From the NCBI RefSeq assembly GCF_000413315.1, contig NZ_KE340297.1, forward strand, positions 1,500,599 through 1,564,598: a stretch of DNA of 64,000 nucleotides, read 5' to 3'. The position numbers were made by a program, and so were the translations under genes. How positions within the stretch are numbered: position 1 is the first letter of the stretch; the number at the start of each line of letters is the position of its first letter. The stretch comes from Propionibacterium sp. oral taxon 192 str. F0372. GTDB taxonomy: Bacteria > Actinomycetota > Actinomycetes > Propionibacteriales > Propionibacteriaceae. Under the pieces are notes generated by a model. That model worked only from the letters and a program-made list of their open reading frames with translations, had not been told where the DNA came from and did not search any database. Shown here piece by piece: positions 1-64,000 of this stretch.

Positions 1-27
1 AAGGCGCACCGAAGGGGTGTGAGCATT

Positions 28-33
28 TAGACT
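28..33 (+). promoter_or_regulatory. -10 box of purD, probable leaderless promoter
   Basis: TAGACT lies 8 nt before the ATG at 42, and no Shine-Dalgarno sequence precedes that ATG. This fits a transcript that starts at or just before the start codon. The -35 region is not recognisable. Confidence 0.55.
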
Positions 34-41
34 CATTGACG

Positions 42-1310
42 ATGAACACCACGATTCCCTCGTCAATGACCGTTCTGGTTCTCGGTTCTGGTGGGCGCGA
101 GCACGCTTTGGCCCGGGCCATCGCCGCAGACCCCGTCGTCGCTGCGGTGCACGTCGCGCCCGGCAACCCCGGAACCGCGGCCTTCGCCACCAACCATCCG
201 GTAGATGCCGCCGACCCAGTCGCGGTCACCACCTTGGCCCGCGATCTGAGCGCCGACCTGGTCGTCGTCGGTCCTGAGGCCCCGCTGGTCGCCGGCGTCG
301 CCGACGCCCTGAGTGAGGCCGGCATCGCCTGCTTCGGGCCCTCCGCAGCCGCCGCCCAGCTAGAAGGTTCCAAGGCCTTTGCCAAGCAGGTCATGACCGA
401 CGCCGGGGTGCCCACCGCCCGGGCACTCGTGTGTACCGACCGAGCATCCCTCGACGCAGCCTTCGACAGCTTCGGTGCCCCCTACGTCGTCAAGCACGAC
501 GGGCTGGCCGCTGGCAAGGGCGTTGTCGTCACCGACGATCGCGAGGCAGCGATGACTCATGGTCTGGGCTGCGACCGGGTCGTCGTCGAGGAGTTCCTCG
601 ACGGCCCCGAGGCCTCCCTGTTCGTCATCACCGATGGCATCCACGCCCTGCCGCTGCAGCCCGCCCAGGACTTCAAGCGGGTGGGGGAGAACGACGAGGG
701 CCCCAACACCGGCGGCATGGGTGCTTATTCGCCGCTTGGCTGGCTCCCCGAGAACACCGTCGCCGAGGTCATGACCTCGGTCGTCCACCCCACCTTGGCG
801 CGAATGCGGGAACTCGGCACTCCTTTCGCTGGCCTGCTCTATGTCGGGCTCGCGATCACCTCCAAAGGCCCTCGTGTCGTGGAATTCAACGCGCGTTTTG
901 GTGACCCCGAAACCGAGGCAGTGCTGCCGCTGCTCACCACTCCGCTCGCCCAGGTGCTGTACGCAGCGGCGACTGGGGTCCTCGACCGCTTCGAGGCCCT
1001 GGACTTCGATGACCGATCCGGGGTCTGCGTGGTGCTGGCCGCAGATGGTTACCCAGGCACCCCTCGCAAGGGTGGGATGATCACCCTGCCTGCCGATACC
1101 GAGACGGTCCACGTCATCCACGCAGGAACCGCCCTTGATACTGAAGGCCATTTGGTGGCCGCTGGGGGACGGGTCCTGGTGGTCGTCGCCACCGGTGACG
1201 ATCTCACCGCCGCCCGCGATGCCGCCTACGCGCACATCAAGACGATTGACTTCCCGGACGGCTTCTGCCGCCCCGATATCGCCCGCAAGGCGATCCAGAA
1301 ACAGATTTGA
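42..1310 (+). CDS. purD: phosphoribosylamine--glycine ligase
   Basis: Joins glycine to 5-phosphoribosylamine with ATP, giving GAR, the second step of de novo purine synthesis in the cytoplasm. The 422-aa product is full length for the family. It opens with the ATP-grasp N-domain signature VLVLGSGGREHALA, has GPEAPLVAGVAD near residue 80, the ATP-grasp stretch KHDGLAAGKGVVV around 150 and the metal-site region EFNARFGDPE around 275. Three starts are possible: TTG 36, ATG 42 and ATG 66. I prefer ATG 42 because of its spacing from the TAGACT box; ATG 66 would give the more typical short N-terminus (MTVLVLGSGG). It heads a run of pur genes, with purB 48 bp downstream. Confidence 0.95.
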   Translation: MNTTIPSSMTVLVLGSGGREHALARAIAADPVVAAVHVAPGNPGTAAFATNHPVDAADPVAVTTLARDLSADLVVVGPEAPLVAGVADALSEAGIACFGPSAAAAQLEGSKAFAKQVMTDAGVPTARALVCTDRASLDAAFDSFGAPYVVKHDGLAAGKGVVVTDDREAAMTHGLGCDRVVVEEFLDGPEASLFVITDGIHALPLQPAQDFKRVGENDEGPNTGGMGAYSPLGWLPENTVAEVMTSVVHPTLARMRELGTPFAGLLYVGLAITSKGPRVVEFNARFGDPETEAVLPLLTTPLAQVLYAAATGVLDRFEALDFDDRSGVCVVLAADGYPGTPRKGGMITLPADTETVHVIHAGTALDTEGHLVAAGGRVLVVVATGDDLTAARDAAYAHIKTIDFPDGFCRPDIARKAIQKQI

Positions 1311-1358
1311 CAACGTCACACGCCGCCACTCGGCGACACGGCCCAGCTCAGGAGAACC

Positions 1359-2792
1359 ATGCCCGTTCCCGACGTACTCGCCACCCGCTACGCATCGCCT
1401 GCCATGCGCGGCATCTGGTCGCCCGAGAACAAGATTGCCGCCGAGCGACGCCTGTGGTTGGCCGTGTTGGCCGCCCAGCGTGATCTTGGGGTCGATTTCG
1501 GTGGTGACACCCCGGATGCGGTGATCGCCGACTACGAGAAGGTCATCGACCGCATTGATCTGGCCTCCATCGCCGACCGGGAACGCATCACCCGCCACGA
1601 CGTGAAGGCACGCATCGAGGAGTTCAACGCCTTGGCCGGCCACGAACACATCCACAAGGGCATGACATCTCGTGACCTCACCGAGAACGTCGAGGGCATG
1701 CAGATGCTGCAATCCATGCGCCTGGTGCGTTCCCGGGTGGTTACCGTGCTCGCCCGTCTCGGGGAACTTGCTGTTCGTTACGCCGGTCAGCCGATCGCCG
1801 GGCGTTCACATAATGTCGCGGCCCAGGTGACCACTCTCGGCAAGCGATTCGCCACCGTCGCCGACGAACTGCTCGTCGCCCATTCACGGCTCGACGAACT
1901 CATCGCCCGCTACCCGGCCCGGGGAGTCAAGGGCCCGATGGGCACCTCTCAGGACATGCTCGACCTGCTGGGCGGTGATCTCGACAAGCTCGATCTCTTG
2001 GAGCAGCGCATCGCCAGTGGTCTCGGCTTCGCCAAAGTGCTCGACTCCACCGGTCAGGTCTACCCGCGTTCCCTCGATTTCGATGTGCTCTCGGCCCTCG
2101 CTCAGACTGCGGCCGCTCCGTCAAATCTTGCTACTTCGATCCGGCTGATGGCCGGGAACGAGCTGGTCACCGAGGGATTCAAAGAAGGCCAAGTGGGGTC
2201 TTCGGCAATGCCGCACAAGATGAACACCCGCTCCTGCGAACGGGTCAACGGGCTGGCCGTCATCATCCGCGGCTATCTGTCGATGGTCGGTGAGCTCGCC
2301 GGCGACCAGTGGAATGAGGGCGATGTCTCCTGCTCGGTGGTGCGCCGGGTGGCGTTGCCCGGCGCCTTCTTTGCCCTCGACGGACTCTTCGAGACCTTCC
2401 TCACCGTGCTGCAGGATTTCGGGGCCTTCCCCCAGGTGATCGCTGCCGAGCTCGACCGTTACTTGCCCTTCCTCACCACAACCAAGGTGTTGATGGCCGC
2501 CGTCCGCAAGGGCGTCGGGCGAGAGGACGCTCACGAGGCCATCAAGGAAAATGCCGTCGCGGTTGCCCTGGAAATGCGGGACTGCGGAGCCACGACCAAT
2601 GACCTGTTCACCCGGCTGGCCGCCGATACCCGCCTCGGGCTATCCCGCGCGGAACTGGACCAGCTGATCTCCGCGCCCCTGGAGCTCACCGGAGCTGCAG
2701 CGCGCCAGGTGGAACGGGTGTGCGAGCGAATCAGGGTGCTCACCGACGCCGATCCGCAGGCGGCCGCATACCATCCCGGCGCGGTGCTCTGA
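1359..2792 (+). CDS. purB: adenylosuccinate lyase
   Basis: Cleaves SAICAR to AICAR and adenylosuccinate to AMP, releasing fumarate, so it serves both the main pathway and AMP formation. The 477-aa length fits the longer actinobacterial form. Visible family motifs are the catalytic SSAMPHKMN loop of the fumarase/aspartase superfamily (about residue 285), GMTSRDLTEN near 105 and GRSHNVAAQ near 148. The ATG is preceded by AGGAGAA at about 8 nt, a good ribosome site, unlike the neighbouring leaderless pur genes. It is probably cotranscribed with purD. Confidence 0.95.
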   Translation: MPVPDVLATRYASPAMRGIWSPENKIAAERRLWLAVLAAQRDLGVDFGGDTPDAVIADYEKVIDRIDLASIADRERITRHDVKARIEEFNALAGHEHIHKGMTSRDLTENVEGMQMLQSMRLVRSRVVTVLARLGELAVRYAGQPIAGRSHNVAAQVTTLGKRFATVADELLVAHSRLDELIARYPARGVKGPMGTSQDMLDLLGGDLDKLDLLEQRIASGLGFAKVLDSTGQVYPRSLDFDVLSALAQTAAAPSNLATSIRLMAGNELVTEGFKEGQVGSSAMPHKMNTRSCERVNGLAVIIRGYLSMVGELAGDQWNEGDVSCSVVRRVALPGAFFALDGLFETFLTVLQDFGAFPQVIAAELDRYLPFLTTTKVLMAAVRKGVGREDAHEAIKENAVAVALEMRDCGATTNDLFTRLAADTRLGLSRAELDQLISAPLELTGAAARQVERVCERIRVLTDADPQAAAYHPGAVL

Positions 2793-2949
2793 GGCCATGG
2801 TGTTTTGAATGCGCGGCGTCCCGGATACCGCGTGGGGGCTCTCCAAACAGGGCATTCACCTAGGAATACCGGGGCAGCGGGCGGGGGATGATGGTGCCGG
2901 GCGTATCCAGTTCCCATGTCAGGAACGGTTTAGGCAGCAAAATTACTGT

Positions 2950-3978
2950 TCACTTACCTTTGCGGCGCGGACGCGGGAACCGCTTGCGCTCACCCAGCGG
3001 CTGGTGTCGCGAGCCCGCCAGGAAATCCACCAACTGGTCGACGAGCTCGGATGGAGTCGTGCCCTCGGTGGCGGTGAGCCAGCGGGGTACCACCGAAACT
3101 CGCTGGGACCACCGCTCGGCCCGCACCAGTTCCGCGTCTACTCCGGCCACCAGGCCGGCATGATCGTCGTAGGCGAGCTGCCACACGAGTTTCCTGCCGA
3201 AGACGTCGGCGAGTTTATTGATGGGGGTGTCGTTCAGGTTCTCGGTGCGCAATTGGTCGCGCCAGATGAGGCAGGCTTGTTGGGCGGCCAACCCGTCGGC
3301 ATCCAGTGGGGCGTGACGGCGGCCGCGGGAAACCAGCACCACCCCTGCTGTGGTCAGCGCTGCACCTCCGAGAACACCGTTGAAGTGGCTTGTAGCTAGC
3401 CAGTCGACGAGCATATAGCCAGTGGTGACGATGCCCAACAGCAGCACCACCGAACCGGTCCATGCCCACACAGAGTGGCGGGCATCTTTCTCGTCGGGTA
3501 TCCAACGACGACGTCGCATTTCCTCGGTGAGCAGCCGTTGGGCCTGGTGAATCGGGCGCCCCGAATCATCACGGAGCTCTGCCCAGGTGCAGGTGCGCGG
3601 ATTTCCCAGAGCATCAGAAAAAGGACCCGACAGCAAGAACCACTCATGATCGTGGAGGGCGCTGGACAGCTGCTTATCGGTGCGCCGCAGCGACCAACCG
3701 TCGGATTTCGGCCCCGATGTCATGTCGATGTGCAGATATCCGCGACTCGCCAGATCAAGCAGCGAAAGCCTGATGTCATGGCTTGTTACTTCGCCCACTG
3801 TGAGGGCATGCACCGAGGCCGGGGTCTGGTCGGGTGGGGGAGGCAGTGTGCCGTCACCGGCCCGCCATCGGGAGAGCTCCGGTACCGGCGGTGGAGTGCG
3901 CCGGGACATGAATGCGGTGACCAACGTCGTGACGAGTGCGACGAGACCGACGAGCAGCGTCACTGTCTCGATGCGCAT
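2950..3978 (-). CDS. DUF2207-like membrane protein
   Basis: A 342-aa protein of unknown function. It has an N-terminal membrane segment (residues 5-25), then a cytoplasmic part with the DUF2207-type segment SLLDLASRGYLHIDM near residue 75, and two further hydrophobic segments around 165-215. DUF2207 proteins normally carry an extra N-terminal extracellular domain that is absent here, so this is a short relative. The ATG at 3978 has a strong GAGGAGG site. It runs against the flanking pur genes and separates purD-purB from purC-purSQ, so it has its own promoter; a TAAAAT box is visible just upstream on its strand. Confidence 0.6.
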   Translation of the reverse strand: MRIETVTLLVGLVALVTTLVTAFMSRRTPPPVPELSRWRAGDGTLPPPPDQTPASVHALTVGEVTSHDIRLSLLDLASRGYLHIDMTSGPKSDGWSLRRTDKQLSSALHDHEWFLLSGPFSDALGNPRTCTWAELRDDSGRPIHQAQRLLTEEMRRRRWIPDEKDARHSVWAWTGSVVLLLGIVTTGYMLVDWLATSHFNGVLGGAALTTAGVVLVSRGRRHAPLDADGLAAQQACLIWRDQLRTENLNDTPINKLADVFGRKLVWQLAYDDHAGLVAGVDAELVRAERWSQRVSVVPRWLTATEGTTPSELVDQLVDFLAGSRHQPLGERKRFPRPRRKGK

Positions 3979-4102
3979 GGCAACCTCCTCATTGGAAGGA
4001 TTTTAGGGGGTGCACGTAACATTTCCGGGCTGTTCGCCGACGGGTTGCCGATCCCGGGGAGATGTTCTCGTGTCCGGAACTGCCTTGGGGTGTGCGACGA
4101 CT

Positions 4103-4108
4103 TAGAAT
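4103..4108 (+). promoter_or_regulatory. -10 box of purC, leaderless promoter
   Basis: TAGAAT is followed by exactly 6 nt and then the GTG start of purC at 4115. There is no ribosome site, so the mRNA probably begins at the start codon. Confidence 0.65.
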
Positions 4109-4114
4109 TCCAGC

Positions 4115-4996
4115 GTGCCCCAGTACGCAGAACTTGGCCTTCCCCTGCTCCATGCCGGCAAGGTGCGTGAACTGTACGAACTCGACGAGCGCCGCGCCTT
4201 GATGGTCGCCACCGACAACATCTCGGCTTACGACGTCGTCTTGTCACCACGCATCCTGGGCAAGGGCATAGTGCTCACCCAACTATCGATATGGTGGTTC
4301 GAGCAGTTGAGCGGCATCGTCGGCAATCACATGTTATCCACCCAAGTGCCCGCCCTGGTTGCCGGGAGGGCCCTGGAGGTTGAGCGCCTTGACATGGTGC
4401 CCATTGAGGCCGTCGTTCGCGGATATCTCACAGGTTCGGGCTGGGCCGAGTACCAGCAAACCAGAAGCGTGACCGGGATCACTCTCCCCGAAGGTCTGCA
4501 CGACGGATCGCGACTGCCCGAGCCGGTCTTCACCCCAGCACGCAAGGCGGTCGCTGGGGCACACGATGAGAACATCACGTACCGTGAAATGGTTGAGATG
4601 GTCGGAGACCGGCTCGCCGAATCCATCCGCGACCTATCTCTAGCCCTCTACCATAGGGCCGAACAGATCGCCCGGGAACGTGGCATCATCCTCGCCGATA
4701 CCAAATTCGAGTTCGGTGTACGCCCCACCGACGGTACCGTCATACTGGGCGACGAGGTTTTGACCCCGGATTCCTCACGGTTCTGGGATATAGCCGACTG
4801 GGAACAAGGCAGGCTGCATTCCTATGACAAGCAGTACCTTCGCGACTGGCTGGTCAATGATTCCGGCTGGGACCGCAGTAGCGATGCCCCGCCTCCGCCC
4901 CTACCCGCGGAGATCGTCGAGGTCACCCGGGCCCGTTATGCCGAGGCATTTCGGACTCTCACAGGAACAGATCTGGAAGGTAAGATCGGGTCATGA
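4115..4996 (+). CDS. purC: phosphoribosylaminoimidazole-succinocarboxamide synthase (SAICAR synthetase)
   Basis: Condenses CAIR with aspartate using ATP. The 293-aa protein is the usual bacterial single-domain form. It shows GKVRELYEL near the N-terminus (ATP-site glycine/Lys-Arg motif), VVRGYLTGSGWAEY around residue 107 and LADTKFEFG around 195, all typical of SAICAR synthetase. The GTG start is fixed by the TAGAAT box 6 nt upstream. Its stop overlaps the purS start by 4 bp (ATGA), so purC, purS and purQ are translationally coupled. Confidence 0.95.
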   Translation: MPQYAELGLPLLHAGKVRELYELDERRALMVATDNISAYDVVLSPRILGKGIVLTQLSIWWFEQLSGIVGNHMLSTQVPALVAGRALEVERLDMVPIEAVVRGYLTGSGWAEYQQTRSVTGITLPEGLHDGSRLPEPVFTPARKAVAGAHDENITYREMVEMVGDRLAESIRDLSLALYHRAEQIARERGIILADTKFEFGVRPTDGTVILGDEVLTPDSSRFWDIADWEQGRLHSYDKQYLRDWLVNDSGWDRSSDAPPPPLPAEIVEVTRARYAEAFRTLTGTDLEGKIGS

Positions 4997-5238
4997 CCCT
5001 TGTCGTCGTTGATGTGATGCCCAAACCCGAGATCCTCGATCCTCAGGGCAAGGCCGTGACCAGTTCATTGCACCGTCTGGGATACCAAGGCCTTGAAGTA
5101 CGCCAGGGCCGCCGGTTCGAAATAACCGTCAACGGTGACCTCACCGACGAACGGATGGCCGAGATTCGTGAGGCCGCCGAGAAGTTGCTGTGCAACACCG
5201 TCATCGAGACTTTCGACGTGCGGGTGGAAAAGCAGTGA
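4993..5238 (+). CDS. purS: FGAM synthase, PurS subunit
   Basis: An 81-aa structural subunit that bridges PurQ and PurL in the three-part formylglycinamidine ribonucleotide synthase. The sequence contains the family stretch [11 protein letters not shown] near the N-terminus and ends shortly after the NTVIETFDV strand. Its ATG lies in the ATGA overlap with purC, and its stop overlaps the GTG of purQ. Confidence 0.93.
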
Positions 5239-5909
5239 GCCGCATCGGAGTCGTCACCTTCCCCGGCACCTTGGATGATCACGACGCGCTGCGCGCAGTG
5301 AAGCTCGCCGGGGCTGATCCTGTACCCCTATGGCATGCATCGGATTCCCTCAACGGGGTTGATGCGATCATCCTTCCCGGCGGATTCTCCTACGGTGATT
5401 ACCTGCGGTGCGGTGCGATTGCGCGTTTTGCTCCGATCATGGGCGAGGTCATCACGGCTGCGGGTGCTGGGATGCCGGTGCTGGGCATATGTAACGGATT
5501 CCAAGTGTTGTGCGAATCCCATCTACTCGAAGGGGCGATGATCCGCAACGAGGGACGCAAATTCATCTGCCGCCACCAAAGGCTGCGGGTCGAGTCGAAT
5601 GACACCACATGGACCTGTGATTTCGCGGAGGGTCAGGAGATCATCATCGTCCTCAAAAACGGTGAGGGTAATTTCCGGGCCGATCCCGACACCTTGCACA
5701 AGCTGGAGGAGAACAATCAAGTGGTCTTCCGCTACGTGGGCAATCCCAATGGTTCGCTCAATGACATCGCCGGAATCACCAATGAGCGCGGTAATGTCGT
5801 GGGGCTCATGCCCCACCCGGAGCACTCGGTGGAGATGTTGACTGGAGAGAGTCGCGATGGATTGGTTTTCTTCACCTCGGTTCAGCACTTCCTCGTCGCT
5901 ACCGCCTGA
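5235..5909 (+). CDS. purQ: FGAM synthase, glutaminase subunit PurQ
   Basis: Class I glutamine amidotransferase that hydrolyses glutamine and channels ammonia to PurL. The start is GTG 5235, giving [11 protein letters not shown], in a GTGA overlap with purS; upstream in-frame codons belong to purS sequence. The 224-aa product has the nucleophile elbow [11 protein letters not shown] (Cys about residue 86) and the catalytic His-Glu pair in [10 protein letters not shown] near the C-terminus. Length and order S-Q-L match the Gram-positive split enzyme. Confidence 0.95.
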
Positions 5910-5971
5910 ACCGCTCTGGGGGCACAGGCGCCAAGTCGCGGCCAATGCGGCTTGAATCATCACCGGTGGGT

Positions 5972-5977
5972 TAGATT
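5972..5977 (+). promoter_or_regulatory. -10 box of purL, leaderless promoter
   Basis: TAGATT is followed by 6 nt and the GTG start at 5984, the same arrangement as at purC. purL therefore appears to have its own promoter besides possible read-through from purQ. Confidence 0.6.
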
Positions 5978-5983
5978 TGTTGG

Positions 5984-8236
5984 GTGGTTGACACTGTTCA
6001 AGATGCCCGTCGTACTCCCGATCAGGACCAGCCGTGGGCTGCCTTAGGGCTGAAAGAAGACGAGTACCTCCGGATTCGCCAACTCCTGGGTCGTCGCCCG
6101 ACTGGCGGGGAACTCGCCATGTACTCGGTGATGTGGTCAGAACACTGTTCTTATAAATCCTCCAAGATCCACCTCAAGCGGTTCGCTGCCCTGGATCAGG
6201 TCACCCCGCGCGGGCCGCTGCTTGCTGGGATCGGTGACAACGCTGGGGCGGTGGACATCGGCCACGGATATGCAATCACCTTCAAATCGGAGTCGCACAA
6301 CCATCCTTCTTTCGTTGAACCCCACCAAGGCGCGGCGACGGGGGTGGGTGGGATCGTGCGCGACATCCTCGCGATGGGTGCCCGCCCGATCGCGGTCATG
6401 GATGGATTGAGATTCGGTCCCCTCGACGCCCCGGATACCGCACGGGTGCTGCCCGGCGTGGTTTCCGGAGTGGGCTTCTATGGGAATTGTCTCGGGCTGC
6501 CCAATATCGGTGGTGAGCTCTACTTCGATCAGTGCTACGCGGGGAATCCACTGGTCAATGCGCTGTCTGTAGGCGTGATGCGGCACGAGGACCTGAAATT
6601 CGCTAAGGCGATAGGGGCGGGCAACAAGGTCGTCCTCTACGGGGCATCCACCGGTGCCGACGGTATTGGTGGCGCCTCCGTGCTGGCCTCCGAGACCTTC
6701 GACGACACCAAGGAATCGAAGCGTCCTGCGGTGCAGGTCGGCGACCCATTCATGGAGAAGCTGCTCATCGAATGCACTTTGGAGTTGTTTGCCGCCGGAG
6801 TGGTCATCGCCTTGCAGGATCTCGGAGCGGCCGGAATCTCCTGCGCGACTTCCGAGCTGGCGTCGGCGGGCGATGGTGGCATGCATGTCACCCTTGACCT
6901 GGTTCCGCTGCGCGACAATACGATGACTGCCGAGGAGATCCTCATGTCGGAGTCACAGGAACGCATGATGGCGATCTGCACCCCCGAGGACCTCGATCGT
7001 TTCATGGAGATCTGCAACAAGTGGGAGGTGCAGGCAACCGTCATTGGCGAGGTCATCAAGGGCGACCGGTTACTCATCGATTGGAAGGGACAGCGGATCG
7101 TTGACGTCGACCCGCGCTCGGTGGCCCACGACGGGCCCACCTACGACCGTCCGGCCTACCGCCCCGACTGGATCGATGCCCTGAACGCCGACCACGACAA
7201 CAACCTGCCGCGGGCAGGGGCGGGGGGCGAGCTGGCCGACCAGGTGCTCGCCATCGTAGGTTCGCCGAATCTGTGCGATCGCTCCTGGGTGACTGATCAG
7301 TACGATCGTTTTGTGCGGGGCAATTCGGTGTTGGCCCAGCCCGAAGATTCCGGGATGCTGCGCATTGATGAGATTTCCAACCTGGGCATCTCCCTGTCCA
7401 CCGACGCCAACGGCCGCTACTGCCTGCTTAACCCCTATTACGGCGCCCAGCTCGCCCTGTGCGAGGCGTACCGCAACGTGGCAGTGGGCGGCGCCGAGCC
7501 AGTTGCGGTGACTGACTGCCTAAATCTCGGTTCCCCCGAGGATCCAGAGGTGATGTGGCAGTTCACCGAGGTGATCAAGGGTTTGGTCGATGCCTGTGCT
7601 TTCCTGGGTATTCCGGTCACCGGCGGCAATGTTTCTTTCTACAACCAGACCGGCGGGATGAACATCATGCCCACACCGCAGATCGGGGTGCTCGGGGTGA
7701 TTGACGACGTGCGGTTGCGGGTGCGGACCGGATTCCGCACCCCAGGTGATGTCGTGTACCTGATAGGCGAGACGAAACAGGAGCTCGGCGGCTCCGCCTG
7801 GGCCGAAACCATCCACTCCCACCTCGGTGGCATCCCGCCGGTGCCGAACCTGGATGCGGAGAAAAAACTGGCCGCTGTCATGCAGCAGGCGGCCAGGCAG
7901 GAACTGGTGAGCAGTGCCCACGACCTGTCCGAGGGCGGCCTGGCGATCGCCCTCACCGAATCCTGCCTGCGTCACGGCCTTGGGGTCACTGTCCGGTTAC
8001 CTGAGGGCGACCCGACGGTGGCGCTGTTCTCCGAGACCCCAGCCCGTGTGGTGGCCAGCGTGCGTTTCGAGAGGGCAGAACAATTCGAGGCCCTGTGCGC
8101 GGAACATGACGTGCCCTGTCATCGGCTGGGTGAGGTGAACCAGGAACCGGAGCTGGTCGTCGAAGGCCAGTTCAAGTTGCCGGTCGAACAGATCCGCTCC
8201 GTGTGGCAGGCGACGATCCCGGCAGCTATGTCTTGA
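5984..8236 (+). CDS. purL: FGAM synthase, large subunit PurL
   Basis: Converts FGAR, ATP and PurQ-delivered ammonia to FGAM. At 750 aa it is the small PurL that needs separate PurS and PurQ, both encoded just upstream. Family motifs include [12 protein letters not shown] near residue 50, [10 protein letters not shown] near 105 (catalytic His and ATP-site region), [13 protein letters not shown] near 280 and a second PurM-like half with NVSFYNQ near 550. The GTG start is chosen from the TAGATT-N6-GTG arrangement; no Shine-Dalgarno sequence is present. Confidence 0.96.
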
Positions 8237-8385
8237 CATTCACCGAACGGTGTTCCAGATGGGCTTGGGGGCTGTCACGTCCGGGCAGTTCCGGGGCCGG
8301 GCATCGCGAAGGTCGTCGGTGCTTCCGCGCCCCGCCGAGTGTGCTGTCACGGACCAGCGGATTGTCATGAGCCACAATTGATGGC

Positions 8386-8946
8386 ATGGCCCTTGTTCCC
8401 GGCGGAGCTGCCAAGCGCTCGATGGTCCCAGTCGATCCCACCCGGCGCCCAGTACGGCGCCGTAACGCTTCACGCATCATCGTCCGAAGTGGTGGCCGGG
8501 TGCTACTGGTTGCCGACAGTGATCCGGGTAAACCCGGGAGCCGTTGGTATGTCACGCCCGGTGGCGGCTGGGATCCGGGGGAGACGAGCCGCCAGGCGGC
8601 AGTGCGTGAACTGGCGGAGGAGACTGGGCTGCACGTCGCGCCAGGGGAACTGCTGGGCCCGATCGCCCACCGTGTGGTGACCCACGGCTACTCCGATCAG
8701 GTGCTGGTGCAGTACGAGGACTTCTACGCTCTCGACTTGGATACGCCCTTCATCCCCGACACCTCCGGGTTCACCCCCGACGAGAAGATCACCCTCGGCG
8801 AGTTTGTTTGGGCCGACGTAGGGCAGACCACCCGGATGGTGGTGTGGCCAGCCGAGATCGCCGACCTCATGGTCGCCGACGGCAGCAGCGATATCGATCT
8901 CGGGCACCCGGAGGAATCTACCGTGCCGCTCGAACCCCACAGCTGA
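8386..8946 (+). CDS. Nudix hydrolase
   Basis: A 186-aa member of the Nudix family of nucleoside-diphosphate-X hydrolases. The complete Nudix box starts at about residue 60: GGWDPGE, seven residues, then REL and AEETGL. Substrate cannot be assigned. The ATG has no ribosome site; a CACAAT box lies 7 nt upstream, so it may be leaderless. It stands alone between purL and a convergent operon. Confidence 0.8.
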   Translation: MALVPGGAAKRSMVPVDPTRRPVRRRNASRIIVRSGGRVLLVADSDPGKPGSRWYVTPGGGWDPGETSRQAAVRELAEETGLHVAPGELLGPIAHRVVTHGYSDQVLVQYEDFYALDLDTPFIPDTSGFTPDEKITLGEFVWADVGQTTRMVVWPAEIADLMVADGSSDIDLGHPEESTVPLEPHS

Positions 8947-9000
8947 GGCAGGCTCGGTTCGATCCCAGAATCGGGAAATCAGAACACCAGCCGTCTGGGC

Positions 9001-9948
9001 TCAGTCCACGGCCAGACCATTGATCAGCACTGGTTCCAGCAGTTCGAGTGACACGATCCTGGGTAGCGGGACGGTGAGCCGTCGTCCCGCGCGTCGCACA
9101 GTATGTGCCGAACCTTGGGCAACGAGCAACACCCGCACTACGTCGATCTGCACGCTGCCATCCTCGCGGGCGTGCACCATCCGCACCCATCGGTCGGCGT
9201 TGACTGCATCCGCGAGCAGTGCCGAGATCCTGGGTGGGTACTTCGCATGGACCCCGCCATCCACCAACCAGGCGGCAAGCGAAGCCAAGGCATGTTTGTC
9301 GAGCGCCTGGGGTGGGGTAGTGACGGCGGGGCGGGGTGGAGTGGGTAGTAGCGGCCCCAGCAACCCGCCGCGCACCATGAGCACCGTTGGCCGGGGAGCC
9401 AACAGATGGTTGTCGTCGATGACCACCAACAAACCGGTGCGTACCAGGTCACGCAGAAAACCTGAAGCTGGGATACCGTGCCGGAAGCTGCCCATTGGAT
9501 TACCGGCTGATAAGCGTTCCAACAGCTCACGGGAATCGTCATCCAGGTGTTCCAGCCGTGCTCGGGTGGTTTCCTCGTCCAGATCACCGGGACGGCGCGG
9601 TGCGAGCCCTAGAGGATGAGATCCCAAGGCCCGGAGCACCTGTGGCGACAACTTCTCACCGATGATCAGACCCAGCGAACGGAGTTCGTCGACCGGTTCT
9701 GGTCCGCTCAGGTGTTGCGGGAGCAGGTCACACGCGTCGGCGGCCATGGCCGACGCAACCAGGAGCAACTCGTCGTCCAGCGTGGCGATGGCGACCAGGG
9801 TAGAGGCCGGGGAGAGCGAACGGGCTGCCAGATCCAGCAGATCTGCGGGCAATGGCTGGGTCAGATCGGGACGCGCGGCCAGTAGATGGACCACGGATTG
9901 CTCTGAGGCCCGGAGTTGGTCATGCAGCACCGCGATCGGTTCGCTCAC
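9001..9948 (-). CDS. helicase-associated N-terminal-type protein, truncated relative to the family
   Basis: A 315-aa protein whose N-terminal half resembles the region preceding the Helicase_C_3 domain of actinobacterial XPB/Ssl2-like helicase-associated proteins: alternating helices such as LRASEQSVVHLL, LTQPLPADLLDLAARS, then PVG-type turn NPMGSFRHGIPA and the FLRDLVRTGLLVV winged segment near residue 180. Those relatives are usually more than twice as long, so this looks like an N-terminal fragment or a short form. The GTG start at 9948 overlaps the stop of the upstream gene (GTGA), showing a two-gene operon. The reading frame extends further upstream but that part is shadow. Function unknown. 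Confidence 0.5.
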   Translation of the reverse strand: MSEPIAVLHDQLRASEQSVVHLLAARPDLTQPLPADLLDLAARSLSPASTLVAIATLDDELLLVASAMAADACDLLPQHLSGPEPVDELRSLGLIIGEKLSPQVLRALGSHPLGLAPRRPGDLDEETTRARLEHLDDDSRELLERLSAGNPMGSFRHGIPASGFLRDLVRTGLLVVIDDNHLLAPRPTVLMVRGGLLGPLLPTPPRPAVTTPPQALDKHALASLAAWLVDGGVHAKYPPRISALLADAVNADRWVRMVHAREDGSVQIDVVRVLLVAQGSAHTVRRAGRRLTVPLPRIVSLELLEPVLINGLAVD

Positions 9949-10769
9949 GGGCTGCGTCTCGTTTGAAGACGCACCTGCAGGTGCAGCAGCGTCATGAAAA
10001 TGATCACCACGATGCATAACCACCTGACGGAGTTCTCCCACACGCTCGGGGCAACGTAGCCGAGAGAGAAACGCCAGGACAGGTAACAGGCGATGAAGGC
10101 ACAGAACAAGGCGACATAACGACCGGAGGCCTTGATCGCCAATGCTCCTACGGCGATTCCTGCCAAGGCGATCACTCCGATCCAGGGCAGGACCAATCCG
10201 ATTCCCAGCGTCACTCCGGCGGTGATGACCAGACCCAGTGGGGAACTCGGCTGACGCGGTGTCTGCTGCGGGGGAACCCAGCCGCCGGGAGCATTCGGTG
10301 CCCAGCCCTGCCGGGGATCGGTCATCGCAGCAGGGGGCGGCTGGGTGCGAGGCGGGAATCCCGGGGGAGCCCACTGCTGGGCGGGCATCTGTTGGGGAAG
10401 ACGTGTCTGTTGATGGGCGGCGGGTGCCTGCGGGAGAGCGGGCATCGGAGCGGTGATCGGGGCACCGGTCGGGGGAGGCAATTGACCAGGATCGACGATG
10501 GGGTCGATCCAGTCGCCGAGGGGCTGGTCCGGGGTCCAGGTTGTGGTCGTGGACATCTGCGGATCAACAGTGACCAAGGGCTGATTCGGATCATGGGCGG
10601 GCGGGGGCTGGGGAGCCAGTAGTTCCAAGGGGATGGCCTGCTCCGGTGCGGTGAACATGGGCATCGGCACGGCCCCGGGGGTGTCGCTACTGGGCGGGGG
10701 AAGGGTGGACAGCGGTGCAGTGGCGGGGGATGCGAATCCGATCAACACGTCCTTGGCCTGCTCACTCAT
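9945..10769 (-). CDS. proline-rich membrane protein of unknown function
   Basis: A 274-aa protein. Residues 1-175 are rich in Pro, Gln and Ala and predicted disordered; residues about 178-265 hold three or four closely spaced membrane segments (GLVITAGVTLGIGLVL, VIALAGIAVGAL, YVALFCAFIACYL, WLCIVVIIFMTLLHL). The architecture resembles small actinobacterial membrane proteins with a cytoplasmic proline-rich tail. It is the first gene of an operon with the helicase-associated fragment. Start: ATG 10769, 6 nt after a TAGAAT box. Confidence 0.6.
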   Translation of the reverse strand: MSEQAKDVLIGFASPATAPLSTLPPPSSDTPGAVPMPMFTAPEQAIPLELLAPQPPPAHDPNQPLVTVDPQMSTTTTWTPDQPLGDWIDPIVDPGQLPPPTGAPITAPMPALPQAPAAHQQTRLPQQMPAQQWAPPGFPPRTQPPPAAMTDPRQGWAPNAPGGWVPPQQTPRQPSSPLGLVITAGVTLGIGLVLPWIGVIALAGIAVGALAIKASGRYVALFCAFIACYLSWRFSLGYVAPSVWENSVRWLCIVVIIFMTLLHLQVRLQTRRSP

Positions 10770-10775
10770 GCCTCG

Positions 10776-10781
10776 ATTCTA
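10776..10781 (-). promoter_or_regulatory. -10 box of the proline-rich membrane protein operon, leaderless
   Basis: Read on the minus strand this is TAGAAT followed by 6 nt and the ATG at 10769. No ribosome site is present. Confidence 0.6.
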
Positions 10782-10920
10782 TGTGGTTCATCGTGCAGCA
10801 CTCGGCGGTGCGTTGCGTGGGAAGCTCATCGGTACTGCCAGATTCCGCGCGCTGGCCCGGAATCCACTGGGTCGACTACCATGAGTGGACATTGTCGGTA
10901 CCGGACTCAGTGAGGTGGCA

Positions 10921-11304
10921 GTGCCCAGCGGGAAGGTGCGTTTCTACGACGCGGAGAAGGGATTCGGCTTCATCAGCAAGGATGGAGGCGGGGACGTCTA
11001 CGTGCGCTCCGATGCTCTGCCCGCAGGAGTAGCGTTGTTGAAGAATGGGCAGCGGGTCGAGTTCGGGGTCGTCGAGGGCAGGCGGGGTGAGCAGGCTCTG
11101 TCGGTGCAACTCGTCGAACCGCCCCCGTCGTTGTCCAAGGCCTCGCGCAAGCGCCCCGAGCAACTCGCGGTCATGTTCGAGGACCTCATCAAGATCCTCG
11201 ATGGAATCGGCAACGGCTACCGCCATGGGCGTCACCCCAACTCCCAGCAGGCCGCGAAGGTCGCGGCCATGCTCCGCGCGGTGGCAGATGAGCTGGAGCT
11301 ATGA
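10921..11304 (+). CDS. cold-shock domain protein of the mycobacterial CspB type
   Basis: A 127-aa nucleic-acid binding protein. The cold-shock domain begins at the start codon (MPSGKVRFYDAEKGFGFI) with RNP1-like KGFGFI and RNP2-like DVYVRS; a C-terminal extension of about 60 residues contains a helix ending in RHGRHPNSQQAAKVAAML. This extended form and its partner, a DUF3027 gene, are typical of actinobacteria. I chose GTG 10921 because it matches the family N-terminus; an upstream in-frame GTG at 10885 would add 12 unrelated residues. Its stop overlaps the next gene by 4 bp (ATGA). Confidence 0.88.
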   Translation: MPSGKVRFYDAEKGFGFISKDGGGDVYVRSDALPAGVALLKNGQRVEFGVVEGRRGEQALSVQLVEPPPSLSKASRKRPEQLAVMFEDLIKILDGIGNGYRHGRHPNSQQAAKVAAMLRAVADELEL

Positions 11305-12071
11305 ACGCACTGGACAAACTGGACAAGGCGGTCGTTGACGCGGTCGGCATGGCACGGGCAGCGGCCGAGGAAGCAGCTGAGGATTTCGGCGTCGGTGACT
11401 ATCTGGGGGTCATCGCCGAGGGTGTGCGCCAGGCCACCCACTATTTTGTCTGCCCCCATCCCGGTTATCTCGGGTGGCAGTGGGCGGTGACCATGGTCCG
11501 CGCATCGCGGGCCAAGAACCCGACCATCTCCGAGGTGGTGCTGCTGCCGGGCGACCAGGCGCTGCTGGCCCCCGGCTGGGTGCCGTGGGCAGACCGGCTT
11601 CAGCCCGGTGATGTGACTCCCGGCTCGCTGCTGCCCACCCCGGACAACGATCCCCGGTTGGAGCCTGGCTACACCGGTGGGGAATTAGCCGCCGAGGAGG
11701 ATCCAGCTGAATGGGCGCAGACCCGCTCGGTGGTATCGGAACTCGGCTTGGGCCGTGAGCGAGTGCTGTCGGTGACCGGGCGTGAACTGGCCGCGGAACG
11801 CTGGCTGGCATCCGATGCCGGTCCGGATTCCCCGGCGGCCAAGCAGGCACCGGCAAATTGCGTGACCTGTGGCTATTTCGTTCGTCTCGGCGGGGGACTG
11901 GGCAGGATTTTCGGTGCCTGCACCAACGAATATTCGCCCTACGATGCGCGCGTTGTATCGGTGAACCACGGATGCGGCGGGCATTCCGACGTGGTGGCCG
12001 AGGAACGTGGTATCAGGTTGCCTGATCCGGTCTTTGACACCACTTGGGTGGACGCATCCCTGTTCGACTGA
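11301..12071 (+). CDS. DUF3027 family protein
   Basis: A 256-aa cytoplasmic protein of unknown function, conserved in actinobacteria next to the extended cold-shock protein, as here. Family features are HPGYLGWQWAVTM near residue 53, LLPGDQALLAPGWVPW near 80, and a C-terminal cysteine module CVTCGYFVRLGG...FGACTNEYSPYD...HGCGGHS that could bind metal. Its start overlaps the cold-shock gene, so the two are coupled. Confidence 0.85.
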   Translation: MNALDKLDKAVVDAVGMARAAAEEAAEDFGVGDYLGVIAEGVRQATHYFVCPHPGYLGWQWAVTMVRASRAKNPTISEVVLLPGDQALLAPGWVPWADRLQPGDVTPGSLLPTPDNDPRLEPGYTGGELAAEEDPAEWAQTRSVVSELGLGRERVLSVTGRELAAERWLASDAGPDSPAAKQAPANCVTCGYFVRLGGGLGRIFGACTNEYSPYDARVVSVNHGCGGHSDVVAEERGIRLPDPVFDTTWVDASLFD

Positions 12072-12143
12072 TTCATTCGGACGTAATCTTCGGCCCGAGC
12101 CCGGCAAGATCAGACCGGTTGTGGAGGCTTGGCTTCCGTTTGT

Positions 12144-12434
12144 TCAGTTCTGTGGGCTCCTGGGGGTGGCGCGTTGTCGGCGGTGACGGCACCACCAGAA
12201 CCCGGCGAGCCCGATGAGGGTTCCCGCCGCGCAGATCTCGAACAGGGGCGATCCCGGCAGCCATTCCTGGCCGAAGATCGCGACGATCAAGGTGGCGGTA
12301 GCGAAGACCAGGGTGCCCAGACCGAATACACGCACCCCATCGTCATCGACCGGGTCGATAGGTGCGGCAAGCTTCATCCGCTCAATCCGTTGCTCGGTCT
12401 TCGAGGGTGAATGCTGTGGTTGGCCAGCGGTCAT
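12144..12434 (-). CDS. DUF2530 family membrane protein
   Basis: A 96-aa protein with two membrane segments (about residues 35-55 and 62-82) and a charged tail. DUF2530 genes commonly sit beside an NCS2 purine permease gene in actinobacteria, and here it is divergent from one with 44 bp between start codons. Function is unknown. The ATG at 12434 is 6 nt from a TAGAAT box. Confidence 0.7.
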   Translation of the reverse strand: MTAGQPQHSPSKTEQRIERMKLAAPIDPVDDDGVRVFGLGTLVFATATLIVAIFGQEWLPGSPLFEICAAGTLIGLAGFWWCRHRRQRATPRSPQN

Positions 12435-12440
12435 GGACGA

Positions 12441-12472
12441 ATTCTACCGGGCATGGTCAATTCGCCTAGCAT
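12441..12472. promoter_or_regulatory. divergent leaderless promoters of DUF2530 and NCS2 permease
   Basis: On the minus strand TAGAAT (12441-12446) stands 6 nt from the ATG at 12434. On the plus strand TAGCAT (12467-12472) stands 6 nt from the ATG at 12479. Both genes lack ribosome sites. The two promoters face away from each other within 44 bp, so each -35 region overlaps the other promoter. Confidence 0.65.
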
Positions 12473-12478
12473 GATTCC

Positions 12479-14020
12479 ATGCCCAACTCCTCTGTTACTG
12501 GGACGGATGCTGCCGGTGCATTGAGTTCCCAGAACTCTTTCATCGAACGCTGGTTCAAGATTTCCCAACGCCGTTCCTCCATCTCCCGCGAGGTCCGTGG
12601 CGGCTTGGTCACTTTCTTTGCGATGGCCTACATCATCGCTCTCAACCCGATCATTATTGGTACCGCCGCCGACCGGGACGGTAATCTGATCTCGGGCGCA
12701 TCGAAATTCACTGATGCCGCCATGACCGTCGTGGATGGCGCGGCAGTGAGTGCATCAATCGGCATGGTCGCGGCGGTCACCGCCCTGGCCGCCGGCGTGA
12801 TGACATTGCTGATGGGTATCGTCGGGCGTTTCCCGATCGGTATCGCCGCAGGTCTGGGGCTCAATGCTCAGCTTGCCTATGTCATTGCCCCGATGATGAC
12901 CTGGGCGGATGCGATGGGTTTGATCGTCGTCGAGGGCATCGTCGTCACTTTGCTGGTGCTCACCGGTTTCCGTGAAGCTGTGTTCCGCGCAGTGCCCGCA
13001 TCCCTGCGCACCGCCATCTCGGTGGGATTGGGCCTGTTCATCGCCCTGGTCGGGCTGGCCAACGCCGGAGTGATTCGCTCGGGCTCCCCGCTGACTCAGC
13101 TGGGTGTCAACGGTTCCCTCATGGGCTGGCCGATTTTTGTCTTCGTCGCCACCTTCGCCCTGCTCGCTTTCCTGCACGCCCGCAAAGTGCGTGGGGCCAT
13201 GCTGTGGTCGATTCTGTTCGGCACGCTGCTGGCCGTCGTACTGGAGCACTTCGTCGTTTTGGGTGGGGTTGGCAAGGAGAACCCGACCGGGTGGGCGCTC
13301 AATATCCCGGTGCTGCCGGGAAGCGATGCCTTCTCGCTGCCCGACTTCTCACTGCTGGGCCGGGTGGACATCCTGGGTGGCTTCGCCCCCGACGGGCACG
13401 CCACCGTGGGCTCGGTGCTGACCGGAGTCATGCTGGTCTTTTCGCTGCTGCTGGCCGACTTCTTCGACACCATCGGTACTATGGTCGCCGTCGGTAGCGA
13501 GGGACACCTGCTTGATGACACCGGCGAGCCGGAACATCTACGTGAAATTCTGCTCGTCGACTCCCTGGGCGCGATGTTCGGTGGTCTGGGTTCCAGTTCC
13601 TCGAACACCTCCTTCATCGAATCGACCGCGGGTGTCGCTTCGGGGGCCCGCACCGGTTTGGCATCGGTGGTGACCGGTGGGTTGTTCTTGCTCTCCATAT
13701 TCATCACCCCGATCATCAACGTGATCCCCTCGGAGGCCGTCTCCCCGGTGCTCGTGCTGGTCGGTTTCATGATGCTGCAGCAGATCGCCGACATCGACTG
13801 GCGGGATCTGGAGATCGCCTTCCCGGTGTTCATGACGATGATCTTCCAGCCTTTTGCCTACTCGATTACCGTCGGTATCGGTGCTGGTTTCATCACCTTC
13901 GTCGTGATGAAATTGTTCGCTGGCAAGTTGAAACAGGTTCATCCGATCATGTGGGTGGTCGCGGTGCTGTTCATTTTGTACTTCGTCCAGGGGTTGCTGG
14001 CGGAGCTTCTACTCGGCTGA
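12479..14020 (+). CDS. NCS2-family purine permease (AzgA type)
   Basis: A 513-aa inner-membrane symporter, probably for adenine, guanine or hypoxanthine. The signature VRGGLVTFFAMAYIIALNP at about residue 40 is that of the AzgA/GhxP branch, and GLGLNAQLAYVI and DFFDTIGTMVAVG supply the conserved substrate and half-helix regions (the usual glycine-rich helix here has GLN in place of GMNA). About twelve or more membrane segments are evident. Its presence a few kilobases from the de novo purine genes offers a salvage route, but the two sets are transcribed separately. Confidence 0.85.
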   Translation: MPNSSVTGTDAAGALSSQNSFIERWFKISQRRSSISREVRGGLVTFFAMAYIIALNPIIIGTAADRDGNLISGASKFTDAAMTVVDGAAVSASIGMVAAVTALAAGVMTLLMGIVGRFPIGIAAGLGLNAQLAYVIAPMMTWADAMGLIVVEGIVVTLLVLTGFREAVFRAVPASLRTAISVGLGLFIALVGLANAGVIRSGSPLTQLGVNGSLMGWPIFVFVATFALLAFLHARKVRGAMLWSILFGTLLAVVLEHFVVLGGVGKENPTGWALNIPVLPGSDAFSLPDFSLLGRVDILGGFAPDGHATVGSVLTGVMLVFSLLLADFFDTIGTMVAVGSEGHLLDDTGEPEHLREILLVDSLGAMFGGLGSSSSNTSFIESTAGVASGARTGLASVVTGGLFLLSIFITPIINVIPSEAVSPVLVLVGFMMLQQIADIDWRDLEIAFPVFMTMIFQPFAYSITVGIGAGFITFVVMKLFAGKLKQVHPIMWVVAVLFILYFVQGLLAELLLG

Positions 14021-14095
14021 GGGAACCGTATGGTGCCGGGTGGTTCGACGGAGCTGCCCGGCGCTGTCGTGTCCGGATGACTGGGAGTGGATCGC

Positions 14096-14101
14096 TAGAC
14101 T
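14096..14101 (+). promoter_or_regulatory. -10 box upstream of the anchored secreted protein
   Basis: TAGACT is 26 nt before the ATG at 14128; unlike the leaderless cases this leaves room for a short leader with a CCAGGAGG ribosome site. Confidence 0.45.
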
Positions 14102-14127
14102 TCAGGAAGTCCAACCAGGAGGTCACG

Positions 14128-15132
14128 ATGCGTCGATGCGTGATTGCAACAGCGGTCACCGCGGTGGTGGTCGGCAGCACGCTCGCTGGTCTGCCTGCCT
14201 TGGCCGCGCCCGGTGACACCATCACCATTCCCACCGACCTCGCAACTTCCTCCGCGCTGGCTGCCGACCAAACACGCGGCGTCTACTGGTTGGCTCCCGG
14301 AGGTCCCAAGGCCGTCGCCATCGATCAGACCGGAAAGGTCGTCGGTCAGGTGGGCTGGGATGCCGAGGTCACAGATATCGAGGCACTTGCGGTGTACAAC
14401 GGGCAACTGTATGCCGGTGACCTGGATTCCGGGTCCCCATCCCCGTCTGTCACGGTGTATCGCGTCGAATCTTCCAGTTACGGGTCGGCACTGCCGACCA
14501 GCAAATGGACCTTTACCTATCCCGACGGTCCCCATCGGGCCCAGGCAATGATGGTTTCCTCGAAGGGCAACATCTGGATCATCACCAACGGGGATCCCGG
14601 CGGGCTTTACTACGCAGCCGCACCCACTGCACCGGGCCCCCAACCTTTGGCGCGGGAGGCCGATGCCCCTGCCTGGGTGACTGATGGCAACTTCGTCAAC
14701 GCGAACTCCGCAGTGCTGCGCACCTACAACTCGGTGTTGTCCTTCGACATGCTGAGTTATGCCACCAATGGCTCCCAGGCTGCACCGCAGCAGGATCGTG
14801 GCGAGAGTGCGACGATGACTTTGGCAGGCGATGGCGTACTGCTCGGCTCGGTCGGCGATACGAAGCTGGTGGAGGCCGAACTCCCCACTGTTGTGGAGGC
14901 TCTGCCTCCGGCGCCGTCAGCTCCTCCGGGAGGCGGCGCATCAGCGACGCCCAGCACCGAGCCGGGTGCATCCGAGCCCGCTCCGGAGGAGCAGGCGTCG
15001 CAGCAGACCTCGCAGCCCGGAGAGGACACGGATTCCGGCTCCGGGCTGGGAATGCGCAAGACGATCGTCGCAGTGGTGCTTGCTGTTGCTGTCGCTGGGG
15101 TGTCGGGGTGGGTCGCCTATCGCAGGCAGTGA
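14128..15132 (+). CDS. secreted, C-terminally membrane-anchored protein of unknown function
   Basis: A 334-aa exported protein: signal peptide (residues 1-28, cleavage after PALAA), an extracellular region of about 230 residues with beta-rich repeats resembling a propeller-like fold (DQTRGVYWLAPGG, LAVYNGQLYAGDLD, ISSKGNIWIITNGDPGG-type strands), a Pro/Ala/Glu/Ser-rich spacer (about 255-305) and a final membrane helix followed by YRRQ. This signal peptide-spacer-helix plan suggests a surface display protein. The ATG at 14128 has CCAGGAGG 7 nt upstream; longer in-frame codons are not supported. Confidence 0.65.
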   Translation: MRRCVIATAVTAVVVGSTLAGLPALAAPGDTITIPTDLATSSALAADQTRGVYWLAPGGPKAVAIDQTGKVVGQVGWDAEVTDIEALAVYNGQLYAGDLDSGSPSPSVTVYRVESSSYGSALPTSKWTFTYPDGPHRAQAMMVSSKGNIWIITNGDPGGLYYAAAPTAPGPQPLAREADAPAWVTDGNFVNANSAVLRTYNSVLSFDMLSYATNGSQAAPQQDRGESATMTLAGDGVLLGSVGDTKLVEAELPTVVEALPPAPSAPPGGGASATPSTEPGASEPAPEEQASQQTSQPGEDTDSGSGLGMRKTIVAVVLAVAVAGVSGWVAYRRQ

Positions 15133-15181
15133 TCGTGGGCCGTGAAATGGCGTTCCCAGGATTTTCGGGCCCGTGGACCGC

Positions 15182-15187
15182 TAATAT
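15182..15187 (+). promoter_or_regulatory. -10 box of the DtxR-type regulator gene
   Basis: TAATAT about 50 nt before the ATG. A weak iron-box-like sequence lies immediately downstream, where a bound repressor would block the promoter. Confidence 0.45.
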
Positions 15188-15192
15188 CTGGT

Positions 15193-15211
15193 TCAGGTAA
15201 GGTGAGCGTTA
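15193..15211 (+). promoter_or_regulatory. possible DtxR/IdeR-type operator
   Basis: TCAGGTAAGGTGAGCGTTA aligns with the 19-bp DtxR/IdeR box at 12-13 positions, mostly in the left half. Its location just after the -10 box suggests autoregulation, but the right half is poor. Confidence 0.3.
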
Positions 15212-15238
15212 CCATGGGATGCGGAAGGACATCATCAC

Positions 15239-15913
15239 ATGAGTGAACTGATCGATACGACTGAGATGTACCTGCGCACCATTCTTGAGCTCAAGGAGGA
15301 GGGGATCGAGCCCCTGCGGGCCCGTATCGTCGAGCGGCTGCACCAGTCCGGCCCGACGGTTTCCCAGACGGTCGCACGTCTCGAACGCGATGGTTTGTTG
15401 AAGGTACGAAACGACCGCCAGATTGAGCTCAGCGAGACGGGGTGGGCCCGGGCCCGCGCGGTGATGCGCAAGCACCGGCTGGCCGAGCGGATGTTGGCCG
15501 ACATTATCGGCATGGATTACGTGATCCTCCACGAGGAGGCTTGCAAACTGGAACACGTGATGGGTGATGCCTTGGAGAAGCGGCTCACTGTACTTCTCAA
15601 TGAGACCGAGTGGTCGCCTTATGGCTGCCCGATTCCATCCTTGGATGGGGAGCTGCGACCCGAGGATTTCCGTGTCGACGTTGTCTCACTGGACTCCCGG
15701 CTGGGCGACGCTCCCCGGAAGTTCACCATCAAACGGCTCTCCGAGTTCGTTCAGGCCGACGCCGAAACCTTGGCTGCACTAGTGGAGATCGGTCTGCGTC
15801 CCGGCGTCGAGATCGAGGCCTTGGTCAGTGGCGGTGGCGCAGAGCTACGTGGTCCCGAGGGCAGGGTGACGATCGATCCGCAGGTGGCCACCGGTATCTG
15901 GGTGGCCAAGTAG
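15239..15913 (+). CDS. DtxR/IdeR-family metal-dependent transcriptional regulator
   Basis: A 224-aa repressor expected to bind DNA when loaded with Fe(II) or Mn(II). It has the N-terminal winged helix (TEMYLRTILELKEEG, then RIVERLHQSGPTVSQTVARLERDGLL), the dimerisation/metal region with HRLAERMLADIIGMDYVILHEEACKLEHVM, and a C-terminal SH3-like domain (FTIKRLSEFVQADAETLAALVE onward). The Cys in EEACKLEHVM is at the usual metal-ligand position of IdeR-like rather than MntR-like proteins. GGAAGGA precedes the ATG. A strong terminator follows. Confidence 0.88.
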   Translation: MSELIDTTEMYLRTILELKEEGIEPLRARIVERLHQSGPTVSQTVARLERDGLLKVRNDRQIELSETGWARARAVMRKHRLAERMLADIIGMDYVILHEEACKLEHVMGDALEKRLTVLLNETEWSPYGCPIPSLDGELRPEDFRVDVVSLDSRLGDAPRKFTIKRLSEFVQADAETLAALVEIGLRPGVEIEALVSGGGAELRGPEGRVTIDPQVATGIWVAK

Positions 15914-15951
15914 GCCATATCTGAAAGTCCAAGCGGACATCGGCAACAAGG

Positions 15952-15976
15952 AGGAGGGCTTCGCTGGGGCCCTCCT
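15952..15976 (+). terminator. terminator after the DtxR-type gene
   Basis: AGGAGGGC and GCCCTCCT form a perfect 8-bp stem around a 9-nt loop, followed by TTTG. It lies 39 bp after the stop codon. Confidence 0.7.
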
Positions 15977-16099
15977 TTGTCATCCCCGGATGCATTCAGG
16001 CAGTGGGGATACAGATGCCTATCATGCTGCGGGATATCCACCAGGCTGCCAGGAGCATGACGCGTGAGACGCATGCCGGGCCGGGTTCAGGGATGCGAT

Positions 16100-16228
16100 T
16101 CATCTCACTGCAGGAAGCCGGAGTATGAAGCTCGTGAGTGTGGAGCCGCACAGTCGCACACAAGATGACAGATGCTGGCCTGTGGTCAGGGCCGCCGACC
16201 CGGCGAGCACCATCGCGGACACGAGCAT
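16100..16228 (-). CDS. possible 42-aa small membrane/exported peptide
   Basis: Starts at ATG 16228 with GAGGA about 9 nt upstream; MLVSAMVLAGSAALTTG resembles a short signal or membrane segment. It lies downstream of the structured element at 16270-16346 on the same strand. No homologue recognised; it could be chance. Confidence 0.2.
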   Translation of the reverse strand: MLVSAMVLAGSAALTTGQHLSSCVRLCGSTLTSFILRLPAVR

Positions 16229-16269
16229 CGCCAAATCCTCGCGAGGCTCACGTTCAGTGTCCTGACAGG

Positions 16270-16346
16270 GAAAACGGCTGCCAGCTGATCGGGCCAAAGG
16301 CCGTCTACCCACCCCCAGGAGACATACGATCGCGGCAGCCGTTTTC
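16270..16346. ncRNA. structured RNA-like element of unknown strand
   Basis: GAAAACGGCTGCC (16270-16282) and GGCAGCCGTTTTC (16334-16346) are a perfect 13-bp inverted repeat enclosing 51 nt. Inside, GATCG/CGATC can extend the stem and two small hairpins can form (GGCC-AAA-GGCC and GTCT/AGAC). The rest of the 510-bp convergent gap 15914-16424 shows only the DtxR terminator and a possible small ORF. It may be a long terminator, a small RNA or a mobile-element scar. Confidence 0.4.
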
Positions 16347-16424
16347 TTGATGTAGATACTACTCAGGCCGCTGTTGAATGCAAGATTTGGGAATGTATCG
16401 ACTGCAACAACGGGCAACAAATGA

Positions 16425-18134
16425 TCAATGCACCGGGCGTCCTGCTTCCAGGCGGACTCCCGCATTGTCGATCTGATGCTGGGCCGCCTCCAAGGCACGT
16501 GAGGAGTAGGTACGGGAGGCGCGGATATCGAGCAGTGCGGCCTGCTCGGCTTCGAGCATCCGGCGCTCCAACTCCCGGTACTGCATGAGTGGGGTCGCCA
16601 GTGCCTCCAGGTCTTCGCGATCCACCTTGTTTGCCAGCACTAACCGGGCGGCACGGGCCCGGCGTAGAACTTCCGGGTCAAAGGGATGTCCGTTCGACTG
16701 TCTGAGCTCAGGGGAATCCAACAGAGCCCCTGCGGCCTCGGCCAGGTCGAGACGTAGCAGTTGCATCTCTCGTCGGTCCTTCTCTTCATCGGTTCCGCGG
16801 ATGCCCAGCGCGGAGATGAGGAAAGGCAGGGTTCCGCCTTGGATGACGAGGGTGACGATGGCGACGATGAGAGCGATGAGCATCAGCTGGGAGCGGTGTG
16901 GCATCGTCCATGGCAGGGACTGGGCTGCGGCCAGGGTGACCACTCCGCGCATGCCCGACCAAGCGAGCACCGCGCCGCCGCGCCATCCCAGACCTTGGGT
17001 GGCGTGGAAGGTGGCGTCGGCGTGTCTGCGTTGCAGACGCCGGGTGACCCGGGCGGTATTCTCGGTGAGTGGGCCATCATCAAGCTGGAAACCATCGAGC
17101 ACATCGGAGAGTATCTCGGCCTTCTGCGCCGAGTGTTTCTGCAAAATGAACAGGTGGTGTATCAGGGGGATCATCACTAGGACGCGTACGACGAGGAGTA
17201 CCGCGACGGTTCCTAGGCCCAGCCAGATGGTGGTGGCCACCGAATCTTGGGAGAAATGGACGTCCTCCAGCAGGTCTTCAACCTGGTAGCCCATGACGAG
17301 GAAAACGCCATTTTCCAGCAGCAGTTGGATGGTGCGCCAGTTGGTGCGTTCGGTGACCCGGGCGGAGGCGGTGAACCGTCTTGGTGCCATGGCCCCGGTG
17401 ACCAGCCCAGCGATCACCACCGACAGCACGCCCGAGGCATGGACGTGCTCGGCGGGGATGAAGGCAATGAAGGGTACGACGAAGCTGATCAAAGTGTTGA
17501 GCACCGGTTGATCGAGATGGGAGCGGACCGCAACGGCGAGCAGCCCCACGCCCAGGCCGATGACCAGAGCGATGATGACCGCGAAGACGAACTCGCCGAC
17601 CGCCTCGGTGAAGGAGAATGCCCCGGCAATGGCCGCGACCGCGGTGCGCAGCAGTACCAGGGCCGTCGCGTCGTTGACCAGTCCCTCGCCTTCCAGGATG
17701 GTGACCAGGCGACGGGGCAGGCCGAGTCTCTTGCCGATGGCAGTGGCTGCTACGGCATCGGGCGGTGCGACGACGGCGCCGATTGCCACCGAGGCTGCGA
17801 AGTTGAGTGCGGGGAATAACCAGTAGATGAATGTGCCGACGGCGAAGGCCGAGATGATGACCAGGACAACCGACAGGATTGTGATGGAACTCAAGTCGCG
17901 CCGGAAATCACGGACCGGCATGTTGATCGCCGCCGCGAACAGCAGTGGGGGCAACACCACGGTGAGGATGAGGTCTGGGTCCAGGACAACCGAAGGAGTG
18001 CCGGGGACGAAAGAGATGCCTGCGCCCACCACGGTGAGCAGGATGGGGGCGGCGACTCCCAGCCGGGATGCGAACCACGAGATGGCGACGATGACGAGCA
18101 CGCCTGCGATGATCAACATTTCGGTTTCGTGCAT
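16425..18134 (-). CDS. Na+/H+ antiporter, CPA1 (NhaP-type) family
   Basis: A 569-aa membrane exchanger. About twelve hydrophobic segments fill residues 5-410; FTYWLF-type helix 3, AVVAPPDAVAAT near residue 120 (the conserved PPD motif) and EGEGLVNDATALV near 147 (the conserved acidic ND motif) identify CPA1 exchangers. The last 150 residues form a charged cytoplasmic tail with helices rich in Arg, Glu and Leu. The ATG at 18134 is preceded by GAGGAAAG; 34 in-frame codons upstream are not needed. Confidence 0.9.
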   Translation of the reverse strand: MHETEMLIIAGVLVIVAISWFASRLGVAAPILLTVVGAGISFVPGTPSVVLDPDLILTVVLPPLLFAAAINMPVRDFRRDLSSITILSVVLVIISAFAVGTFIYWLFPALNFAASVAIGAVVAPPDAVAATAIGKRLGLPRRLVTILEGEGLVNDATALVLLRTAVAAIAGAFSFTEAVGEFVFAVIIALVIGLGVGLLAVAVRSHLDQPVLNTLISFVVPFIAFIPAEHVHASGVLSVVIAGLVTGAMAPRRFTASARVTERTNWRTIQLLLENGVFLVMGYQVEDLLEDVHFSQDSVATTIWLGLGTVAVLLVVRVLVMIPLIHHLFILQKHSAQKAEILSDVLDGFQLDDGPLTENTARVTRRLQRRHADATFHATQGLGWRGGAVLAWSGMRGVVTLAAAQSLPWTMPHRSQLMLIALIVAIVTLVIQGGTLPFLISALGIRGTDEEKDRREMQLLRLDLAEAAGALLDSPELRQSNGHPFDPEVLRRARAARLVLANKVDREDLEALATPLMQYRELERRMLEAEQAALLDIRASRTYSSRALEAAQHQIDNAGVRLEAGRPVH

Positions 18135-18294
18135 TGTCGCCTTTCCTCGTTGCCAACGGGCCGGTGCAGTGGGGTACATCCATTGTGACTGATACACGAT
18201 CACTGTGGGTTCACGAGCGCCATAGACCATTGCCAAGTGGCTGGGTGGTCCGGGGAAGGGTAGGCTGGGGCGGTCGCCGGTTGATCGGTGTCAT

Positions 18295-18367
18295 GGCCCC
18301 GTAGCTCAGGGGATAGAGCAGAGGTTTCCTAAACCTCGTGTCGCAGGTTCGATTCCTGCCGGGGTCG
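18295..18367 (+). tRNA. tRNA-Arg (CCU)
   Basis: All four arms fold: acceptor GGCCCCG/CGGGGTC, D arm with TAGCTCAGGGGATAGAGCA, anticodon stem GAGGT/ACCTC around loop TTCCTAA, T arm GCAGG-TTCGATT-CCTGC, discriminator G. The anticodon CCU reads AGG. The CCA end is not encoded. Confidence 0.97.
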
Positions 18368-18511
18368 CCGCTTGTCAAAAGCGTCTTCTGCGTCGCTGGG
18401 AGGTGTCCATGGCGACAACCGGATCGACATACGAGGCATCTTCCGTACGTCGCGAGAAGGCCTGTGGGTGTCATCGGTGCACTGGTGATCGGACCTGTAC
18501 AGGGAGGTGGG

Positions 18512-18862
18512 ATGACTCTCGCAGAACTCGTCGTGTGGTCGCTGACCGGTGAGCGGATTGCCGTCAGCGGTGGCTTCGATCCGGTTGGCGTCGCCCAGCG
18601 GATTCTTGATCTCGGCTGGGATACTCAACGGCTCCAAGATGCCCGGGATCAGGCCTTAGCCCGGGGGCAGGTATGGCCTCGGTTCGTGCCTGCGAACGAT
18701 CGTCCGGGCATCGGTGCGGCTCAGTTGGATGCGGCCACCCGGGCGGTGTTGCAGAATCTTGGTGTGGGCCCCCACGCACGGGTGCGCAGATCCGGTAAAC
18801 CGGATGCGCGTGACCGTGCGTTGATGGCAGATCGACCGCCACATCACGGAACGGTGGGATGA
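18512..18862 (+). CDS. hypothetical protein
   Basis: A 116-aa soluble protein that I do not recognise. It begins with a short hydrophobic helix (MTLAELVVWSL), has the aromatic segment GQVWPRFVP near residue 52 and a basic tail (VRRSGKPDARDRAL). The ATG is supported by GGGAGGTGG at 5 nt. It ends 3 bp before the lipoprotein gene, so the two are probably cotranscribed. Confidence 0.55.
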   Translation: MTLAELVVWSLTGERIAVSGGFDPVGVAQRILDLGWDTQRLQDARDQALARGQVWPRFVPANDRPGIGAAQLDAATRAVLQNLGVGPHARVRRSGKPDARDRALMADRPPHHGTVG

Positions 18863-18865
18863 ATC

Positions 18866-19774
18866 ATGAGACCCGGATTAACCACGGCGATTGTCCTGGG
18901 CTGCGGCGTGCTGCTCCTAACGGGCTGCGTTCCCTCTTCTATCAACGATGCAGGTACTGTTGCCTCGCGACTTGATGACGTGGTCTCTGGCAAGGACATG
19001 ATCACTAGGTTTGCGGTGAGCCCCGGGGATGTTTCCGTCGTGGTGCGCGATCGCGGACAATTATCGGTGCGTGGTAGTGATCTCTTGAACAGCGAGGCTC
19101 TCCCTTCGGGGGCCACCACATTGGGTGTACTGGACACTGAGGCGATTGATGCCCAATACGACAGACTGATGGCCAGCTGCCAGGATTCGCCAGTGCTTCG
19201 AGGCTATGTGGCGATGACGGGGACGGTCGTCGTGAGTTCCTGGTGCGGCAGTGGGGATGAATCGGTGGTTCTGGAATCAACCCTCGATGGAGAACCAGGA
19301 ATTAATTCCTCCGATCAGATCGACTTCCTGTCGGCCGGGGGCCTCGACCTGTTCCTGCGAGAACTGCGTGCCTTGGCCCCGGGGACCGAGGCGTTCATGG
19401 TGTCGCTTCCTGGGCCGGCCTCGGCTAGAGGTGCTTCTGTCGTCATGCACGGCAAGACCTGGACACAGCCCGACGGAACGGATTGTCATGTGGGTCTTGG
19501 CCTCAACGGGGCGACTTCGCCGCACAATCCGCGTGTGGTGACCTGCCTAGATAAGGACCCTGTGGTGGGCAAGGCCCGAGAGTTCACGCTCACCGGTATC
19601 GATGCAGAAAAACTCCATTCCGAGCTGTCTAGAATCCTTGATTCCAGCGGTTTTCCCCGGGAGCGGGTGGCATATGTCGGCTTGTACTGCGAGGAACCAG
19701 GAAGCCAGGAGATCGAGGTGATCGTGTTCTCCGACAGAGAAGAACGGTTCCGAGATTCGTTCCTGATCCTCTGA
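18866..19774 (+). CDS. lipoprotein of unknown function
   Basis: A 302-aa exported lipoprotein: signal peptide with lipobox LLTG-C, Cys at residue 20. The mature part has no domain I recognise; it contains several Cys residues (CQDSPVLRG, WCGSGDE, DCHVGLG, CLDKDP, CEEPGS) that could pair outside the membrane. It follows the 116-aa gene by 3 bp and ends at a strong terminator shared with mscL. Confidence 0.6.
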   Translation: MRPGLTTAIVLGCGVLLLTGCVPSSINDAGTVASRLDDVVSGKDMITRFAVSPGDVSVVVRDRGQLSVRGSDLLNSEALPSGATTLGVLDTEAIDAQYDRLMASCQDSPVLRGYVAMTGTVVVSSWCGSGDESVVLESTLDGEPGINSSDQIDFLSAGGLDLFLRELRALAPGTEAFMVSLPGPASARGASVVMHGKTWTQPDGTDCHVGLGLNGATSPHNPRVVTCLDKDPVVGKAREFTLTGIDAEKLHSELSRILDSSGFPRERVAYVGLYCEEPGSQEIEVIVFSDREERFRDSFLIL

Positions 19775-19785
19775 GCGGGCATGCA

Positions 19786-19820
19786 AACGGGGTCGGCGCA
19801 CATAATGCACCGACCCCGTT
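19786..19820. terminator. bidirectional terminator between lipoprotein and mscL
   Basis: AACGGGGTCGG and CCGACCCCGTT make a perfect 11-bp stem with a 13-nt loop, followed by CTTT on the plus strand. It sits between convergent stop codons. Confidence 0.8.
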
Positions 19821-19834
19821 CTTTACGCGTGGGA

Positions 19835-20200
19835 TCAGTTCTGCTTGTTGACCAAGGCGTCGCGGATCTGGGTGAGTAGCTCGGCCTCGGAAGGACCAGT
19901 CTCTTCTTCCTTTGGGGGGTCGAAACGAGCACGCAGCTTGTTGTAAGGCAGCACCATGCCGAAGTACACGACAGAGGCGATCAGCAGGAAGGACACCACC
20001 TGGGTGAGGAAGGCACCTACCGGGATGCCGCCGGGCGCGAAGTAATTGAAGTTCGGGGTGCCGCCAAGGATGGCGGAGAGCAGCGAGAGCACGATGTTGG
20101 TGAAAGCGTCGACGACGTCTTTGAATGCAGCGCCCATAATGAAGGCAACGGCGAGCTCGATGAGGTTGCCGCGCATGATGAAGTCTTTGAACCCCTGCAT
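19835..20200 (-). CDS. mscL: large-conductance mechanosensitive channel
   Basis: A 121-aa channel protein that opens under membrane tension to release solutes during hypo-osmotic shock. It has the amphipathic N-terminus MQGFKDFIMRGNLIELAVAF, the pore helix with glycine-spaced GAAFKDVVDAFTNIV, a second helix and a charged C-terminal bundle. The start is ATG 20200 with AAGGAGA; the longer frame upstream is non-coding and forms hairpins. Confidence 0.95.
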   Translation of the reverse strand: MQGFKDFIMRGNLIELAVAFIMGAAFKDVVDAFTNIVLSLLSAILGGTPNFNYFAPGGIPVGAFLTQVVSFLLIASVVYFGMVLPYNKLRARFDPPKEEETGPSEAELLTQIRDALVNKQN

Positions 20201-20255
20201 ATGTGTTGTGTCTCCTTGTGTGAGTTGCCCTGGCCAGCCGGTCAGGACGTTTGGA

Positions 20256-20351
20256 ACAGGATTCAAGTTATTAGTACAGAGGGTGTAACTCTTGAATCCT
20301 GTACTGGCAAATTGGCAACTTTGCACAAAATGTGCAGATTACCAGTTGCCA
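20256..20351 (-). other. two adjacent large hairpins in the mscL leader / SAF-gene 3' region
   Basis: Hairpin 1: ACAGGATTCAAG (20256-20267) pairs with CTTGAATCCTGT (20291-20302), 12 bp perfect. Hairpin 2: TGGCAACT (20313-20320) pairs with AGTTGCCA (20344-20351) and encloses a second stem TGCACA-AAA-TGTGCA. Neither is followed by a clear T-run on the minus strand. They fill almost the whole gap between the SAF gene stop and mscL. Confidence 0.5.
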
Positions 20352-20353
20352 CG

Positions 20354-20959
20354 TTACGACATGATGACGCCGAGGTCCATCTGTCCCGCGGCTGCAGCAA
20401 GTCGTGCTGCGGTCTCATTGTCGGCTGCGACTACGATCAGTGCTCCATTTGACGAGCCAATTCCAGTATCTTGTTGAGGGGGAAGGTTCACTATCTCCAC
20501 ATCATCGGCCACGTTGATGACTGATCCGTCGGTGGCCGAGCCAACCACCTTGATGTGTCTGCCGACTTCGAGCAATGCGACCAAGGAGACATCTTTCACC
20601 CGGAACGGGACGAGGGCACGCCCGTTATCCGAAATCTCCCGCAGGGATGTGGTGGAGACCTCGGTGAGCATAGTTCCTCGGGTGACCGGGCCGGTGAGTG
20701 TGCGCCCGATGATGGACTGGGCATCGCTGAGTGCGCCTTGCGGCACCACCGTCGTGGGAACCTTAACGACTGCCAAATCGTCGGCGGACAAGGTAGCCCC
20801 GAGGGGAAGATCGCGGGTGGTTATGATTACCCCGATGCCTTCGGAGGTGGGGGACAATACCCACACGGTGGCCAGGAAACATATGACCGCGGCGCAGGCA
20901 CCGATGGTACGGCGATGCCAGCGTGCGAACCGGGCCAGTCTCGCAAGAAGATCGCTCAT
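20354..20959 (-). CDS. SAF-domain protein, CpaB/RcpC-like
   Basis: A 201-aa protein with one N-terminal membrane helix (residues 18-35) and an exported SAF domain: IITTRDLPLGATLSADDLAVV and IIGRTLTGPVTRGTMLT are the paired SAF strands, followed by a beta-rich RcpC-like part. Such proteins belong to the Flp-pilus CpaB family, but this stand-alone gene lies in the conserved mscL-FmdB-folate block rather than in a pilus locus. Function unknown; export is likely. Confidence 0.7.
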   Translation of the reverse strand: MSDLLARLARFARWHRRTIGACAAVICFLATVWVLSPTSEGIGVIITTRDLPLGATLSADDLAVVKVPTTVVPQGALSDAQSIIGRTLTGPVTRGTMLTEVSTTSLREISDNGRALVPFRVKDVSLVALLEVGRHIKVVGSATDGSVINVADDVEIVNLPPQQDTGIGSSNGALIVVAADNETAARLAAAAGQMDLGVIMS

Positions 20960-21020
20960 GCACGGATGATGGCCGAGCGCTGCCCCAATTGTTCAGATCG
21001 GTGCGGGGCTGTGGAAAAGT

Positions 21021-21308
21021 TCAGGCTGCCGAACTGGAGGCTGGGGAGGAGTCCGAGGTCGTCGACGATGAACCCGACGCCGAGGAATCGGAACTGCTGG
21101 TGTGCGACGACTGCGATGCGGTGGAAGAGACCGACCGGGAATCGGTGGCGTAGAAGCCCGAGCCTTTGAACACAATACCGACCGAGTTGAACACTTTGCG
21201 CAGCGCACCGCCACAGGATGGGCAGGTGGTCAGCGGGTCGTCGGAGAACTTCTGGAACGCCTCCAGGTCGCGCGAACAGTCCTGGCAACGGTACTGATAG
21301 GTGGGCAT
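21021..21308 (-). CDS. FmdB-family zinc-ribbon protein
   Basis: A 95-aa protein. The first 55 residues form the FmdB regulatory-protein zinc ribbon with the CxxC pairs CQDC and CPSC, and GSGFYATDS at its end. The tail (residues 58-95) is almost entirely Ser, Thr and Ala with a few Asp, and looks disordered. GAAGAGAAA precedes the ATG. The gene follows the 5-FCL gene in the same direction. Confidence 0.8.
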   Translation of the reverse strand: MPTYQYRCQDCSRDLEAFQKFSDDPLTTCPSCGGALRKVFNSVGIVFKGSGFYATDSRSVSSTASQSSHTSSSDSSASGSSSTTSDSSPASSSAA

Positions 21309-21340
21309 CGTTTCTCTTCCACACGTGGTGCTTGTCCGCA

Positions 21341-21358
21341 GGGGTGCTCATGCACCCC
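21341..21358. terminator. hairpin between 5-FCL and FmdB genes
   Basis: GGGGTGC-TCAT-GCACCCC, a perfect 7-bp stem with no T-run. It may be a weak or factor-aided terminator or a processing site. Confidence 0.35.
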
Positions 21359-21422
21359 GGTCGACAATGGTAAACCTCGGCGGCCCGTTGTGCATTCCCT
21401 GCACCAACTGGCGATGGCAACC

Positions 21423-22037
21423 TCACGAAGTGGTGCGAATCACGCTGGTCGGGGTAACAATCCATTCGATGGGAATGTCGTGGTCGGCCATCGGGCAGCA
21501 GGCCACCTCGTCGTCATTGAGAAGCACGACCACTGGGGTTCCCGGGGTGGCGAATCTTAATGCGCGGTCATACCACCCGCCTCCGGTACCCAGCCGGGAG
21601 CCGTCGGCCCCGGCCATCAGTGCAGCTGCGATCACCACCGAGGCACGGCTCAGCGACGAGGCACCCAGACCCGGCGGTGGGGGTGCGGGGATGGCGAAGG
21701 GACCCTCGGTGAGTTCGGCGAGATCGTGAAGACGCGCCCAGTCGGGGAAGGGAACACCTTGAACCCCTGGTGGGCGGCGCAGGTAGGGGACGAGTAGCTC
21801 ATGGGTACCGAGCAGACTCACGATCAGTCCCATGGTGCTCGGCTCGCATCCCGTCGACAGATAGCAGGCGATGGTGCCCCCGGGCTCGCACAAGGATGCG
21901 ATGAGATCGAGCGCCAATGTGGTGCGGGTGCGGTCGTCGTCGGTGCGCTGTGCGGTGCAGCGTTCGGCGCGGCGTCGATTGACCCGGGAACGCAGTTCGG
22001 CCCTTCGGGTGTCGTGGGCGTGGGAGTCCTGCGCCAT
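21423..22037 (-). CDS. 5-formyltetrahydrofolate cyclo-ligase
   Basis: Converts 5-formyl-THF to 5,10-methenyl-THF with ATP, recycling a folate storage form. The 204-aa protein has LSTGCEPSTMGL near residue 60 (substrate region), LLVPYLRRPPG near 80 and the C-terminal signature DGSRLGTGGGWYDRAL near 145. The ATG at 22037 has no ribosome site but is 6 nt from TACCAT on its strand. Confidence 0.88.
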   Translation of the reverse strand: MAQDSHAHDTRRAELRSRVNRRRAERCTAQRTDDDRTRTTLALDLIASLCEPGGTIACYLSTGCEPSTMGLIVSLLGTHELLVPYLRRPPGVQGVPFPDWARLHDLAELTEGPFAIPAPPPPGLGASSLSRASVVIAAALMAGADGSRLGTGGGWYDRALRFATPGTPVVVLLNDDEVACCPMADHDIPIEWIVTPTSVIRTTS

Positions 22038-22042
22038 GCACC

Positions 22043-22049
22043 TATGGTA
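22043..22049. promoter_or_regulatory. shared bidirectional -10 element between 5-FCL and moeA/glp
   Basis: The 17-bp gap contains TATGGTA. On the plus strand TATGGT (22043-22048) is 6 nt from ATG 22055; on the minus strand TACCAT (22049-22044) is 6 nt from ATG 22037. Both genes lack ribosome sites, so one element can position RNA polymerase for two leaderless transcripts, which can hardly fire together. Confidence 0.6.
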
Positions 22050-22054
22050 GGTCC

Positions 22055-23320
22055 ATGGCTTTGTTCAAGCGGCGTGCGGCTCGTACGGAAGACGAGACCG
22101 CCCAGGAGACGCCGGAGGTTCCGCGCACGCTTCCGGCTCCCCCACCCGTCGATGCGCGGGGGCGCCGCTCGGTGGAGGATCAGCGTGACTACCTGCTGTC
22201 GCTGGTCGAACCGCTGCCCGCATTCGGAATGTACCTGCTTGATGCTTGGGGCACTGCGGTATGTGAGGACATCGTCTCCGATGTGCTGGTGCCCGCGAGT
22301 GATCTGGCTGCGGTTTCCGGCTATGCGGTGCGCGCAGTAGATCTTGCCGGTCTGCAGGAGGGCATGACCACCACCCTGAAGCTGCGCGGCGACGGCCAGG
22401 TCACCAAGATGGGTGCGGCTGCCCGGGTGAGTGCTGGTGCAGAGATGCCCGAGGGCGCCGACGCAGTGCTTCCTGCATCCCAAGGCTTGGCCGACGGCGA
22501 TTCGTTGCTCGTCGACCATGTGGTGCTGGCCGGTGACAACGTGCGTCGGGCGGGTACCGAGGTGCGCCCTGGGGTGCCGATCATGCAATCTGGGCAGACT
22601 CTCGACGCACGTCGTTCGGCGCTGTTGGCTCTCGCCGGGGTCGACCGGGTGATGGCTCGGCCGCGCCCGCGTGTCGTTGTATTGTCGCTGTTGGCTCATT
22701 CCGACGATGCCGATGCCGAATCTCACCTGCTTGCGGCGGCATTGAAGGCCGACGGGGCCCAAGTGTGGCGGGTCGCGCTCACTGTCGAATCGGAGCGGGA
22801 ACTGCGCGACGCAATCGCCGACCAACTGATCCGCGCTGACCTGGTGGTGGCCACCGGTTCACTGGACGCCGATGCTCTGCTGCCACGGGTGGTTGCCGGG
22901 ATGGGACTCACCGACACCGCGCTGGTCGCCATCGAACCGGGAGAGCAGATCGGTTTCGGGCTGATTGGTGAGGACGAAATTCCGCTCGTCATGCTCCCCG
23001 ACGATCCGGTCGCATCCTACGTTGACCACCAGTTCTTCGTGCGGCCCTTGGTGCGCAAGCTGATGGGTGCCCCTGTGGTGACCACCGAGGAGATCAAGGC
23101 GCTGATCGGTTCGGACATGCCAGCTACTGGCGAAGTCACCACGGTATCCTTCGCGACGATGCGTGCCCAAGAAGGTGAGCAGGTGGTCGTGCCGCTTGGC
23201 CAGGGCCGTCACTTGCGGCTGCTGGATATGGTGGGCGCCGATGCCGTCATCGTGCGTGCCCCGGGTTCGGCTCCGGTGTCTCTCGGTGAGCGGGTGAGGT
23301 GCCTGCGGTTGAATGACTGA
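22055..23320 (+). CDS. MoeA/gephyrin-family protein, Glp-like
   Basis: A 421-aa MoeA-fold protein. N-terminal parts include SLVEPLPAFGMYLLDAWG near residue 50, SDLAAVSGYAVRAVDL near 85 and the MoCF-binding domain near 190-340 (VVATGSLDADALL, with SLDADA in place of the usual GGxSxG, so molybdopterin catalysis is doubtful). In corynebacteria a MoeA paralogue at this position (Glp) binds FtsZ and a membrane receptor encoded just downstream. The order MoeA-GNAT-membrane protein here matches that context, so I prefer a division role over molybdenum cofactor synthesis; this is inference from synteny and the altered motif. Confidence 0.7.
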   Translation: MALFKRRAARTEDETAQETPEVPRTLPAPPPVDARGRRSVEDQRDYLLSLVEPLPAFGMYLLDAWGTAVCEDIVSDVLVPASDLAAVSGYAVRAVDLAGLQEGMTTTLKLRGDGQVTKMGAAARVSAGAEMPEGADAVLPASQGLADGDSLLVDHVVLAGDNVRRAGTEVRPGVPIMQSGQTLDARRSALLALAGVDRVMARPRPRVVVLSLLAHSDDADAESHLLAAALKADGAQVWRVALTVESERELRDAIADQLIRADLVVATGSLDADALLPRVVAGMGLTDTALVAIEPGEQIGFGLIGEDEIPLVMLPDDPVASYVDHQFFVRPLVRKLMGAPVVTTEEIKALIGSDMPATGEVTTVSFATMRAQEGEQVVVPLGQGRHLRLLDMVGADAVIVRAPGSAPVSLGERVRCLRLND

Positions 23321-24005
23321 GTTCTCGTTACCTGCGGGAACCAGGATGCCCGCGGAACATCGGTGGCCGATGGTGATGAGCCACGGCCACATGGTGTTGC
23401 GTTCCATGGACAAACGCGACGCCCGCAGCTACGAGCAGGTGCGCGCGATAAACCTGCCGTGGACCTGCCAGTGGGATGCGACCTTGCCCCCGGGCGCGGG
23501 AGCCAGGGAACATTTCAGCTACACACAGTGGATTAAGCAGGTCCGTCGGCAGGCTAAGGACTTGGAGGCATTGTCTTTCGCGATCGGCTGGGTCGACGAT
23601 CCGGGTGTCGATGACCATGAGATGGCCCGCTGCCAGATCATCGGACAGCTGTCAGTGTCGTCGATCATGATGGGTTCGGCGAGGTCGGCCTCAATCGGGT
23701 ATTGGGTGGGGCAGCGCTGGGCTGGGCGTGGCATCGCACCGGCGGCCGTCGCCCTGACGATCGATTATTTGTTCCAAGTTGTCGGGTTGCACCGGGTCGA
23801 AATCTGCATCCGTCCGGAGAATGCTCCAAGCTTGCGGGTGGTGGACAAGCTGGGGATTAGGGCCGAGGGGTTGCGGGAGCGTTACCTGCACATCAACGGC
23901 GAATGGCGTGATCATGAGTGCTTTGCGGTGTGTTGCGAGGAGTTCCCACGAGGGCTGCTCACCCGCTTCTTAGAACGCAATACACTAGTGGATCTTGTTC
24001 ACTAA
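23313..24005 (+). CDS. GNAT N-acetyltransferase, RimJ/RimL type
   Basis: A 230-aa acetyltransferase using acetyl-CoA. GNAT motifs: SASIGYWVGQRWAGRGIAP (acetyl-CoA pyrophosphate loop, near residue 128) and HRVEICIRPENAPSLRVVDKLG (near 155), ending with WRDHECFAV, all typical of RimJ-like enzymes. The target is not known. Its ATG overlaps the moeA/glp stop by 8 bp, so translation is coupled. Confidence 0.82.
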   Translation: MTEFSLPAGTRMPAEHRWPMVMSHGHMVLRSMDKRDARSYEQVRAINLPWTCQWDATLPPGAGAREHFSYTQWIKQVRRQAKDLEALSFAIGWVDDPGVDDHEMARCQIIGQLSVSSIMMGSARSASIGYWVGQRWAGRGIAPAAVALTIDYLFQVVGLHRVEICIRPENAPSLRVVDKLGIRAEGLRERYLHINGEWRDHECFAVCCEEFPRGLLTRFLERNTLVDLVH

Positions 24006-24072
24006 TTACAGCGGTGTGATTCAGTTGTGACCTGCTTCGGCGCGCCTGTAGCGGGCTACTTGATCGATTCCG

Positions 24073-24078
24073 TATTTT
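24073..24078 (+). promoter_or_regulatory. -10 box of the GlpR/SepX-like gene, leaderless
   Basis: TATTTT is followed by 7 nt and GTG 24086, with no ribosome site between. Confidence 0.45.
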
Positions 24079-24085
24079 TGGGCAC

Positions 24086-24880
24086 GTGCTGACGGGACTG
24101 ATCTTCGGTGTGATCGCGATTGGATGGATCGCGTACCTCATGCCGGGCTACCTGTCCAAGCGCGACACCCACCATGGTTTCGAGGAGACCGTGGCTGATT
24201 CCTTCGCTGACAATATGCAGGTTGTTCGCCGTAGTGGAAGCCGGGAAAGTGAGTTTTTGCAGGATTCTGGCGCCAGCGTGTCGACTCCCGCGACCCGTCG
24301 CGCAGCCAGGTATCGGATAGCAGTGGCCCAGAGGTTGGCCGTCAGGCGTCGCCGCCTGGGATTGAATCTTGCGCTACTGGGTCTCGTAGCCGGCATCATC
24401 GTGCCCTTCCTGGTGCCGGTCTCGCATCTGTGGTCGCTGGTACCGGTGCTTGGGCTGGTGGGCTGGGTCGGGCTGTCCCGGTGGTCAGTCGTCACCTTGG
24501 ACCGTGCTTTGGAACCGCTGCGCGCCGAGGCGCGTTTCGGCGCCGAGGAGAGCACGGTCAACATCTCCGAGATGCTGACTTGTGAGACTCCGGCGGAAAT
24601 CGCCGAGGAGATCGGTGAGCGGTCCGTCGAGATCACCGGACCGGTGCAGGAGACTCTCGGGTCGCTGTGGGAGCCGATACCGGTAGCACCGACGACTTAT
24701 GTGTCGAAGCCGCTGCTGCCACGGTCGGTACGCACCATCGATTTGGCCGCGCCAGTGGCATCTGATGAGTTGCAGTTTCCGGTGGGTGCGCAGCAGCCAT
24801 CGGCCAATTTCGACGGGCAATCTCCTTTGTCAATTGCCGATGACGATACCCAGGAACTTCCGCCTGCTGCCGGGCAGTGA
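24086..24880 (+). CDS. membrane protein of the GlpR/SepX type
   Basis: A 264-aa protein. The N-terminal helix ends in the family-like IAYLMPGYLSKRD; a second pair of membrane segments lies at about residues 92-130 (LNLALLGLVAGIIVPFL, LWSLVPVLGLVGWVG); the rest is acidic and cytoplasmic. In corynebacteria the protein at this position is the membrane receptor of Glp, and in Streptomyces the counterpart is the division protein SepX. Membership here is inferred from topology, the N-terminal motif and gene order moeA/glp-GNAT-this gene. Confidence 0.6.
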   Translation: MLTGLIFGVIAIGWIAYLMPGYLSKRDTHHGFEETVADSFADNMQVVRRSGSRESEFLQDSGASVSTPATRRAARYRIAVAQRLAVRRRRLGLNLALLGLVAGIIVPFLVPVSHLWSLVPVLGLVGWVGLSRWSVVTLDRALEPLRAEARFGAEESTVNISEMLTCETPAEIAEEIGERSVEITGPVQETLGSLWEPIPVAPTTYVSKPLLPRSVRTIDLAAPVASDELQFPVGAQQPSANFDGQSPLSIADDDTQELPPAAGQ

Positions 24881-24907
24881 CCCATCGTTTCCCCTCACCA
24901 GACGGGT

Positions 24908-26146
24908 TCACTGCCCGGTCGGTTGCGCGGGCAGAAGATGCTCCAGAATCCCGGTCAGCGACACCGATGCGCCTCGGGGCCGCATAGTACTCAGCCGGGC
25001 TGTTGTGGCGGCATCCAAGGCTTTGGCGTCGGCCAGTTGCTCAATGACCTCCAGGGTCGCGAGTTCATGTGAATCGAGGGCACCGTGCCCGTTGTCGAGC
25101 TCGACCAGGGTGGCTCCAGGGATGAGCCCTGCGATCTTGTGGGCCACCGATGGTGGGGTGCTCAGGTCCCGGGTTCCGGTGAGTACCACGGTGGGCCAGG
25201 TGAACAGAGGGAATTCCTCGACGAGGTTGAAGGGCTCGGCTTCGAAGGGTGGGAATTGTCTAGCTGTCTCTGCGAGGAGCAGTGCGACGTCGAAAGGCTC
25301 GTCATCGGGGGGCGGTGCGAAGCCGAGCTCCCGGATGGCGATAACCCCTGCCAGATCGAATTCGTGGAAACCGTGGACCGAGGGCAACTGTGTGATGCTC
25401 CCGGCGATCGCGGTGGCGGCCTTCCACACGGCGCTGCCTCTCAGCGTGTGACGTGCATCAATGAGTCGCCGGAGCAAGCCCGGTCCGCCGAGTTCGTAGA
25501 CGGTTCGAGCAATGATGAGCAGGGCTGTCTCGGGCATGCCTTCGGTGTGCAGGTGCCTGATCTCGGTGGCGATCTGGGTCATACCGGGGACTTTTCCGTG
25601 CCACAGGGTGTCACGGATCAGCTGACGCAAGATGAGGTCATCTTTGCTGGATAGCAGCGGGGAATCGAGGAGCATGGATGTGACAAGGTGTGGGTGGCGC
25701 ACGCCGAGCCCAGCGGCCAGGTAGCTGCCGTAGGAGGAGCCGAGAATGACGGCGCGGTCTATCTGCTCGGCTTCCAAGACGGCAGCCAGGTCATCGACGG
25801 TGGGAATGATGCGCATCGCCGAAAAAGGCAGATCGGCTCCGTTGAGATCGGTCCGGGACGAGCCGACACCGCGGTGCTCGACCATGATGACGTCTAGGCC
25901 GCGGGCTGCTGCACGGTGACGGAAGGAAAAATAGGGGAGGATTGATCCCAGGCCAGGGCCGCCGGGAACAACCAGCACCGGGATGCGCCCGCGGGGGCCG
26001 GTGCGGATGTAAGAGAGATCGAATGCGGGGGAATCGTTGGTGGCAGGTCGACGGATCGAGCTGACATCGACAAGCCACCGGGATGCGGTGCCGACGAGGC
26101 TGCGGGCGGTGGAACCGGCGATGTGACGGATCGTGTCAAGGCCCAT
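24908..26146 (-). CDS. alpha/beta hydrolase, proline-iminopeptidase-like
   Basis: A 412-aa hydrolase. The oxyanion region VVPGGPGLG (near residue 60) is the HGGPG-type motif of S33 peptidases, the nucleophile elbow is LGSSYGSYLA (Ser near 144), the acid lies around TGTRDLSTPPS (near 353) and the His in NGHGALDSHE (near 378). No signal peptide, so cytoplasmic. CAGGAGA precedes ATG 26146. It is single, convergent with the GlpR-like gene. Confidence 0.8.
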   Translation of the reverse strand: MGLDTIRHIAGSTARSLVGTASRWLVDVSSIRRPATNDSPAFDLSYIRTGPRGRIPVLVVPGGPGLGSILPYFSFRHRAAARGLDVIMVEHRGVGSSRTDLNGADLPFSAMRIIPTVDDLAAVLEAEQIDRAVILGSSYGSYLAAGLGVRHPHLVTSMLLDSPLLSSKDDLILRQLIRDTLWHGKVPGMTQIATEIRHLHTEGMPETALLIIARTVYELGGPGLLRRLIDARHTLRGSAVWKAATAIAGSITQLPSVHGFHEFDLAGVIAIRELGFAPPPDDEPFDVALLLAETARQFPPFEAEPFNLVEEFPLFTWPTVVLTGTRDLSTPPSVAHKIAGLIPGATLVELDNGHGALDSHELATLEVIEQLADAKALDAATTARLSTMRPRGASVSLTGILEHLLPAQPTGQ

Positions 26147-26283
26147 GACGTCTCCTGGCTGCGCGCAGCGGATCTGCGGTGTGAGCCCCAGTGTATGTGG
26201 GGTGGCTGTGTCTCAGCTGTGGGCCGGGTCCACTCGCGCCTTGGTGGCCGAAGGACAGGTGGTGTACGATGACTCCTGCACTT

Positions 26284-26356
26284 GGGGCATTGGCGCAGTT
26301 GGTAGCGCGTCTCGTTCGCAATGAGAAGGTCAGGGGTTCGAATCCCCTATGCTCCA
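26284..26356 (+). tRNA. tRNA-Ala (CGC)
   Basis: Acceptor GGGGCAT/ATGCTCC includes the G3-U70 pair that marks alanine tRNAs. Anticodon stem TCTCG/TGAGA with loop TTCGCAA, T arm AGGGG-TTCGAAT-CCCCT, discriminator A; no encoded CCA. A TACGAT box lies just upstream. Accessory genes begin right after it. Confidence 0.97.
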
Positions 26357-26397
26357 CCCACACACAAGGCTCCCAGTGGCCTTAGTGCCGTCAGAAC

Positions 26398-26814
26398 TCA
26401 GCCCGTGATACGACGCAGCACCCGGGAGTAGCCTACTGCCACCGGCATTCTCACGAGCGTTGCCAGGACGTCCGGCACACCGCGGACGCTGAAGTCTTGT
26501 TCCCAGTGAAGACGGCTTCCGGTGCCCACTGCCTCGATGCTCGCGTGGATGGTGCCGGTGAGTACCGGTCCGGTCTTGATGATGACCACGTAGTTCGGTG
26601 GCTGCCACCTGTTCACGAGCATGTGATCGTCGAACCGCAGCGGGCCCAGAGCGGTACGCGCCACGAAATGGCTTCCTGCACGCAAGGCGGAGCCATCGTC
26701 GCTGCTCACCTTGGTGAAAGGCACTGCCGTGCTGTGCCGCGACAGTTCCCACAGTTTTCTCCATAGCTCTTCGGGTGGCAGGGCCGATTCAAACTCCACC
26801 ACGAACCGTGTCAT
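26398..26814 (-). CDS. SRPBCC-family protein
   Basis: A 138-aa protein with the START/Bet v1-like helix-grip pattern: initial strand TRFVVEFESALPPEELW, central beta strands (GSHFVARTALGPLRFDDHMLV) and C-terminal long helix. Such proteins bind hydrophobic ligands; the ligand is unknown. The ATG at 26814 follows GAGGTGGG. It overlaps no gene but starts 17 bp after the photolyase stop, so it is the last gene of the photolyase operon. Confidence 0.7.
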   Translation of the reverse strand: MTRFVVEFESALPPEELWRKLWELSRHSTAVPFTKVSSDDGSALRAGSHFVARTALGPLRFDDHMLVNRWQPPNYVVIIKTGPVLTGTIHASIEAVGTGSRLHWEQDFSVRGVPDVLATLVRMPVAVGYSRVLRRITG

Positions 26815-26830
26815 TCCGTGGACACCCACC

Positions 26831-28258
26831 TCAACCACGTTCAGGCCTGGCATCGGCTGCGGATGCCGCACTTACTTGCTGGTAAGCGGCCAGCGCCTCG
26901 CGTCGCGACTCGGCCAGGTTGACGACAGGCACGATAGGCCGATCGAGTCCCGCCGGGATCCAGCGCTCGACATAGCAGCTGCGCGGGTCGAACCGGGAGC
27001 GCTGGAGTTCAGGGTTGAAGACGCGGAAGTAGGGCGCAGCGTCCGCGCCGCTGCCGGCCACCCACTGCCAAGAGACAGGATTGATGGCCTCGTCTGCGTC
27101 CACGAGAGTGTCCCAGAACCACTGCTCGCCGTCTTGCCATGGCTGGAGCATGTTCTTGGTGAACAGCGATGCAGCGACCATGCGCACCCGGTTGTGCATC
27201 CAGCCAGCCTGCCATAGTTGCCACATTCCGCCGTCGACGAGGTCGATGCCGGTGCGGCCCTGTCGCCAGGCCCGCGCCAGGTGGTCGTCGGGACGATAGG
27301 GGAATTCCGCGAAAGCTGAACGCATGGGGGTGTCCTCCAGATCTCCGCGGTAGTGGAGCAGGTGCCAGCAGAACTCGCGCCAGTAGAGTTGCCTGGTCCA
27401 AGCGGCGATGTCCTCGCCCGCGGCCGTGCTGCTACGGGCTGCGGTCAAGGCTTGGCGCGGCGATAATTCCCCGCACCGCAGCCTCGGCGAGATTCTGCTG
27501 GTGGATCTTTCCTCCCCGGGCAGGTCACGGCGTTTGGCATAGCCGGGCAACCAGCCGTCGATGGCGTCCAGTTGCTGCCGGGCTGCCAACTCACCGGGCT
27601 CCCAGTGCTGTTCGAGGGTGTCGTCCCACCAGGCGGGGCCGTCGTCGAGCAAGCCAAGGTCCTCCAAGTTCTGCAGGACACCGTCCTCCCGCAACGTGGA
27701 GAGGGCTGTGGCCGCACCGTCCGGTGCGTCGACCGGTGAGGGCTCGGGCAGGAGGGCACCGAGGGGCAGGTCGGCTACGGCCCGGCTGAAAGGTGTGAAA
27801 ACTTGGTAGTGGGAGCCGTTGGCCGTCTGCATCAGCCAGGGTTCGACGAGCAGACTGCCGGGGTGGCTGTGCACTTCGGTGCAGGAATTCAACTCTTGCT
27901 TGATGGCGGCGTCCAATCGGCAGGCTGCCGGGGCGTAGCGTCGTGTCCAGTGCACGCACGTGGGTTGTACGGTGTCCACGACTCGGCGCATGACGTTCGC
28001 GGCATCACCCCGGGCGAGAACGAGTGGAATGCCCAGGTTGGCAAGCCGTGGCGCCAGCTGTTGCAGGCTGCGGTGGTACCACCACCGGGCGGCCGCACCG
28101 AGCGGGCGCGGGCCGTGCCGATTGTTTTCTTCATCGGTCCTGCGGGTTTCGTGGATCCACAGTGCCACCACGGGTCCGTGTGCTGCCGCGCAGGCGGCCG
28201 TCAGGGCCGGGTGGTCAGCCAGACGGAGGTCGTCGCGAAGCCAGATCAGTGTGGTCAT
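26831..28258 (-). CDS. phr: deoxyribodipyrimidine photo-lyase
   Basis: Repairs UV-induced cyclobutane pyrimidine dimers with blue light. The 475-aa protein has the N-terminal antenna-binding Rossmann part (LIWLRDDLRLADHPAL), the FAD-binding domain with CWHLLHYRG, TGIDLVDGGMWQLWQAGWMHNRVRMV (near residue 340) and the final WQWVAGSGADAAPYFRVFNP, all class I CPD photolyase signatures. CAGGA precedes the ATG. It stands between a CPBP protease gene and an SRPBCC gene in the same direction. Confidence 0.95.
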   Translation of the reverse strand: MTTLIWLRDDLRLADHPALTAACAAAHGPVVALWIHETRRTDEENNRHGPRPLGAAARWWYHRSLQQLAPRLANLGIPLVLARGDAANVMRRVVDTVQPTCVHWTRRYAPAACRLDAAIKQELNSCTEVHSHPGSLLVEPWLMQTANGSHYQVFTPFSRAVADLPLGALLPEPSPVDAPDGAATALSTLREDGVLQNLEDLGLLDDGPAWWDDTLEQHWEPGELAARQQLDAIDGWLPGYAKRRDLPGEERSTSRISPRLRCGELSPRQALTAARSSTAAGEDIAAWTRQLYWREFCWHLLHYRGDLEDTPMRSAFAEFPYRPDDHLARAWRQGRTGIDLVDGGMWQLWQAGWMHNRVRMVAASLFTKNMLQPWQDGEQWFWDTLVDADEAINPVSWQWVAGSGADAAPYFRVFNPELQRSRFDPRSCYVERWIPAGLDRPIVPVVNLAESRREALAAYQQVSAASAADARPERG

Positions 28259-28277
28259 GGATGGTCCTGGAGAGGGT

Positions 28278-28991
28278 TCAGTGCATGAGTCGGCTGGCGG
28301 TGCTGAGGGTCGGTCCCAGCAGGAGCAACATTCCGAGCGACCACACCAGGTGCGTGGCGACGGATGCGAGGAGTCCGCTGGTGGCCCGGCGCTGCAGGGC
28401 CACTACCACGCCGAGCAGCAGTGCTGCGAGTGCGAGCAGCGGCACTCCGGATAGAGCCGTCACGACGGTGTATGCCACCGTGGTCTCCGCCAGCTGCCAG
28501 CGGCGCGGGAGGGCTGCGAACAGAGCGCCGCGGAAGAAGAGTTCCTCGGCCAGCCCGTTGGCCGCGGTGATCGCTGCCACCAGCAGCAGGTTCCCCTTGC
28601 GGGCGTGATCAAGGAACTCCTGGACCGGCGTGGCCAGGGCCGGGACCAGCGAGACGACCACGGCGCCCACCAGAAAGATGGTCACCAGGATCAGCCCCGC
28701 GGCCAGAGCTTCTGCCAGGACCCGTAGCCGACTTTCGCCAGTGCGGCGGTGGCGCGGGGGCAACGGCCCCGAGAGCCTCGCCCCGCCTATCCAAGTGAGG
28801 GCCAGCAGCAGCGTCCCAGGGTAGAACAGCGCGTCGCCCGGGGGAAGCCGCAGCGACCAGGCCAGCACGCCCGCACCCACAACGAGGGTGGCGGCACTGA
28901 CTACCCGGCGCCGCGGGCTGGCATCCTGCAACGCATTGGAAGCGACGGGGCCAGCGCTGGCGATCTTGTTGGCGAAGGGTGGGGAGGTCAT
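28278..28991 (-). CDS. CPBP-family intramembrane protease
   Basis: A 237-aa multi-pass membrane protein of the CAAX-protease/bacteriocin-processing family. Motif 1 is NGLAEELFFRG (near residue 150) with the paired glutamates, and motif 2 appears as ATHLVWSLG near 218, which has His but a weak surrounding sequence. Substrate unknown. I use ATG 28991 (MTSPPFANK); the longer start at 29051 would overlap the divergent promoter. Confidence 0.75.
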   Translation of the reverse strand: MTSPPFANKIASAGPVASNALQDASPRRRVVSAATLVVGAGVLAWSLRLPPGDALFYPGTLLLALTWIGGARLSGPLPPRHRRTGESRLRVLAEALAAGLILVTIFLVGAVVVSLVPALATPVQEFLDHARKGNLLLVAAITAANGLAEELFFRGALFAALPRRWQLAETTVAYTVVTALSGVPLLALAALLLGVVVALQRRATSGLLASVATHLVWSLGMLLLLGPTLSTASRLMH

Positions 28992-29065
28992 CGGCTGCTC
29001 TCGATCGAGTAAGCGGTTCACCCGAACCCGGGCGCAGAGTGTTGTGTTCATGCATTCTTGTCATC

Positions 29066-29974
29066 ATGGGCAATCGTACGGGAATGCTGACTGGTGCCAC
29101 AGGATACGTCGGAGGTCTGGTGCTGGAGCGCCTGCTGGACGAAGGCTGGTCGATGCGGTTGCTGGTCCGCGACGCGTCGAAGCTGGAGGCCTCTGTACGG
29201 CAGCTCGTTGAGGTGGTTGAGGGCGACGCCGAGTCGGACGAGGACCTCGCTCGCGCCATGGCGGGGGCCAAGGTGGCCTGGTTTCTGATGCACTCAATGG
29301 GCGGCGACGGGGACTTCGCCAAAACCGAGCGTTCCATTGCGGAGGCTTTTGCCAAAGCTGCTGCGGGCAGCGGTGTGGAGCGGATCGTTTATCTGGGTGG
29401 CCTGCACCCCGGCGAGGAGGATCTCAGCGAACACCTGGCTAGCCGGTTGGCGGTCGGCGAGGTTCTGATGGGCAGCGGCGTCCCGACCGCCGCCATCCAC
29501 GCCGGCGTGGTGATGGGCGCCGGCTCCGCATCCTTCGACATGCTGCGCACGCTCACCGAGCGGCTCCCCGCTGCTGGCGGCCCGGCCTGGTTGCGCAACC
29601 AGATCCAGCCCATCGACGCCGCCGATGTCGTGCACTACCTCGTGGCTGCTGCGGACCTCCCGGCGGAGGTGAACCGCACCTTCGACGCGGGCGGCCCCGA
29701 CCGGCTCAGCTATGCCGAGATGATGCAGCGCTATGCCCGGGTGAGGGGCCTTGGGCCGCGCCCGGTGGCCACAGCTCCGGTCATGACCCCGCGGCTGGCT
29801 GGTCATTGGATCGGTCTGATCACGCCAATTGAGGCGAAGCTCGCCGCACCGCTGGTGGGGTCGATGCTGCACGACACCGTGGTCAAGGAGAACGATCTGG
29901 ACCTGCTGGTGAGCCCCCGAAGGGCGGCACACCGGTTTCGACGACTCAGTACGCGAGGCGTCCCGCGATCTTGA
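29066..29974 (+). CDS. NAD(P)-binding SDR-like protein, C-terminally frameshifted
   Basis: A 302-aa atypical SDR. The Rossmann motif TGATGYVGG is at residue 9, DASKLEAS follows strand 2, and VERIVYLGGLHPGEE lies in the active-site region; it lacks the YxxxK pair in the usual place. The last 20 residues (after LDLLVSP) are out of frame with family-like sequence that resumes in the +1 frame (TGFDDSVREASRDLDSW), so the authentic C-terminus is lost. ATG 29066 is 7 nt after CATTCT and may be leaderless. Divergent from the CPBP gene. Confidence 0.7.
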   Translation: MGNRTGMLTGATGYVGGLVLERLLDEGWSMRLLVRDASKLEASVRQLVEVVEGDAESDEDLARAMAGAKVAWFLMHSMGGDGDFAKTERSIAEAFAKAAAGSGVERIVYLGGLHPGEEDLSEHLASRLAVGEVLMGSGVPTAAIHAGVVMGAGSASFDMLRTLTERLPAAGGPAWLRNQIQPIDAADVVHYLVAAADLPAEVNRTFDAGGPDRLSYAEMMQRYARVRGLGPRPVATAPVMTPRLAGHWIGLITPIEAKLAAPLVGSMLHDTVVKENDLDLLVSPRRAAHRFRRLSTRGVPRS

Positions 29975-30108
29975 CTCGTGGAAATTTGCTCGCACCATCG
30001 CGGTGGTGGGCGCGGTAGTCACCGCCACTGCCGTGGCCGGTGGCATCGCTACCCGTCCCAACTCGTTGTGGTATCGTAGCCTGCGCAAGCCGTGCTGGCA
30101 CCCTATGC
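29938..30108 (+). pseudogene. remnant of the SDR C-terminus joined to a TspO/MBR-like N-terminus
   Basis: In the +1 frame after the SDR break the sequence reads FDDSVREASRDLDSW, a hydrophobic helix AVVGAVVTATAVAGG, then WYRSLRKPCWHP, close to the WY..L.KP.W.PP motif of tryptophan-rich sensory (TspO/MBR) proteins. The match ends at about 30108 and the rest of a TspO fold is missing. This looks like a frameshifted and truncated fusion or gene pair. Confidence 0.55.
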
Positions 30109-30246
30109 GGCCTGAACCGGGTTCGCGGCCGCGCTCACCGCTGAGCTTCTGCGCAGGAACCCCCGACGATGAACCAGTGACCCAGCCGGATCACATCGAG
30201 GGCCACTATCCCGAAGAAAACGAGCGACAGGACAGGATGAGGACTG

Positions 30247-31458
30247 ATGCCCGAGAGCGCACATGATGTGGTGGTGGGTGCCGGCGTCGCTGGCTTGTCC
30301 TGCGCCCGTGAGTTGGCCCGCCTCGGGCTGGATGTCGTGCTGTTGGAGGCAGCCGAACGGGTAGGAGGTCGAGTCACCAGCGACGACGTAGACGGCTTCG
30401 TTGTGGACCGTGGATTCCAGGTCCTGAACCCTGCCTACCCCAATCTGCGCAAGGTGGTCCCGATGGGCCGGCTCGGTCTGCGTTCCTTCCCGCGACAGGT
30501 GCGGGTGCGCACCGGCGACAGGTTGGTGGAACTGAACGACCCAAGCCGCCGCCCCGGCCGTCTGCCTGCCGCTCTGGCGTCAGGGCTGGTCCGTCCGGGA
30601 GACTTCGCCCTGCTGGCAGCCGTGGCGCGGTCGGTGGTCCGGGACAGGCCACGCGGCGAGAACTTTGACTCCAGTGGTTTCACCGGGCCCCTGCGGCGGC
30701 AGGTGATTGACCCCTTCCTGGCAGGCGTCCTGTGCGAGCGTGATCAGTCCACCTCGGCGCGATTCGTGTCCTGGCTGCTCGCGATGTTCGCAGTCGGGAC
30801 CCCGGGCCTCCCCAGCGGTGGGATGCGCACCCTGCCGCGGCTGATGGCCGAGGGTCTTGACGTGAGATTGGGTACGACTGTCGAGCACGTCGATCTAGAG
30901 ACAGGAACCCTCGCCACCAGCGCAGGTGAGTTTGCCGGGCGTCACGTGGTCGTGGCGGCGGGCCCCGCAGCGACAGCTCAGCTCGCCGGAGGCCCCGTCC
31001 CTGAGGTGAATGCCACGTGCACCTTCTGGTTCGCTACGACTAAATCTCCAAGTGACACCGCGGCCATCCACCTGGATGGCTCAGGTGAGGCCCAGGTGGC
31101 CACCACTACGGTGGTCAGCAACCTGGCACCCGAGTATGCCCCCGCCGGTCAGCATCTGGTGGCCGCGCTGACTCTGGCAGACGCTCCCGGCAGCGACCCT
31201 CGCGAGGTCGACGAGGGAGCCGTGCGCTCGCAGCTCGCCCACATCTACCAGACCGACACGGCCACTTGGCGCCTGGTCGCCCGCCATGATCTGGCCGAGA
31301 CCGTCCCAGCCGTGGCTCCCGGGCGGCACAGGTCGCCCGCCGGCATCGAGCGCCGTGGGCGCGCGCTGGTGTGCGGGGACCAGTTCGGTAATGCGTCGTT
31401 GGACGGCGCAGCGGCCTCCGGCCTCAAGGCCGCCGCAGCAATCGTGCGGCGAGGTTGA
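30247..31458 (+). CDS. FAD-dependent amine-oxidase-like oxidoreductase
   Basis: A 403-aa flavoprotein. The dinucleotide fold is VVVGAGVAGLSCARELA followed by VVLLEAAERVGGRV, the classical amine oxidase/phytoene desaturase/protoporphyrinogen oxidase pattern, and VVDRGFQVLNPAYP follows as in that group. The C-terminus has the FAD-closing segment ALVCGDQFGNASLDGAAASG. Substrate unknown. Such genes occur with photolyase and TspO genes in actinobacteria, so a role in light or oxidative stress is possible but not shown. GAGGACTG precedes the ATG. Confidence 0.78.
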   Translation: MPESAHDVVVGAGVAGLSCARELARLGLDVVLLEAAERVGGRVTSDDVDGFVVDRGFQVLNPAYPNLRKVVPMGRLGLRSFPRQVRVRTGDRLVELNDPSRRPGRLPAALASGLVRPGDFALLAAVARSVVRDRPRGENFDSSGFTGPLRRQVIDPFLAGVLCERDQSTSARFVSWLLAMFAVGTPGLPSGGMRTLPRLMAEGLDVRLGTTVEHVDLETGTLATSAGEFAGRHVVVAAGPAATAQLAGGPVPEVNATCTFWFATTKSPSDTAAIHLDGSGEAQVATTTVVSNLAPEYAPAGQHLVAALTLADAPGSDPREVDEGAVRSQLAHIYQTDTATWRLVARHDLAETVPAVAPGRHRSPAGIERRGRALVCGDQFGNASLDGAAASGLKAAAAIVRRG

Positions 31459-31573
31459 GCCAGAAGGTGCGCGCCCGGGACACAGGTGTGGGACGATGGA
31501 TCAAGTTAGGTCTTGATGACGGCAACATGAGGACCGTCCTGAAAGTCATGGCAGAACAGCGAGGGAACCCCTG

Positions 31574-32488
31574 ATGACCGTCGTGCCCGTTGCTCTTGTT
31601 GCTGGCGGTTCGCGTGGCCTCGGACTGGAGATTGCTCGCCAGCTTCATCGGCGTGGCCATCACGTAGCTTTGTGCGCTCGCGATGAGGCTGCTCTGCAGC
31701 GTGCAGCGTCCGAGTTCAAGGAACGTGTATCCATCCATGTCATGGATGTCACTGACCGCGAGGGCGTGCAGCGCGTGGTCGACGAGATTTCGAATGGCTA
31801 CGGCCCCATCGAGGTGGCGATTCACGTGGCCGGCATCATTCAGGTGGGGCCTGCCGCAGACGTAGCATTGGAGCACTTCGATCAAGCGCTCGGCATCATG
31901 GCCAAGGGGCCCATCAACATGGCGTGGAGCGTTCTTCCGTCGATGCGGGAGCGTCGTCGTGGACGCATCGGCGTGGTCGCCTCCGTGGGTGGCGTCGTGA
32001 GCCCGCCCCATCTGCTGCCATACTCCACAGCCAAGTTCGCAGCCCTGGGCTTCACTGACGGGCTGGCCGCTGAGTTGGTGGGCACTGGCGTGACGGCGAC
32101 GAGCATCGTTCCCGGACTCATGCGTACCGGTTCCCACGACCAGGCCGCCTTTACTGGTGACGCCGCTGCCGAACACAATTGGTTTAGCGTGGCAGCCTCA
32201 GCGCCTCTGATCTCGGCTGACTCCACGCGGGCTGCTCGGCGCATGGTCGATGGTGTCTTGGCGGGGAAGCCTTTGGTGACTGTCACTCCGCTGGCGTGGA
32301 TGGCGTATCGGGTGCGCGGCCTGATGCCGGGCACCACGACCCGGGCGATGGGGATCGCCAACAGGTTTCTGCCCAGGGCGACGGGAAATGCGGTGCCAGT
32401 CAAGGGATCGCAGCTTAGCGTGCCACCTGTCGTGCAGAGACTCACCCACTGGGGCCGGCGCGCGGCCGCTCGCAACAACGAGGTGTGA
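31574..32488 (+). CDS. short-chain dehydrogenase/reductase
   Basis: A 304-aa classical SDR: cofactor motif VAGGSRGLGLEIA (a TGxxxGxG variant), DVTD near residue 58, catalytic SVGG and YSTAK (Tyr near 156, Lys 160), and PGLMRTG after it. The C-terminal 70 residues are longer than in minimal SDRs and may be membrane-associated (PLAWMAYRVRGLMP). Substrate unknown. GAGGGAAC precedes the ATG. Confidence 0.85.
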   Translation: MTVVPVALVAGGSRGLGLEIARQLHRRGHHVALCARDEAALQRAASEFKERVSIHVMDVTDREGVQRVVDEISNGYGPIEVAIHVAGIIQVGPAADVALEHFDQALGIMAKGPINMAWSVLPSMRERRRGRIGVVASVGGVVSPPHLLPYSTAKFAALGFTDGLAAELVGTGVTATSIVPGLMRTGSHDQAAFTGDAAAEHNWFSVAASAPLISADSTRAARRMVDGVLAGKPLVTVTPLAWMAYRVRGLMPGTTTRAMGIANRFLPRATGNAVPVKGSQLSVPPVVQRLTHWGRRAAARNNEV

Positions 32489-32557
32489 CCGAAACTCAGG
32501 CCGACCACCCCGATGACATCACAAACACCAGCCACCACACTCGACGAGAGGACGGCC

Positions 32558-33031
32558 ATGACCGACCATCGACAGACAGTCATCGACCTTGTCAAAAGGT
32601 CCCGCTTTGCCATGCTCACCACCCGCACCGCGGAGGGCACCATGATCTCGCGTCCGCTGACCGTCCAAGAGGTCACAGAGGAGGGGGACATCTACTTCAT
32701 CGTCCCCGGCGACGGGGACGCGGCCCGCGAGGCCGACCGTGCCGAGGTGAACCTCGGCTTGAGCCACGACATGGCCTTTGCCTCCGTGGCAGGCACAGGT
32801 GAAATCCTCCACGATAGGGAAAAACTCGAACAACTGTGGGGCATCGGGACCCAAGCCTGGTCCGACAAGGACGAGACCCCCCAGAACACCTCCAAAGTCG
32901 TGCTCGTCGTTCATGGTGAGACGGCCCGGTACTGGAATGCGCCCTCCAAACCGGCTCTGGCCGTTGGCCTGCTCAAGGGCCTGCTCACCGATGAGAAGCC
33001 GGCCAGCGAAAGTGGCACTACGAAGCTGTGA
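32558..33031 (+). CDS. pyridoxamine-5'-phosphate-oxidase-fold general stress protein
   Basis: A 157-aa split-barrel protein of the general-stress-protein-26 type: VKRSRFAMLTTRTAEGTMISRPLT at the start, IYFIVPGDGDAA then LGLSHDMAFASVAGTGEI, and KVVLVVHGETARYWNAPSKPA. These bind FMN or a related flavin and are usually not PLP oxidases. ATG 32558 has GAGAGGA; the 15 codons upstream are not supported. Confidence 0.8.
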   Translation: MTDHRQTVIDLVKRSRFAMLTTRTAEGTMISRPLTVQEVTEEGDIYFIVPGDGDAAREADRAEVNLGLSHDMAFASVAGTGEILHDREKLEQLWGIGTQAWSDKDETPQNTSKVVLVVHGETARYWNAPSKPALAVGLLKGLLTDEKPASESGTTKL

Positions 33032-33260
33032 CAGCTACTCCGGCCAGTCCTAAGGCAAGACGAGATCGCCATTTCCGATTTCGGAGAGCCACAGTCGGCT
33101 CGTCTCTCCGTAAGAGCGCTCATAGCCGGGATTCCCTTGTCCCGGCATCTCCGGATGCTGTGGTTGGGATGTGGAGCCAGGGCCGCTGAATTATGGCGTT
33201 CCACAGCCCGACCCCTCCGCTTGGTGCCAGACCGACACACCAGATTGGCTTTGTTGTCGT

Positions 33261-33593
33261 ATGACCGACCCGGCAGGAACCCGAGCACCCACGTCAGCCC
33301 TAACAAAAACCAACGCACCGAGCCACACAAACCGATCTGGAGAGCAACCGGTGGGCCGCGACCAGACGGACCCCGGCGAGGGCTGCAGTGGGGCATCCCG
33401 GCGATGCTCGTCAGCGTCCCCTACCTCGCACCGCCAACGTGTGCACGATCCTGATCCGACCGTGGGGCCGCCCGAGTGGCTGCACTTGGTCGTGCTGTGG
33501 GGCCTCTGGAACGCTTTCAAGTTCGTTCTCAACGGTCCCGTCAGCCTGTTCCGTCTCGTGCGAGCGGTCATGCGTGAGCAGATGATGGCCTAG
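33261..33593 (+). CDS. hypothetical protein in decayed region
   Basis: A possible 110-aa protein: a polar, Thr/Ser/Pro-rich first half and a C-terminal amphipathic segment WLHLVVLWGLWNAFKFVLNG followed by a basic tail. I do not recognise it. No good ribosome site. The surrounding 33032-33632 shows nothing else. It precedes a recombinase-like fragment and may be mobile-element cargo or a remnant. Confidence 0.3.
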   Translation: MTDPAGTRAPTSALTKTNAPSHTNRSGEQPVGRDQTDPGEGCSGASRRCSSASPTSHRQRVHDPDPTVGPPEWLHLVVLWGLWNAFKFVLNGPVSLFRLVRAVMREQMMA

Positions 33594-33632
33594 GCGGTGT
33601 GTCCGAAGGACCGGGTGCGGGTCTCCACCAAC

Positions 33633-33977
33633 TCACGCTGCTGAACTGCACTTCGTGTCACGCCGGCGTGGTCGTCCACCTGGTCGGATCGACACTCCCT
33701 GACGTGCGATGGTTCGACGCACGGTCTGCGCGTCCACCTCGAACCGACGGCCTAGCTGCACGAGCGTCCAACCAGCTTGGTACAGCCGGGCGGCTTCCTT
33801 GGCCTGCACAGAGTCCAGACCCGCGCGGCGAACGGGCACGCTGCGATGGGCAAGATGGGCAGCCGCGGTCAGGCGATGGATATGAAACTGCTTCGCCAGC
33901 CCACGCAGGGTCGCGCCGGCCTCGTAGACAGCGACCAGCTCGTCGATTTCGGCGTCGGTCAGAAAAGTTTGAGCCAT
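33633..33977 (-). CDS. tandem helix-turn-helix fragment, recombinase C-terminal type
   Basis: A 114-aa frame with two similar helix-turn-helix repeats: EIDELVAVYEAGATLRGLAK followed by FHIHRLTAAAHL, and EAARLYQAGWTLVQLGRRF followed by VDAQTVRRTIARQGV. This repeated pattern occurs at the C-terminus of actinobacterial serine recombinases and in small stand-alone DNA-binding proteins. The catalytic recombinase domain is absent, so this is probably the tail of a lost mobile element. Start ATG 33977 has no convincing ribosome site. Confidence 0.45.
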   Translation of the reverse strand: MAQTFLTDAEIDELVAVYEAGATLRGLAKQFHIHRLTAAAHLAHRSVPVRRAGLDSVQAKEAARLYQAGWTLVQLGRRFEVDAQTVRRTIARQGVSIRPGGRPRRRDTKCSSAA

Positions 33978-34141
33978 CCCAAGTGAGTGGACGGACTGGC
34001 CCCGAGAGTCCACAACACAGGGTTCCGGCGACCGCTTCGATATCCGGTAAATCCCTCGCGACCAGCGAGAACACACGGTTCGCGCGGCCGAGCCAGGGTT
34101 GCCAAACTCTCTACGTAGGTCCACGTAAGATGAGAAAATCG

Positions 34142-34173
34142 AAGCTTGCCCCGCCTGATTGCGGGGCAAGCTT
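34142..34173 (+). terminator. strong plus-strand terminator without an obvious gene
   Basis: AAGCTTGCCCCGC and GCGGGGCAAGCTT form a perfect 13-bp stem with a 6-nt loop, followed by GTTTTTG. No plus-strand gene is recognised upstream, so it may end a small RNA or be left from a mobile element. Confidence 0.75.
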
Positions 34174-34179
34174 GTTTTT

Positions 34180-34557
34180 GCGGTGATTTGGGCCGGGGCG
34201 TCGATGTTGGTGTGGGTGAGGACGCTGGCTGTGGTCTCGTCGTGGGTGGGTTGGGGTTCTTCGCCGGTCCAGGCGGGTACCGGAGGTGGTGACCCAGTCG
34301 CGGAGGCGGTGGCGGGCATCGGCCAAGTCGCGGTGCCATCCCAGGGGTGCGGAGCCGCTTTGTTCGGGGTCGTAGGGGTGCAGCTAATGCAGGTGCAGCG
34401 CGGACAGCTCCCACAACAGTTCGGGGGCGGTGGCAGTGGGGCCGAGCTATCGGACTCTTGGCGGTAGATGATCCGCTTCTCCGCACTCGCCAGCAATGAG
34501 TTGGCCGGGGAGCGCATGGCGGAGCCTTCGTCGCCGACGTCGTCGAGGTGTAACGGC
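34180..34557 (-). pseudogene. frameshifted remnant of an unrecognised gene
   Basis: On the minus strand coding-like stretches switch frame: LLASAEKRIIYRQESDSSAP, then HLHQLHPYDPEQSGSAPLGW-type sequence, then HRLRDWVTTSGTR, then NIDAPAQITAKTSLPRNQ. No single frame holds all of them. I cannot name the family. The area between the HTH fragment and this remnant (33978-34141) holds nothing I can support. Confidence 0.35.
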
Positions 34558-34803
34558 TCAACCATGGCGTGCCTTGTTCTTCAAGCGCTGACGGGTTTGC
34601 TGGTCGAGGTGGGTTTTGGGGATGTTTTGGATGGCTGCTTCGAGGGCGAGCAGCGAGTGGAGGCAGTCGAAGGTGGGATGGATGCGCCACCAGGCTTCGA
34701 GGCTGCCTGCCTCGATGAGCTTCGTGGGGGTATCGATACCGACGTTTTTCAGCGCTCGTGCTAAGGCTGGTCCGATATTGGGTAGGTCGGTGAGGTCACT
34801 CAT
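34558..34803 (-). CDS. TfoX C-terminal-domain-like protein, copy 1
   Basis: An 81-aa protein matching the C-terminal domain of TfoX/Sxy: DLPNIGPALARALKNVGIDTPTKL is a helix-hairpin-helix-like start, then LEAWWRIHPTFDCLHSLLALEAAI. Competence regulators carry this domain after a TfoX-N domain, which is missing here. Its ATG lies within the last codons of the MarR gene (8-bp overlap), so the two form an operon. A close paralogue is at 43124-43369. Confidence 0.7.
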   Translation of the reverse strand: MSDLTDLPNIGPALARALKNVGIDTPTKLIEAGSLEAWWRIHPTFDCLHSLLALEAAIQNIPKTHLDQQTRQRLKNKARHG

Positions 34804-35239
34804 CGTGGCTCCATTCGTCGAACCCGAAGGCGGTCAAGGCGAGGTCGAATCCGCGCTGCATCGTGGCCAGGTCGTCCGGGTCGATCGGTTGGGTGCGTAG
34901 CCGCACTGGACCGACCAGTGGTGTTCGTGTCAGCAACTCGCCTCCTGCCTGAGTGAGATGACAGATCCGGCGACGGCGGTCTGTAGGGTCGTTGGTGACC
35001 GTGACTAACCCGCGGTTTTCAAGGCGCTGGATCGCCTGCCCGAGGGAGGCGGGGTGCCAGTCCAGATCGTCGCGGAGTTGGCGGATCGATACTGGGGCGT
35101 GTTCGTCAATGATGCGCAGCAAGGCAAGTTGTGAACCGGTTACGCCAGTTTCTTGCTTGAGGTGGGCGTCGAACCGGGCGCGTGCGCGCTCTAGTCGCCA
35201 CCAAGCTCGGATCACCTCCACCGAATCATTATGTGTCAC
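34796..35239 (-). CDS. MarR-family transcriptional regulator
   Basis: A 147-aa winged-helix repressor: LRIIDEHAPVSIRQLRDDLDWHPASLGQAIQ is the recognition part and RLENRGLVTVTNDPTDRRRRICHLT the wing with the family DxRxR motif. The GTG start at 35239 is 6 nt after TAGTAT and is covered by a perfect palindrome, so it probably represses itself. It is cotranscribed with the TfoX-C gene. Confidence 0.82.
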   Translation of the reverse strand: MTHNDSVEVIRAWWRLERARARFDAHLKQETGVTGSQLALLRIIDEHAPVSIRQLRDDLDWHPASLGQAIQRLENRGLVTVTNDPTDRRRRICHLTQAGGELLTRTPLVGPVRLRTQPIDPDDLATMQRGFDLALTAFGFDEWSHDE

Positions 35240-35251
35240 ATAACAATACTA
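35229..35251 (-). promoter_or_regulatory. MarR promoter and self-operator
   Basis: TTATGTG-T-CACATAA (35229-35243) is a perfect 15-bp palindrome lying over the GTG start codon at 35239. On the minus strand TAGTAT (35251-35246) precedes the GTG by 6 nt, so the operator also covers the predicted transcription start. Confidence 0.6.
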
Positions 35252-35311
35252 GGTGAGCGAACACACAAAGTCGAGGAACCATCACCCAGTAGCCAGCACA
35301 ACTAGATCTGG

Positions 35312-35475
35312 TCACCGCCTTCGGCTGCCGGTGGCGGTCGAAGGCGGCGGCCGGCGAGAGGTGTTCTGCCCAGACATCTTGTGTTGCTCGAAGCGATACT
35401 GGGTGGGGGTGACCCCAGTGAATCGCTTGAACTGCTCTGACGCGTGGTCCCGATCTCGCCAACCGAATCGTCCAC
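35312..35475 (-). pseudogene. C-terminal fragment of an AraC-family regulator
   Basis: FGWRDRDHASEQFKRFTGVTPTQYR matches the second helix-turn-helix and exit helix of AraC/XylS proteins; the first half and the sensor domain are missing in all frames. The region 35476-35737 up to the MerR-hydrolase gene shows no other recognisable coding sequence. Confidence 0.5.
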
Positions 35476-35737
35476 ACTCGCTATCGTGCCAGCCATGTGA
35501 TTGGTGTTTGGCCAAACACAAGACAGAACCATCGCGAAAAACTTGATGTCGACATGCGAATAACATCTGCAAGCTCTCGGAGAGACCAACTGCGCGCCCG
35601 ATCCCAGCATCATGGCCACCGTATTCCGGATTTTGCGGCATTGCAGACACGAGCCAGCAACCAAATTAGCATTCTGTTCCCTAGAAATCGCTCGCTGCTG
35701 CTTTTCGTTCATGCCTTGCAACGTCACACAGTCTGAT

Positions 35738-36916
35738 TCAGCACAGTAGAGGTTCCACTGCCTTGGCGAATTCCGGGGCAAGCGTACTGGCCGCCGTATG
35801 GTTTCCCGGCAGATCGCGCAGGTCCAGGCCGAGGATGGTTGCCAGGCGTTGACTGGCGAGTCGGGCCAGCTGATTGTGGCTCATAGCACCAGCACAGATC
35901 TCCAGCGGCAGTGTCCGGAGAGCTTCGAATCTGGGTTGATAGAAGACTGTTGGGCCAGCCATCTGCCCAAGGAAGTACTGGTTCTTATCCAACTCTTCGG
36001 GTGGCAATGGAGGAAGGATCACGCGAGCAGGTGGCAATTCGCCTGCTCGGGTGTGATGCGCCGCGCCCGTGAGGTCAAAGAACTCTTGAACAGCTTGTTG
36101 GGGGTCGTGCTTGGCCAGCTTGAGCGCGGACCTGGCCCGTTTTTCCACCTCGGGCGAGTTCAGGAGCGTCAACAATGGCGGTTCGTGCAGCACCATCCGT
36201 GCGACGCGAGTCGGGAATCGGCAACCGTACTCAAGCAAAGTTACGGCCCCGCCGCTGGTCCCCACGAAGAGAGCTGGCTCAGTCGAGACCGAGATGTGCT
36301 CAACGAGTGCCGCGAGATCCTGTGCAAGAATCTGCGGTGTTGGTGGCGCCATGTCGGGGGATCCGATGCTTGCCCCGACTCCACGCGGATCATGGGTTAC
36401 CACCGTGAAGCGGTCCTGGAGCTTGTGAGCGAGCTCTGTGAAGGCACCACGCCCAGCTGGTGCACCCACCAGGAATAACAATGGCCCCTTGCCTTGGACG
36501 GCGTAAACAATGTTGCAGTCTGGCCGGGCCAGTAGTTGGGAGCAGGCCTCGTAGTCCATATAGTCACCAATCTTGCGCTGGATCGTTTCTAGTGCGTGAT
36601 CAACTTCCTGGCGTCGTGCCTCAAGACGCAGTCGGTGAGCTTCCAGCAGCTTTATCCTCGACGTCGGCACATCAGGTTCGGGTTCTGAGGCGCCCGTAAA
36701 AGCAGCGATCTCAGCCAAGGGCATTCCCGCATCTCGCAGGTGCACAAGAATCTTGAGCAGCTCGATATCTGCGGATGAGTAACGACGCTGCCCTGCGGGG
36801 TCTCTCTTCATCGCGGGCAGGACGCCACGGCGTTCAAAGAACCGGAGCGTGTCAGCCGGTATACCGAGTAGGTCTGCGACCTCTGAGATCGTCAGTCCTT
36901 GCTGTTTCAGATCCAT
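35738..36916 (-). CDS. MerR-type regulator fused to an alpha/beta hydrolase
   Basis: A 392-aa two-domain protein. Residues 5-75 are a MerR winged helix (GLTISEVADLLGIPADTLRFFERRGVL, then RYSSADIELLKILVHLRDAGMPL) and 90-120 the MerR dimer helix. Residues about 135-390 are an alpha/beta hydrolase: strand FLVGAPAGRG, HDPRGVG, nucleophile elbow VGTSGGAVTL (Ser near 220) and a C-terminal GNHTA with the likely catalytic His. The hydrolase may bind or process the inducer. It lies downstream of a palindromic promoter that fits self-control. Confidence 0.8.
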   Translation of the reverse strand: MDLKQQGLTISEVADLLGIPADTLRFFERRGVLPAMKRDPAGQRRYSSADIELLKILVHLRDAGMPLAEIAAFTGASEPEPDVPTSRIKLLEAHRLRLEARRQEVDHALETIQRKIGDYMDYEACSQLLARPDCNIVYAVQGKGPLLFLVGAPAGRGAFTELAHKLQDRFTVVTHDPRGVGASIGSPDMAPPTPQILAQDLAALVEHISVSTEPALFVGTSGGAVTLLEYGCRFPTRVARMVLHEPPLLTLLNSPEVEKRARSALKLAKHDPQQAVQEFFDLTGAAHHTRAGELPPARVILPPLPPEELDKNQYFLGQMAGPTVFYQPRFEALRTLPLEICAGAMSHNQLARLASQRLATILGLDLRDLPGNHTAASTLAPEFAKAVEPLLC

Positions 36917-36933
36917 GGTGCAACCTTCGGGCC

Positions 36934-36953
36934 TGAACCATGGTTCAAGTCAA
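36934..36953 (-). promoter_or_regulatory. MerR-type operator next to the -35 box
   Basis: TGAACCATGGTTCA (36934-36947) is a perfect 14-bp palindrome directly abutting TTGACT (36953-36948, minus strand), 18 bp before the ATG of the fused regulator. MerR proteins bind such dyads in the promoter spacer. The -10 box is weak. Confidence 0.6.
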
Positions 36954-36959
36954 GCCCGC

Positions 36960-37165
36960 TCATGACCGGGAACTCGTGATCGTGCGGTTGTAGGTCATGG
37001 CGGTCTCAATGTCGCCTGTTGTCCCGGCTCGGTGGTAGCTCGTGATTAGGCTACCTCGCCCACCGGCTGCGGCCCTGAGCGGATCACCCGCAAGGTTGCG
37101 CGACGGTTTGTGTCCGCCAACGCGCGCAATGCCACATCAACGTCGATTGCCTCTGCTGTGCCCAC
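36960..37165 (-). pseudogene. collapsed copy of the ArsR-SnoaL-TfoX operon
   Basis: From GTG 37165 the minus strand encodes a 39-residue ArsR start (AEAIDVDVALRALADTNRRA, then LRVIRSGPQPVGEVA) ending at a TAA at 37046, close to the intact ArsR at 40473-40808. It then reads SYHRAGTTGDI, as in the SnoaL protein at 39640, fused to ETAMTYNRTIT, as at the end of the TfoX protein at 39285. Gene order is the same as in the intact operon, with the AHSA1 gene deleted. The old promoter area keeps a palindrome ACAGATATCTGT (37203-37214). The stretch 36917-37256 holds nothing else. Confidence 0.75.
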
Positions 37166-37256
37166 GTGGCACCTCCGTGGCTCGTGGATCAACATAAAGC
37201 GAACAGATATCTGTGTTCAGGGATATTTGGATACTGACGTGAGAGGCGCTCTGTCT

Positions 37257-37643
37257 TCAGACGAGCCCGCTGGTGTCGGTGGCGCAGACGCGTAAGCGGT
37301 GTCCGTCGGGGTCGGCGGCGACGAAGGTGTAGCCGAATTCAAGGGTGGTGGGTTCGAGTGCGATGGGGAAACCGAGTGCTGTCCAGTCGCGGTAGAGCTG
37401 GTCGACGTCGTCGTGGATGGCGTAGCTCATGGACAACTCTACGCTGCCTGGTGTGCCAGCTGCGGTGGGATCGATCTGGTCTCGGGCCTGCAAACCGATG
37501 GTGACCTCGTCGGTGAGGGCGAAGACAGCGAATCCGTCGAAAGTCTCGATCGGTTCCTTGTTGAGAACCTGACGGTAGAAAGTGGTGCTGGCCTCGACGT
37601 CGGTGACATAGAGAATCACGCTGGTGGGAGCGAAAGTAGTCAT
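37257..37643 (-). CDS. VOC-family (glyoxalase/dioxygenase fold) protein
   Basis: A 128-aa protein with two beta-alpha-beta-beta-beta modules: SVILYVTDVEASTTFYRQVLN and later FGYTFVAADPDGHRLRV, where PDGH is the typical metal-ligand/turn region. Resistance or small-molecule turnover is common in this family; substrate unknown. GAAAGGA precedes the ATG. It is divergent from the WYL regulator gene, 108 bp away, which may control it. Confidence 0.78.
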   Translation of the reverse strand: MTTFAPTSVILYVTDVEASTTFYRQVLNKEPIETFDGFAVFALTDEVTIGLQARDQIDPTAAGTPGSVELSMSYAIHDDVDQLYRDWTALGFPIALEPTTLEFGYTFVAADPDGHRLRVCATDTSGLV

Positions 37644-37712
37644 GGGAGTTTCCTTTCGTCGTGCCCCTGTGTGGGCTGAGTTCGTTGGTTCCCATGACGC
37701 TAGGGATCAAAG

Positions 37713-37729
37713 ATGACGTCTTCTGTCAT
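37713..37729. promoter_or_regulatory. possible operator between VOC and WYL genes
   Basis: ATGAC-GTCTTCT-GTCAT is an inverted repeat with 5-bp arms in the divergent promoter region, next to a TATATG box of the WYL gene. It may be the WYL regulator's own site. Confidence 0.35.
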
Positions 37730-37751
37730 ATATGTGTGCCATGGTGGGACC

Positions 37752-38723
37752 ATGCGGGCGGACCGGTTGTTGTCGATGATCTGGTTGCTGCGTACCCATG
37801 GCGGGCTGTCGACGGCGGAATTGGCGCAGCGGCTGGAGGTGTCTCGCCGTACCGTCCTGCGGGATGTGGAGGCACTTTCGACCGCCGGGGTGCCGGTGTA
37901 CTGCGAGCGTGGCGCACATGGTGGTGTCCGCCTGCTGCCGGACTACCGAACCGATGTGACAGGCTTGTCGGAAGATGAGAGCCGTGCGCTGTTTGCCGCG
38001 ATCTCGTCGTGGGGTCCGGATTCGATCGGGCTAGGGGATGCGTTCGCATCAGGGGTACGCAAACTACTCGCGGCAGTCCCAGACGCGTATCGTGACTTGA
38101 GTATTGAGGTTGCGTCGCGGATCGTGATTGATCCACATGGGTGGTTGCCGCGACCTAAGGCGTCGCAACTTGGTGATGGCTTCGCCACGGTGCAAGCAGC
38201 AGTGTTCGCCCGGCAGCGGTTGCAACTCACGTACCATTCACGCCGAACCGCCTCCGTGCAAGAAGTGGTGGTAGAGCCGCACGGTCTAGTCTCCGCAGGC
38301 AGTGACTGGTATTTGTGCGCGAGCGAGGATGAGCGGGTCCGGTTCTTCAAAATCGTCCGTATCGAAAGTGTGGTTTTGCTGGCTGAGCCGTGTTCCGGGC
38401 CAGAGATAAATGTGGAGGAGGTCTGGCAGGAGCACCGCGCCAGGTTTCTTGACCAATTCACCCCCGTGGTTGTTGATGTATGGATCCGGTCCAAGCGGTG
38501 GGAAGAAGCCTGCGAGTGGACCATGCGCTTCAATGAAGTAGAGGCTTTCGGCGATCCTCCCGGTGACGGGTGGTTGCCGGTACGTCTGGAGTTCATGGAC
38601 GACCTCCACGCGGTCACTATCCTGCTTCGGCTGGGTTCCGATGTCCGCGTCGAAGCCCCGGTGGAGGTCAAGGCTAAGCTCCTTGATCACGCCGACCAGA
38701 TTGCCGCGCTGTACCGATCCTGA
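37752..38723 (+). CDS. WYL-domain transcriptional regulator (YafY type)
   Basis: A 323-aa regulator: N-terminal DeoR-like HTH (RADRLLSMIWLLRTHGGLSTAELAQRLEVSRRTVLRDVEAL), then a WYL sensor domain near residues 145-215 (EPHGLVSAGSDWYLCAS replaces the canonical WYL core) and a C-terminal WCX extension. WYL proteins bind nucleotides or other ligands and commonly control a divergent gene, here the VOC gene. I start at ATG 37752 (MRADRLL); the 13 codons upstream are not conserved-looking. Confidence 0.85.
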   Translation: MRADRLLSMIWLLRTHGGLSTAELAQRLEVSRRTVLRDVEALSTAGVPVYCERGAHGGVRLLPDYRTDVTGLSEDESRALFAAISSWGPDSIGLGDAFASGVRKLLAAVPDAYRDLSIEVASRIVIDPHGWLPRPKASQLGDGFATVQAAVFARQRLQLTYHSRRTASVQEVVVEPHGLVSAGSDWYLCASEDERVRFFKIVRIESVVLLAEPCSGPEINVEEVWQEHRARFLDQFTPVVVDVWIRSKRWEEACEWTMRFNEVEAFGDPPGDGWLPVRLEFMDDLHAVTILLRLGSDVRVEAPVEVKAKLLDHADQIAALYRS

Positions 38724-38849
38724 CGTGCTGCGATGAGTAGTCTTGTGATGGTTAGATCCATCCGTCCTGAGCTTGAGCTACACGTGCCTGCAGATTGAGG
38801 AGGGAGGGTTCGGTTTATGACCCGCTACGCGGCAAGCATTCTGTATCCT

Positions 38850-38890
38850 TGATGGCCTGGCCATCATCGGTCGTTGCATGCTTCTAGGGT
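38850..38890 (+). promoter_or_regulatory. palindromic operator and leaderless promoter of the second VOC gene
   Basis: TGATGGCC-T-GGCCATCA (38850-38866) is a perfect 17-bp palindrome at the expected -35 position. TAGGGT (38885-38890) follows and is 6 nt from ATG 38897, without a ribosome site. Confidence 0.5.
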
Positions 38891-38896
38891 AGAAAG

Positions 38897-39274
38897 ATGT
38901 CAGCAATTGGACTCCTTACCCAGCTCGTCTTTGAGTGCGGCGACTCACAACGGGCAGCAGCCTTCTGGCAGGAGATTCTGGATCTACCATCAGCCAATGG
39001 TGACGATGAGTGGCTCACGTTGGTTTGGCCCCCAGTAGGACGGCTCTCCTTCCACCGCGTTCCCGATTATGAGCCGCCACGATGGCCAGGCAGATGCGGC
39101 GAGCAACAGGTTCATCTTGATCTTCTGGTGGATGACCTCCCCGAGGCATGTGCCACGGTCGAAGCCGCTGGAGGCCGACCACTCACCGATGTGCAGGATC
39201 CTGGCCCGAAGGCCTGGCGCATCTACGCAGATCCCGAGGGGCATCCCTTCTGTCTTGTCACCGTGCCCGAATAG
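38897..39274 (+). CDS. VOC-family protein
   Basis: A 125-aa glyoxalase/bleomycin-resistance-fold protein: QLVFECGDSQRAAAFWQEIL, a middle strand with QQVHLDLLVDDLPEA, and the closing YADPEGHPFCLV. This subfamily is common in actinobacteria as single small genes. Substrate unknown. It ends 10 bp from the convergent TfoX-N gene. Confidence 0.78.
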   Translation: MSAIGLLTQLVFECGDSQRAAAFWQEILDLPSANGDDEWLTLVWPPVGRLSFHRVPDYEPPRWPGRCGEQQVHLDLLVDDLPEACATVEAAGGRPLTDVQDPGPKAWRIYADPEGHPFCLVTVPE

Positions 39275-39284
39275 CCTGCCTGGA

Positions 39285-39635
39285 TCATGTACCGGTGATG
39301 CTGCGGTTATATGTCATGGCGGTTTCCACCCAGAAAGTGAGCTTGTCATCTCCGGCAAGAGCGTCGGGGGTGACGGTGATCCAGCCGGAGCCCATACTCC
39401 GCTCTGCACCCATCTTGGCTTGTTTCGCACCCGGCTGGGTCAAGAGGGATTCGTGGTCGTGGGCGTCGACGCGGACGAGCAGGCTGCCGTCCTTACCGAC
39501 ACTGACGATCATCTTGTCGTTGACCATGACCGCGCGTCCACCAAACATAGACACTTCTCGGACGCCAGGCTCGTCAACGACGAGTGCACGCACGCGTTGA
39601 ACGAGGGTGTGTTGTGTGGGTGTCATCGTCGCCAT
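39285..39635 (-). CDS. TfoX N-terminal-domain protein
   Basis: A 116-aa protein with the TfoX-N fold: VREVSMFGGRAVMVNDKMIVSVGKDGSLLVRV, then a C-terminal helix GDDKLTFWVETAMTY. It is the last gene of an operon ArsR-AHSA1-SnoaL-TfoX. Such small TfoX-N proteins are widespread outside competent bacteria and their role is unknown. Its stop is 4 bp downstream of the SnoaL gene's neighbour region; spacing is tight. Confidence 0.72.
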   Translation of the reverse strand: MATMTPTQHTLVQRVRALVVDEPGVREVSMFGGRAVMVNDKMIVSVGKDGSLLVRVDAHDHESLLTQPGAKQAKMGAERSMGSGWITVTPDALAGDDKLTFWVETAMTYNRSITGT

Positions 39636-39639
39636 GGGC

Positions 39640-39999
39640 TCAGCCTTGGGTGGGTGGGCCGTAGGAGAGCCGGTCGAAGATCAGAATGCTGTCGATGATC
39701 TTTCCATTGCGCACGGTGAAGCACTCGGCTGCTGGGGCAATGCTGGTGGCGGCGGTTTGCGGGTAGTAGAACAACGCGACCCGGTCGCCGTTGGTGAAAT
39801 TGGCGATATCTCCGATGCCGGTCAAGGTCGGGGCAAACCCGGCGATGAAAGCTTGGTAGGCCTGTTTACTGTCCAGATCGACCCCGGGCGCGCGGCAGGT
39901 GATGTCATCCGCGACATAGGACATAGCCGTCTTGATGTCGCCCGTCGTCCACGCGTGGTGATAGCTCATCACGGTCTCGTAGGGGCTCATCGATGTCAT
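39640..39999 (-). CDS. SnoaL-like nuclear-transport-factor-2 fold protein
   Basis: A 119-aa NTF2-like protein: YETVMSYHHAWTTGDIKTAMSYVADDITCRAPG at the start is typical of SnoaL-like polyketide-cyclase-related proteins, and the end has ECFTVRNGKIIDSILIFD. Probably an enzyme or ligand binder of unknown substrate. ATG 39999 has GAAAGGAAA. It lies 4 bp upstream of the TfoX-N gene and 46 bp after the AHSA1 gene. Confidence 0.75.
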   Translation of the reverse strand: MTSMSPYETVMSYHHAWTTGDIKTAMSYVADDITCRAPGVDLDSKQAYQAFIAGFAPTLTGIGDIANFTNGDRVALFYYPQTAATSIAPAAECFTVRNGKIIDSILIFDRLSYGPPTQG

Positions 40000-40045
40000 G
40001 TCTGGGTTTCCTTTCGTGGGACTGTTGCTTGCGATCTGGCGTGGA

Positions 40046-40480
40046 TCAGCCGGTTGAGGGGTGCCAGCAGTCTGCACCGGCATCAAGCCCTGCGCCCACG
40101 AGTCGAAGGCGTGGCATGAAGTGTGACCAGCCATCGGCGTGGCCACGAACCGCGGTGTCCGGGAGATCGGAGTGGCACAGATCAACATGCGTTCCAGTAT
40201 TGGTGGCGGTCAGGACAAACTCGACCGTGGAGGCTCCTGTGGGTAACTCTTCGTTGCCGGGGAAGCCCCATGAGAACACCACTCGACGGGGAGGCTCGAC
40301 GATGAGGTATTCGCCTCGGATGGGGTAGCCCGCGACGTCTACCGCGAACTGGCCGCCCGGGGTTGGGTCAAGGTCAGCGTACTGGCCCATCCACGCTGTC
40401 ATACCTTCATTTGAGGTCAGGTATTCGAACACGGTCTCGGGAGGGGCTGCGATCTCGATGGAGTCCCGAAACTCAGCCAT
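40046..40480 (-). CDS. AHSA1/START-like SRPBCC protein
   Basis: A 144-aa protein of the AHSA1 group: DSIEIAAPPETVFEYLTS at the start, GQYADLDPTPGGQFAVDV and VEPPRRVVFSWGFPGNEELP in the middle, and HADGWSHFMPRL near the C-terminus. These often follow an ArsR gene, as here. ATG 40480 overlaps the end of the ArsR gene by 8 bp; an in-frame start 27 bp further upstream is possible. Confidence 0.8.
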   Translation of the reverse strand: MAEFRDSIEIAAPPETVFEYLTSNEGMTAWMGQYADLDPTPGGQFAVDVAGYPIRGEYLIVEPPRRVVFSWGFPGNEELPTGASTVEFVLTATNTGTHVDLCHSDLPDTAVRGHADGWSHFMPRLRLVGAGLDAGADCWHPSTG

Positions 40481-40808
40481 GCTGGCCTGCTTCTCGCTGT
40501 TCGACAACAGCCTTGAGGGCTGTCAGCTTGCCGGGCCAGAACTCGTCCAGATAGGACCGCACCGCTGCTAGCCCGTTGGTGTTGAGCGCGTACAAATGCC
40601 GGGTTCGATCGGCTGTGACCGTTGCCAGACCTGCCCGCTCAAGTGTCCTGAGGTGGTGTGAAGTCGTCTGCTGCGACAGTCCCACCTCCTGTGCCACTTC
40701 ACCAACTGGCTGCGGCTCCGTGCGGATTACCCGCAGAATCGCGCGACGATTCGCATCGGCTAACGCGCGCAGTACAGCATCCACGTCGATTGCTTCTGCC
40801 GCTGCCAT
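40473..40808 (-). CDS. ArsR-family transcriptional regulator
   Basis: A 111-aa winged-helix regulator: VLRALADANRRAILRVI, then VGEVAQEVGLSQQTTSHHLRTLERAGLATVTADRTRHLYALN. The metal-binding cysteines of ArsR/SmtB sensors are absent; this belongs to the subgroup linked with AHSA1 genes. It heads a four-gene operon. ATG 40808 has GGAGG 7-8 nt upstream. A truncated copy of its first 39 codons is found at 37046-37165. Confidence 0.85.
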   Translation of the reverse strand: MAAAEAIDVDAVLRALADANRRAILRVIRTEPQPVGEVAQEVGLSQQTTSHHLRTLERAGLATVTADRTRHLYALNTNGLAAVRSYLDEFWPGKLTALKAVVEQREAGQHG

Positions 40809-40841
40809 GAGCCACCTCCTGGTCGGATACCTCACGGTAGC

Positions 40842-40857
40842 ACAAATATTCGTTTGT
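40842..40857 (-). promoter_or_regulatory. ArsR-type operator
   Basis: ACAAA-TATTCG-TTTGT is an inverted repeat 34 bp before the ArsR ATG, at a place that would cover the promoter. It is a candidate self-operator. Confidence 0.4.
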
Positions 40858-40990
40858 ACTCAGGAGTATTGGATAAGTCGACGGGTTTCTTGCTCTCAAT
40901 CGCGCGCAGGTGCCTGGGAGGCTGGTGTGTCCAGTGGCGCAGATGCGGAGGCGGTGGTGTCTGTCCCGGTGGTGGGGCAGGATCGTGGAT

Positions 40991-41791
40991 ATGACGAACG
41001 ATCAGTTCCTTGCGCTCTACGATCAGCAGTTGCGCGCAGAAGCCGAAGTGGCCGATGCTGACGAACTGACCATCATCGGGCCCTTGCTTGCGGCCACATT
41101 CCCGGGGCGCGGACGAGGATTCATCACTTATCGGCACATCCCTGCAAGCGCCGATCTCGATGCCCTTGTATCTGCTGCCGTAAATCACTACACGGCCGAC
41201 GTACGTGTGAACCACTTCGAGTGGAAGACCCGAGGCCACGACGACCTGCCTCACCTGGATGATGTGTTGCGCAGGTACGGGTTTGTCTTCGAGGATTACG
41301 AGACTGTCATGGTTGGTTCTGTTGAGGCCGTGATGACAGCAGCCAGTGATATCCCGACCGGATATACGGTGGAGCAGGCCACCACTTCGGCTGCAATCCG
41401 CGAAGCGGAAGCTCTGGCAGGCCGGGTATTCGGGAAATCCCCCGCCAGTTCTGCCCGCCGTGCCGACGAATTCGTGACCCGGTTCGAACGTGATCCCGGT
41501 ACATTCGAGGTGTGGCTCGTCCGGGACCCCACAGGGGAGGTCGTCTGCTCCGGGCGGGTCGATTTTGTTGCCACCACGGATTTTGCGGGGCTCTGGGGCG
41601 GTGTGTGTGATACCCGGCATCGAGGCAGAGGTCTTTACCGGTGCATCACCGCGAAACGCGCCCAGTCGGCTCAGGCTAAGGGGTATTGCTACCTGCAATC
41701 GGATTGCACCGAGTTCTCGCGTCCCATTCTCGAACGTGCTGGCCTGACACCCATCACCACCACAACACCTGCCGTGTGGAAACGCCGCTAA
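40991..41791 (+). CDS. GNAT-family N-acetyltransferase
   Basis: A 266-aa protein with a degenerate N-terminal half and a C-terminal GNAT domain: EVVCSGRVDFVATTDFAGLWGGVCDTRHRGRGLYRCITAKRAQ contains strands 4-5 and an R-x-R-G-L acetyl-CoA loop in place of Q/RxxGxG/A, followed by GYCYLQSDCTEFSRPILERAG. Tandem or two-half GNATs of this kind are common. Target unknown. ATG 40991 (MTNDQFLAL) is 7 nt after CAGGAT. Confidence 0.7.
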   Translation: MTNDQFLALYDQQLRAEAEVADADELTIIGPLLAATFPGRGRGFITYRHIPASADLDALVSAAVNHYTADVRVNHFEWKTRGHDDLPHLDDVLRRYGFVFEDYETVMVGSVEAVMTAASDIPTGYTVEQATTSAAIREAEALAGRVFGKSPASSARRADEFVTRFERDPGTFEVWLVRDPTGEVVCSGRVDFVATTDFAGLWGGVCDTRHRGRGLYRCITAKRAQSAQAKGYCYLQSDCTEFSRPILERAGLTPITTTTPAVWKRR

Positions 41792-41947
41792 GGCACTTCT
41801 GCCGCGCCGAGAACCCCACCCACCGGGTCCAGAGCCGCCTGATGTCCAGCGGTACGAAATGCAGTGCGAATATGCATTGAACGGTCCTGCGACGAGGATG
41901 CCGTGTGGTCATCGTGGGGCTGATCAAGACATGGCACCATGTGTGCC

Positions 41948-43120
41948 ATGTATACTGTTGCTGTCGCGCACCAAGGCCAGTCATTCCCGGGATCGGCCTT
42001 CGACAAGCCCCTGTACCGGATTCCTGCATTGGGTCTCACCACTACCGGGCGTATCCTGGCTGCTTTCGACGTCCGTCAGGACTGGCGGGATCTCCCAGCG
42101 GATTTCGACATCGCCCTGCGGACCTCCGACGACCAGGGGCGCACATGGAGCGAGGCTCGTCCGCTGCGGCAGCACACCCCGGGCCACGGCTTCGGTGACG
42201 CATCCTTCATCACCGATCCGGTCACTGGACGTATCTGCTGCTGGTATGTGGGTTCGACCGGTGAGTCCTATTTCAGCGCCGCTGCCGATCGTCCGGGCTT
42301 GGAACTGTGGCTGTCCACCTCCGACGATAACGGTGACACCTGGACCCATCGCGATCTCAGCCACCTGCGCCCCGGCGGTGTCGGTGGAATGTTCACCTCC
42401 TCTGGCAACGGCACTGTGCTTGCCGACGGTCGTTTAGTGCAGCCCTTCGTCGTTCGGATCGGGGAGGAGGACTGGGCGGTGTGCGCGGTCTCGGCGGATC
42501 ACGGCGATACCTGGGTGGTGGGCCATCCGGTGGGGCCTGGCTGCGATGAGAACAAGGTACTCGGGCTGGCCGTTCCGCCGGGATCGTCGTCCGGTCTCAT
42601 GTCGGGTGCGGAATCTGCGGCGGTGCTTATGCATGCTCGCGCCACCCCGCACCGGCGGCAGGCGCTGTCCATCGACGGTGGGTTTTCTTTCAGCGAACCA
42701 GTGCCGGTACCCGCACTGGTGGATCCGGCCTGCAACGGCGGACTGGTACGCGTTGGTCCGGTGCTGGTTGCCACGATGTGTGATGACCCCACAGGGCGGG
42801 CTCGGCTGTCCATCCATCTGTCGCTTGATGATGGGGAATCCTGGGGGCAGGCGATTCTCGTCGATGACGGGGCCGCCGCCTATTCGGTGGCATGCGCCCT
42901 GGACGAGAAGACGGTGGGGCTCATGTGGGAGGCGGACAACTATGAGCAGATCCTCTTCGCCACCATTACGCTCGGGGAACTGGGGGTTCGCATCGATGGA
43001 TCTGGGCGGGTGTCGTGGAGCCGGGATGCCGTGGAGTTGATAGCTCGCACAGGCGTTCCTGGGCAAGCTAAACCACCGGTAGTCCACCAGAACCAGGTGG
43101 GCAAGGCGTTGATGGCGTGA
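41948..43120 (+). CDS. cytoplasmic sialidase-like BNR-repeat glycosidase
   Basis: A 390-aa six-bladed propeller enzyme of the GH33-like type. The YRIPAL motif gives the first catalytic arginine, and four Asp boxes are visible: TSDDQGRTW, TSDDNGDTW, SADHGDTW and SLDDGESW. YSVACALDEKTVGLMWE near residue 320 fits the nucleophile-supporting region. No signal peptide or membrane anchor, so it acts inside the cell on imported or released sialosides, if it is a true sialidase. A CACCAT box lies 7 nt before ATG 41948; an ATG at 41939 is the alternative. Confidence 0.8.
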   Translation: MYTVAVAHQGQSFPGSAFDKPLYRIPALGLTTTGRILAAFDVRQDWRDLPADFDIALRTSDDQGRTWSEARPLRQHTPGHGFGDASFITDPVTGRICCWYVGSTGESYFSAAADRPGLELWLSTSDDNGDTWTHRDLSHLRPGGVGGMFTSSGNGTVLADGRLVQPFVVRIGEEDWAVCAVSADHGDTWVVGHPVGPGCDENKVLGLAVPPGSSSGLMSGAESAAVLMHARATPHRRQALSIDGGFSFSEPVPVPALVDPACNGGLVRVGPVLVATMCDDPTGRARLSIHLSLDDGESWGQAILVDDGAAAYSVACALDEKTVGLMWEADNYEQILFATITLGELGVRIDGSGRVSWSRDAVELIARTGVPGQAKPPVVHQNQVGKALMA

Positions 43121-43123
43121 GGA

Positions 43124-43369
43124 TCAGACGAGTTGGGTCGCCTTCTTGAGCTGTTCTCGTGTCGCGCGGTCCAAGTCCAACTTCGGAATGCCCCGGACGG
43201 CACCCTCTAACGCGTAGAGGGAGTGCATGCAGTCGAAGGTCGGGTGGATGCGCCACCATGCCTCAAGGCTGCCGATCACGCGTAGTTCTTCGGGGCCGCT
43301 GATACCGGCTCTGGTGAGGGCGCTCGCTAGCCGAGGACCGATATTGGGAAGGTCGATGAGGTCTGTCAT
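43124..43369 (-). CDS. TfoX C-terminal-domain-like protein, copy 2
   Basis: An 81-aa paralogue of the protein at 34558-34803, sharing DLPNIGP near the start and the block LEAWWRIHPTFDC-HSL. Here it stands alone, with no MarR gene beside it. The two copies bracket about 8.3 kb of accessory genes. The open frame continues upstream but that part is not conserved-looking; ATG 43369 gives the same length as copy 1. Confidence 0.7.
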   Translation of the reverse strand: MTDLIDLPNIGPRLASALTRAGISGPEELRVIGSLEAWWRIHPTFDCMHSLYALEGAVRGIPKLDLDRATREQLKKATQLV

Positions 43370-43639
43370 GACGAGCCTTTCCGTAGGGGTGCGAGAGCCC
43401 CCGTGCGGACCGGCATCCTGTCGACCCACACGGAACCTGAATAACATCAGTGTAGTCCTATAACAGTTCGATTTCGATCCGTGGCAATTCCCTTCCGAAA
43501 CTCGCGTTTCATGCATCGGTCTGATCAGGGGTGATGGTGGTTGACCTCTGTTCCCGTGTGTCATGAGGCTTGCCTGAATTGGCTCCGGTGGACCAACGTG
43601 GGAGAGAATCTTATCTCCGTGCGCCGTGATCCGTAGGCT

Positions 43640-44036
43640 CAGCAATCGAGCAGGCATGAGCCCGTCCCCCGTTCTGCATCAGAACAGCCAATCGATTCGA
43701 AGGTCTCCAGCAGCCGCTGAGCGATGTCCTGGTAGAGCACGGGTTCGCCCACCGGCTCACCGATCGTGGCGGCATACTATCCATACGACGGTGCGCACTG
43801 ACAACGACCACCTACGTTGCTGTTGATTCCTGCTCAGATGGCACATGGCTGACTTACGCGAAGGTCATGGGTGAACTCACCGATACGGGGGTTGGCCCTG
43901 TTGCCAGAACGGGGAACTCGTTGGCGTCATGGACACCGACGATGCCGACGGCTTCTGGGCGCTGGCCCGCAGACCCGCTATGTGCGGATACCGACAACCT
44001 CGTGTTGCACCATGATTATCCGAAGGGATATGTGCA
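43640..44036. pseudogene. two unrecognised gene remnants
   Basis: On the minus strand 43640-43775 reads AATIGEPVGEPVLYQDIAQ and RLLETFESIG before a stop, coding-like but short. On the plus strand 43850-44036 reads YAKVMGELTDTG, shifts frame to LLPERGELVGVMDTDDADG, then shifts again to CADTDNLVLHHDYPKGYVQ and stops. I cannot name either family. The remaining parts of the 43370-44315 gap (43370-43639 and 44037-44315) hold no gene I can support apart from the leader of the next CDS. Confidence 0.35.
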
Positions 44037-44315
44037 GTGACCTCCGGGTCACTTTTGCCGATGCTGGGGGAGACCTGCGCAGTGCACGTTCGGGGGCGTC
44101 CCTGGCTTCTGCGGTGTCGTCTGTGCTGGTTGTGCGGCATGGTGAGAGGCCATGGTGACAGGCCACCCCCAACCGAACCCGGAAGCCGTCCTGCGACCCT
44201 CACGACCGGCCCGGCCTGCTCGTTACCATCAGAGCCAGGACGCGGTGCGTGACAGCTGGGATGAGAACAGTTCGTACCCCAGGGCGCCGCCCCACCACAA
44301 TCAGGAGGCCCAGCA

Positions 44316-45239
44316 ATGGAAGAGCAGAACCAGGACACCGAAGACCAAGCCGTGAACAGCGAAGACCAGACCAAGGCTGGTGAAGACCAGACCCAATGCA
44401 CCACAGGCACCGATCCGGTCGACACTCTTGAAGCGGTGTTGACATCCATCGCCCAGTTGCCAGGGGTGCGTATCAACCGGACAAATTTCCTCCGTCAGGT
44501 GCTGATCCCGCACTGTCCGGCGGATGTCGTTGAGAATGCGATCGCGCAGGGCCCGGAACGGGCAGGCGTCGATGCGGCACTGGTACGGCAGTTGGCCGAT
44601 GAGTCCATCGTCTTGGAAACCACGCGGGTGACGGCTCTCTCGACACTGTCGGGAATGCCAGGTGGCGCGGCTCTGGTGATGACCATCCCCGCTGATCTCG
44701 CACAGAACCTGGCCCACATCCTGCGCGTCGCCCAGAAACTCGCCTACCTTTACGGGTGGCCCGAGTTGTTCTCTGGTGAGGACGATTCCTTGGACGAAGG
44801 CACCAAGCGGGTGCTTGTGCTGTTCATCGGAGTCATGCTCGGTGTGAGTGGGGCTGCGGAGGCGGTGACTAGGATTTCCGCGATGATAGCCGTCCAAGCG
44901 GTTCTCCAGTTGCCACGCAAGGTGCTGTCCAATGGTTGGGTCTACATCATTGTCAAGAACGTGGCCATCCATGTGATGAGCAGGTACGTCAAGAAGAGTC
45001 TGCTGGCGAACGGGTTGGCTAAAGTCATTCCGGTGGTCGGTGGCATCGTGTCCGGAAGCCTCACCCTGGCAGGGTTCATGCCTATGTGCGGCCGTCTGCG
45101 GGACCACTTCGAGAAGGATAGGACGGCTGGTGCGCAGCAGCCCGACAGCCCCGGGGATGCCATTGATGCGGCGCAGGAGAACACCGAGTCGCTGGCAGAC
45201 GACACCGGACAGGAGAAACCGGACGATACCGGAAAGTGA
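44316..45239 (+). CDS. EcsC-like membrane-associated protein
   Basis: A 307-aa protein with acidic, Gln/Asp-rich ends (residues 1-30 and 270-307) and a hydrophobic helical core. GMPGGAALVMTIPADLAQNLAHILRVAQKLAYLYGWPELF is the recognisable signature; it resembles EcsC-family and loosely annotated bacteriochlorophyll 4-vinyl-reductase-like proteins in Gram-positives, whose function is unknown. Glycine-rich helices near residues 175 and 235 may enter the membrane. CAGGAGG precedes the ATG. An inverted repeat follows the stop. Confidence 0.5.
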   Translation: MEEQNQDTEDQAVNSEDQTKAGEDQTQCTTGTDPVDTLEAVLTSIAQLPGVRINRTNFLRQVLIPHCPADVVENAIAQGPERAGVDAALVRQLADESIVLETTRVTALSTLSGMPGGAALVMTIPADLAQNLAHILRVAQKLAYLYGWPELFSGEDDSLDEGTKRVLVLFIGVMLGVSGAAEAVTRISAMIAVQAVLQLPRKVLSNGWVYIIVKNVAIHVMSRYVKKSLLANGLAKVIPVVGGIVSGSLTLAGFMPMCGRLRDHFEKDRTAGAQQPDSPGDAIDAAQENTESLADDTGQEKPDDTGK

Positions 45240-45294
45240 GCCCCGGATGCCCGGGTCTGCACACCGCTGCGTTACGGCATGAGCGGCGGGCACG

Positions 45295-45333
45295 GCGGTC
45301 ACTTCCCGCTTGATTTTCTTGGGAAGTGACCGC
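45295..45333. terminator. inverted repeat after the EcsC-like gene
   Basis: GCGGTCACTTCCC and GGGAAGTGACCGC are perfect 13-bp arms around a 13-nt loop, 56 bp after the stop. The following TTGATCC has no strong T-run. The rest of 45240-45535 shows nothing else. Confidence 0.55.
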
Positions 45334-45535
45334 TTGATCCTGATGCGATGACTACTTTTTCTCCATGAAGATGAGATTGAATTGGTACTGAATACCGCAG
45401 GTGGCACTCCTATCCGCCCGCGATGGGCAGGTGGCAGGATGCCTGGCTAGCGGTGCTGGGCAAAGGTGTTCCAGGGTCTTTACCACCACGGTGACGCGAC
45501 CTCGGTGAAGAGATGCTTTCTCGTTCACCTATTTC

Positions 45536-46750
45536 TCACTTAACCCAGTCGATCTCCTGTGTGCCGTCGATGTCGATGCGCGCCCGGTACTGGCCGGTGA
45601 CATCAAGGTGGACCACCAGTTCGTGCTGCTCCCCGCATACCACGTAGCAGAGAGTGGTATTGGTCTTGTCGCGGATCTCAATGCGGGCATCGAAGAGCCA
45701 GGAGTTGCGTCGCCGCAACCCGATGAGATCTTGGTGCAACCGGTACAGCCACCAGCCGCCGGGGTGGAGTTGGGCGGGTCCATCGGGCAGTTCAGGACGG
45801 ATCTCGTCGTCGGCAGCGAGCCCTTCTCCCTTCGCACCACGGAATCCTTGCTCATCGCCGTAGTAGATGCTCGGCATCCCAGGAAGAGTGCACAAGATGA
45901 TGGCCGCCAGTCCAGCGCCGGCGTCGCCCACTTGGGTGGCGACCCTGGTGACGTCGTGATTGCCGACGAAGGTCTGCATGTAGGTTTCCTGGCAGAATCC
46001 GTCGTGGCGTTCCAGTGCCCACGCCAACTCCCACATGTTCCGGTCGTTGATGCTGCTCCAAATCGCCTTCCAGGCCTCGTAGGCAGTGACCGCGTCCAAG
46101 GTTCCGGCTGTGGCGATCTCCCCGTAGTCGCCGTGGATTACCTCACCGAGGAAGAAGGCCTGCGGATGAGTTGTTCGTACCCGGCCCAGAACATCGGTCC
46201 AGAACTGTGGCGGGACGGCGTAGGCAACATCAAGGCGCCATCCGTCTGCACCGCGGTCGAGCCAGTGGTTCATCACCTCAACCACCAGATCGGCGACCCG
46301 TGGATCGCAGTGGTCCAATTCGGCCAGATCGCTGTGGCCCTCCCAGCCGCGGGGCTGCCCCTCTTCAATATGGACCATCCCATTCCCGGCGAGGGCCCCG
46401 CTAACGAGCTCATGACCGACTCCGAGGTGGTTGAACACCCCGTCGAGCATGATCTGTAGGCCTTTGCTGTGGGCAGTGGTGACGAAATGCTCCCAGTCCT
46501 GTTCGTCACCCAGTCTGGGGTCGAGCTGGAAATGATCGAGGGTGTCGTAACCGTGGCTCGTCGAGGCGAATACCGGGCCCAGCAGTAGCCCATTGCATCC
46601 CAGGTCAATGACGTAGTCGAGCCAGCCTTCCAGTTTCGCCAAGCGGTGCCCCGTCCAGTTCTTCCGGTTCTCGTCGGTGGGGCGGATCGGCGCTCCGCAG
46701 GCTCCCAGCGGATAGACGTGCCACCAGATGGCATGGGTGGGATCGATCAT
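45536..46750 (-). CDS. GH13 alpha-amylase-family glycosidase
   Basis: A 404-aa cytoplasmic glucosidase/amylase. Conserved regions: I DGVFNH, II GWRLDVAYA (nucleophile Asp near residue 179), III FFLGEVI (acid/base Glu near 208) and IV FVGNHD. It is shorter than most amylases, with a small C-terminal beta domain and no signal peptide, so it likely processes internal or imported alpha-glucans. ATG 46750 follows TAGGAG; a GTG codon just before it is also in frame. The divergent TetR gene and a dyad over its -10 box suggest control. Confidence 0.88.
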   Translation of the reverse strand: MIDPTHAIWWHVYPLGACGAPIRPTDENRKNWTGHRLAKLEGWLDYVIDLGCNGLLLGPVFASTSHGYDTLDHFQLDPRLGDEQDWEHFVTTAHSKGLQIMLDGVFNHLGVGHELVSGALAGNGMVHIEEGQPRGWEGHSDLAELDHCDPRVADLVVEVMNHWLDRGADGWRLDVAYAVPPQFWTDVLGRVRTTHPQAFFLGEVIHGDYGEIATAGTLDAVTAYEAWKAIWSSINDRNMWELAWALERHDGFCQETYMQTFVGNHDVTRVATQVGDAGAGLAAIILCTLPGMPSIYYGDEQGFRGAKGEGLAADDEIRPELPDGPAQLHPGGWWLYRLHQDLIGLRRRNSWLFDARIEIRDKTNTTLCYVVCGEQHELVVHLDVTGQYRARIDIDGTQEIDWVK

Positions 46751-46780
46751 CACGGCTCCTATTGAGTGAGACTCAGCAAC

Positions 46781-46809
46781 ACTGTTGACTATAGCTCAAC
46801 AGTTACGAT
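46781..46809. promoter_or_regulatory. TetR operator over divergent promoters
   Basis: ACTGTTGA-CTATAGC-TCAACAGT (46781-46803) is a perfect 8-bp-arm dyad. It contains TATAGT on the minus strand (46793-46788), the amylase -10 box. On the plus strand TACGAT (46804-46809) is 6 nt from GTG 46816, the TetR start. Confidence 0.65.
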
Positions 46810-46815
46810 GAGTGG

Positions 46816-47439
46816 GTGGCGAAGGAAAGATCGGAGCAACGGACCGGTGGTGGTCAACGACGGATGGACGTCGAGGAACGCAAGGCACTGATCCTGAATG
46901 CGGCCCGTGAGCTGTACGCAAGGGCCGCCTATTCCCAGGTGTCAACCACCGAGATCTCCCGGGCATCCGGCAGCTCACAGGCCTTGGTGTTCCACTATTT
47001 TGGCACCAAGGCCGATCTGTTTGCAGCCGTCGTCGGCAGCGCTATCGAAGACTTACGTTCCGCTCAGTCGGCTGTCGATGCCGACCTGCCCGACGGGGTG
47101 CCAGTGCGCGATCGGGTACGTGCTTCCATTGAGGTGTATCTCGATCACATCGCACGCCATCCGGTCAGCTGGGCCGCGCCATTGCGTGGTGGCACCGAGC
47201 CCGAAGAGGCCCAGAAGGTGCGGGCCGCTGCACGTGCAGAGTACGTCGGGCGGCTGGGCTCGTTGCTCGGGGTCAGCGGCTGGCCCCGTCACGTGTATGC
47301 CTTGTGGGGCTATTTCGGGTTTCTCGACCAGGCATGCCTACACTGGGTTGAGCAGGGCTGTCTCGACGATGAACGCCAGCCCCTCATCGAATCTGCACTC
47401 GGCGCTCTCGAAGGAGCGTTGGGTGACTGGCAAACCTGA
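46816..47439 (+). CDS. TetR-family transcriptional regulator
   Basis: A 207-aa repressor: LILNAARELYARAAYSQVSTTEISRASGSSQALVFHYFGTKADLFAAV is the complete TetR DNA-binding module, followed by an all-helical ligand domain. Inducer unknown; the divergent amylase suggests a link to carbohydrate use. Leaderless GTG start 6 nt after TACGAT. Confidence 0.87.
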   Translation: MAKERSEQRTGGGQRRMDVEERKALILNAARELYARAAYSQVSTTEISRASGSSQALVFHYFGTKADLFAAVVGSAIEDLRSAQSAVDADLPDGVPVRDRVRASIEVYLDHIARHPVSWAAPLRGGTEPEEAQKVRAAARAEYVGRLGSLLGVSGWPRHVYALWGYFGFLDQACLHWVEQGCLDDERQPLIESALGALEGALGDWQT

Positions 47440-47540
47440 ACTGGTTCTCGCGCCCAAGCCAGCGTGACCATTCGAAGTCTGAAAACACGGTACGAGGCAG
47501 TCACGTCATTGATCAGAATGTCACGGCGGGTGCAGGTTCC

Positions 47541-48395
47541 TCAGGCGGGCACGAGGTCAACGATGAGGATCTCGGGCGGGTTGAACAGCCTCGGGATCGA
47601 CGTCGATTCCCTGGAAAGCCCTCTGCTGATGATGAGTTCACGTCCGCCACCAAGGTCATGTATTCCTCTGGAAAGTTTTGGGAAGAACCCCTGATTGGGT
47701 GCGTAGAGGCCATTGGGCAGCAGTCCCGGGATACGCCACTGCCCGCCGTGGGCATGCCCGGAGAAGATCACGTCGACGTCGAGACTCTTGTACAGGTCGG
47801 TGCGTTCGGGGCGATGAGACAACAGCAACCTGGGAGTTTCGCTGGATACCGTGCGCAGTCGTTCGGCCTGGTCGTCGAAGCTGTTACCGGTCTGCGGGTC
47901 GTAGATGTCGGCGTCGGGGTCGTCGATGCCAGATACCAGCAGCGGTTGACCGTTGACATCGACCTCCTCGGTGTCCCCGGCCAGCACGTGGATACCCATG
48001 CCGGAGAGCTCCTTCTTGACTTCCCTGGCTCGTCCTGACCAGTACTCGTGGTTGCCTGCTACGTAAAAGGTCGGTGCGATCTCGGGCATGTGCCGAACCG
48101 TGTCTAGGCCGCGCTCGTAGGAGAGGTCGTCGTCGACGATATCTCCCACAAGGGTGATGACATCGGGGTTCTCGGCTCGCACCATGTTGGCGATCTGTTG
48201 TTGATCGTCGTCGTATCGGCAGGAGTGGGTATCGGCGATAACGGCGACACGGATTGGGGACTGCACACCGGCGACACCGAGCTGGTACCGGGTGATGATG
48301 ATGTCGTTGCGCAGACCAGCCACGAAGAAACCAACTGTTACGGCGACCAGCAATAGCACTACGGCGACGATCCGCCGTCCACGACGAGAACTCAC
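47541..48395 (-). CDS. membrane-anchored metallophosphoesterase
   Basis: A 284-aa calcineurin-like phosphoesterase with an N-terminal membrane anchor (IVAVVLLLVAVTVGFFVAG) and the full metal motif set: ADTHS, LVGDIVDDD, AGNHEYW, LSHRPERTD and SGHAHGGQWR. The pattern resembles YkuE-type lipid/phosphoester hydrolases; the catalytic part should face outside. Start: GTG 48395, 7 nt from TAACAT, preferred over ATG 48404, which would lie inside that box. Confidence 0.85.
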   Translation of the reverse strand: MSSRRGRRIVAVVLLLVAVTVGFFVAGLRNDIIITRYQLGVAGVQSPIRVAVIADTHSCRYDDDQQQIANMVRAENPDVITLVGDIVDDDLSYERGLDTVRHMPEIAPTFYVAGNHEYWSGRAREVKKELSGMGIHVLAGDTEEVDVNGQPLLVSGIDDPDADIYDPQTGNSFDDQAERLRTVSSETPRLLLSHRPERTDLYKSLDVDVIFSGHAHGGQWRIPGLLPNGLYAPNQGFFPKLSRGIHDLGGGRELIISRGLSRESTSIPRLFNPPEILIVDLVPA

Positions 48396-48402
48396 GCATG
48401 GC

Positions 48403-48408
48403 ATGTTA
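48403..48408 (-). promoter_or_regulatory. -10 box of the metallophosphoesterase gene, leaderless
   Basis: TAACAT on the minus strand, followed by 7 nt and GTG 48395. No ribosome site. Confidence 0.4.
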
Positions 48409-48611
48409 TGCGTGTCGCGGGTATTGGCGGATTTCGTGGCGACCGGGCATGAAATTCACCTGACCAGGACCAGATGATGTTGTCATGGCCGGGCTAAGCC
48501 ACCACCTGCATCACCTCAGCACACGAGTCGCCATGCACGGCGCAGGGTAGGCCACGGCGTTTGGGACGTGCCCTGATTGTGCGGCTGGGTGCATTGTGTG
48601 CTGGCGGTGGG

Positions 48612-49262
48612 TCATCGTGTCCTGGGACGCTTCACCGCAGGCCGGTAGGCAGAGACCGTCGTCTCCCCGTCGAGCCAGAAGCGCCACGGGAAATGCCGGG
48701 CGTCCCCGCCCGGTCCGGCCACTCCGGTCCGTGGCCCGCTACGCAGCTGCTGCAGCTTTGGTGCCTCTCCGGGTTCGGGAAGCACCAGGCGCAGCCGGTC
48801 CCCTTCACTACCAAGCCGGATCCCATCGTCGCTCCTGGTCAATCCCAAGGCCGCACACAACCTGGCGGGTCCCCTTGCCAGATCGCGGTCCGCGCGTGCT
48901 GCGGGTCGGCGGGTCCGGGCAAGGTCCAGTCCTTTGATCACCTCTCCGCCACGCAGCAGGACTGCTCCTGCTCTGTCTTCTGGCCAACAGACGAGGTTGA
49001 CACAGTGGTGCATGCCATAGGTGAAATAGACATAGACGGTACCAGCGGTCTCGAACATACTGGCATTGCGCGCCGTTCTGCCACGGAAGGCGTGGGAACC
49101 GGGATCTGACTCGCCACGGTAGGCCTCGACTTCGGTCAGACGGATGGTGACGTCCTTCCCATCACGAGACCGGCTGGTGATCGTCGCGCCAAGCAACCGC
49201 GGGGCAACCTCGACAGGATCACTGCAGAGCAGGGCAGCGGCGGGCACTTTGTCTGTGGACAC
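48612..49262 (-). CDS. 3-methyladenine DNA glycosylase (AAG/MPG family)
   Basis: A 216-aa base-excision repair enzyme removing alkylated purines. Family marks: VEAYRGESDPGSHAFRGRTARNASMF near residue 46 (active-site Glu and Arg) and VYVYFTYGMHHCVNLV near 78 with intercalating Tyr, then ARGPARLCAALGLT. The GTG start is the only one giving the usual N-terminus; no ribosome site is seen. Single gene. Confidence 0.9.
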   Translation of the reverse strand: MSTDKVPAAALLCSDPVEVAPRLLGATITSRSRDGKDVTIRLTEVEAYRGESDPGSHAFRGRTARNASMFETAGTVYVYFTYGMHHCVNLVCWPEDRAGAVLLRGGEVIKGLDLARTRRPAARADRDLARGPARLCAALGLTRSDDGIRLGSEGDRLRLVLPEPGEAPKLQQLRSGPRTGVAGPGGDARHFPWRFWLDGETTVSAYRPAVKRPRTR

Positions 49263-49316
49263 CTCTCAAGGATTACACCGGTGGAACGCAACTTGTGAAC
49301 AACTCGCTCGGGTGAC

Positions 49317-50074
49317 CTACTCACAGGCCGAGAATCGTTGAACAACCTTGGGGATTCGCTCAGCCAGCCATTTCCGGTGTTCGGGAAGTACCTTCAGCAG
49401 GTCGCTGACCTGCTCCCAGGCCTCGGGGAGGCAAGCAGCCACCGCATCGACGGCCTCCCGGGTGGCGTCTACCGGGGCGCCCACGCGCTGGGCCAAACGG
49501 TAGAACGAATGAGGACCAATAGACTCGAAGCGCCTGGAATGACAAAGTTTCAGGCCAAAATCTTCCATCTCTATGAGGCGATGAGGTGCGGTGGACACTA
49601 AATCGTAGGCGGGCGAAATCACCGGGCGCCGGGGGTTCCGATAGATCAGGGAGATGTTCTTCAGATGCATGTCACCGTTGCCGATGACAAAACTGAAAAA
49701 TAATCTCCATATAAACTCCAGGTAGGAGTCCAGATCTTGGCGACGGAAGACGAGGGCGGCCGCTGTCTCGAACGAACCCTCGTACTTGCGCTCCGGGTAG
49801 AAGTCGCGAACCTGAGCAAGGTCCTCCATATGGATGCGTCGCGCGCCATCCACTCTCTGAGCCTGCCTTCCGGCAGCAGATTCGAGAACCAAGGCGGTAG
49901 ACGCAGGGCAGATGATACTTGCTTGTCGGGGTAATTCTCGAACCGCAGTCCCAGCACCGGTCGGTCCGGATCCTCCCAGTAGTCCTCCTGCCACTCCAGC
50001 CACGTGTAGTCCCCTCGGGCAAACAGGTGGGCCACCGTCTGGCCTTGGAGGTTGACACGGAATGCCTCGGTCAT
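49317..50074 (-). pseudogene. HipA-family kinase with internal deletion and frameshift
   Basis: The N-terminal piece (from ATG 50074: EAFRVNLQGQTVAHLFA, then LPPWFSNLLPEGRLREWMARD) is HipA-like. It then runs into another frame that starts at RRIHMEDLAQV and carries the kinase C-lobe: FVIGNGDMHLKN (catalytic Asp and metal Asn) and ISPAYDLV. About 150-200 residues expected between them, including the glycine-rich ATP loop and the phosphate lysine, are missing at about 49820-49840. The kinase cannot be active. The start overlaps the DUF262 stop by one base, so it is the second gene of that operon; no HipB gene is present. Confidence 0.8.
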
Positions 50075-51747
50075 CAGTGGTCCTCCTGCGGCGGTTCTGG
50101 CTCTTGCGAGTAGTCATCAAGGTTCAGGGAATCCAACGGTGGGGAGTCATCCAGGCCCTGGCCCGTCTTCAGGGTCAAGAAGTCGTCAATCGCCTTCTGC
50201 AGCTTGGCTTCCCGTGCGTACACCATCTCGCTCGGATCGCCGAGTTCACCGAACAGGTGAGACTCTCGCACAATCGGATCCCAGTTCTCTGGAGTCTGGA
50301 CCACTTCCAAAGGGATGCCCGGCATCAGCGCCCGATTCGCTAGCGAGTTGCTGAGTTGCTCCGGCAGCTTCCCGTGCGGAAAAACCTCGGGGCAGGCAGG
50401 CCGAGGAGTGGAGTTCCTGCCGATCTCTTGGGAAAGATCGTCTCCCGAGAAGGCTTCCTTCGTGTCGGGAGACAGGGGCCTTTGGGCCCACAGAGCACAC
50501 AGCATGACGTGTCCCGAAGCCCGGTTGGTTCTGAAACTATTTGCCTGAGGAAAGGACAATGGCTTGTCGCTGACAGAATCTAAAAGCCGCTGTACTGAAG
50601 CATCCTCTTCACCTGCCCGAATGTATGCGGCCAAGATTCGCACCGCATTCGTGGTGCCGCCGGTGAGAACCGGGCCGATTACCGCCGCGCGCCAGTACCA
50701 GCGTCTCAGTAGCTCCAGATTTCTGGGTGATGGTTTGGGGAAGAGCGCGAAAAAGCGGCTGAGAACGACCAGCAAGAAACGGTAGGCCAGAAAAGTGAAA
50801 TGCGGAACCCCTGATTTTTTCAGAAAATTGATGGTCGCTTCTAGGGAGTCGAAGGTCGCATCATAGGCCTGCTCTTTGGTCTCGTGGGGGAAGTCAGACC
50901 TGCTGATTCGCTCCTTGGTGAATTCCTGGTGGAGATCCCGGTAGGCATCCGATCCTCTGCGTGCGAGGAAGGCTTGAAGGATCGTTTCGGCATCGATGCT
51001 TCCCCAGGACAGTTCGGTCTCAACTTGTTCTTGAATTGATGCTAAAGTGGTGCCCTGATTGGCTACGGAGAATAGGCCGTGAAACGCTTCCGCCCGGGTC
51101 AGGCGCTTTCCGGTGTTATTCATACGGTCGTAGATCTCGCGCAGCATCTGTTCATTCTGCGAGCGGACCAGGTAGGCGGGGACATCGAACTCCCGGAGGC
51201 GCTGCGTGGCGGCGTTGATGTCGTAGATCCGATCGGCATAGGCGGGATGCTCGCTTGCCCAGCGCAGCAGACGTGGTAGATCGAACAAAACCGGCAGGGG
51301 GATGACGTGGTCATCCGATTCGCGACTCTTCTTAGCGCGAACTCGGAGAGGCTCGGAGCGTAGATCGTAGACGAGCGCAAAATCACCATTGAGACCATGA
51401 ACGGGGTCGAACACGTTGAGGAATGTGGTGAGTCGTTGCTGTCCGTCGACGACATATGAGGCATCGGTCATCTCTTGTGCATCAATGGTGACATTGCCAA
51501 GCCGGATGCGCTCGGCGGGCGCAGGACGTACCCAGAACAGGAGGCTGCCGATGGGGAAACCCCGCAGTACGCTGTCGATCAGTGCCACCGCATCGGGGGT
51601 GTGCCAGCGCAGGCCGCGTTGGAAGTGCGGGATTCGCACGGATCCCTCGCGAACCGCTGCGACTAATTTTGCCAACGGATACGTCTGTGCGCTTGGCTCG
51701 GTGAGCAGGCTGGGGCGCGTTTCAGCAGTCGGCATCATCTCATTCAT
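50074..51747 (-). CDS. DUF262 (GmrSD N-domain-type) protein
   Basis: A 557-aa protein. The DUF262 nucleotide-binding motifs are clear: VRIPHFQRGLRWHT near residue 37, FPIGSLLFW near 64 and SYVVDGQQRLTTFL near 95. GmrSD-type enzymes carry a C-terminal HNH (DUF1524) domain; here the corresponding region (about 450-530) has the LSNSLANRALMPG turn but not the usual EHIxP histidine, so nuclease activity is doubtful. GAAGGGGAAG precedes the ATG. It is coupled to the HipA-like gene. Known relatives act in phage defence, which suggests but does not prove a defence role. Confidence 0.75.
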   Translation of the reverse strand: MNEMMPTAETRPSLLTEPSAQTYPLAKLVAAVREGSVRIPHFQRGLRWHTPDAVALIDSVLRGFPIGSLLFWVRPAPAERIRLGNVTIDAQEMTDASYVVDGQQRLTTFLNVFDPVHGLNGDFALVYDLRSEPLRVRAKKSRESDDHVIPLPVLFDLPRLLRWASEHPAYADRIYDINAATQRLREFDVPAYLVRSQNEQMLREIYDRMNNTGKRLTRAEAFHGLFSVANQGTTLASIQEQVETELSWGSIDAETILQAFLARRGSDAYRDLHQEFTKERISRSDFPHETKEQAYDATFDSLEATINFLKKSGVPHFTFLAYRFLLVVLSRFFALFPKPSPRNLELLRRWYWRAAVIGPVLTGGTTNAVRILAAYIRAGEEDASVQRLLDSVSDKPLSFPQANSFRTNRASGHVMLCALWAQRPLSPDTKEAFSGDDLSQEIGRNSTPRPACPEVFPHGKLPEQLSNSLANRALMPGIPLEVVQTPENWDPIVRESHLFGELGDPSEMVYAREAKLQKAIDDFLTLKTGQGLDDSPPLDSLNLDDYSQEPEPPQEDH

Positions 51748-52063
51748 ACTTCCCCTTCGAGCATTCTGGTAGAAAAATCAAAGCCACTGCTCACTCAAAT
51801 GATCGTGATGCAGCCGTGAGAGGCATTCCCATGGTGAATCACCACTATTGTGCAACCCGTTCGTGCAGCGGATCAGCCTCATCAGTCGGATACTGTGACG
51901 TCGGCTGCTTCCACGACCATGCACAAATTTCTAGTACATTGAGGTTCGTCAGTAGGGACTGCTGGGTACCAGGAAGAAATACAGGGACGATGTTCGTCCT
52001 GACGGTCACCGAGTGGGTAACCGTCAGGACGACTTTTTCGCTCGAGTGCGGGGCTTAGCTGCG
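51748..52063. other. intergenic region with an oriented terminator-like hairpin
   Basis: This 316-bp gap is AT-richer than its neighbours. CGTCCTGACGGTCACC (51995-52010) and GGTAACCGTCAGGACG (52016-52031) form a 16-bp stem with one mismatch, followed on the plus strand by GACTTTTT. That orientation does not serve the subtilase, which is on the minus strand; it could end a plus-strand small RNA or block antisense reading. TACATT at 51935 is a possible -10 box. No gene seen. Confidence 0.55.
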
Positions 52064-53398
52064 TCACAGCGCCCGGTGTGAGACCTCGACGCTGGCCGAG
52101 GTCACACCGGCCACTTTGACCAGTTCGTCTGGGGTGCATTCGGTGGAGGTGCAGCCATGGATCATGCCGAGATTCGGCAGGGTACGGGTCACCGTCACTC
52201 CGGCGGCCCTGAGTTCATCGGCGATGCTGGCAAGATCATCGGTGCGGTCGTCGGCGACGGTAATCACCCAGCTCTGAGTGCTTGCCTGCTTGGCCGCTGG
52301 GGCCGTGACCAGGCCCGCACCGGCGTCTTGTTTTGGCAAGCCGATCGAGGTGGCTCCGGCCACGATCTTGTCCCACAGTTCTTGGCCCCGGGCTCCCGTC
52401 GCCTCGGCGGTGAGGGCCGCGATTCCGGAGACGTGCGGGGTAGCCATGGAAGTTCCGCTGATGGTCTTGTAGTTCTCCGGTGAGATCCACGATGAGTGAA
52501 CATCCACTCCCGGCCCAGCAATGTCTACCTCTCCGCCCTCGGCGTTAATAGCCTGGGCGGAAAAATCAGCGATCTTCATATCGGAATCGACCGCCCCGAC
52601 AGCCATCACGTAGGGGCTGTTCGCCGGCGCCCCGACGAATCCTGGGTCTCCGATGCTGCGGTGGGCGTTGTTTCCTGCAGCGGCGATGATGACCGCACCC
52701 TGTTCCAGGGCTCGTTTCCCCGCGGTGACGTACGGCGGATGAACGGTGCGCACGTCGGCGCCCAGCGACATCGAGATGACCTGGCATCCGTTCTCCAATG
52801 CCCAGTCGATGCCCGCGAGGATAGTGGAGTCGGAACCAGAACCATCGGCTCCCAGCACCTTGCCCACGTAGATCTCGGCCTCGGGTGCCACACCATAGCC
52901 TCGGCTGTTCTCGCCACGAGCGCGTGGCCCCATGGCCGTGCCGACACAGTGCGTGCCGTGTCCGTGACCGTCCTCGGGGCCCTCACCGGGAACAAAGGAT
53001 GCGGAGGTCACCTTACGTCCCCGGAAATCCGGATGGTCGGCGTTGAAACCGGTGTCCAGCACGGCGACCTTGATGCCCTTGCCGGTGTACGGGGAATCGA
53101 TAGCCTTCACCGCTTGTAGGCCCCAAGTAGCCTCATCGGTATCGGTGAAGGAATCGGTGATTGCGTAGTAGGTGGTTTCCGGCAATACGTGTACTGGCAG
53201 GTCGTTCTCACTGGCGTGGGTGGTCAAGACCTTGAAGTCAGAGTCAGCTGCCCCGGTGACGATTGCAACACCCAGCCGGGGGTAGTAGTGCTCTGGGGTA
53301 TAGCCGAGGGTCTTCAGCATGGTGGGGGCGACGTCGTCGCGAATATTGATGTCATCGGTGTCGAACACGACGACAAAGCGGCTGGTGGGGTCTTCCAT
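52064..53398 (-). CDS. intracellular subtilisin-like serine protease with a C-terminal I9-like domain
   Basis: A 444-aa S8 protease. Triad: Asp in VAVLDTGFNADHPDF (near residue 125), His in GHGTHCVGTAMG (near 165) and Ser in GTSMATPHVSG (near 335). There is no signal peptide; residues 1-100 hold a propeptide-like alpha/beta domain, and residues 365-444 (SWVITVADDRTDDLASIADEL, then TECTPDELVKVAGVTSASVEVSH) resemble a second inhibitor-I9-like domain at the C-terminus. ATG 53398 has GAAGGAGA. Probably cytoplasmic or released by lysis. Single gene. Confidence 0.82.
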   Translation of the reverse strand: MEDPTSRFVVVFDTDDINIRDDVAPTMLKTLGYTPEHYYPRLGVAIVTGAADSDFKVLTTHASENDLPVHVLPETTYYAITDSFTDTDEATWGLQAVKAIDSPYTGKGIKVAVLDTGFNADHPDFRGRKVTSASFVPGEGPEDGHGHGTHCVGTAMGPRARGENSRGYGVAPEAEIYVGKVLGADGSGSDSTILAGIDWALENGCQVISMSLGADVRTVHPPYVTAGKRALEQGAVIIAAAGNNAHRSIGDPGFVGAPANSPYVMAVGAVDSDMKIADFSAQAINAEGGEVDIAGPGVDVHSSWISPENYKTISGTSMATPHVSGIAALTAEATGARGQELWDKIVAGATSIGLPKQDAGAGLVTAPAAKQASTQSWVITVADDRTDDLASIADELRAAGVTVTRTLPNLGMIHGCTSTECTPDELVKVAGVTSASVEVSHRAL

Positions 53399-54127
53399 GG
53401 GCTCTCCTTCGCGTTTCATGGAACCACTAACGGTGCCCACGCCGCCGAATCAGGGTCGTACGATCACAGGCACTGTGCCGGTTGATGGTTCCTTGGCTGC
53501 GACCCGGTGCCGCAGCGACTGCGCCCAGTCAATCAGCCAGGTCCGACAGTTTCCATGGGGGCGGTTCAGTCAACGGGGTGTTGCGGGGGCCCGCTGGCCC
53601 TGTGGTCGCAGTCGCCGACCGGCCTAGCATCTGACCGGGTCTCAGTCTGTGTCATCACTTCCCTCATGCACGTCATCGTCATGAGACTTTCAGCAACTGG
53701 TGACTGCTGTGCACTCCGGTGTATCGGGAGCAGAAAAGGTGCCCCTTGGCTCAAACTTAAGGAGCTTTCTCAGTACGGAGGAAACTGAGAATCACGGTGC
53801 ACACTCATCAGAAGTTCTGCGACCCTTTCTACGGTGAATCACAATTTTCTTGTCCAAGACTGACGATCATGCGATTACCATGTTCACCATTTTTGTTTCG
53901 AATGGATGTTCACCCGAGCCCATATCGATGACTATGCCGACCCAAGCCTTCCGGCCCACAGCACCTGGACCTCTGATTCCCGGTCATGCTCGAATGAGGC
54001 AGCCTGCCGTTCGATGACAGTGGAAAAACTTGTGGGCAACTCCACCTATGCGCATCCAGGAAGGCTAGTTCCCGCCCGCTTGTGCGGGCGGGAACTACCG
54101 CGTGAACAAAATAATCCTTCGGCCCGC
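53399..54127. other. long intergenic region, mostly without features
   Basis: Between two minus-strand units. A small hairpin TTCTCAGT-ACGGAGGAA-ACTGAGAA (53767-53791) presents GGAGG in its loop and precedes a possible 43-codon GTG frame starting about 20 nt later; this is not convincing. Another strong hairpin follows at 54066-54097. Several open frames here are shadows of the ABC ATPase gene. Confidence 0.3.
54066..54097. terminator. terminator after the carbohydrate ABC operon
   Basis: TAGTTCCCGCCCGC and GCGGGCGGGAACTA form a perfect 14-bp stem with a TTGT loop, 31 bp after the ATPase stop. There is no T-run on either strand. Confidence 0.65.
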
Positions 54128-55369
54128 TCAGTTCCCGGTGCTCTTGGCTCGCTGCAAGGCTTTGCGCCGGGCTTCTTCGGATCTGGACGCCAACTGGGCA
54201 GCATGCTGCTCGTCTCGGGTCAGATTCTTCCCGGTCTCTGGGTCGAAGACCATCATGGTGGCGGGGTCGAAGAACAACCTGGCCGACTCACCCTCAACAA
54301 CCTGGGAACGTGGATCAAGGTTGACAACGTACTGGGTACGCATGCCCTCACCGTCCAGGTCACGGTCCAATTCCTCCAAGGTGTGCTGCACCGTCGGATC
54401 GGGGTCGAAGGGAAGGTAGGCATACTGCTCGTTGCCCAGCCACTCGGTCACGTCCACCACCGCATCGAAGACCATCGTTCCGGCCGGAGGATCGGTGACG
54501 TCGGCATCTTTGACATGCTCGGGACGCAGACCAACAATGACCACTTCCTTGCCCGCCAATGCTGCCTTCGCGGCCTCAGGAATCGGCACGGTGGTCATCG
54601 GCAACTCCAACTGGTCTCCCTTCACCTTCGCGGGAAGGAAGTTCATCGGGGGAGACCCAATGAACCCAGCGACGAACAGGTTCACCGGCTCCTCGTACAG
54701 TTCGCGCGGTGAGGCGCACTGCTGCAAGACACCTTTCTTGAGCACCGCGACTCGGTCGCCCAAGGTCATGGCTTCAGTTTGGTCGTGGGTGACGTAGATC
54801 GTCGTGATGCCCAGCCTGCGCTGCAACCGGGCGATCTCGGTACGCATCTGGCCACGCAGCTTGGCATCCAAGTTGCTCAACGGTTCGTCGAACAGGAAGG
54901 CATCGGCCTCCCGGACGATGGCTCGTCCCATGGCTACCCGCTGGCGCTGGCCACCGGACAGATTCGCCGGTTTGCGGTCCAAATGTTCGGTGAGCTCCAG
55001 CAGCGATGCTGCTTCGGACACCCGGCGGTCCACCTCGTCGGCAGGCACATTCGAGTGGTTGAGCCGCAGCGGAAAGGCAATGTTCTCACGAACCGTCAGA
55101 TGCGGGTAGAGCGCGTAGTTCTGGAACACCATGGCCAGGTTGCGATCCTTAGGTGCCAACTCGTTGACGCGCTTGCCGTCGATCTCCAGGTCTCCGGAGG
55201 TGATGTCCTCCAGCCCGACGACCATCCGCAAAGTGGTCGACTTACCGCAGCCCGACGGCCCGACGAAGATCATGAACTCACCATCGGCGATATCCAGGCT
55301 GACGTCGTTGACGGCCTTGAACCCGTCCCCGTATTCCTTGACGATGTTCTTCAGGGTGATCTGTGCCAT
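54128..55369 (-). CDS. carbohydrate ABC transporter ATPase, MsmK/UgpC type
   Basis: A 413-aa ATPase energising the sugar importer encoded upstream. Walker A GPSGCGKST, Q-loop MVFQNYALYPHLTVREN, signature LSGGQRQRVAMGRAI, Walker B DAFLFDEPLSNLDA and H-loop YVTHDQTEAM are all present. A C-terminal regulatory OB-like domain (about 240-400) marks it as a CUT1-type MsmK/UgpC/MalK subunit. AAGGAG precedes the ATG; the gene is last of four in the operon. Confidence 0.93.
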   Translation of the reverse strand: MAQITLKNIVKEYGDGFKAVNDVSLDIADGEFMIFVGPSGCGKSTTLRMVVGLEDITSGDLEIDGKRVNELAPKDRNLAMVFQNYALYPHLTVRENIAFPLRLNHSNVPADEVDRRVSEAASLLELTEHLDRKPANLSGGQRQRVAMGRAIVREADAFLFDEPLSNLDAKLRGQMRTEIARLQRRLGITTIYVTHDQTEAMTLGDRVAVLKKGVLQQCASPRELYEEPVNLFVAGFIGSPPMNFLPAKVKGDQLELPMTTVPIPEAAKAALAGKEVVIVGLRPEHVKDADVTDPPAGTMVFDAVVDVTEWLGNEQYAYLPFDPDPTVQHTLEELDRDLDGEGMRTQYVVNLDPRSQVVEGESARLFFDPATMMVFDPETGKNLTRDEQHAAQLASRSEEARRKALQRAKSTGN

Positions 55370-55391
55370 GTCATTTAACTCCTTGCTGTAA

Positions 55392-56234
55392 TCAGCCCTT
55401 GACGGCGCCGGATGTCAGGCCGGAGACGATCCGGCGTTGGAAGATGAGGACGAGGACCACGACGGGGATTGTCACGACCACACCGGCCGCACAGATCGCC
55501 CCTGTCGGTGATTCGAACTGGGATGCGCCAGTGAAGAAGGCCAGCGCCGCCGGCACCGTGCGCGCATTATCACTGGTCAGCGAGATCGCGAACACGAAAT
55601 CGTTCCACGCAGTGAAGAAGGCGATGATTGCCGTGGTGAATACGCCTGGTGCCGCCAGCGGGACGATCACCTTGCGGAAGGCCTCCCAGCTGGTTGCCCC
55701 ATCGACCTGGGCCGCCTGTTCCATCTCCCACGGAATCTGCTGGAAGAAGGCCGACAGGGTCCAGATCGACAACGGAAGGGTCAGCACCAAGTAGGGAAGG
55801 ATTAAACCGGGAATTGTGTCAAACAGGTGAATCCGACGCCACAAATCGAACAGCGGGGTGACGAGCGAGATCACCGGGAAGAACGACACCGTCAGCGCGG
55901 TTCCCAGGATGAGGCGCTTTCCGGGGAAGTCCAATCGGGCGATCGCATAGGCGCAGAAGGTGGCCAGGATCACCGCGATCAGCGTCGCGATCATGGTGAC
56001 GAGCACCGAGTTCAGCAGGGCCGGGAGGAAGAGGTCCTTCGCTCCGCCTGCGAAGATCAACTCGTAGTTTTCCAAGGTTGGGTGGTGAGCCCAGAACTTG
56101 CCATCAGCACGATCGGCGGTTGGCTTGAGGGACATGTTGACGATCCACAACAGCGGAATCACCGTATAGACGATGATGGCGATCGTCGCGACCAACTGCC
56201 AGAACTGCTTTGCGGGGCTGATTTCTCGATTCAT
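55392..56234 (-). CDS. carbohydrate ABC transporter permease (MalG type)
   Basis: A 280-aa inner-membrane subunit with six membrane segments and the EAA loop EQAAQVDGATSWEAFRKVIVPLAAPG near residue 190, which contacts the ATPase. CUT1 family, MalG/LacG-like. ATG 56234 has GGAAG; spacing to the ATPase gene is 22 bp and to the upstream permease 6 bp. Confidence 0.9.
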   Translation of the reverse strand: MNREISPAKQFWQLVATIAIIVYTVIPLLWIVNMSLKPTADRADGKFWAHHPTLENYELIFAGGAKDLFLPALLNSVLVTMIATLIAVILATFCAYAIARLDFPGKRLILGTALTVSFFPVISLVTPLFDLWRRIHLFDTIPGLILPYLVLTLPLSIWTLSAFFQQIPWEMEQAAQVDGATSWEAFRKVIVPLAAPGVFTTAIIAFFTAWNDFVFAISLTSDNARTVPAALAFFTGASQFESPTGAICAAGVVVTIPVVVLVLIFQRRIVSGLTSGAVKG

Positions 56235-56240
56235 GTCAGC

Positions 56241-57173
56241 TCACTTCCTTCCCCGGGCCAGGTCGACGCGGAATCCCTTGACGAAGACGACCGCGATGAT
56301 CACCACGCAGCAGAACAACAGCACCGACACCGCAGAGCCGAGGCCGACCTCGGTTCTGGAGATCGTCTGGTTGTAGGCCACCAGCGACAGCGACGAGGTG
56401 CCGTTGCTACCGCCGGTCATGATGAAGATGTTGTCGAAGATGCGGAACGCGTCCAAGGTGCGGAACAACAGAGCCACCATGATCTGCGACTTCATATTCG
56501 GCAGGATTACCCGCCGTAGCCGCTCGCCCCAGGTGGCGCCGTCGACGATCGCGGCCTCCTCCATAGCCCCATCGATCTGGGTCAGCCCGGCCAGCAACAG
56601 CAGCGACATGAACGGGGTTGTCTTCCAGATCTCCGACACACAGATCGGCACCATCGCGCTCCAGAAGCCGCCGAACCAGTCGAAATCGGCCGGGAACATC
56701 CCGAAGGTCAGCTTATTGAGCAGCGGGTCGATGAAACCGGTGTCGGTGGCGAAGGCGTAGAACCAGGAGAATGCCGAAACCACGGTGATGATCGAGTAGG
56801 GGATCAGCACGATGGTGCGCAGCGGTCCGCGACCCCGGATCACTTTCTCCATCGCCAAGGCGATGAAGAAGCCGAGCACCAACTCGACCACCACAGTCAC
56901 CACGGTGATCAACGTGGTGGCACCGAAAGCCTGCCACCACAGTGGATCGGTGAGGATGATCTGGTAGTTGCGCAGGAACACGAATTCGCGCCCACCCGGG
57001 TTGGTCAACCGGTAGTTGAACAATGAGGTCCACACGGCTTGGAGAATTGGGTAGAAGGTCACCAGGACCATGATCACGAAAGCCGGTCCGGCGAGCTTCC
57101 ATCCCAAGCGGCGTTCATCGCGCGCCCGGTCAGACAGTTGCGCCTGGGTGGGCTCGGTCGACGTGGTGCTCAC
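56241..57173 (-). CDS. carbohydrate ABC transporter permease (MalF type)
   Basis: A 310-aa membrane subunit with six to seven segments and the EAA-like loop EEAAIVDGATWGERLRRVILPNM near residue 205. GTG 57173 overlaps the substrate-binding protein stop by 4 bp, so translation is coupled; a longer frame upstream lies inside that gene. CUT1 family. Confidence 0.9.
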   Translation of the reverse strand: MSTTSTEPTQAQLSDRARDERRLGWKLAGPAFVIMVLVTFYPILQAVWTSLFNYRLTNPGGREFVFLRNYQIILTDPLWWQAFGATTLITVVTVVVELVLGFFIALAMEKVIRGRGPLRTIVLIPYSIITVVSAFSWFYAFATDTGFIDPLLNKLTFGMFPADFDWFGGFWSAMVPICVSEIWKTTPFMSLLLLAGLTQIDGAMEEAAIVDGATWGERLRRVILPNMKSQIMVALLFRTLDAFRIFDNIFIMTGGSNGTSSLSLVAYNQTISRTEVGLGSAVSVLLFCCVVIIAVVFVKGFRVDLARGRK

Positions 57174-58474
57174 AGCAGTGCCTCCCCTCGAAGGACCTTC
57201 ATGATCAGCTCGGTCGACTCCGCCGGAGTCGTTTCCGGATTCACCTGATCGGGTGGCGACCATGTGCGCTGGATGGCCGTCGAGAGGTCGCCGTAGTAGG
57301 CGGTGCGCGGACGCTGGACCGCCATATTCAGCGAGTCACGGATGGCGTCGGCCATTGGGAAGGCTTCCTGGATCTCGGGATCATCGAAGACTGCCTTACG
57401 TGATGCCGGGTTGCCGGTGCCAAGCATGTAGGCCTTCTGGTGTTCGGCGGTGGTGATGCAGGCGATCGCATCCCAAGCCTTGTCCTGCTTTGTCGAGGCC
57501 TTGTTCACCCCCAGTTCAATGCCACCGAACGGCGGCGCAGATTCCTTGTCTGCATCAACCCTGGGGTAGGTGGTCCAAGCGACGTCGTTAAGGAAGGGGA
57601 CCTCGGTGGATCCCATCGCTGCGTAAACATAGGGCCAGTTGAGCATAAACCCGGAGGTTGAGTCGTCGGAGAACATGTTCAGTGCCGCCGTCTCGTTCAT
57701 CGACGACATTGCCGGGCCCACGGCCCCGGAGGTGGCAAGTTTCTGGATGGTCTCGGCAGCCTGCTTGCCGGCCTCGGTGTCCAGACCCAGCTGGGTATCC
57801 TCGGCCGCAGCCCCTTCGTTTTCCACGATCGCCCCACCGGCCCCCGCAACCAAAGCATTCACAAAGACTGTGTAGCCCTCGTAGCGTTTGGCCTGTACCG
57901 CGATGGTCTTGTTGGTGCTCTGTGCTGCCTTCATGACCTGCTCGAAGGTGACCGGTTGGGTCATGTCGAGCCCGGCCTGTTCAGCCACCGACTTGCGGTA
58001 CCACAGCAACTGGGTGTTGGCCCAGAAGGGAGCCGCGAGTAGATCGCCCTTCCACTTCGAAGCGTCCAAGGAGCCCTGAACACGGTCCTCGGTGAAATTG
58101 CTGGCGTACTTCTCGGGAACCGGAACTAAGTAACCAGCCTCCCCGAATTCGGGGACCACGACGGGGTCGAGACTCATGATGTCGACCCCCGAGTCATTGG
58201 CTGCCAGACGGCGGATCAACTGCTGACGCTGGTCCGATGCCTCGTTGGGCAACTGTTCGATCTTGATGGTGTACTTGCCGCCTGAAGCCGCCGAGCATTC
58301 CGCGGCCAACTGCGCCTGGCCACCACCGGTGGGCGAGGAACCGCCACCATCGGGGTTGATGAACCAAGTCAGGGTCGTATCACTCGTATTGGTGCCGCAA
58401 CCCACCAAGATGGGTGCCAGGAGCGCCAGAGCGGCTCCGCCCACCAGTGAGCGCCGTGCGAATTTGAACTTCAT
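57170..58474 (-). CDS. carbohydrate ABC transporter substrate-binding lipoprotein
   Basis: A 434-aa extracellular sugar-binding protein anchored by lipid: signal peptide with lipobox LVG-C near residue 25. Family 1 solute-binding features include ITVKIEQLPNEASDQRQQ-type hinge region, YLVPVPEKYASNFTEDRV and PLPF...GIELGVNKAS. Substrate not determined; neighbours indicate an oligosaccharide or trehalose-like CUT1 system. ATG 58474 has GAGGAG. First gene of the four-gene operon. Confidence 0.88.
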   Translation of the reverse strand: MKFKFARRSLVGGAALALLAPILVGCGTNTSDTTLTWFINPDGGGSSPTGGGQAQLAAECSAASGGKYTIKIEQLPNEASDQRQQLIRRLAANDSGVDIMSLDPVVVPEFGEAGYLVPVPEKYASNFTEDRVQGSLDASKWKGDLLAAPFWANTQLLWYRKSVAEQAGLDMTQPVTFEQVMKAAQSTNKTIAVQAKRYEGYTVFVNALVAGAGGAIVENEGAAAEDTQLGLDTEAGKQAAETIQKLATSGAVGPAMSSMNETAALNMFSDDSTSGFMLNWPYVYAAMGSTEVPFLNDVAWTTYPRVDADKESAPPFGGIELGVNKASTKQDKAWDAIACITTAEHQKAYMLGTGNPASRKAVFDDPEIQEAFPMADAIRDSLNMAVQRPRTAYYGDLSTAIQRTWSPPDQVNPETTPAESTELIMKVLRGEALL

Positions 58475-58520
58475 CGTTCTCCTCGAGTTCACGCGCTGGG
58501 GTGCGCGTCCCTTTTGGAAC

Positions 58521-58541
58521 TGCATTACCACACCAAATGCA
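58521..58541. promoter_or_regulatory. candidate operator of the sugar ABC operon
   Basis: TGCATT-ACCACACCA-AATGCA is a 6-9-6 inverted repeat 47 bp before the binding-protein start. The regulator is not in the window. The remaining part of 58475-59033 includes a possible 117-codon plus frame (58676-59029) with no ribosome site, which I do not accept as a gene. Confidence 0.4.
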
Positions 58542-59033
58542 ACCACAGTTCTGGTGGATCTGTCACCAGCGTCCTCCTCATGGACGCTGCGTGATGGCAT
58601 GAAGTGACTAGCCCGGGGACGTGATGCGACGAGAACGTCCGTTGGCGGTGAAGGTGGTGCTCTTGACAAGCAGAGATGGTTAGCTTGGTGGAGAGTTTAG
58701 ATATCCACGCTGATCATTACTTGATCATGCCGAATACCGAATTGTTGTTGATTTGTGATTCTGAATACAGTGTCGCACCGAACGCGGTGAGCGCTTTCCC
58801 GTCGGTGAATGTCTGCTTGCCGAAAAATGATCATGGGGTTCGATGGCTCATCGATCTGGCACTGGAGGGGAGTGCGCTGCCTGGTCGGCTGTGGCAATCG
58901 AGTGATTGGCTCAGCGTGGGCTGTCGCCGACTGTCAGCCCGGCGTGACGTTGCGGCGGTGGCGCAGGGTCGTCACACTCTCGTAAGAACTTCCCGGTGTT
59001 GGCTGTCATCTGCCTGCGACGAGGCTTGATGTC

Positions 59034-59546
59034 ATGAACAAGATTATTTCTTTCGTTGCCCTCTCCCTCGTTGCGGCGGCCACCTTCTCCGCGTGTTCCA
59101 GTGGCAACTCGATGGTTGGGAACTCAATGAGTCCCACCATGACCCAGGCTTCCTCTGGGACGATGACTCCCGATTCCAAGATGTCGGGTAGCGCCATGAG
59201 CCCGGACCACAGCATGTCCGATGCTATGAACAGTGGTACCTTCATCACCTACGACCAGTATGCCTCCGACAAGATGATGCACTCGCATGGACCGGTGGTG
59301 CTGTTCTTCAACGCATCCTGGTGCCCCGACTGCAAGGCCATCACCGAGGAACTGACCTCCGATCCATCCTCGATTCCATCCGGTACCACCATCGTCAGCG
59401 TCGACTATGACTCACACACCGATCTGCGTCAGCGTTACGGGGTTACCATGCAGCACACCTTCGTCCAGGTCGATGGTGACGGCAACGCACTGAATACCTG
59501 GAGTGCCACCACCGTCGATGACATTGCATCGGGCATCAAGGCCTGA
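59034..59546 (+). CDS. methionine-rich thioredoxin-fold lipoprotein
   Basis: A 170-aa exported lipoprotein: lipobox FSA-C (Cys 21), then a linker (residues 22-70) holding eight methionines and a MMHSH segment at 81-85, then a thioredoxin domain with active site WCPDC (Cys 97 and 100). It probably exchanges electrons with the DipZ protein encoded 25 bp downstream. The Met/His content could bind copper or absorb oxidants. No ribosome site is clear; start chosen for the signal peptide. Confidence 0.8.
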   Translation: MNKIISFVALSLVAAATFSACSSGNSMVGNSMSPTMTQASSGTMTPDSKMSGSAMSPDHSMSDAMNSGTFITYDQYASDKMMHSHGPVVLFFNASWCPDCKAITEELTSDPSSIPSGTTIVSVDYDSHTDLRQRYGVTMQHTFVQVDGDGNALNTWSATTVDDIASGIKA

Positions 59547-59571
59547 GTTGCAACCGACCGAGGGCTGACCC

Positions 59572-61230
59572 ATGTTGTTCACCGCTGTTCTATCCCTGCT
59601 CGCAGGTCTTCTTACCGTCCTCGCCCCTTGCGTGCTGCCATTCCTGCCGGTCATCGTCGGCGGTAGCCTATCTGGGAACCGTCGTCGCCCCTATGTGATC
59701 GCTGGATCGCTGGTGGCGTCGTTGATGGTGTTCACCTTGTTGCTCAAGGCCTCAACCGTGCTCATTGATGTCGATCCGATGGTGTGGACAACTATCTCGG
59801 GCGGCTTGGTGATCGGCCTGGGGCTCGTCATGTTGTTTCCCGGAGTCTGGACGACCATCGCCACCCGCCTGCATCTCGATCAAGGTTCCCATGCCCTGCT
59901 TGACAAGGCACAGCATGCATCAAACGGCATCGCATCGGCCGTGTTCACCGGGGCTGCCCTCGGCCCGGTGTTCAGTTCCTGCAGTCCCACCTATGCCTGG
60001 CTCATTGCCTCCGTATTACCCGCCAGCCGTACCGCAGGACTGCTCTACCTGGTCATCTATTGCATTGGCGTTGCGGTGGCCCTGCTCGCCATATCCCTAC
60101 TGGGCCGACGGCTGCTGGACAGAATCAAGTGGGCGGCCGATCCGCGCGGCTGGTTCCAGCGCACCATCGCAATTCTGTTCATCCTCGTCGGTTTGCTGGT
60201 GGCCACCGGGGTGGACAAGAAGGCGCAGACCTGGGTGGCTGGACACCTGCCCTCGTTGTCCGCAGTGGAGCACAAGGTGCTTCCCAAGGACAGCGCTGAT
60301 GCTCTGCCCACCGGCTCGGGAGTCGGTCAGCAAGCCCCGGAACTCGCCGGGATCACCAGCTGGATCAATTCCGATCCGCTCACCTTGGACGGACTCCGCG
60401 GCAAGGTGGTTCTCGTTGATTTCTGGACCTATTCCTGCATCAACTGCGTGCGCACCCAGCCTTACCTCAATGCCTGGTACGACACTTACCGTGACCAGGG
60501 CCTGGAGATCGTCGGTGTGCATGCACCGGAGTTCGCATTCGAGAAGGTGCCCTCCAATGTCGAGACCGCGGTACATGAAGCCAAGATCGCCTACCCGGTC
60601 GCACTCGACAACAACTTCACCACCTGGCGTGCCTTCAAAAATCAGTACTGGCCAGCCAAGTATCTGATCGATCAGAACGGTATCGTGCGCCAGGTGCACT
60701 TCGGAGAGGGTGGCTATGACGAGATGGAGAACGCCATCCGTGAGCTGCTTGAGGCCCGAGGCTCCACCGTCGGTGCGGCCTCGGATGATCAGGCGGGGGC
60801 CGGGCAATCTCCGGAGACTTATCTGGGAACCCGCCGTGTCTCTGGCTTTCAGGGAAGCCCACGGCTGGGTGAGGGCACGATGAGCTACTCACCGGCCTCG
60901 GATCCCGACTCGAGCAAATGGAACCTGTCGGGTACTTGGAAGGTAGACGGGGAATCGATCACCGCGGTCTCCGGCGACGCCACCCTCACCTACCGCTTCG
61001 ACGGACGTGAGATGTACTTGGTGATGGGCGGGACTGAGGGCGCCACTGTGAAGGTGGAGGTCAACGGCCGGATCCAGCATCCCGGCCAGGATGTTGCTGA
61101 CGGGACGGCGATCATCCACCAGCATCGCTTATATCGGTTGGTGTCGTTGCCGAAGGCAGCCGAGGGAACCCTCGTCACCCTGCACTTCAGTCCCGGGGTC
61201 ACCGCCAACGCCTTCACCTTCGGAGGTTGA
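59572..61230 (+). CDS. DipZ-type CcdA-thioredoxin fusion
   Basis: A 552-aa membrane protein that carries reducing power outward. Residues 1-205: CcdA/DsbD-like core with paired cysteines APCVLPF and SSCSPTYA. Residues 255-395: exported TlpA-like thioredoxin with YSCINCVRT active site and WPAKYLIDQNG. Residues 400-552: beta-sandwich domain (CBM-like) typical of actinobacterial DipZ. It lies between the thioredoxin lipoprotein and a two-component system; the response regulator ATG follows its stop directly. Confidence 0.9.
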   Translation: MLFTAVLSLLAGLLTVLAPCVLPFLPVIVGGSLSGNRRRPYVIAGSLVASLMVFTLLLKASTVLIDVDPMVWTTISGGLVIGLGLVMLFPGVWTTIATRLHLDQGSHALLDKAQHASNGIASAVFTGAALGPVFSSCSPTYAWLIASVLPASRTAGLLYLVIYCIGVAVALLAISLLGRRLLDRIKWAADPRGWFQRTIAILFILVGLLVATGVDKKAQTWVAGHLPSLSAVEHKVLPKDSADALPTGSGVGQQAPELAGITSWINSDPLTLDGLRGKVVLVDFWTYSCINCVRTQPYLNAWYDTYRDQGLEIVGVHAPEFAFEKVPSNVETAVHEAKIAYPVALDNNFTTWRAFKNQYWPAKYLIDQNGIVRQVHFGEGGYDEMENAIRELLEARGSTVGAASDDQAGAGQSPETYLGTRRVSGFQGSPRLGEGTMSYSPASDPDSSKWNLSGTWKVDGESITAVSGDATLTYRFDGREMYLVMGGTEGATVKVEVNGRIQHPGQDVADGTAIIHQHRLYRLVSLPKAAEGTLVTLHFSPGVTANAFTFGG

Positions 61231-61950
61231 ATGCCGGACAGCTATGGTGAGCGAGTGCCTCGAATCCTAGTGGTGGACGACGATGACACCGTGCGTGGTG
61301 TCGTGGGCGACTACCTGCGCGCCGCAGGCATGGAGGTCGTCACCCGCAACGATGGCGTCGACGCCTTTGCCACCGCTAGCACCCAGCGGTTTGATCTCAT
61401 CGTTCTCGATCTGATGCTCCCCGGCATTGATGGACTTGAGGTCCACCGCCGCCTGTGCCGTTGTGGTATCCGCACCCCGGTCATCATGCTCACCGCCAAG
61501 GCTTCCGAAGCTGATCGAGTGCTGGGCTTGGAGACTGGCGCCGACGACTACCTCACCAAGCCGTTTTCGGCACGTGAACTCGTGCTGCGGGTGCAGTCGA
61601 TTCTACGTCGTTCAGGGGCCAGTGAAACCCACGAGTCGGAGCGGCAGATCGTGGTCGACGGAGATATACGCCTCGACCTCACGGCCCGCAAGGCATTCCG
61701 TGACGAAGCGCAGTTGGACCTCACCCTGCGCGAATATGATCTGCTCGCCCACTTCGTCACTCACCCTGATGAGGTGATGTCCCGGGAAGAACTCATGGGA
61801 CACGTATGGGGTTGGGAATACGGCGATCCATCCACCGTCACCGTCCATGTCCGGCGGGTGCGCAGCAAGATCGAGGCCGACCCTGCAAACCCGAAACGCT
61901 TGGTCACCGTGTGGGGCCGTGGCTACCGCTGGGAACCGGCAGAGGAGTGA
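61231..61950 (+). CDS. OmpR-family response regulator
   Basis: A 239-aa regulator: receiver domain with acidic pocket VVDDDD, phospho-acceptor Asp 60 in LIVLDLMLPG and Lys in YLTKPFS, then a winged-helix effector domain (LDLTLREYDLLAHFVTHPDEVMSREEL and VTVHVRRVRSKIE). ATG immediately follows the dipZ stop (TGAATG), so translation is coupled. Confidence 0.92.
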   Translation: MPDSYGERVPRILVVDDDDTVRGVVGDYLRAAGMEVVTRNDGVDAFATASTQRFDLIVLDLMLPGIDGLEVHRRLCRCGIRTPVIMLTAKASEADRVLGLETGADDYLTKPFSARELVLRVQSILRRSGASETHESERQIVVDGDIRLDLTARKAFRDEAQLDLTLREYDLLAHFVTHPDEVMSREELMGHVWGWEYGDPSTVTVHVRRVRSKIEADPANPKRLVTVWGRGYRWEPAEE

Positions 61951-61951
61951 C

Positions 61952-62944
61952 ATGACAGCGCTGCTCGCAGCCGTGGCCGCTGCCCTCGTTGTTGGGCTGG
62001 TGGGTGCCGCTGGCACCCTGCGCGTCGCTCGCAGTTCAGTGAGGTGGGCGACCATTCTTGGCCCGGTCACCGTCGTGCTGGCGGTGGGGGCTGGGTTGTT
62101 GGTTGGGACGAGCAAAATGCTCATCGGCGACGCCAGAGTGGTGCTGCTCATCCTCGGCGCCGTGCTGCCTGTTGCCTTGCTTATGGGGGTTTTCGTGTCT
62201 GTCCGGTCGAACCGGATCATGACCGATGTTCGGACCCGCTTGGATGGGGAGCGTCGACGCAGGGAGATAGAGGAAGGCCGGTTGGAACTCATCACCTGGC
62301 TCTCCCATGACCTGCGTACTCCGCTGGCGGGGATCCGGGCCATGGCTGAGGCGCTCATCGACGGCGTTGCTTCCGATCCGCAGGCCTATCACCGAGCAAT
62401 TGTCGTCGATGCGGATCGGACTACCACCATGGTGAACGATCTGATGGCCCTCGCATCGTTGAAGTCCAAGCTCACCTCCAGGACAACCGAGACGGTTGTT
62501 ATGGCCGATCTGGTCTCCGACCTGCTGGGTCAGCTCCGGCCCCTGGCACATTCGCGTGGGATGGAACTGGTGGGGGAGCTCAATACCACCACCTCCGATG
62601 TCAACGGGGACACTAGCCTGCTGACCCGGGCCGTGCAGAACGTTGTGGTCAATGCGATCAACTACTCGACACCGGGAACTCGGGTAAATCTCGCCCTGGA
62701 TTCCGCCGCGGGATGGGTCGTGGTCTCGGTGACCGATGGGTGCGGGAGACTAGAACCTGACACGTTAGCCCACATGTTCGAGGCCGGGTGGCGTCGGGAT
62801 ACCGCCCGCACACCGAACGCATCTGCCGGTTCGGGCCTGGGCCTGGCCATTGTGAAAGCAGTAGTCGAAGCCCATTCCGGACGGGTGCAGGTGAACAATA
62901 CCGTGGACGGGTGCACCATGGTCTTGCAACTGCCCGCAGCCTGA
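61952..62944 (+). CDS. sensor histidine kinase
   Basis: A 330-aa membrane kinase: three hydrophobic segments in residues 1-85 with very short outer loops, so no large outside sensor; H-box LSHDLRTPLAGI (His near 115), N-box AVQNVVVNAINYS and G-box GSGLGLAIVKAVVEAH. It pairs with the response regulator 1 bp upstream. With so little outside, it may sense through the membrane or through DipZ. GAGGAG precedes ATG 61952. Confidence 0.9.
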   Translation: MTALLAAVAAALVVGLVGAAGTLRVARSSVRWATILGPVTVVLAVGAGLLVGTSKMLIGDARVVLLILGAVLPVALLMGVFVSVRSNRIMTDVRTRLDGERRRREIEEGRLELITWLSHDLRTPLAGIRAMAEALIDGVASDPQAYHRAIVVDADRTTTMVNDLMALASLKSKLTSRTTETVVMADLVSDLLGQLRPLAHSRGMELVGELNTTTSDVNGDTSLLTRAVQNVVVNAINYSTPGTRVNLALDSAAGWVVVSVTDGCGRLEPDTLAHMFEAGWRRDTARTPNASAGSGLGLAIVKAVVEAHSGRVQVNNTVDGCTMVLQLPAA

Positions 62945-63089
62945 TATGTGTCCCACGCAGGCGTGTCTTGGCCATCCCGGTCGTGACGGTTCTCGCTCGT
63001 CAGCGGTAAGGTCCGCTCCAACTAAATCCCCTGAGCATGCTCCCCGGGGTGCCTATCGTGCGAAGTGCCACACGATCCGATCGACGGAT

Positions 63090-63782
63090 TCAGTCCTGTT
63101 GCGAGGATTGCAACTCCAGACTCATCGTGCAGTGCCCAGGGGCAGCGAAGGGTAATAACTGCGTGTCGGCTTGGTGGTTCCATTCCTCCATGGCTCCCGC
63201 GATCAGGGATCTGTGCATCGCACACACCATGTCTGGGTCTTGTCTGGCCTCCTCCACCAGGGGACAGGTGTGCAGCAGGACCGAGGTCCTGTCCTCCGAC
63301 ACCTCGGGAGAAAAACCCATCGAGGCCAACAAATCGACGAGATGCTGGAGCAGGTCATCCTGATCATCGGGCAGTGTGGAAATCAGCGCGCGGGCCCACA
63401 AGGAACCTAGTTGTCGCGCCATTTGCGGATCACGGGTCAGCACGCACTGCTGGGCCAGTGCTTGGGCTAGGGCTCGGTGGTCGATGTCCGATGGGGCGGT
63501 GAGTTTCGTGCGTCCCAGTGGGCTGATCGAATAACGCAGTGCGGGACGACCTCGGCCCCGGGGCGGTTCGGGTTCGCAATCGATATAACCCTCGGACGCT
63601 AGCTCCTCCAGGTGAACCCGAGAAGTGTTCGGGTGCCCGCCCACGGTTGCGGCGATCTGTACTACGGTCGCCGGGCGATTGAAGCTGTTGACCGCCCGCA
63701 ACACGCGCATCCTGGCGGGAGTGAGCTCTACCGCGGTCGCGGCAGAGGGGTAGGGACCGAGTGGGATCGTGTTGCTGTTCAC
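63090..63782 (-). CDS. HTH transcriptional regulator with Cys/His cluster
   Basis: A 230-aa regulator: winged helix (TPARMRVLRAVNSFNRPATVVQIAATVGGHPNTSRVHLEELASEG), then a C-terminal half with Cys 173, Cys 187, His 190 and Cys 218 (TCPLVEE, VCAMHRS, GHCTMS). This spacing resembles Fe-S-binding SufR-like regulators. It is divergent from a DUF2249 gene, so nitric oxide or iron-sulphur stress is a plausible signal. GTG 63782 is 6 nt from TATGCT (63794-63789), favouring a leaderless start over ATG 63788. Confidence 0.7.
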   Translation of the reverse strand: MNSNTIPLGPYPSAATAVELTPARMRVLRAVNSFNRPATVVQIAATVGGHPNTSRVHLEELASEGYIDCEPEPPRGRGRPALRYSISPLGRTKLTAPSDIDHRALAQALAQQCVLTRDPQMARQLGSLWARALISTLPDDQDDLLQHLVDLLASMGFSPEVSEDRTSVLLHTCPLVEEARQDPDMVCAMHRSLIAGAMEEWNHQADTQLLPFAAPGHCTMSLELQSSQQD

Positions 63783-63840
63783 GCACATAGCATATTAAAT
63801 TCTTCCATACCGTGAGTTGATAAATCTTTAGGAGACCCTG

Positions 63841-64000
63841 TGAGCAACGAACTTCCCATCACCGAGGCATCTCATTCCTGCGGCTGCGGACACCATGACG
63901 AGGGTCTTCCCACCCTTGACGCCCGCGTCATCCCCCATGCCATTCGCCATGGTGCCATCATTGGTGCCTTCCAACAGATTGCCCCGGGTGCAGCCATGGT
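63841..64000 (+). CDS. DUF2249-domain protein, cut by window end
   Basis: The first 53 codons: an N-terminal SHSCGCGHHDEG Cys/His cluster, then LDARVIPHAIRHGAIIGAFQQIAPGAAM, the start of a DUF2249 domain. These proteins accompany nitrosative-stress regulators and hemerythrins. GTG 63841 follows TTAGGAGA. Product not complete in the window. Confidence 0.7.

Follow-up and report, generated by a model that had tools for sequence, protein, structure and literature searches.

DUF262–HipA, an apparently undescribed HipA organization lacking HipB, and its degraded copy in Propionibacterium sp. oral taxon 192

A DUF262 gene followed directly by a HipA kinase gene makes up a genuine and recurring two-gene unit without HipB, a widespread and apparently undescribed HipA organization. 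The copy analyzed here lies in a 64,000-nucleotide stretch of Propionibacterium sp. oral taxon 192 str. F0372 (the window) and is degraded; it is a decayed member of this conserved unit, its kinase inactivated by a deletion and only its DUF262 gene still intact (Table 1). The unit adds to the ten HipA organizations catalogued in a 2021 survey, among which DUF262 does not feature (PMC8262856), and pairs are present in many culturable genera.

The window pair is flanked by MPG glycosylase and subtilase genes, as annotated by Pfam, with no HipB gene beside it. Pfam detects GmrSD_N at residues 26–225 of the DUF262 protein (E=7.4e-24), and no DUF1524/HNH domain. The DUF262 stop codon (50074–50076) and the HipA ATG (50072–50074) have a single base in common. 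The HipA itself is split between frames, with Couple_hipA matching the N part (E=4.6e-10) and HipA_C the C part (E=2.4e-24), and the genome (2.71 Mb) has no HipA_C gene besides this remnant. It aligns to intact relatives of 403–404 aa as two arms, and tblastn of 45 relatives places the deletion where both arms cover the same bases in different frames. Missing are ~150 central codons, among them those for the Gly-rich loop (FSLAGV.LKFS) and the ATP lysine (WIVK); because both are deleted and the frame is lost, the window locus makes no working kinase. The original prediction, made from the letters alone, had described a one-base overlap, no HipB-like gene nearby, and a kinase that had lost 150–200 central residues with a frameshift while retaining the catalytic loop GNGDMHLKN. 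Each of these features was borne out, the loss standing at the lower end of the proposed range.

Table 1. Features of the window DUF262–HipA locus (window coordinates).
Feature	Position	Strand	Description and basis
DUF262 (GmrSD_N) gene	50074–51747	-	557 aa, intact; Pfam GmrSD_N, AlphaFold2 pLDDT 90, BrxU fold match Z 16.3
DGQQR nucleotide-pocket motif	51433–51447	-	aa 101–105 of DUF262 protein; clade residue conservation
ACPEVFPH, site of the HNH/DUF1524 catalytic His (His absent)	50374–50397	-	aa 451–458 of DUF262 protein; profile alignment
TGATG, DUF262 stop/HipA start overlap	50072–50076	-	sequence reading
HipA remnant, whole	49317–50074	-	ORFs and Pfam
HipA N part, HipS-like N-subdomain	49829–50074	-	residues 1 to ~83; Pfam and alignment to relatives
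Out-of-frame extension of HipA N-part ORF	to 49661	-	ORF reading
HipA deletion junction	49829–49850	-	~150 codons and frame lost; tblastn of 45 relatives
HipA C part	49317–49850	-	~residue 230 to stop; catalytic loop and Mg-binding SPAYD; Pfam and alignment
Catalytic loop GNGDMHLKN of HipA C part	49656–49682	-	sequence and motif alignment

The HipA C part contains no stop codon and shares ~64–69% identity with the relatives nearest to it. Measured against these, its dN is 0.28–0.30, compared with 0.19–0.25 among intact copies, and the DUF262 gene shows no excess (0.31–0.39, against 0.27–0.42 among intact copies). A stop-free C part with slightly raised dN, next to a DUF262 gene with none, fits a fairly recent break in HipA with DUF262 still conserved. 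A 39-base near-palindrome at 51994–52032, between the DUF262 and subtilase genes (a self-match on the opposite strand), is probably the terminator of the subtilase gene.

To catalogue the pairing beyond the window, a DUF262 alignment was scanned against 84,980 species and the best 80 loci were kept. At 72 of these 80, a HipA gene lies directly downstream on the same strand; of the remaining eight, five have no HipA and three lie where the contig ends or close to it. No third gene recurs beside the pair across these loci. The first intact pairs were found in another genus of the same family, Propionibacteriaceae (L003), and on two Azospirillum plasmids; the HipA of L003 (G016) has the same sequence as that of Granulicoccus phenolivorans (L101). 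The median spacing between the two genes is -4, and in 64 of 73 intact pairs they overlap or are at most 20 bp apart; HipA is therefore probably translationally coupled to DUF262 in intact copies. A reverse search, free of DUF262 bias, applied a HipA profile to family, phylum and class samples. It yielded 26 clade loci, 25 of them evaluable (one lies at a contig start), and DUF262 is upstream in 25/25. Clade HipAs score at least 440 bits and the next HipAs at most 186 in the family and phylum samples, and the partner of the clade HipA is a GmrSD_N protein by Pfam in 47/47. Moreover, the DUF262 and HipA distance matrices are correlated (r=0.894; 0/1000 permutations as high), a correlation to which shared host ancestry contributes. 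The forward and reverse counts, the tight spacing and this correlation together rule out accidental adjacency. The two genes had been proposed to form one HipB-free unit, and intact pairs indeed recur without HipB well outside the window. Neither outcome that would have spoken for chance, adjacency here alone or relatives that always carry a HipB of their own, was seen. They occur in Actinomycetota, Cyanobacteriota, Pseudomonadota, Myxococcota and Thermomicrobiota, at 7/197 genomes in the family and 17/365 in the class, and one pair is carried by a conjugative plasmid. Comparison with empty sites within the genus met flanks too diverged for alignment.

Intact clade HipAs are ~400–436 aa long, with the N-subdomain fused to the kinase core, and have the HipA fold. 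The key kinase residues (Gly-rich loop, ATP lysine, catalytic and Mg-binding motifs) are invariant in 45/45 intact relatives. Judged by sequence, the intact clade protein is a HipA-family Ser/Thr kinase, of which the window copy lacks the Gly-rich loop and lysine. A HipB profile that matches a HipB-like HTH gene at 46 of 49 other HipA loci, and at 17/17 held out, has no match in the HipB position at any of 92 DUF262 loci, which rules out a hidden HipB near the pair; some HTH ORF lies elsewhere in the locus at nine of the 92. The 77 DUF262-linked kinases group together (SH-aLRT 99) in a tree with HipB-linked and HipT-like kinases of actinobacteria. A plasmid search returned 191 records, mostly rhizobial, with kinases at ~35–42% identity. 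Ten were examined, nine of which are annotated, and all nine have an overlapping upstream HTH gene (~100–200 aa) rather than DUF262. In a joint tree, these HTH-partnered kinases and the DUF262-linked kinases form one clade (support 99), on which the DUF262-linked kinases need one change, the exact branching being poorly supported (28; 65 of 66 rows at 86). The idea that DUF262-linked HipAs stand alone was dropped once the rhizobial plasmid kinases had joined the tree. Since the nearest relatives carry an HTH (HipB-type) gene exactly where DUF262 sits, a single kinase lineage uses two alternative partners in the same slot; DUF262 replaced a HipB, or a HipB replaced DUF262. With an HTH antitoxin and a DUF262 sensor swapped in this way, whether a sensor of restriction type can serve as an antitoxin becomes a matter for direct experiment. 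On a Sulfitobacter plasmid (L233, 866–4715), a sister-group HTH–HipA pair has a multiubiquitin-domain/ThiF gene pair nearby.

The two genes are not lost equally. Mapped onto the DUF262 tree, HipA is missing from five separate lineages and broken in four more with DUF262 kept. This gives ~9 losses or breaks, a small count, and sequencing errors in draft genomes may account for some of the breaks. Among loci found via HipA, the kinase is interrupted or truncated in 4/26 (window, L182, L187 and L189) and DUF262 is broken in 0/25; no clade HipA without DUF262 was seen at loci evaluable in the searched genomes. HipA lost with DUF262 kept, and never the reverse, is the pattern expected of a toxin that needs its partner. 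The earlier suggestion that the broken kinase may betray toxicity thus gains no more than indirect support from these repeated losses. Retention of DUF262 without HipA could also mean that DUF262 has a separate job. Actinobaculum sp. oral taxon 183 carries two separate clade DUF262 genes in one genome (L077 and L097), neither with HipA, and the sister of one of them, in Peptidiphaga (L092), belongs to an intact pair. In Candidatus Thiosymbion (L059, 11517–12569), a lineage far from that of the window, a clade HipA likewise has a central deletion.

The DUF262 protein belongs by likeness with the type IV restriction family of BrxU, GmrSD, SspE and DndI. It has a ParB/Srx-like N domain with DGQQR, and its AlphaFold2 model matches BrxU over the whole length, followed by SspE and DndI. 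Within DGQQR, the D, G, first Q and R are invariant in the clade and the second Q is present in 46/47; the motif forms an NTP pocket, and DUF262 senses modified DNA in several systems (PMC10952713). A full-length profile alignment to HNH-bearing DUF262 proteins (E 8e-37) places their HHLFP motif at ACPEVFPH of the window protein. His is rare at the aligned HNH positions, and 39/47 clade members have none in the stretch. The absence of the HNH histidine, predicted for the window protein, is thus common to most of the clade and not peculiar to this copy. The clade differs from BrxU/GmrSD/SspE/DndI in this missing HNH/DUF1524 catalytic His and in its separate kinase partner; Menshen, Dazbog and PD-T4-2 contain a DUF262 without DUF1524 (PMC10952713). 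The likeness to BrxU and SspE over its length, and the persistence of DUF262 after HipA loss, would suit a system in which HipA regulates a DUF262 effector, phosphorylation of DUF262 switching a type IV-restriction-like activity on or off. We consider this quite unlikely, given that the HNH catalytic His is gone in most of the clade and that the slot is filled in the sister kinases by an HTH protein rather than a nuclease.

We favor as probable a reading modeled on HipA–DUF3037, with DUF262 as both sensor and antitoxin and HipA as the toxic effector. DUF262 is assigned the antitoxin role mainly because the HTH partner occupies the same slot, that is, from position; against this, it has no recognized DNA-binding HTH to account for the autoregulation typical of HipB. 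Intact copies encode a complete Ser/Thr kinase of HipA type behind DUF262, translation of the two being probably coupled, and DUF262, a BrxU/GmrSD relative with a nucleotide pocket and no nuclease His, most likely keeps the kinase inactive. On binding a ligand linked to infection, either a nucleotide or modified DNA, DUF262 would release the kinase, which would then phosphorylate a host protein, probably a component of the translation machinery, e.g. an aminoacyl-tRNA synthetase, so that growth stops. This target class is taken from studied HipA kinases and not from clade data (PMC8262856). More tentatively, and with somewhat less than an even chance in our estimate, the unit may be a type IV-restriction protein turned antitoxin: DUF262 without its nuclease His would sense modified phage DNA or a nucleotide change and free a translation-stopping HipA, with no DNA cutting.

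A precedent for such a system is HipAD (DS-6/PDC-M66), which also comprises two genes and couples a HipA kinase to a non-HipB partner. There, HipA with DUF3037 protects against phage, the kinase is needed, and deletion of DUF3037 is toxic (PMC13092281, PMC12548924). Its partner is DUF3037/DUF1829, and that of the clade is DUF262. The PDC-M66 models found no match at E≤0.01 for any clade kinase or partner tested, and membership is ruled out by the missing DUF3037 partner. Both hipBA and the organizations of the 2021 Hip kinase survey resemble the pair in the HipA fold and motifs and in an overlapping upstream partner gene (PMC8262856). However, an HTH HipB antitoxin adjoins hipA in hipBA and is missing from the clade pair, and in HipBST the N-subdomain is encoded separately as HipS, whereas it is fused to the kinase core in intact clade copies. 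In PDC-M55, a PADLOC candidate related to NsnA/NsnB of Menshen, the DUF262 protein (M55C) is accompanied by an AAA ATPase and M55B. Against PDC-M55C, the window DUF262 protein scores E=2.4e-40 and its relatives reach 1e-62. Models A and B have matches in Paracoccus yeei (L008), and the long DUF262 type of the window clade is also found with an AAA ATPase in PDC-M55. The window pair has HipA in place of both companions, and the absence of an ATPase beside it and of a recurring third gene in the best 80 loci rules out PDC-M55 membership. The ptuXYZ system, comprising DUF262, a PtuA-like ATPase and a BECR RNase, likewise places a DUF1524-free DUF262 in an operon with a TA-type toxin; it differs in having three genes, an RNase as toxin and an ATPase (PMC11980606). 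We found no description of a HipA–DUF262 pairing in the open literature, where the one paper that names both proteins does not link them; the prediction that the pair may be undescribed holds as far as that literature and the 2021 survey go (PMC8262856).

The original prediction also raised the possibility of a defense pair, to be checked by looking for defense genes nearby. Among 111 nearest-neighbor genes, defense families are not enriched and none recurs, and most of the genes are housekeeping, so placement in a defense island is not supported. Because of this, a defense role rests on the analogy with HipAD/PDC-M66, by which the unit may be an anti-phage defense system. Its pairing of a growth-arresting HipA kinase with a relative of DNA-restriction proteins, where the usual antitoxin would be, makes the unit a promising candidate for a novel type of anti-phage alarm that silences itself. 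The scattered distribution, the housekeeping neighbors in place of defense islands, and the pair on a conjugative plasmid would agree with a toxin–antitoxin pair that serves mainly self-maintenance (addiction) or growth control, without phage sensing. Yet in the defense systems studied, DUF262 either senses modified DNA or nucleotides or acts on them (PMC10952713), and a 557-aa antitoxin with a nucleotide pocket would be costly for addiction alone; we regard this reading as credible but unlikely. A non-toxic signaling pair, in which a nucleotide-sensing DUF262 controls phosphorylation of a specific target by HipA in normal physiology, would account for chromosomal sites among housekeeping genes in many genera. 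It seems very improbable to us, as the unit is rare and patchy, repeatedly lost or broken, and also carried by plasmids, which is how cargo modules behave.

A phage-borne origin was likewise considered, and is rejected, as the viral contigs searched contain no DUF262 of the window clade, only distant DUF262s, and the phage records searched no HipA of the DUF262-linked type. Two viral contigs (L197, 3932–5149; L198, 3992–5209) carry wider-clade kinases at the end of phage-like sequence, with neither a DUF262 nor a same-strand ORF of at least 100 aa abutting upstream. The DUF262 loci of three genomes (L040, L049 and L075) have phenylalanyl-tRNA-synthetase-region neighbors in common; as tRNA synthetases are among the known targets of HipA kinases, this may or may not be a coincidence.
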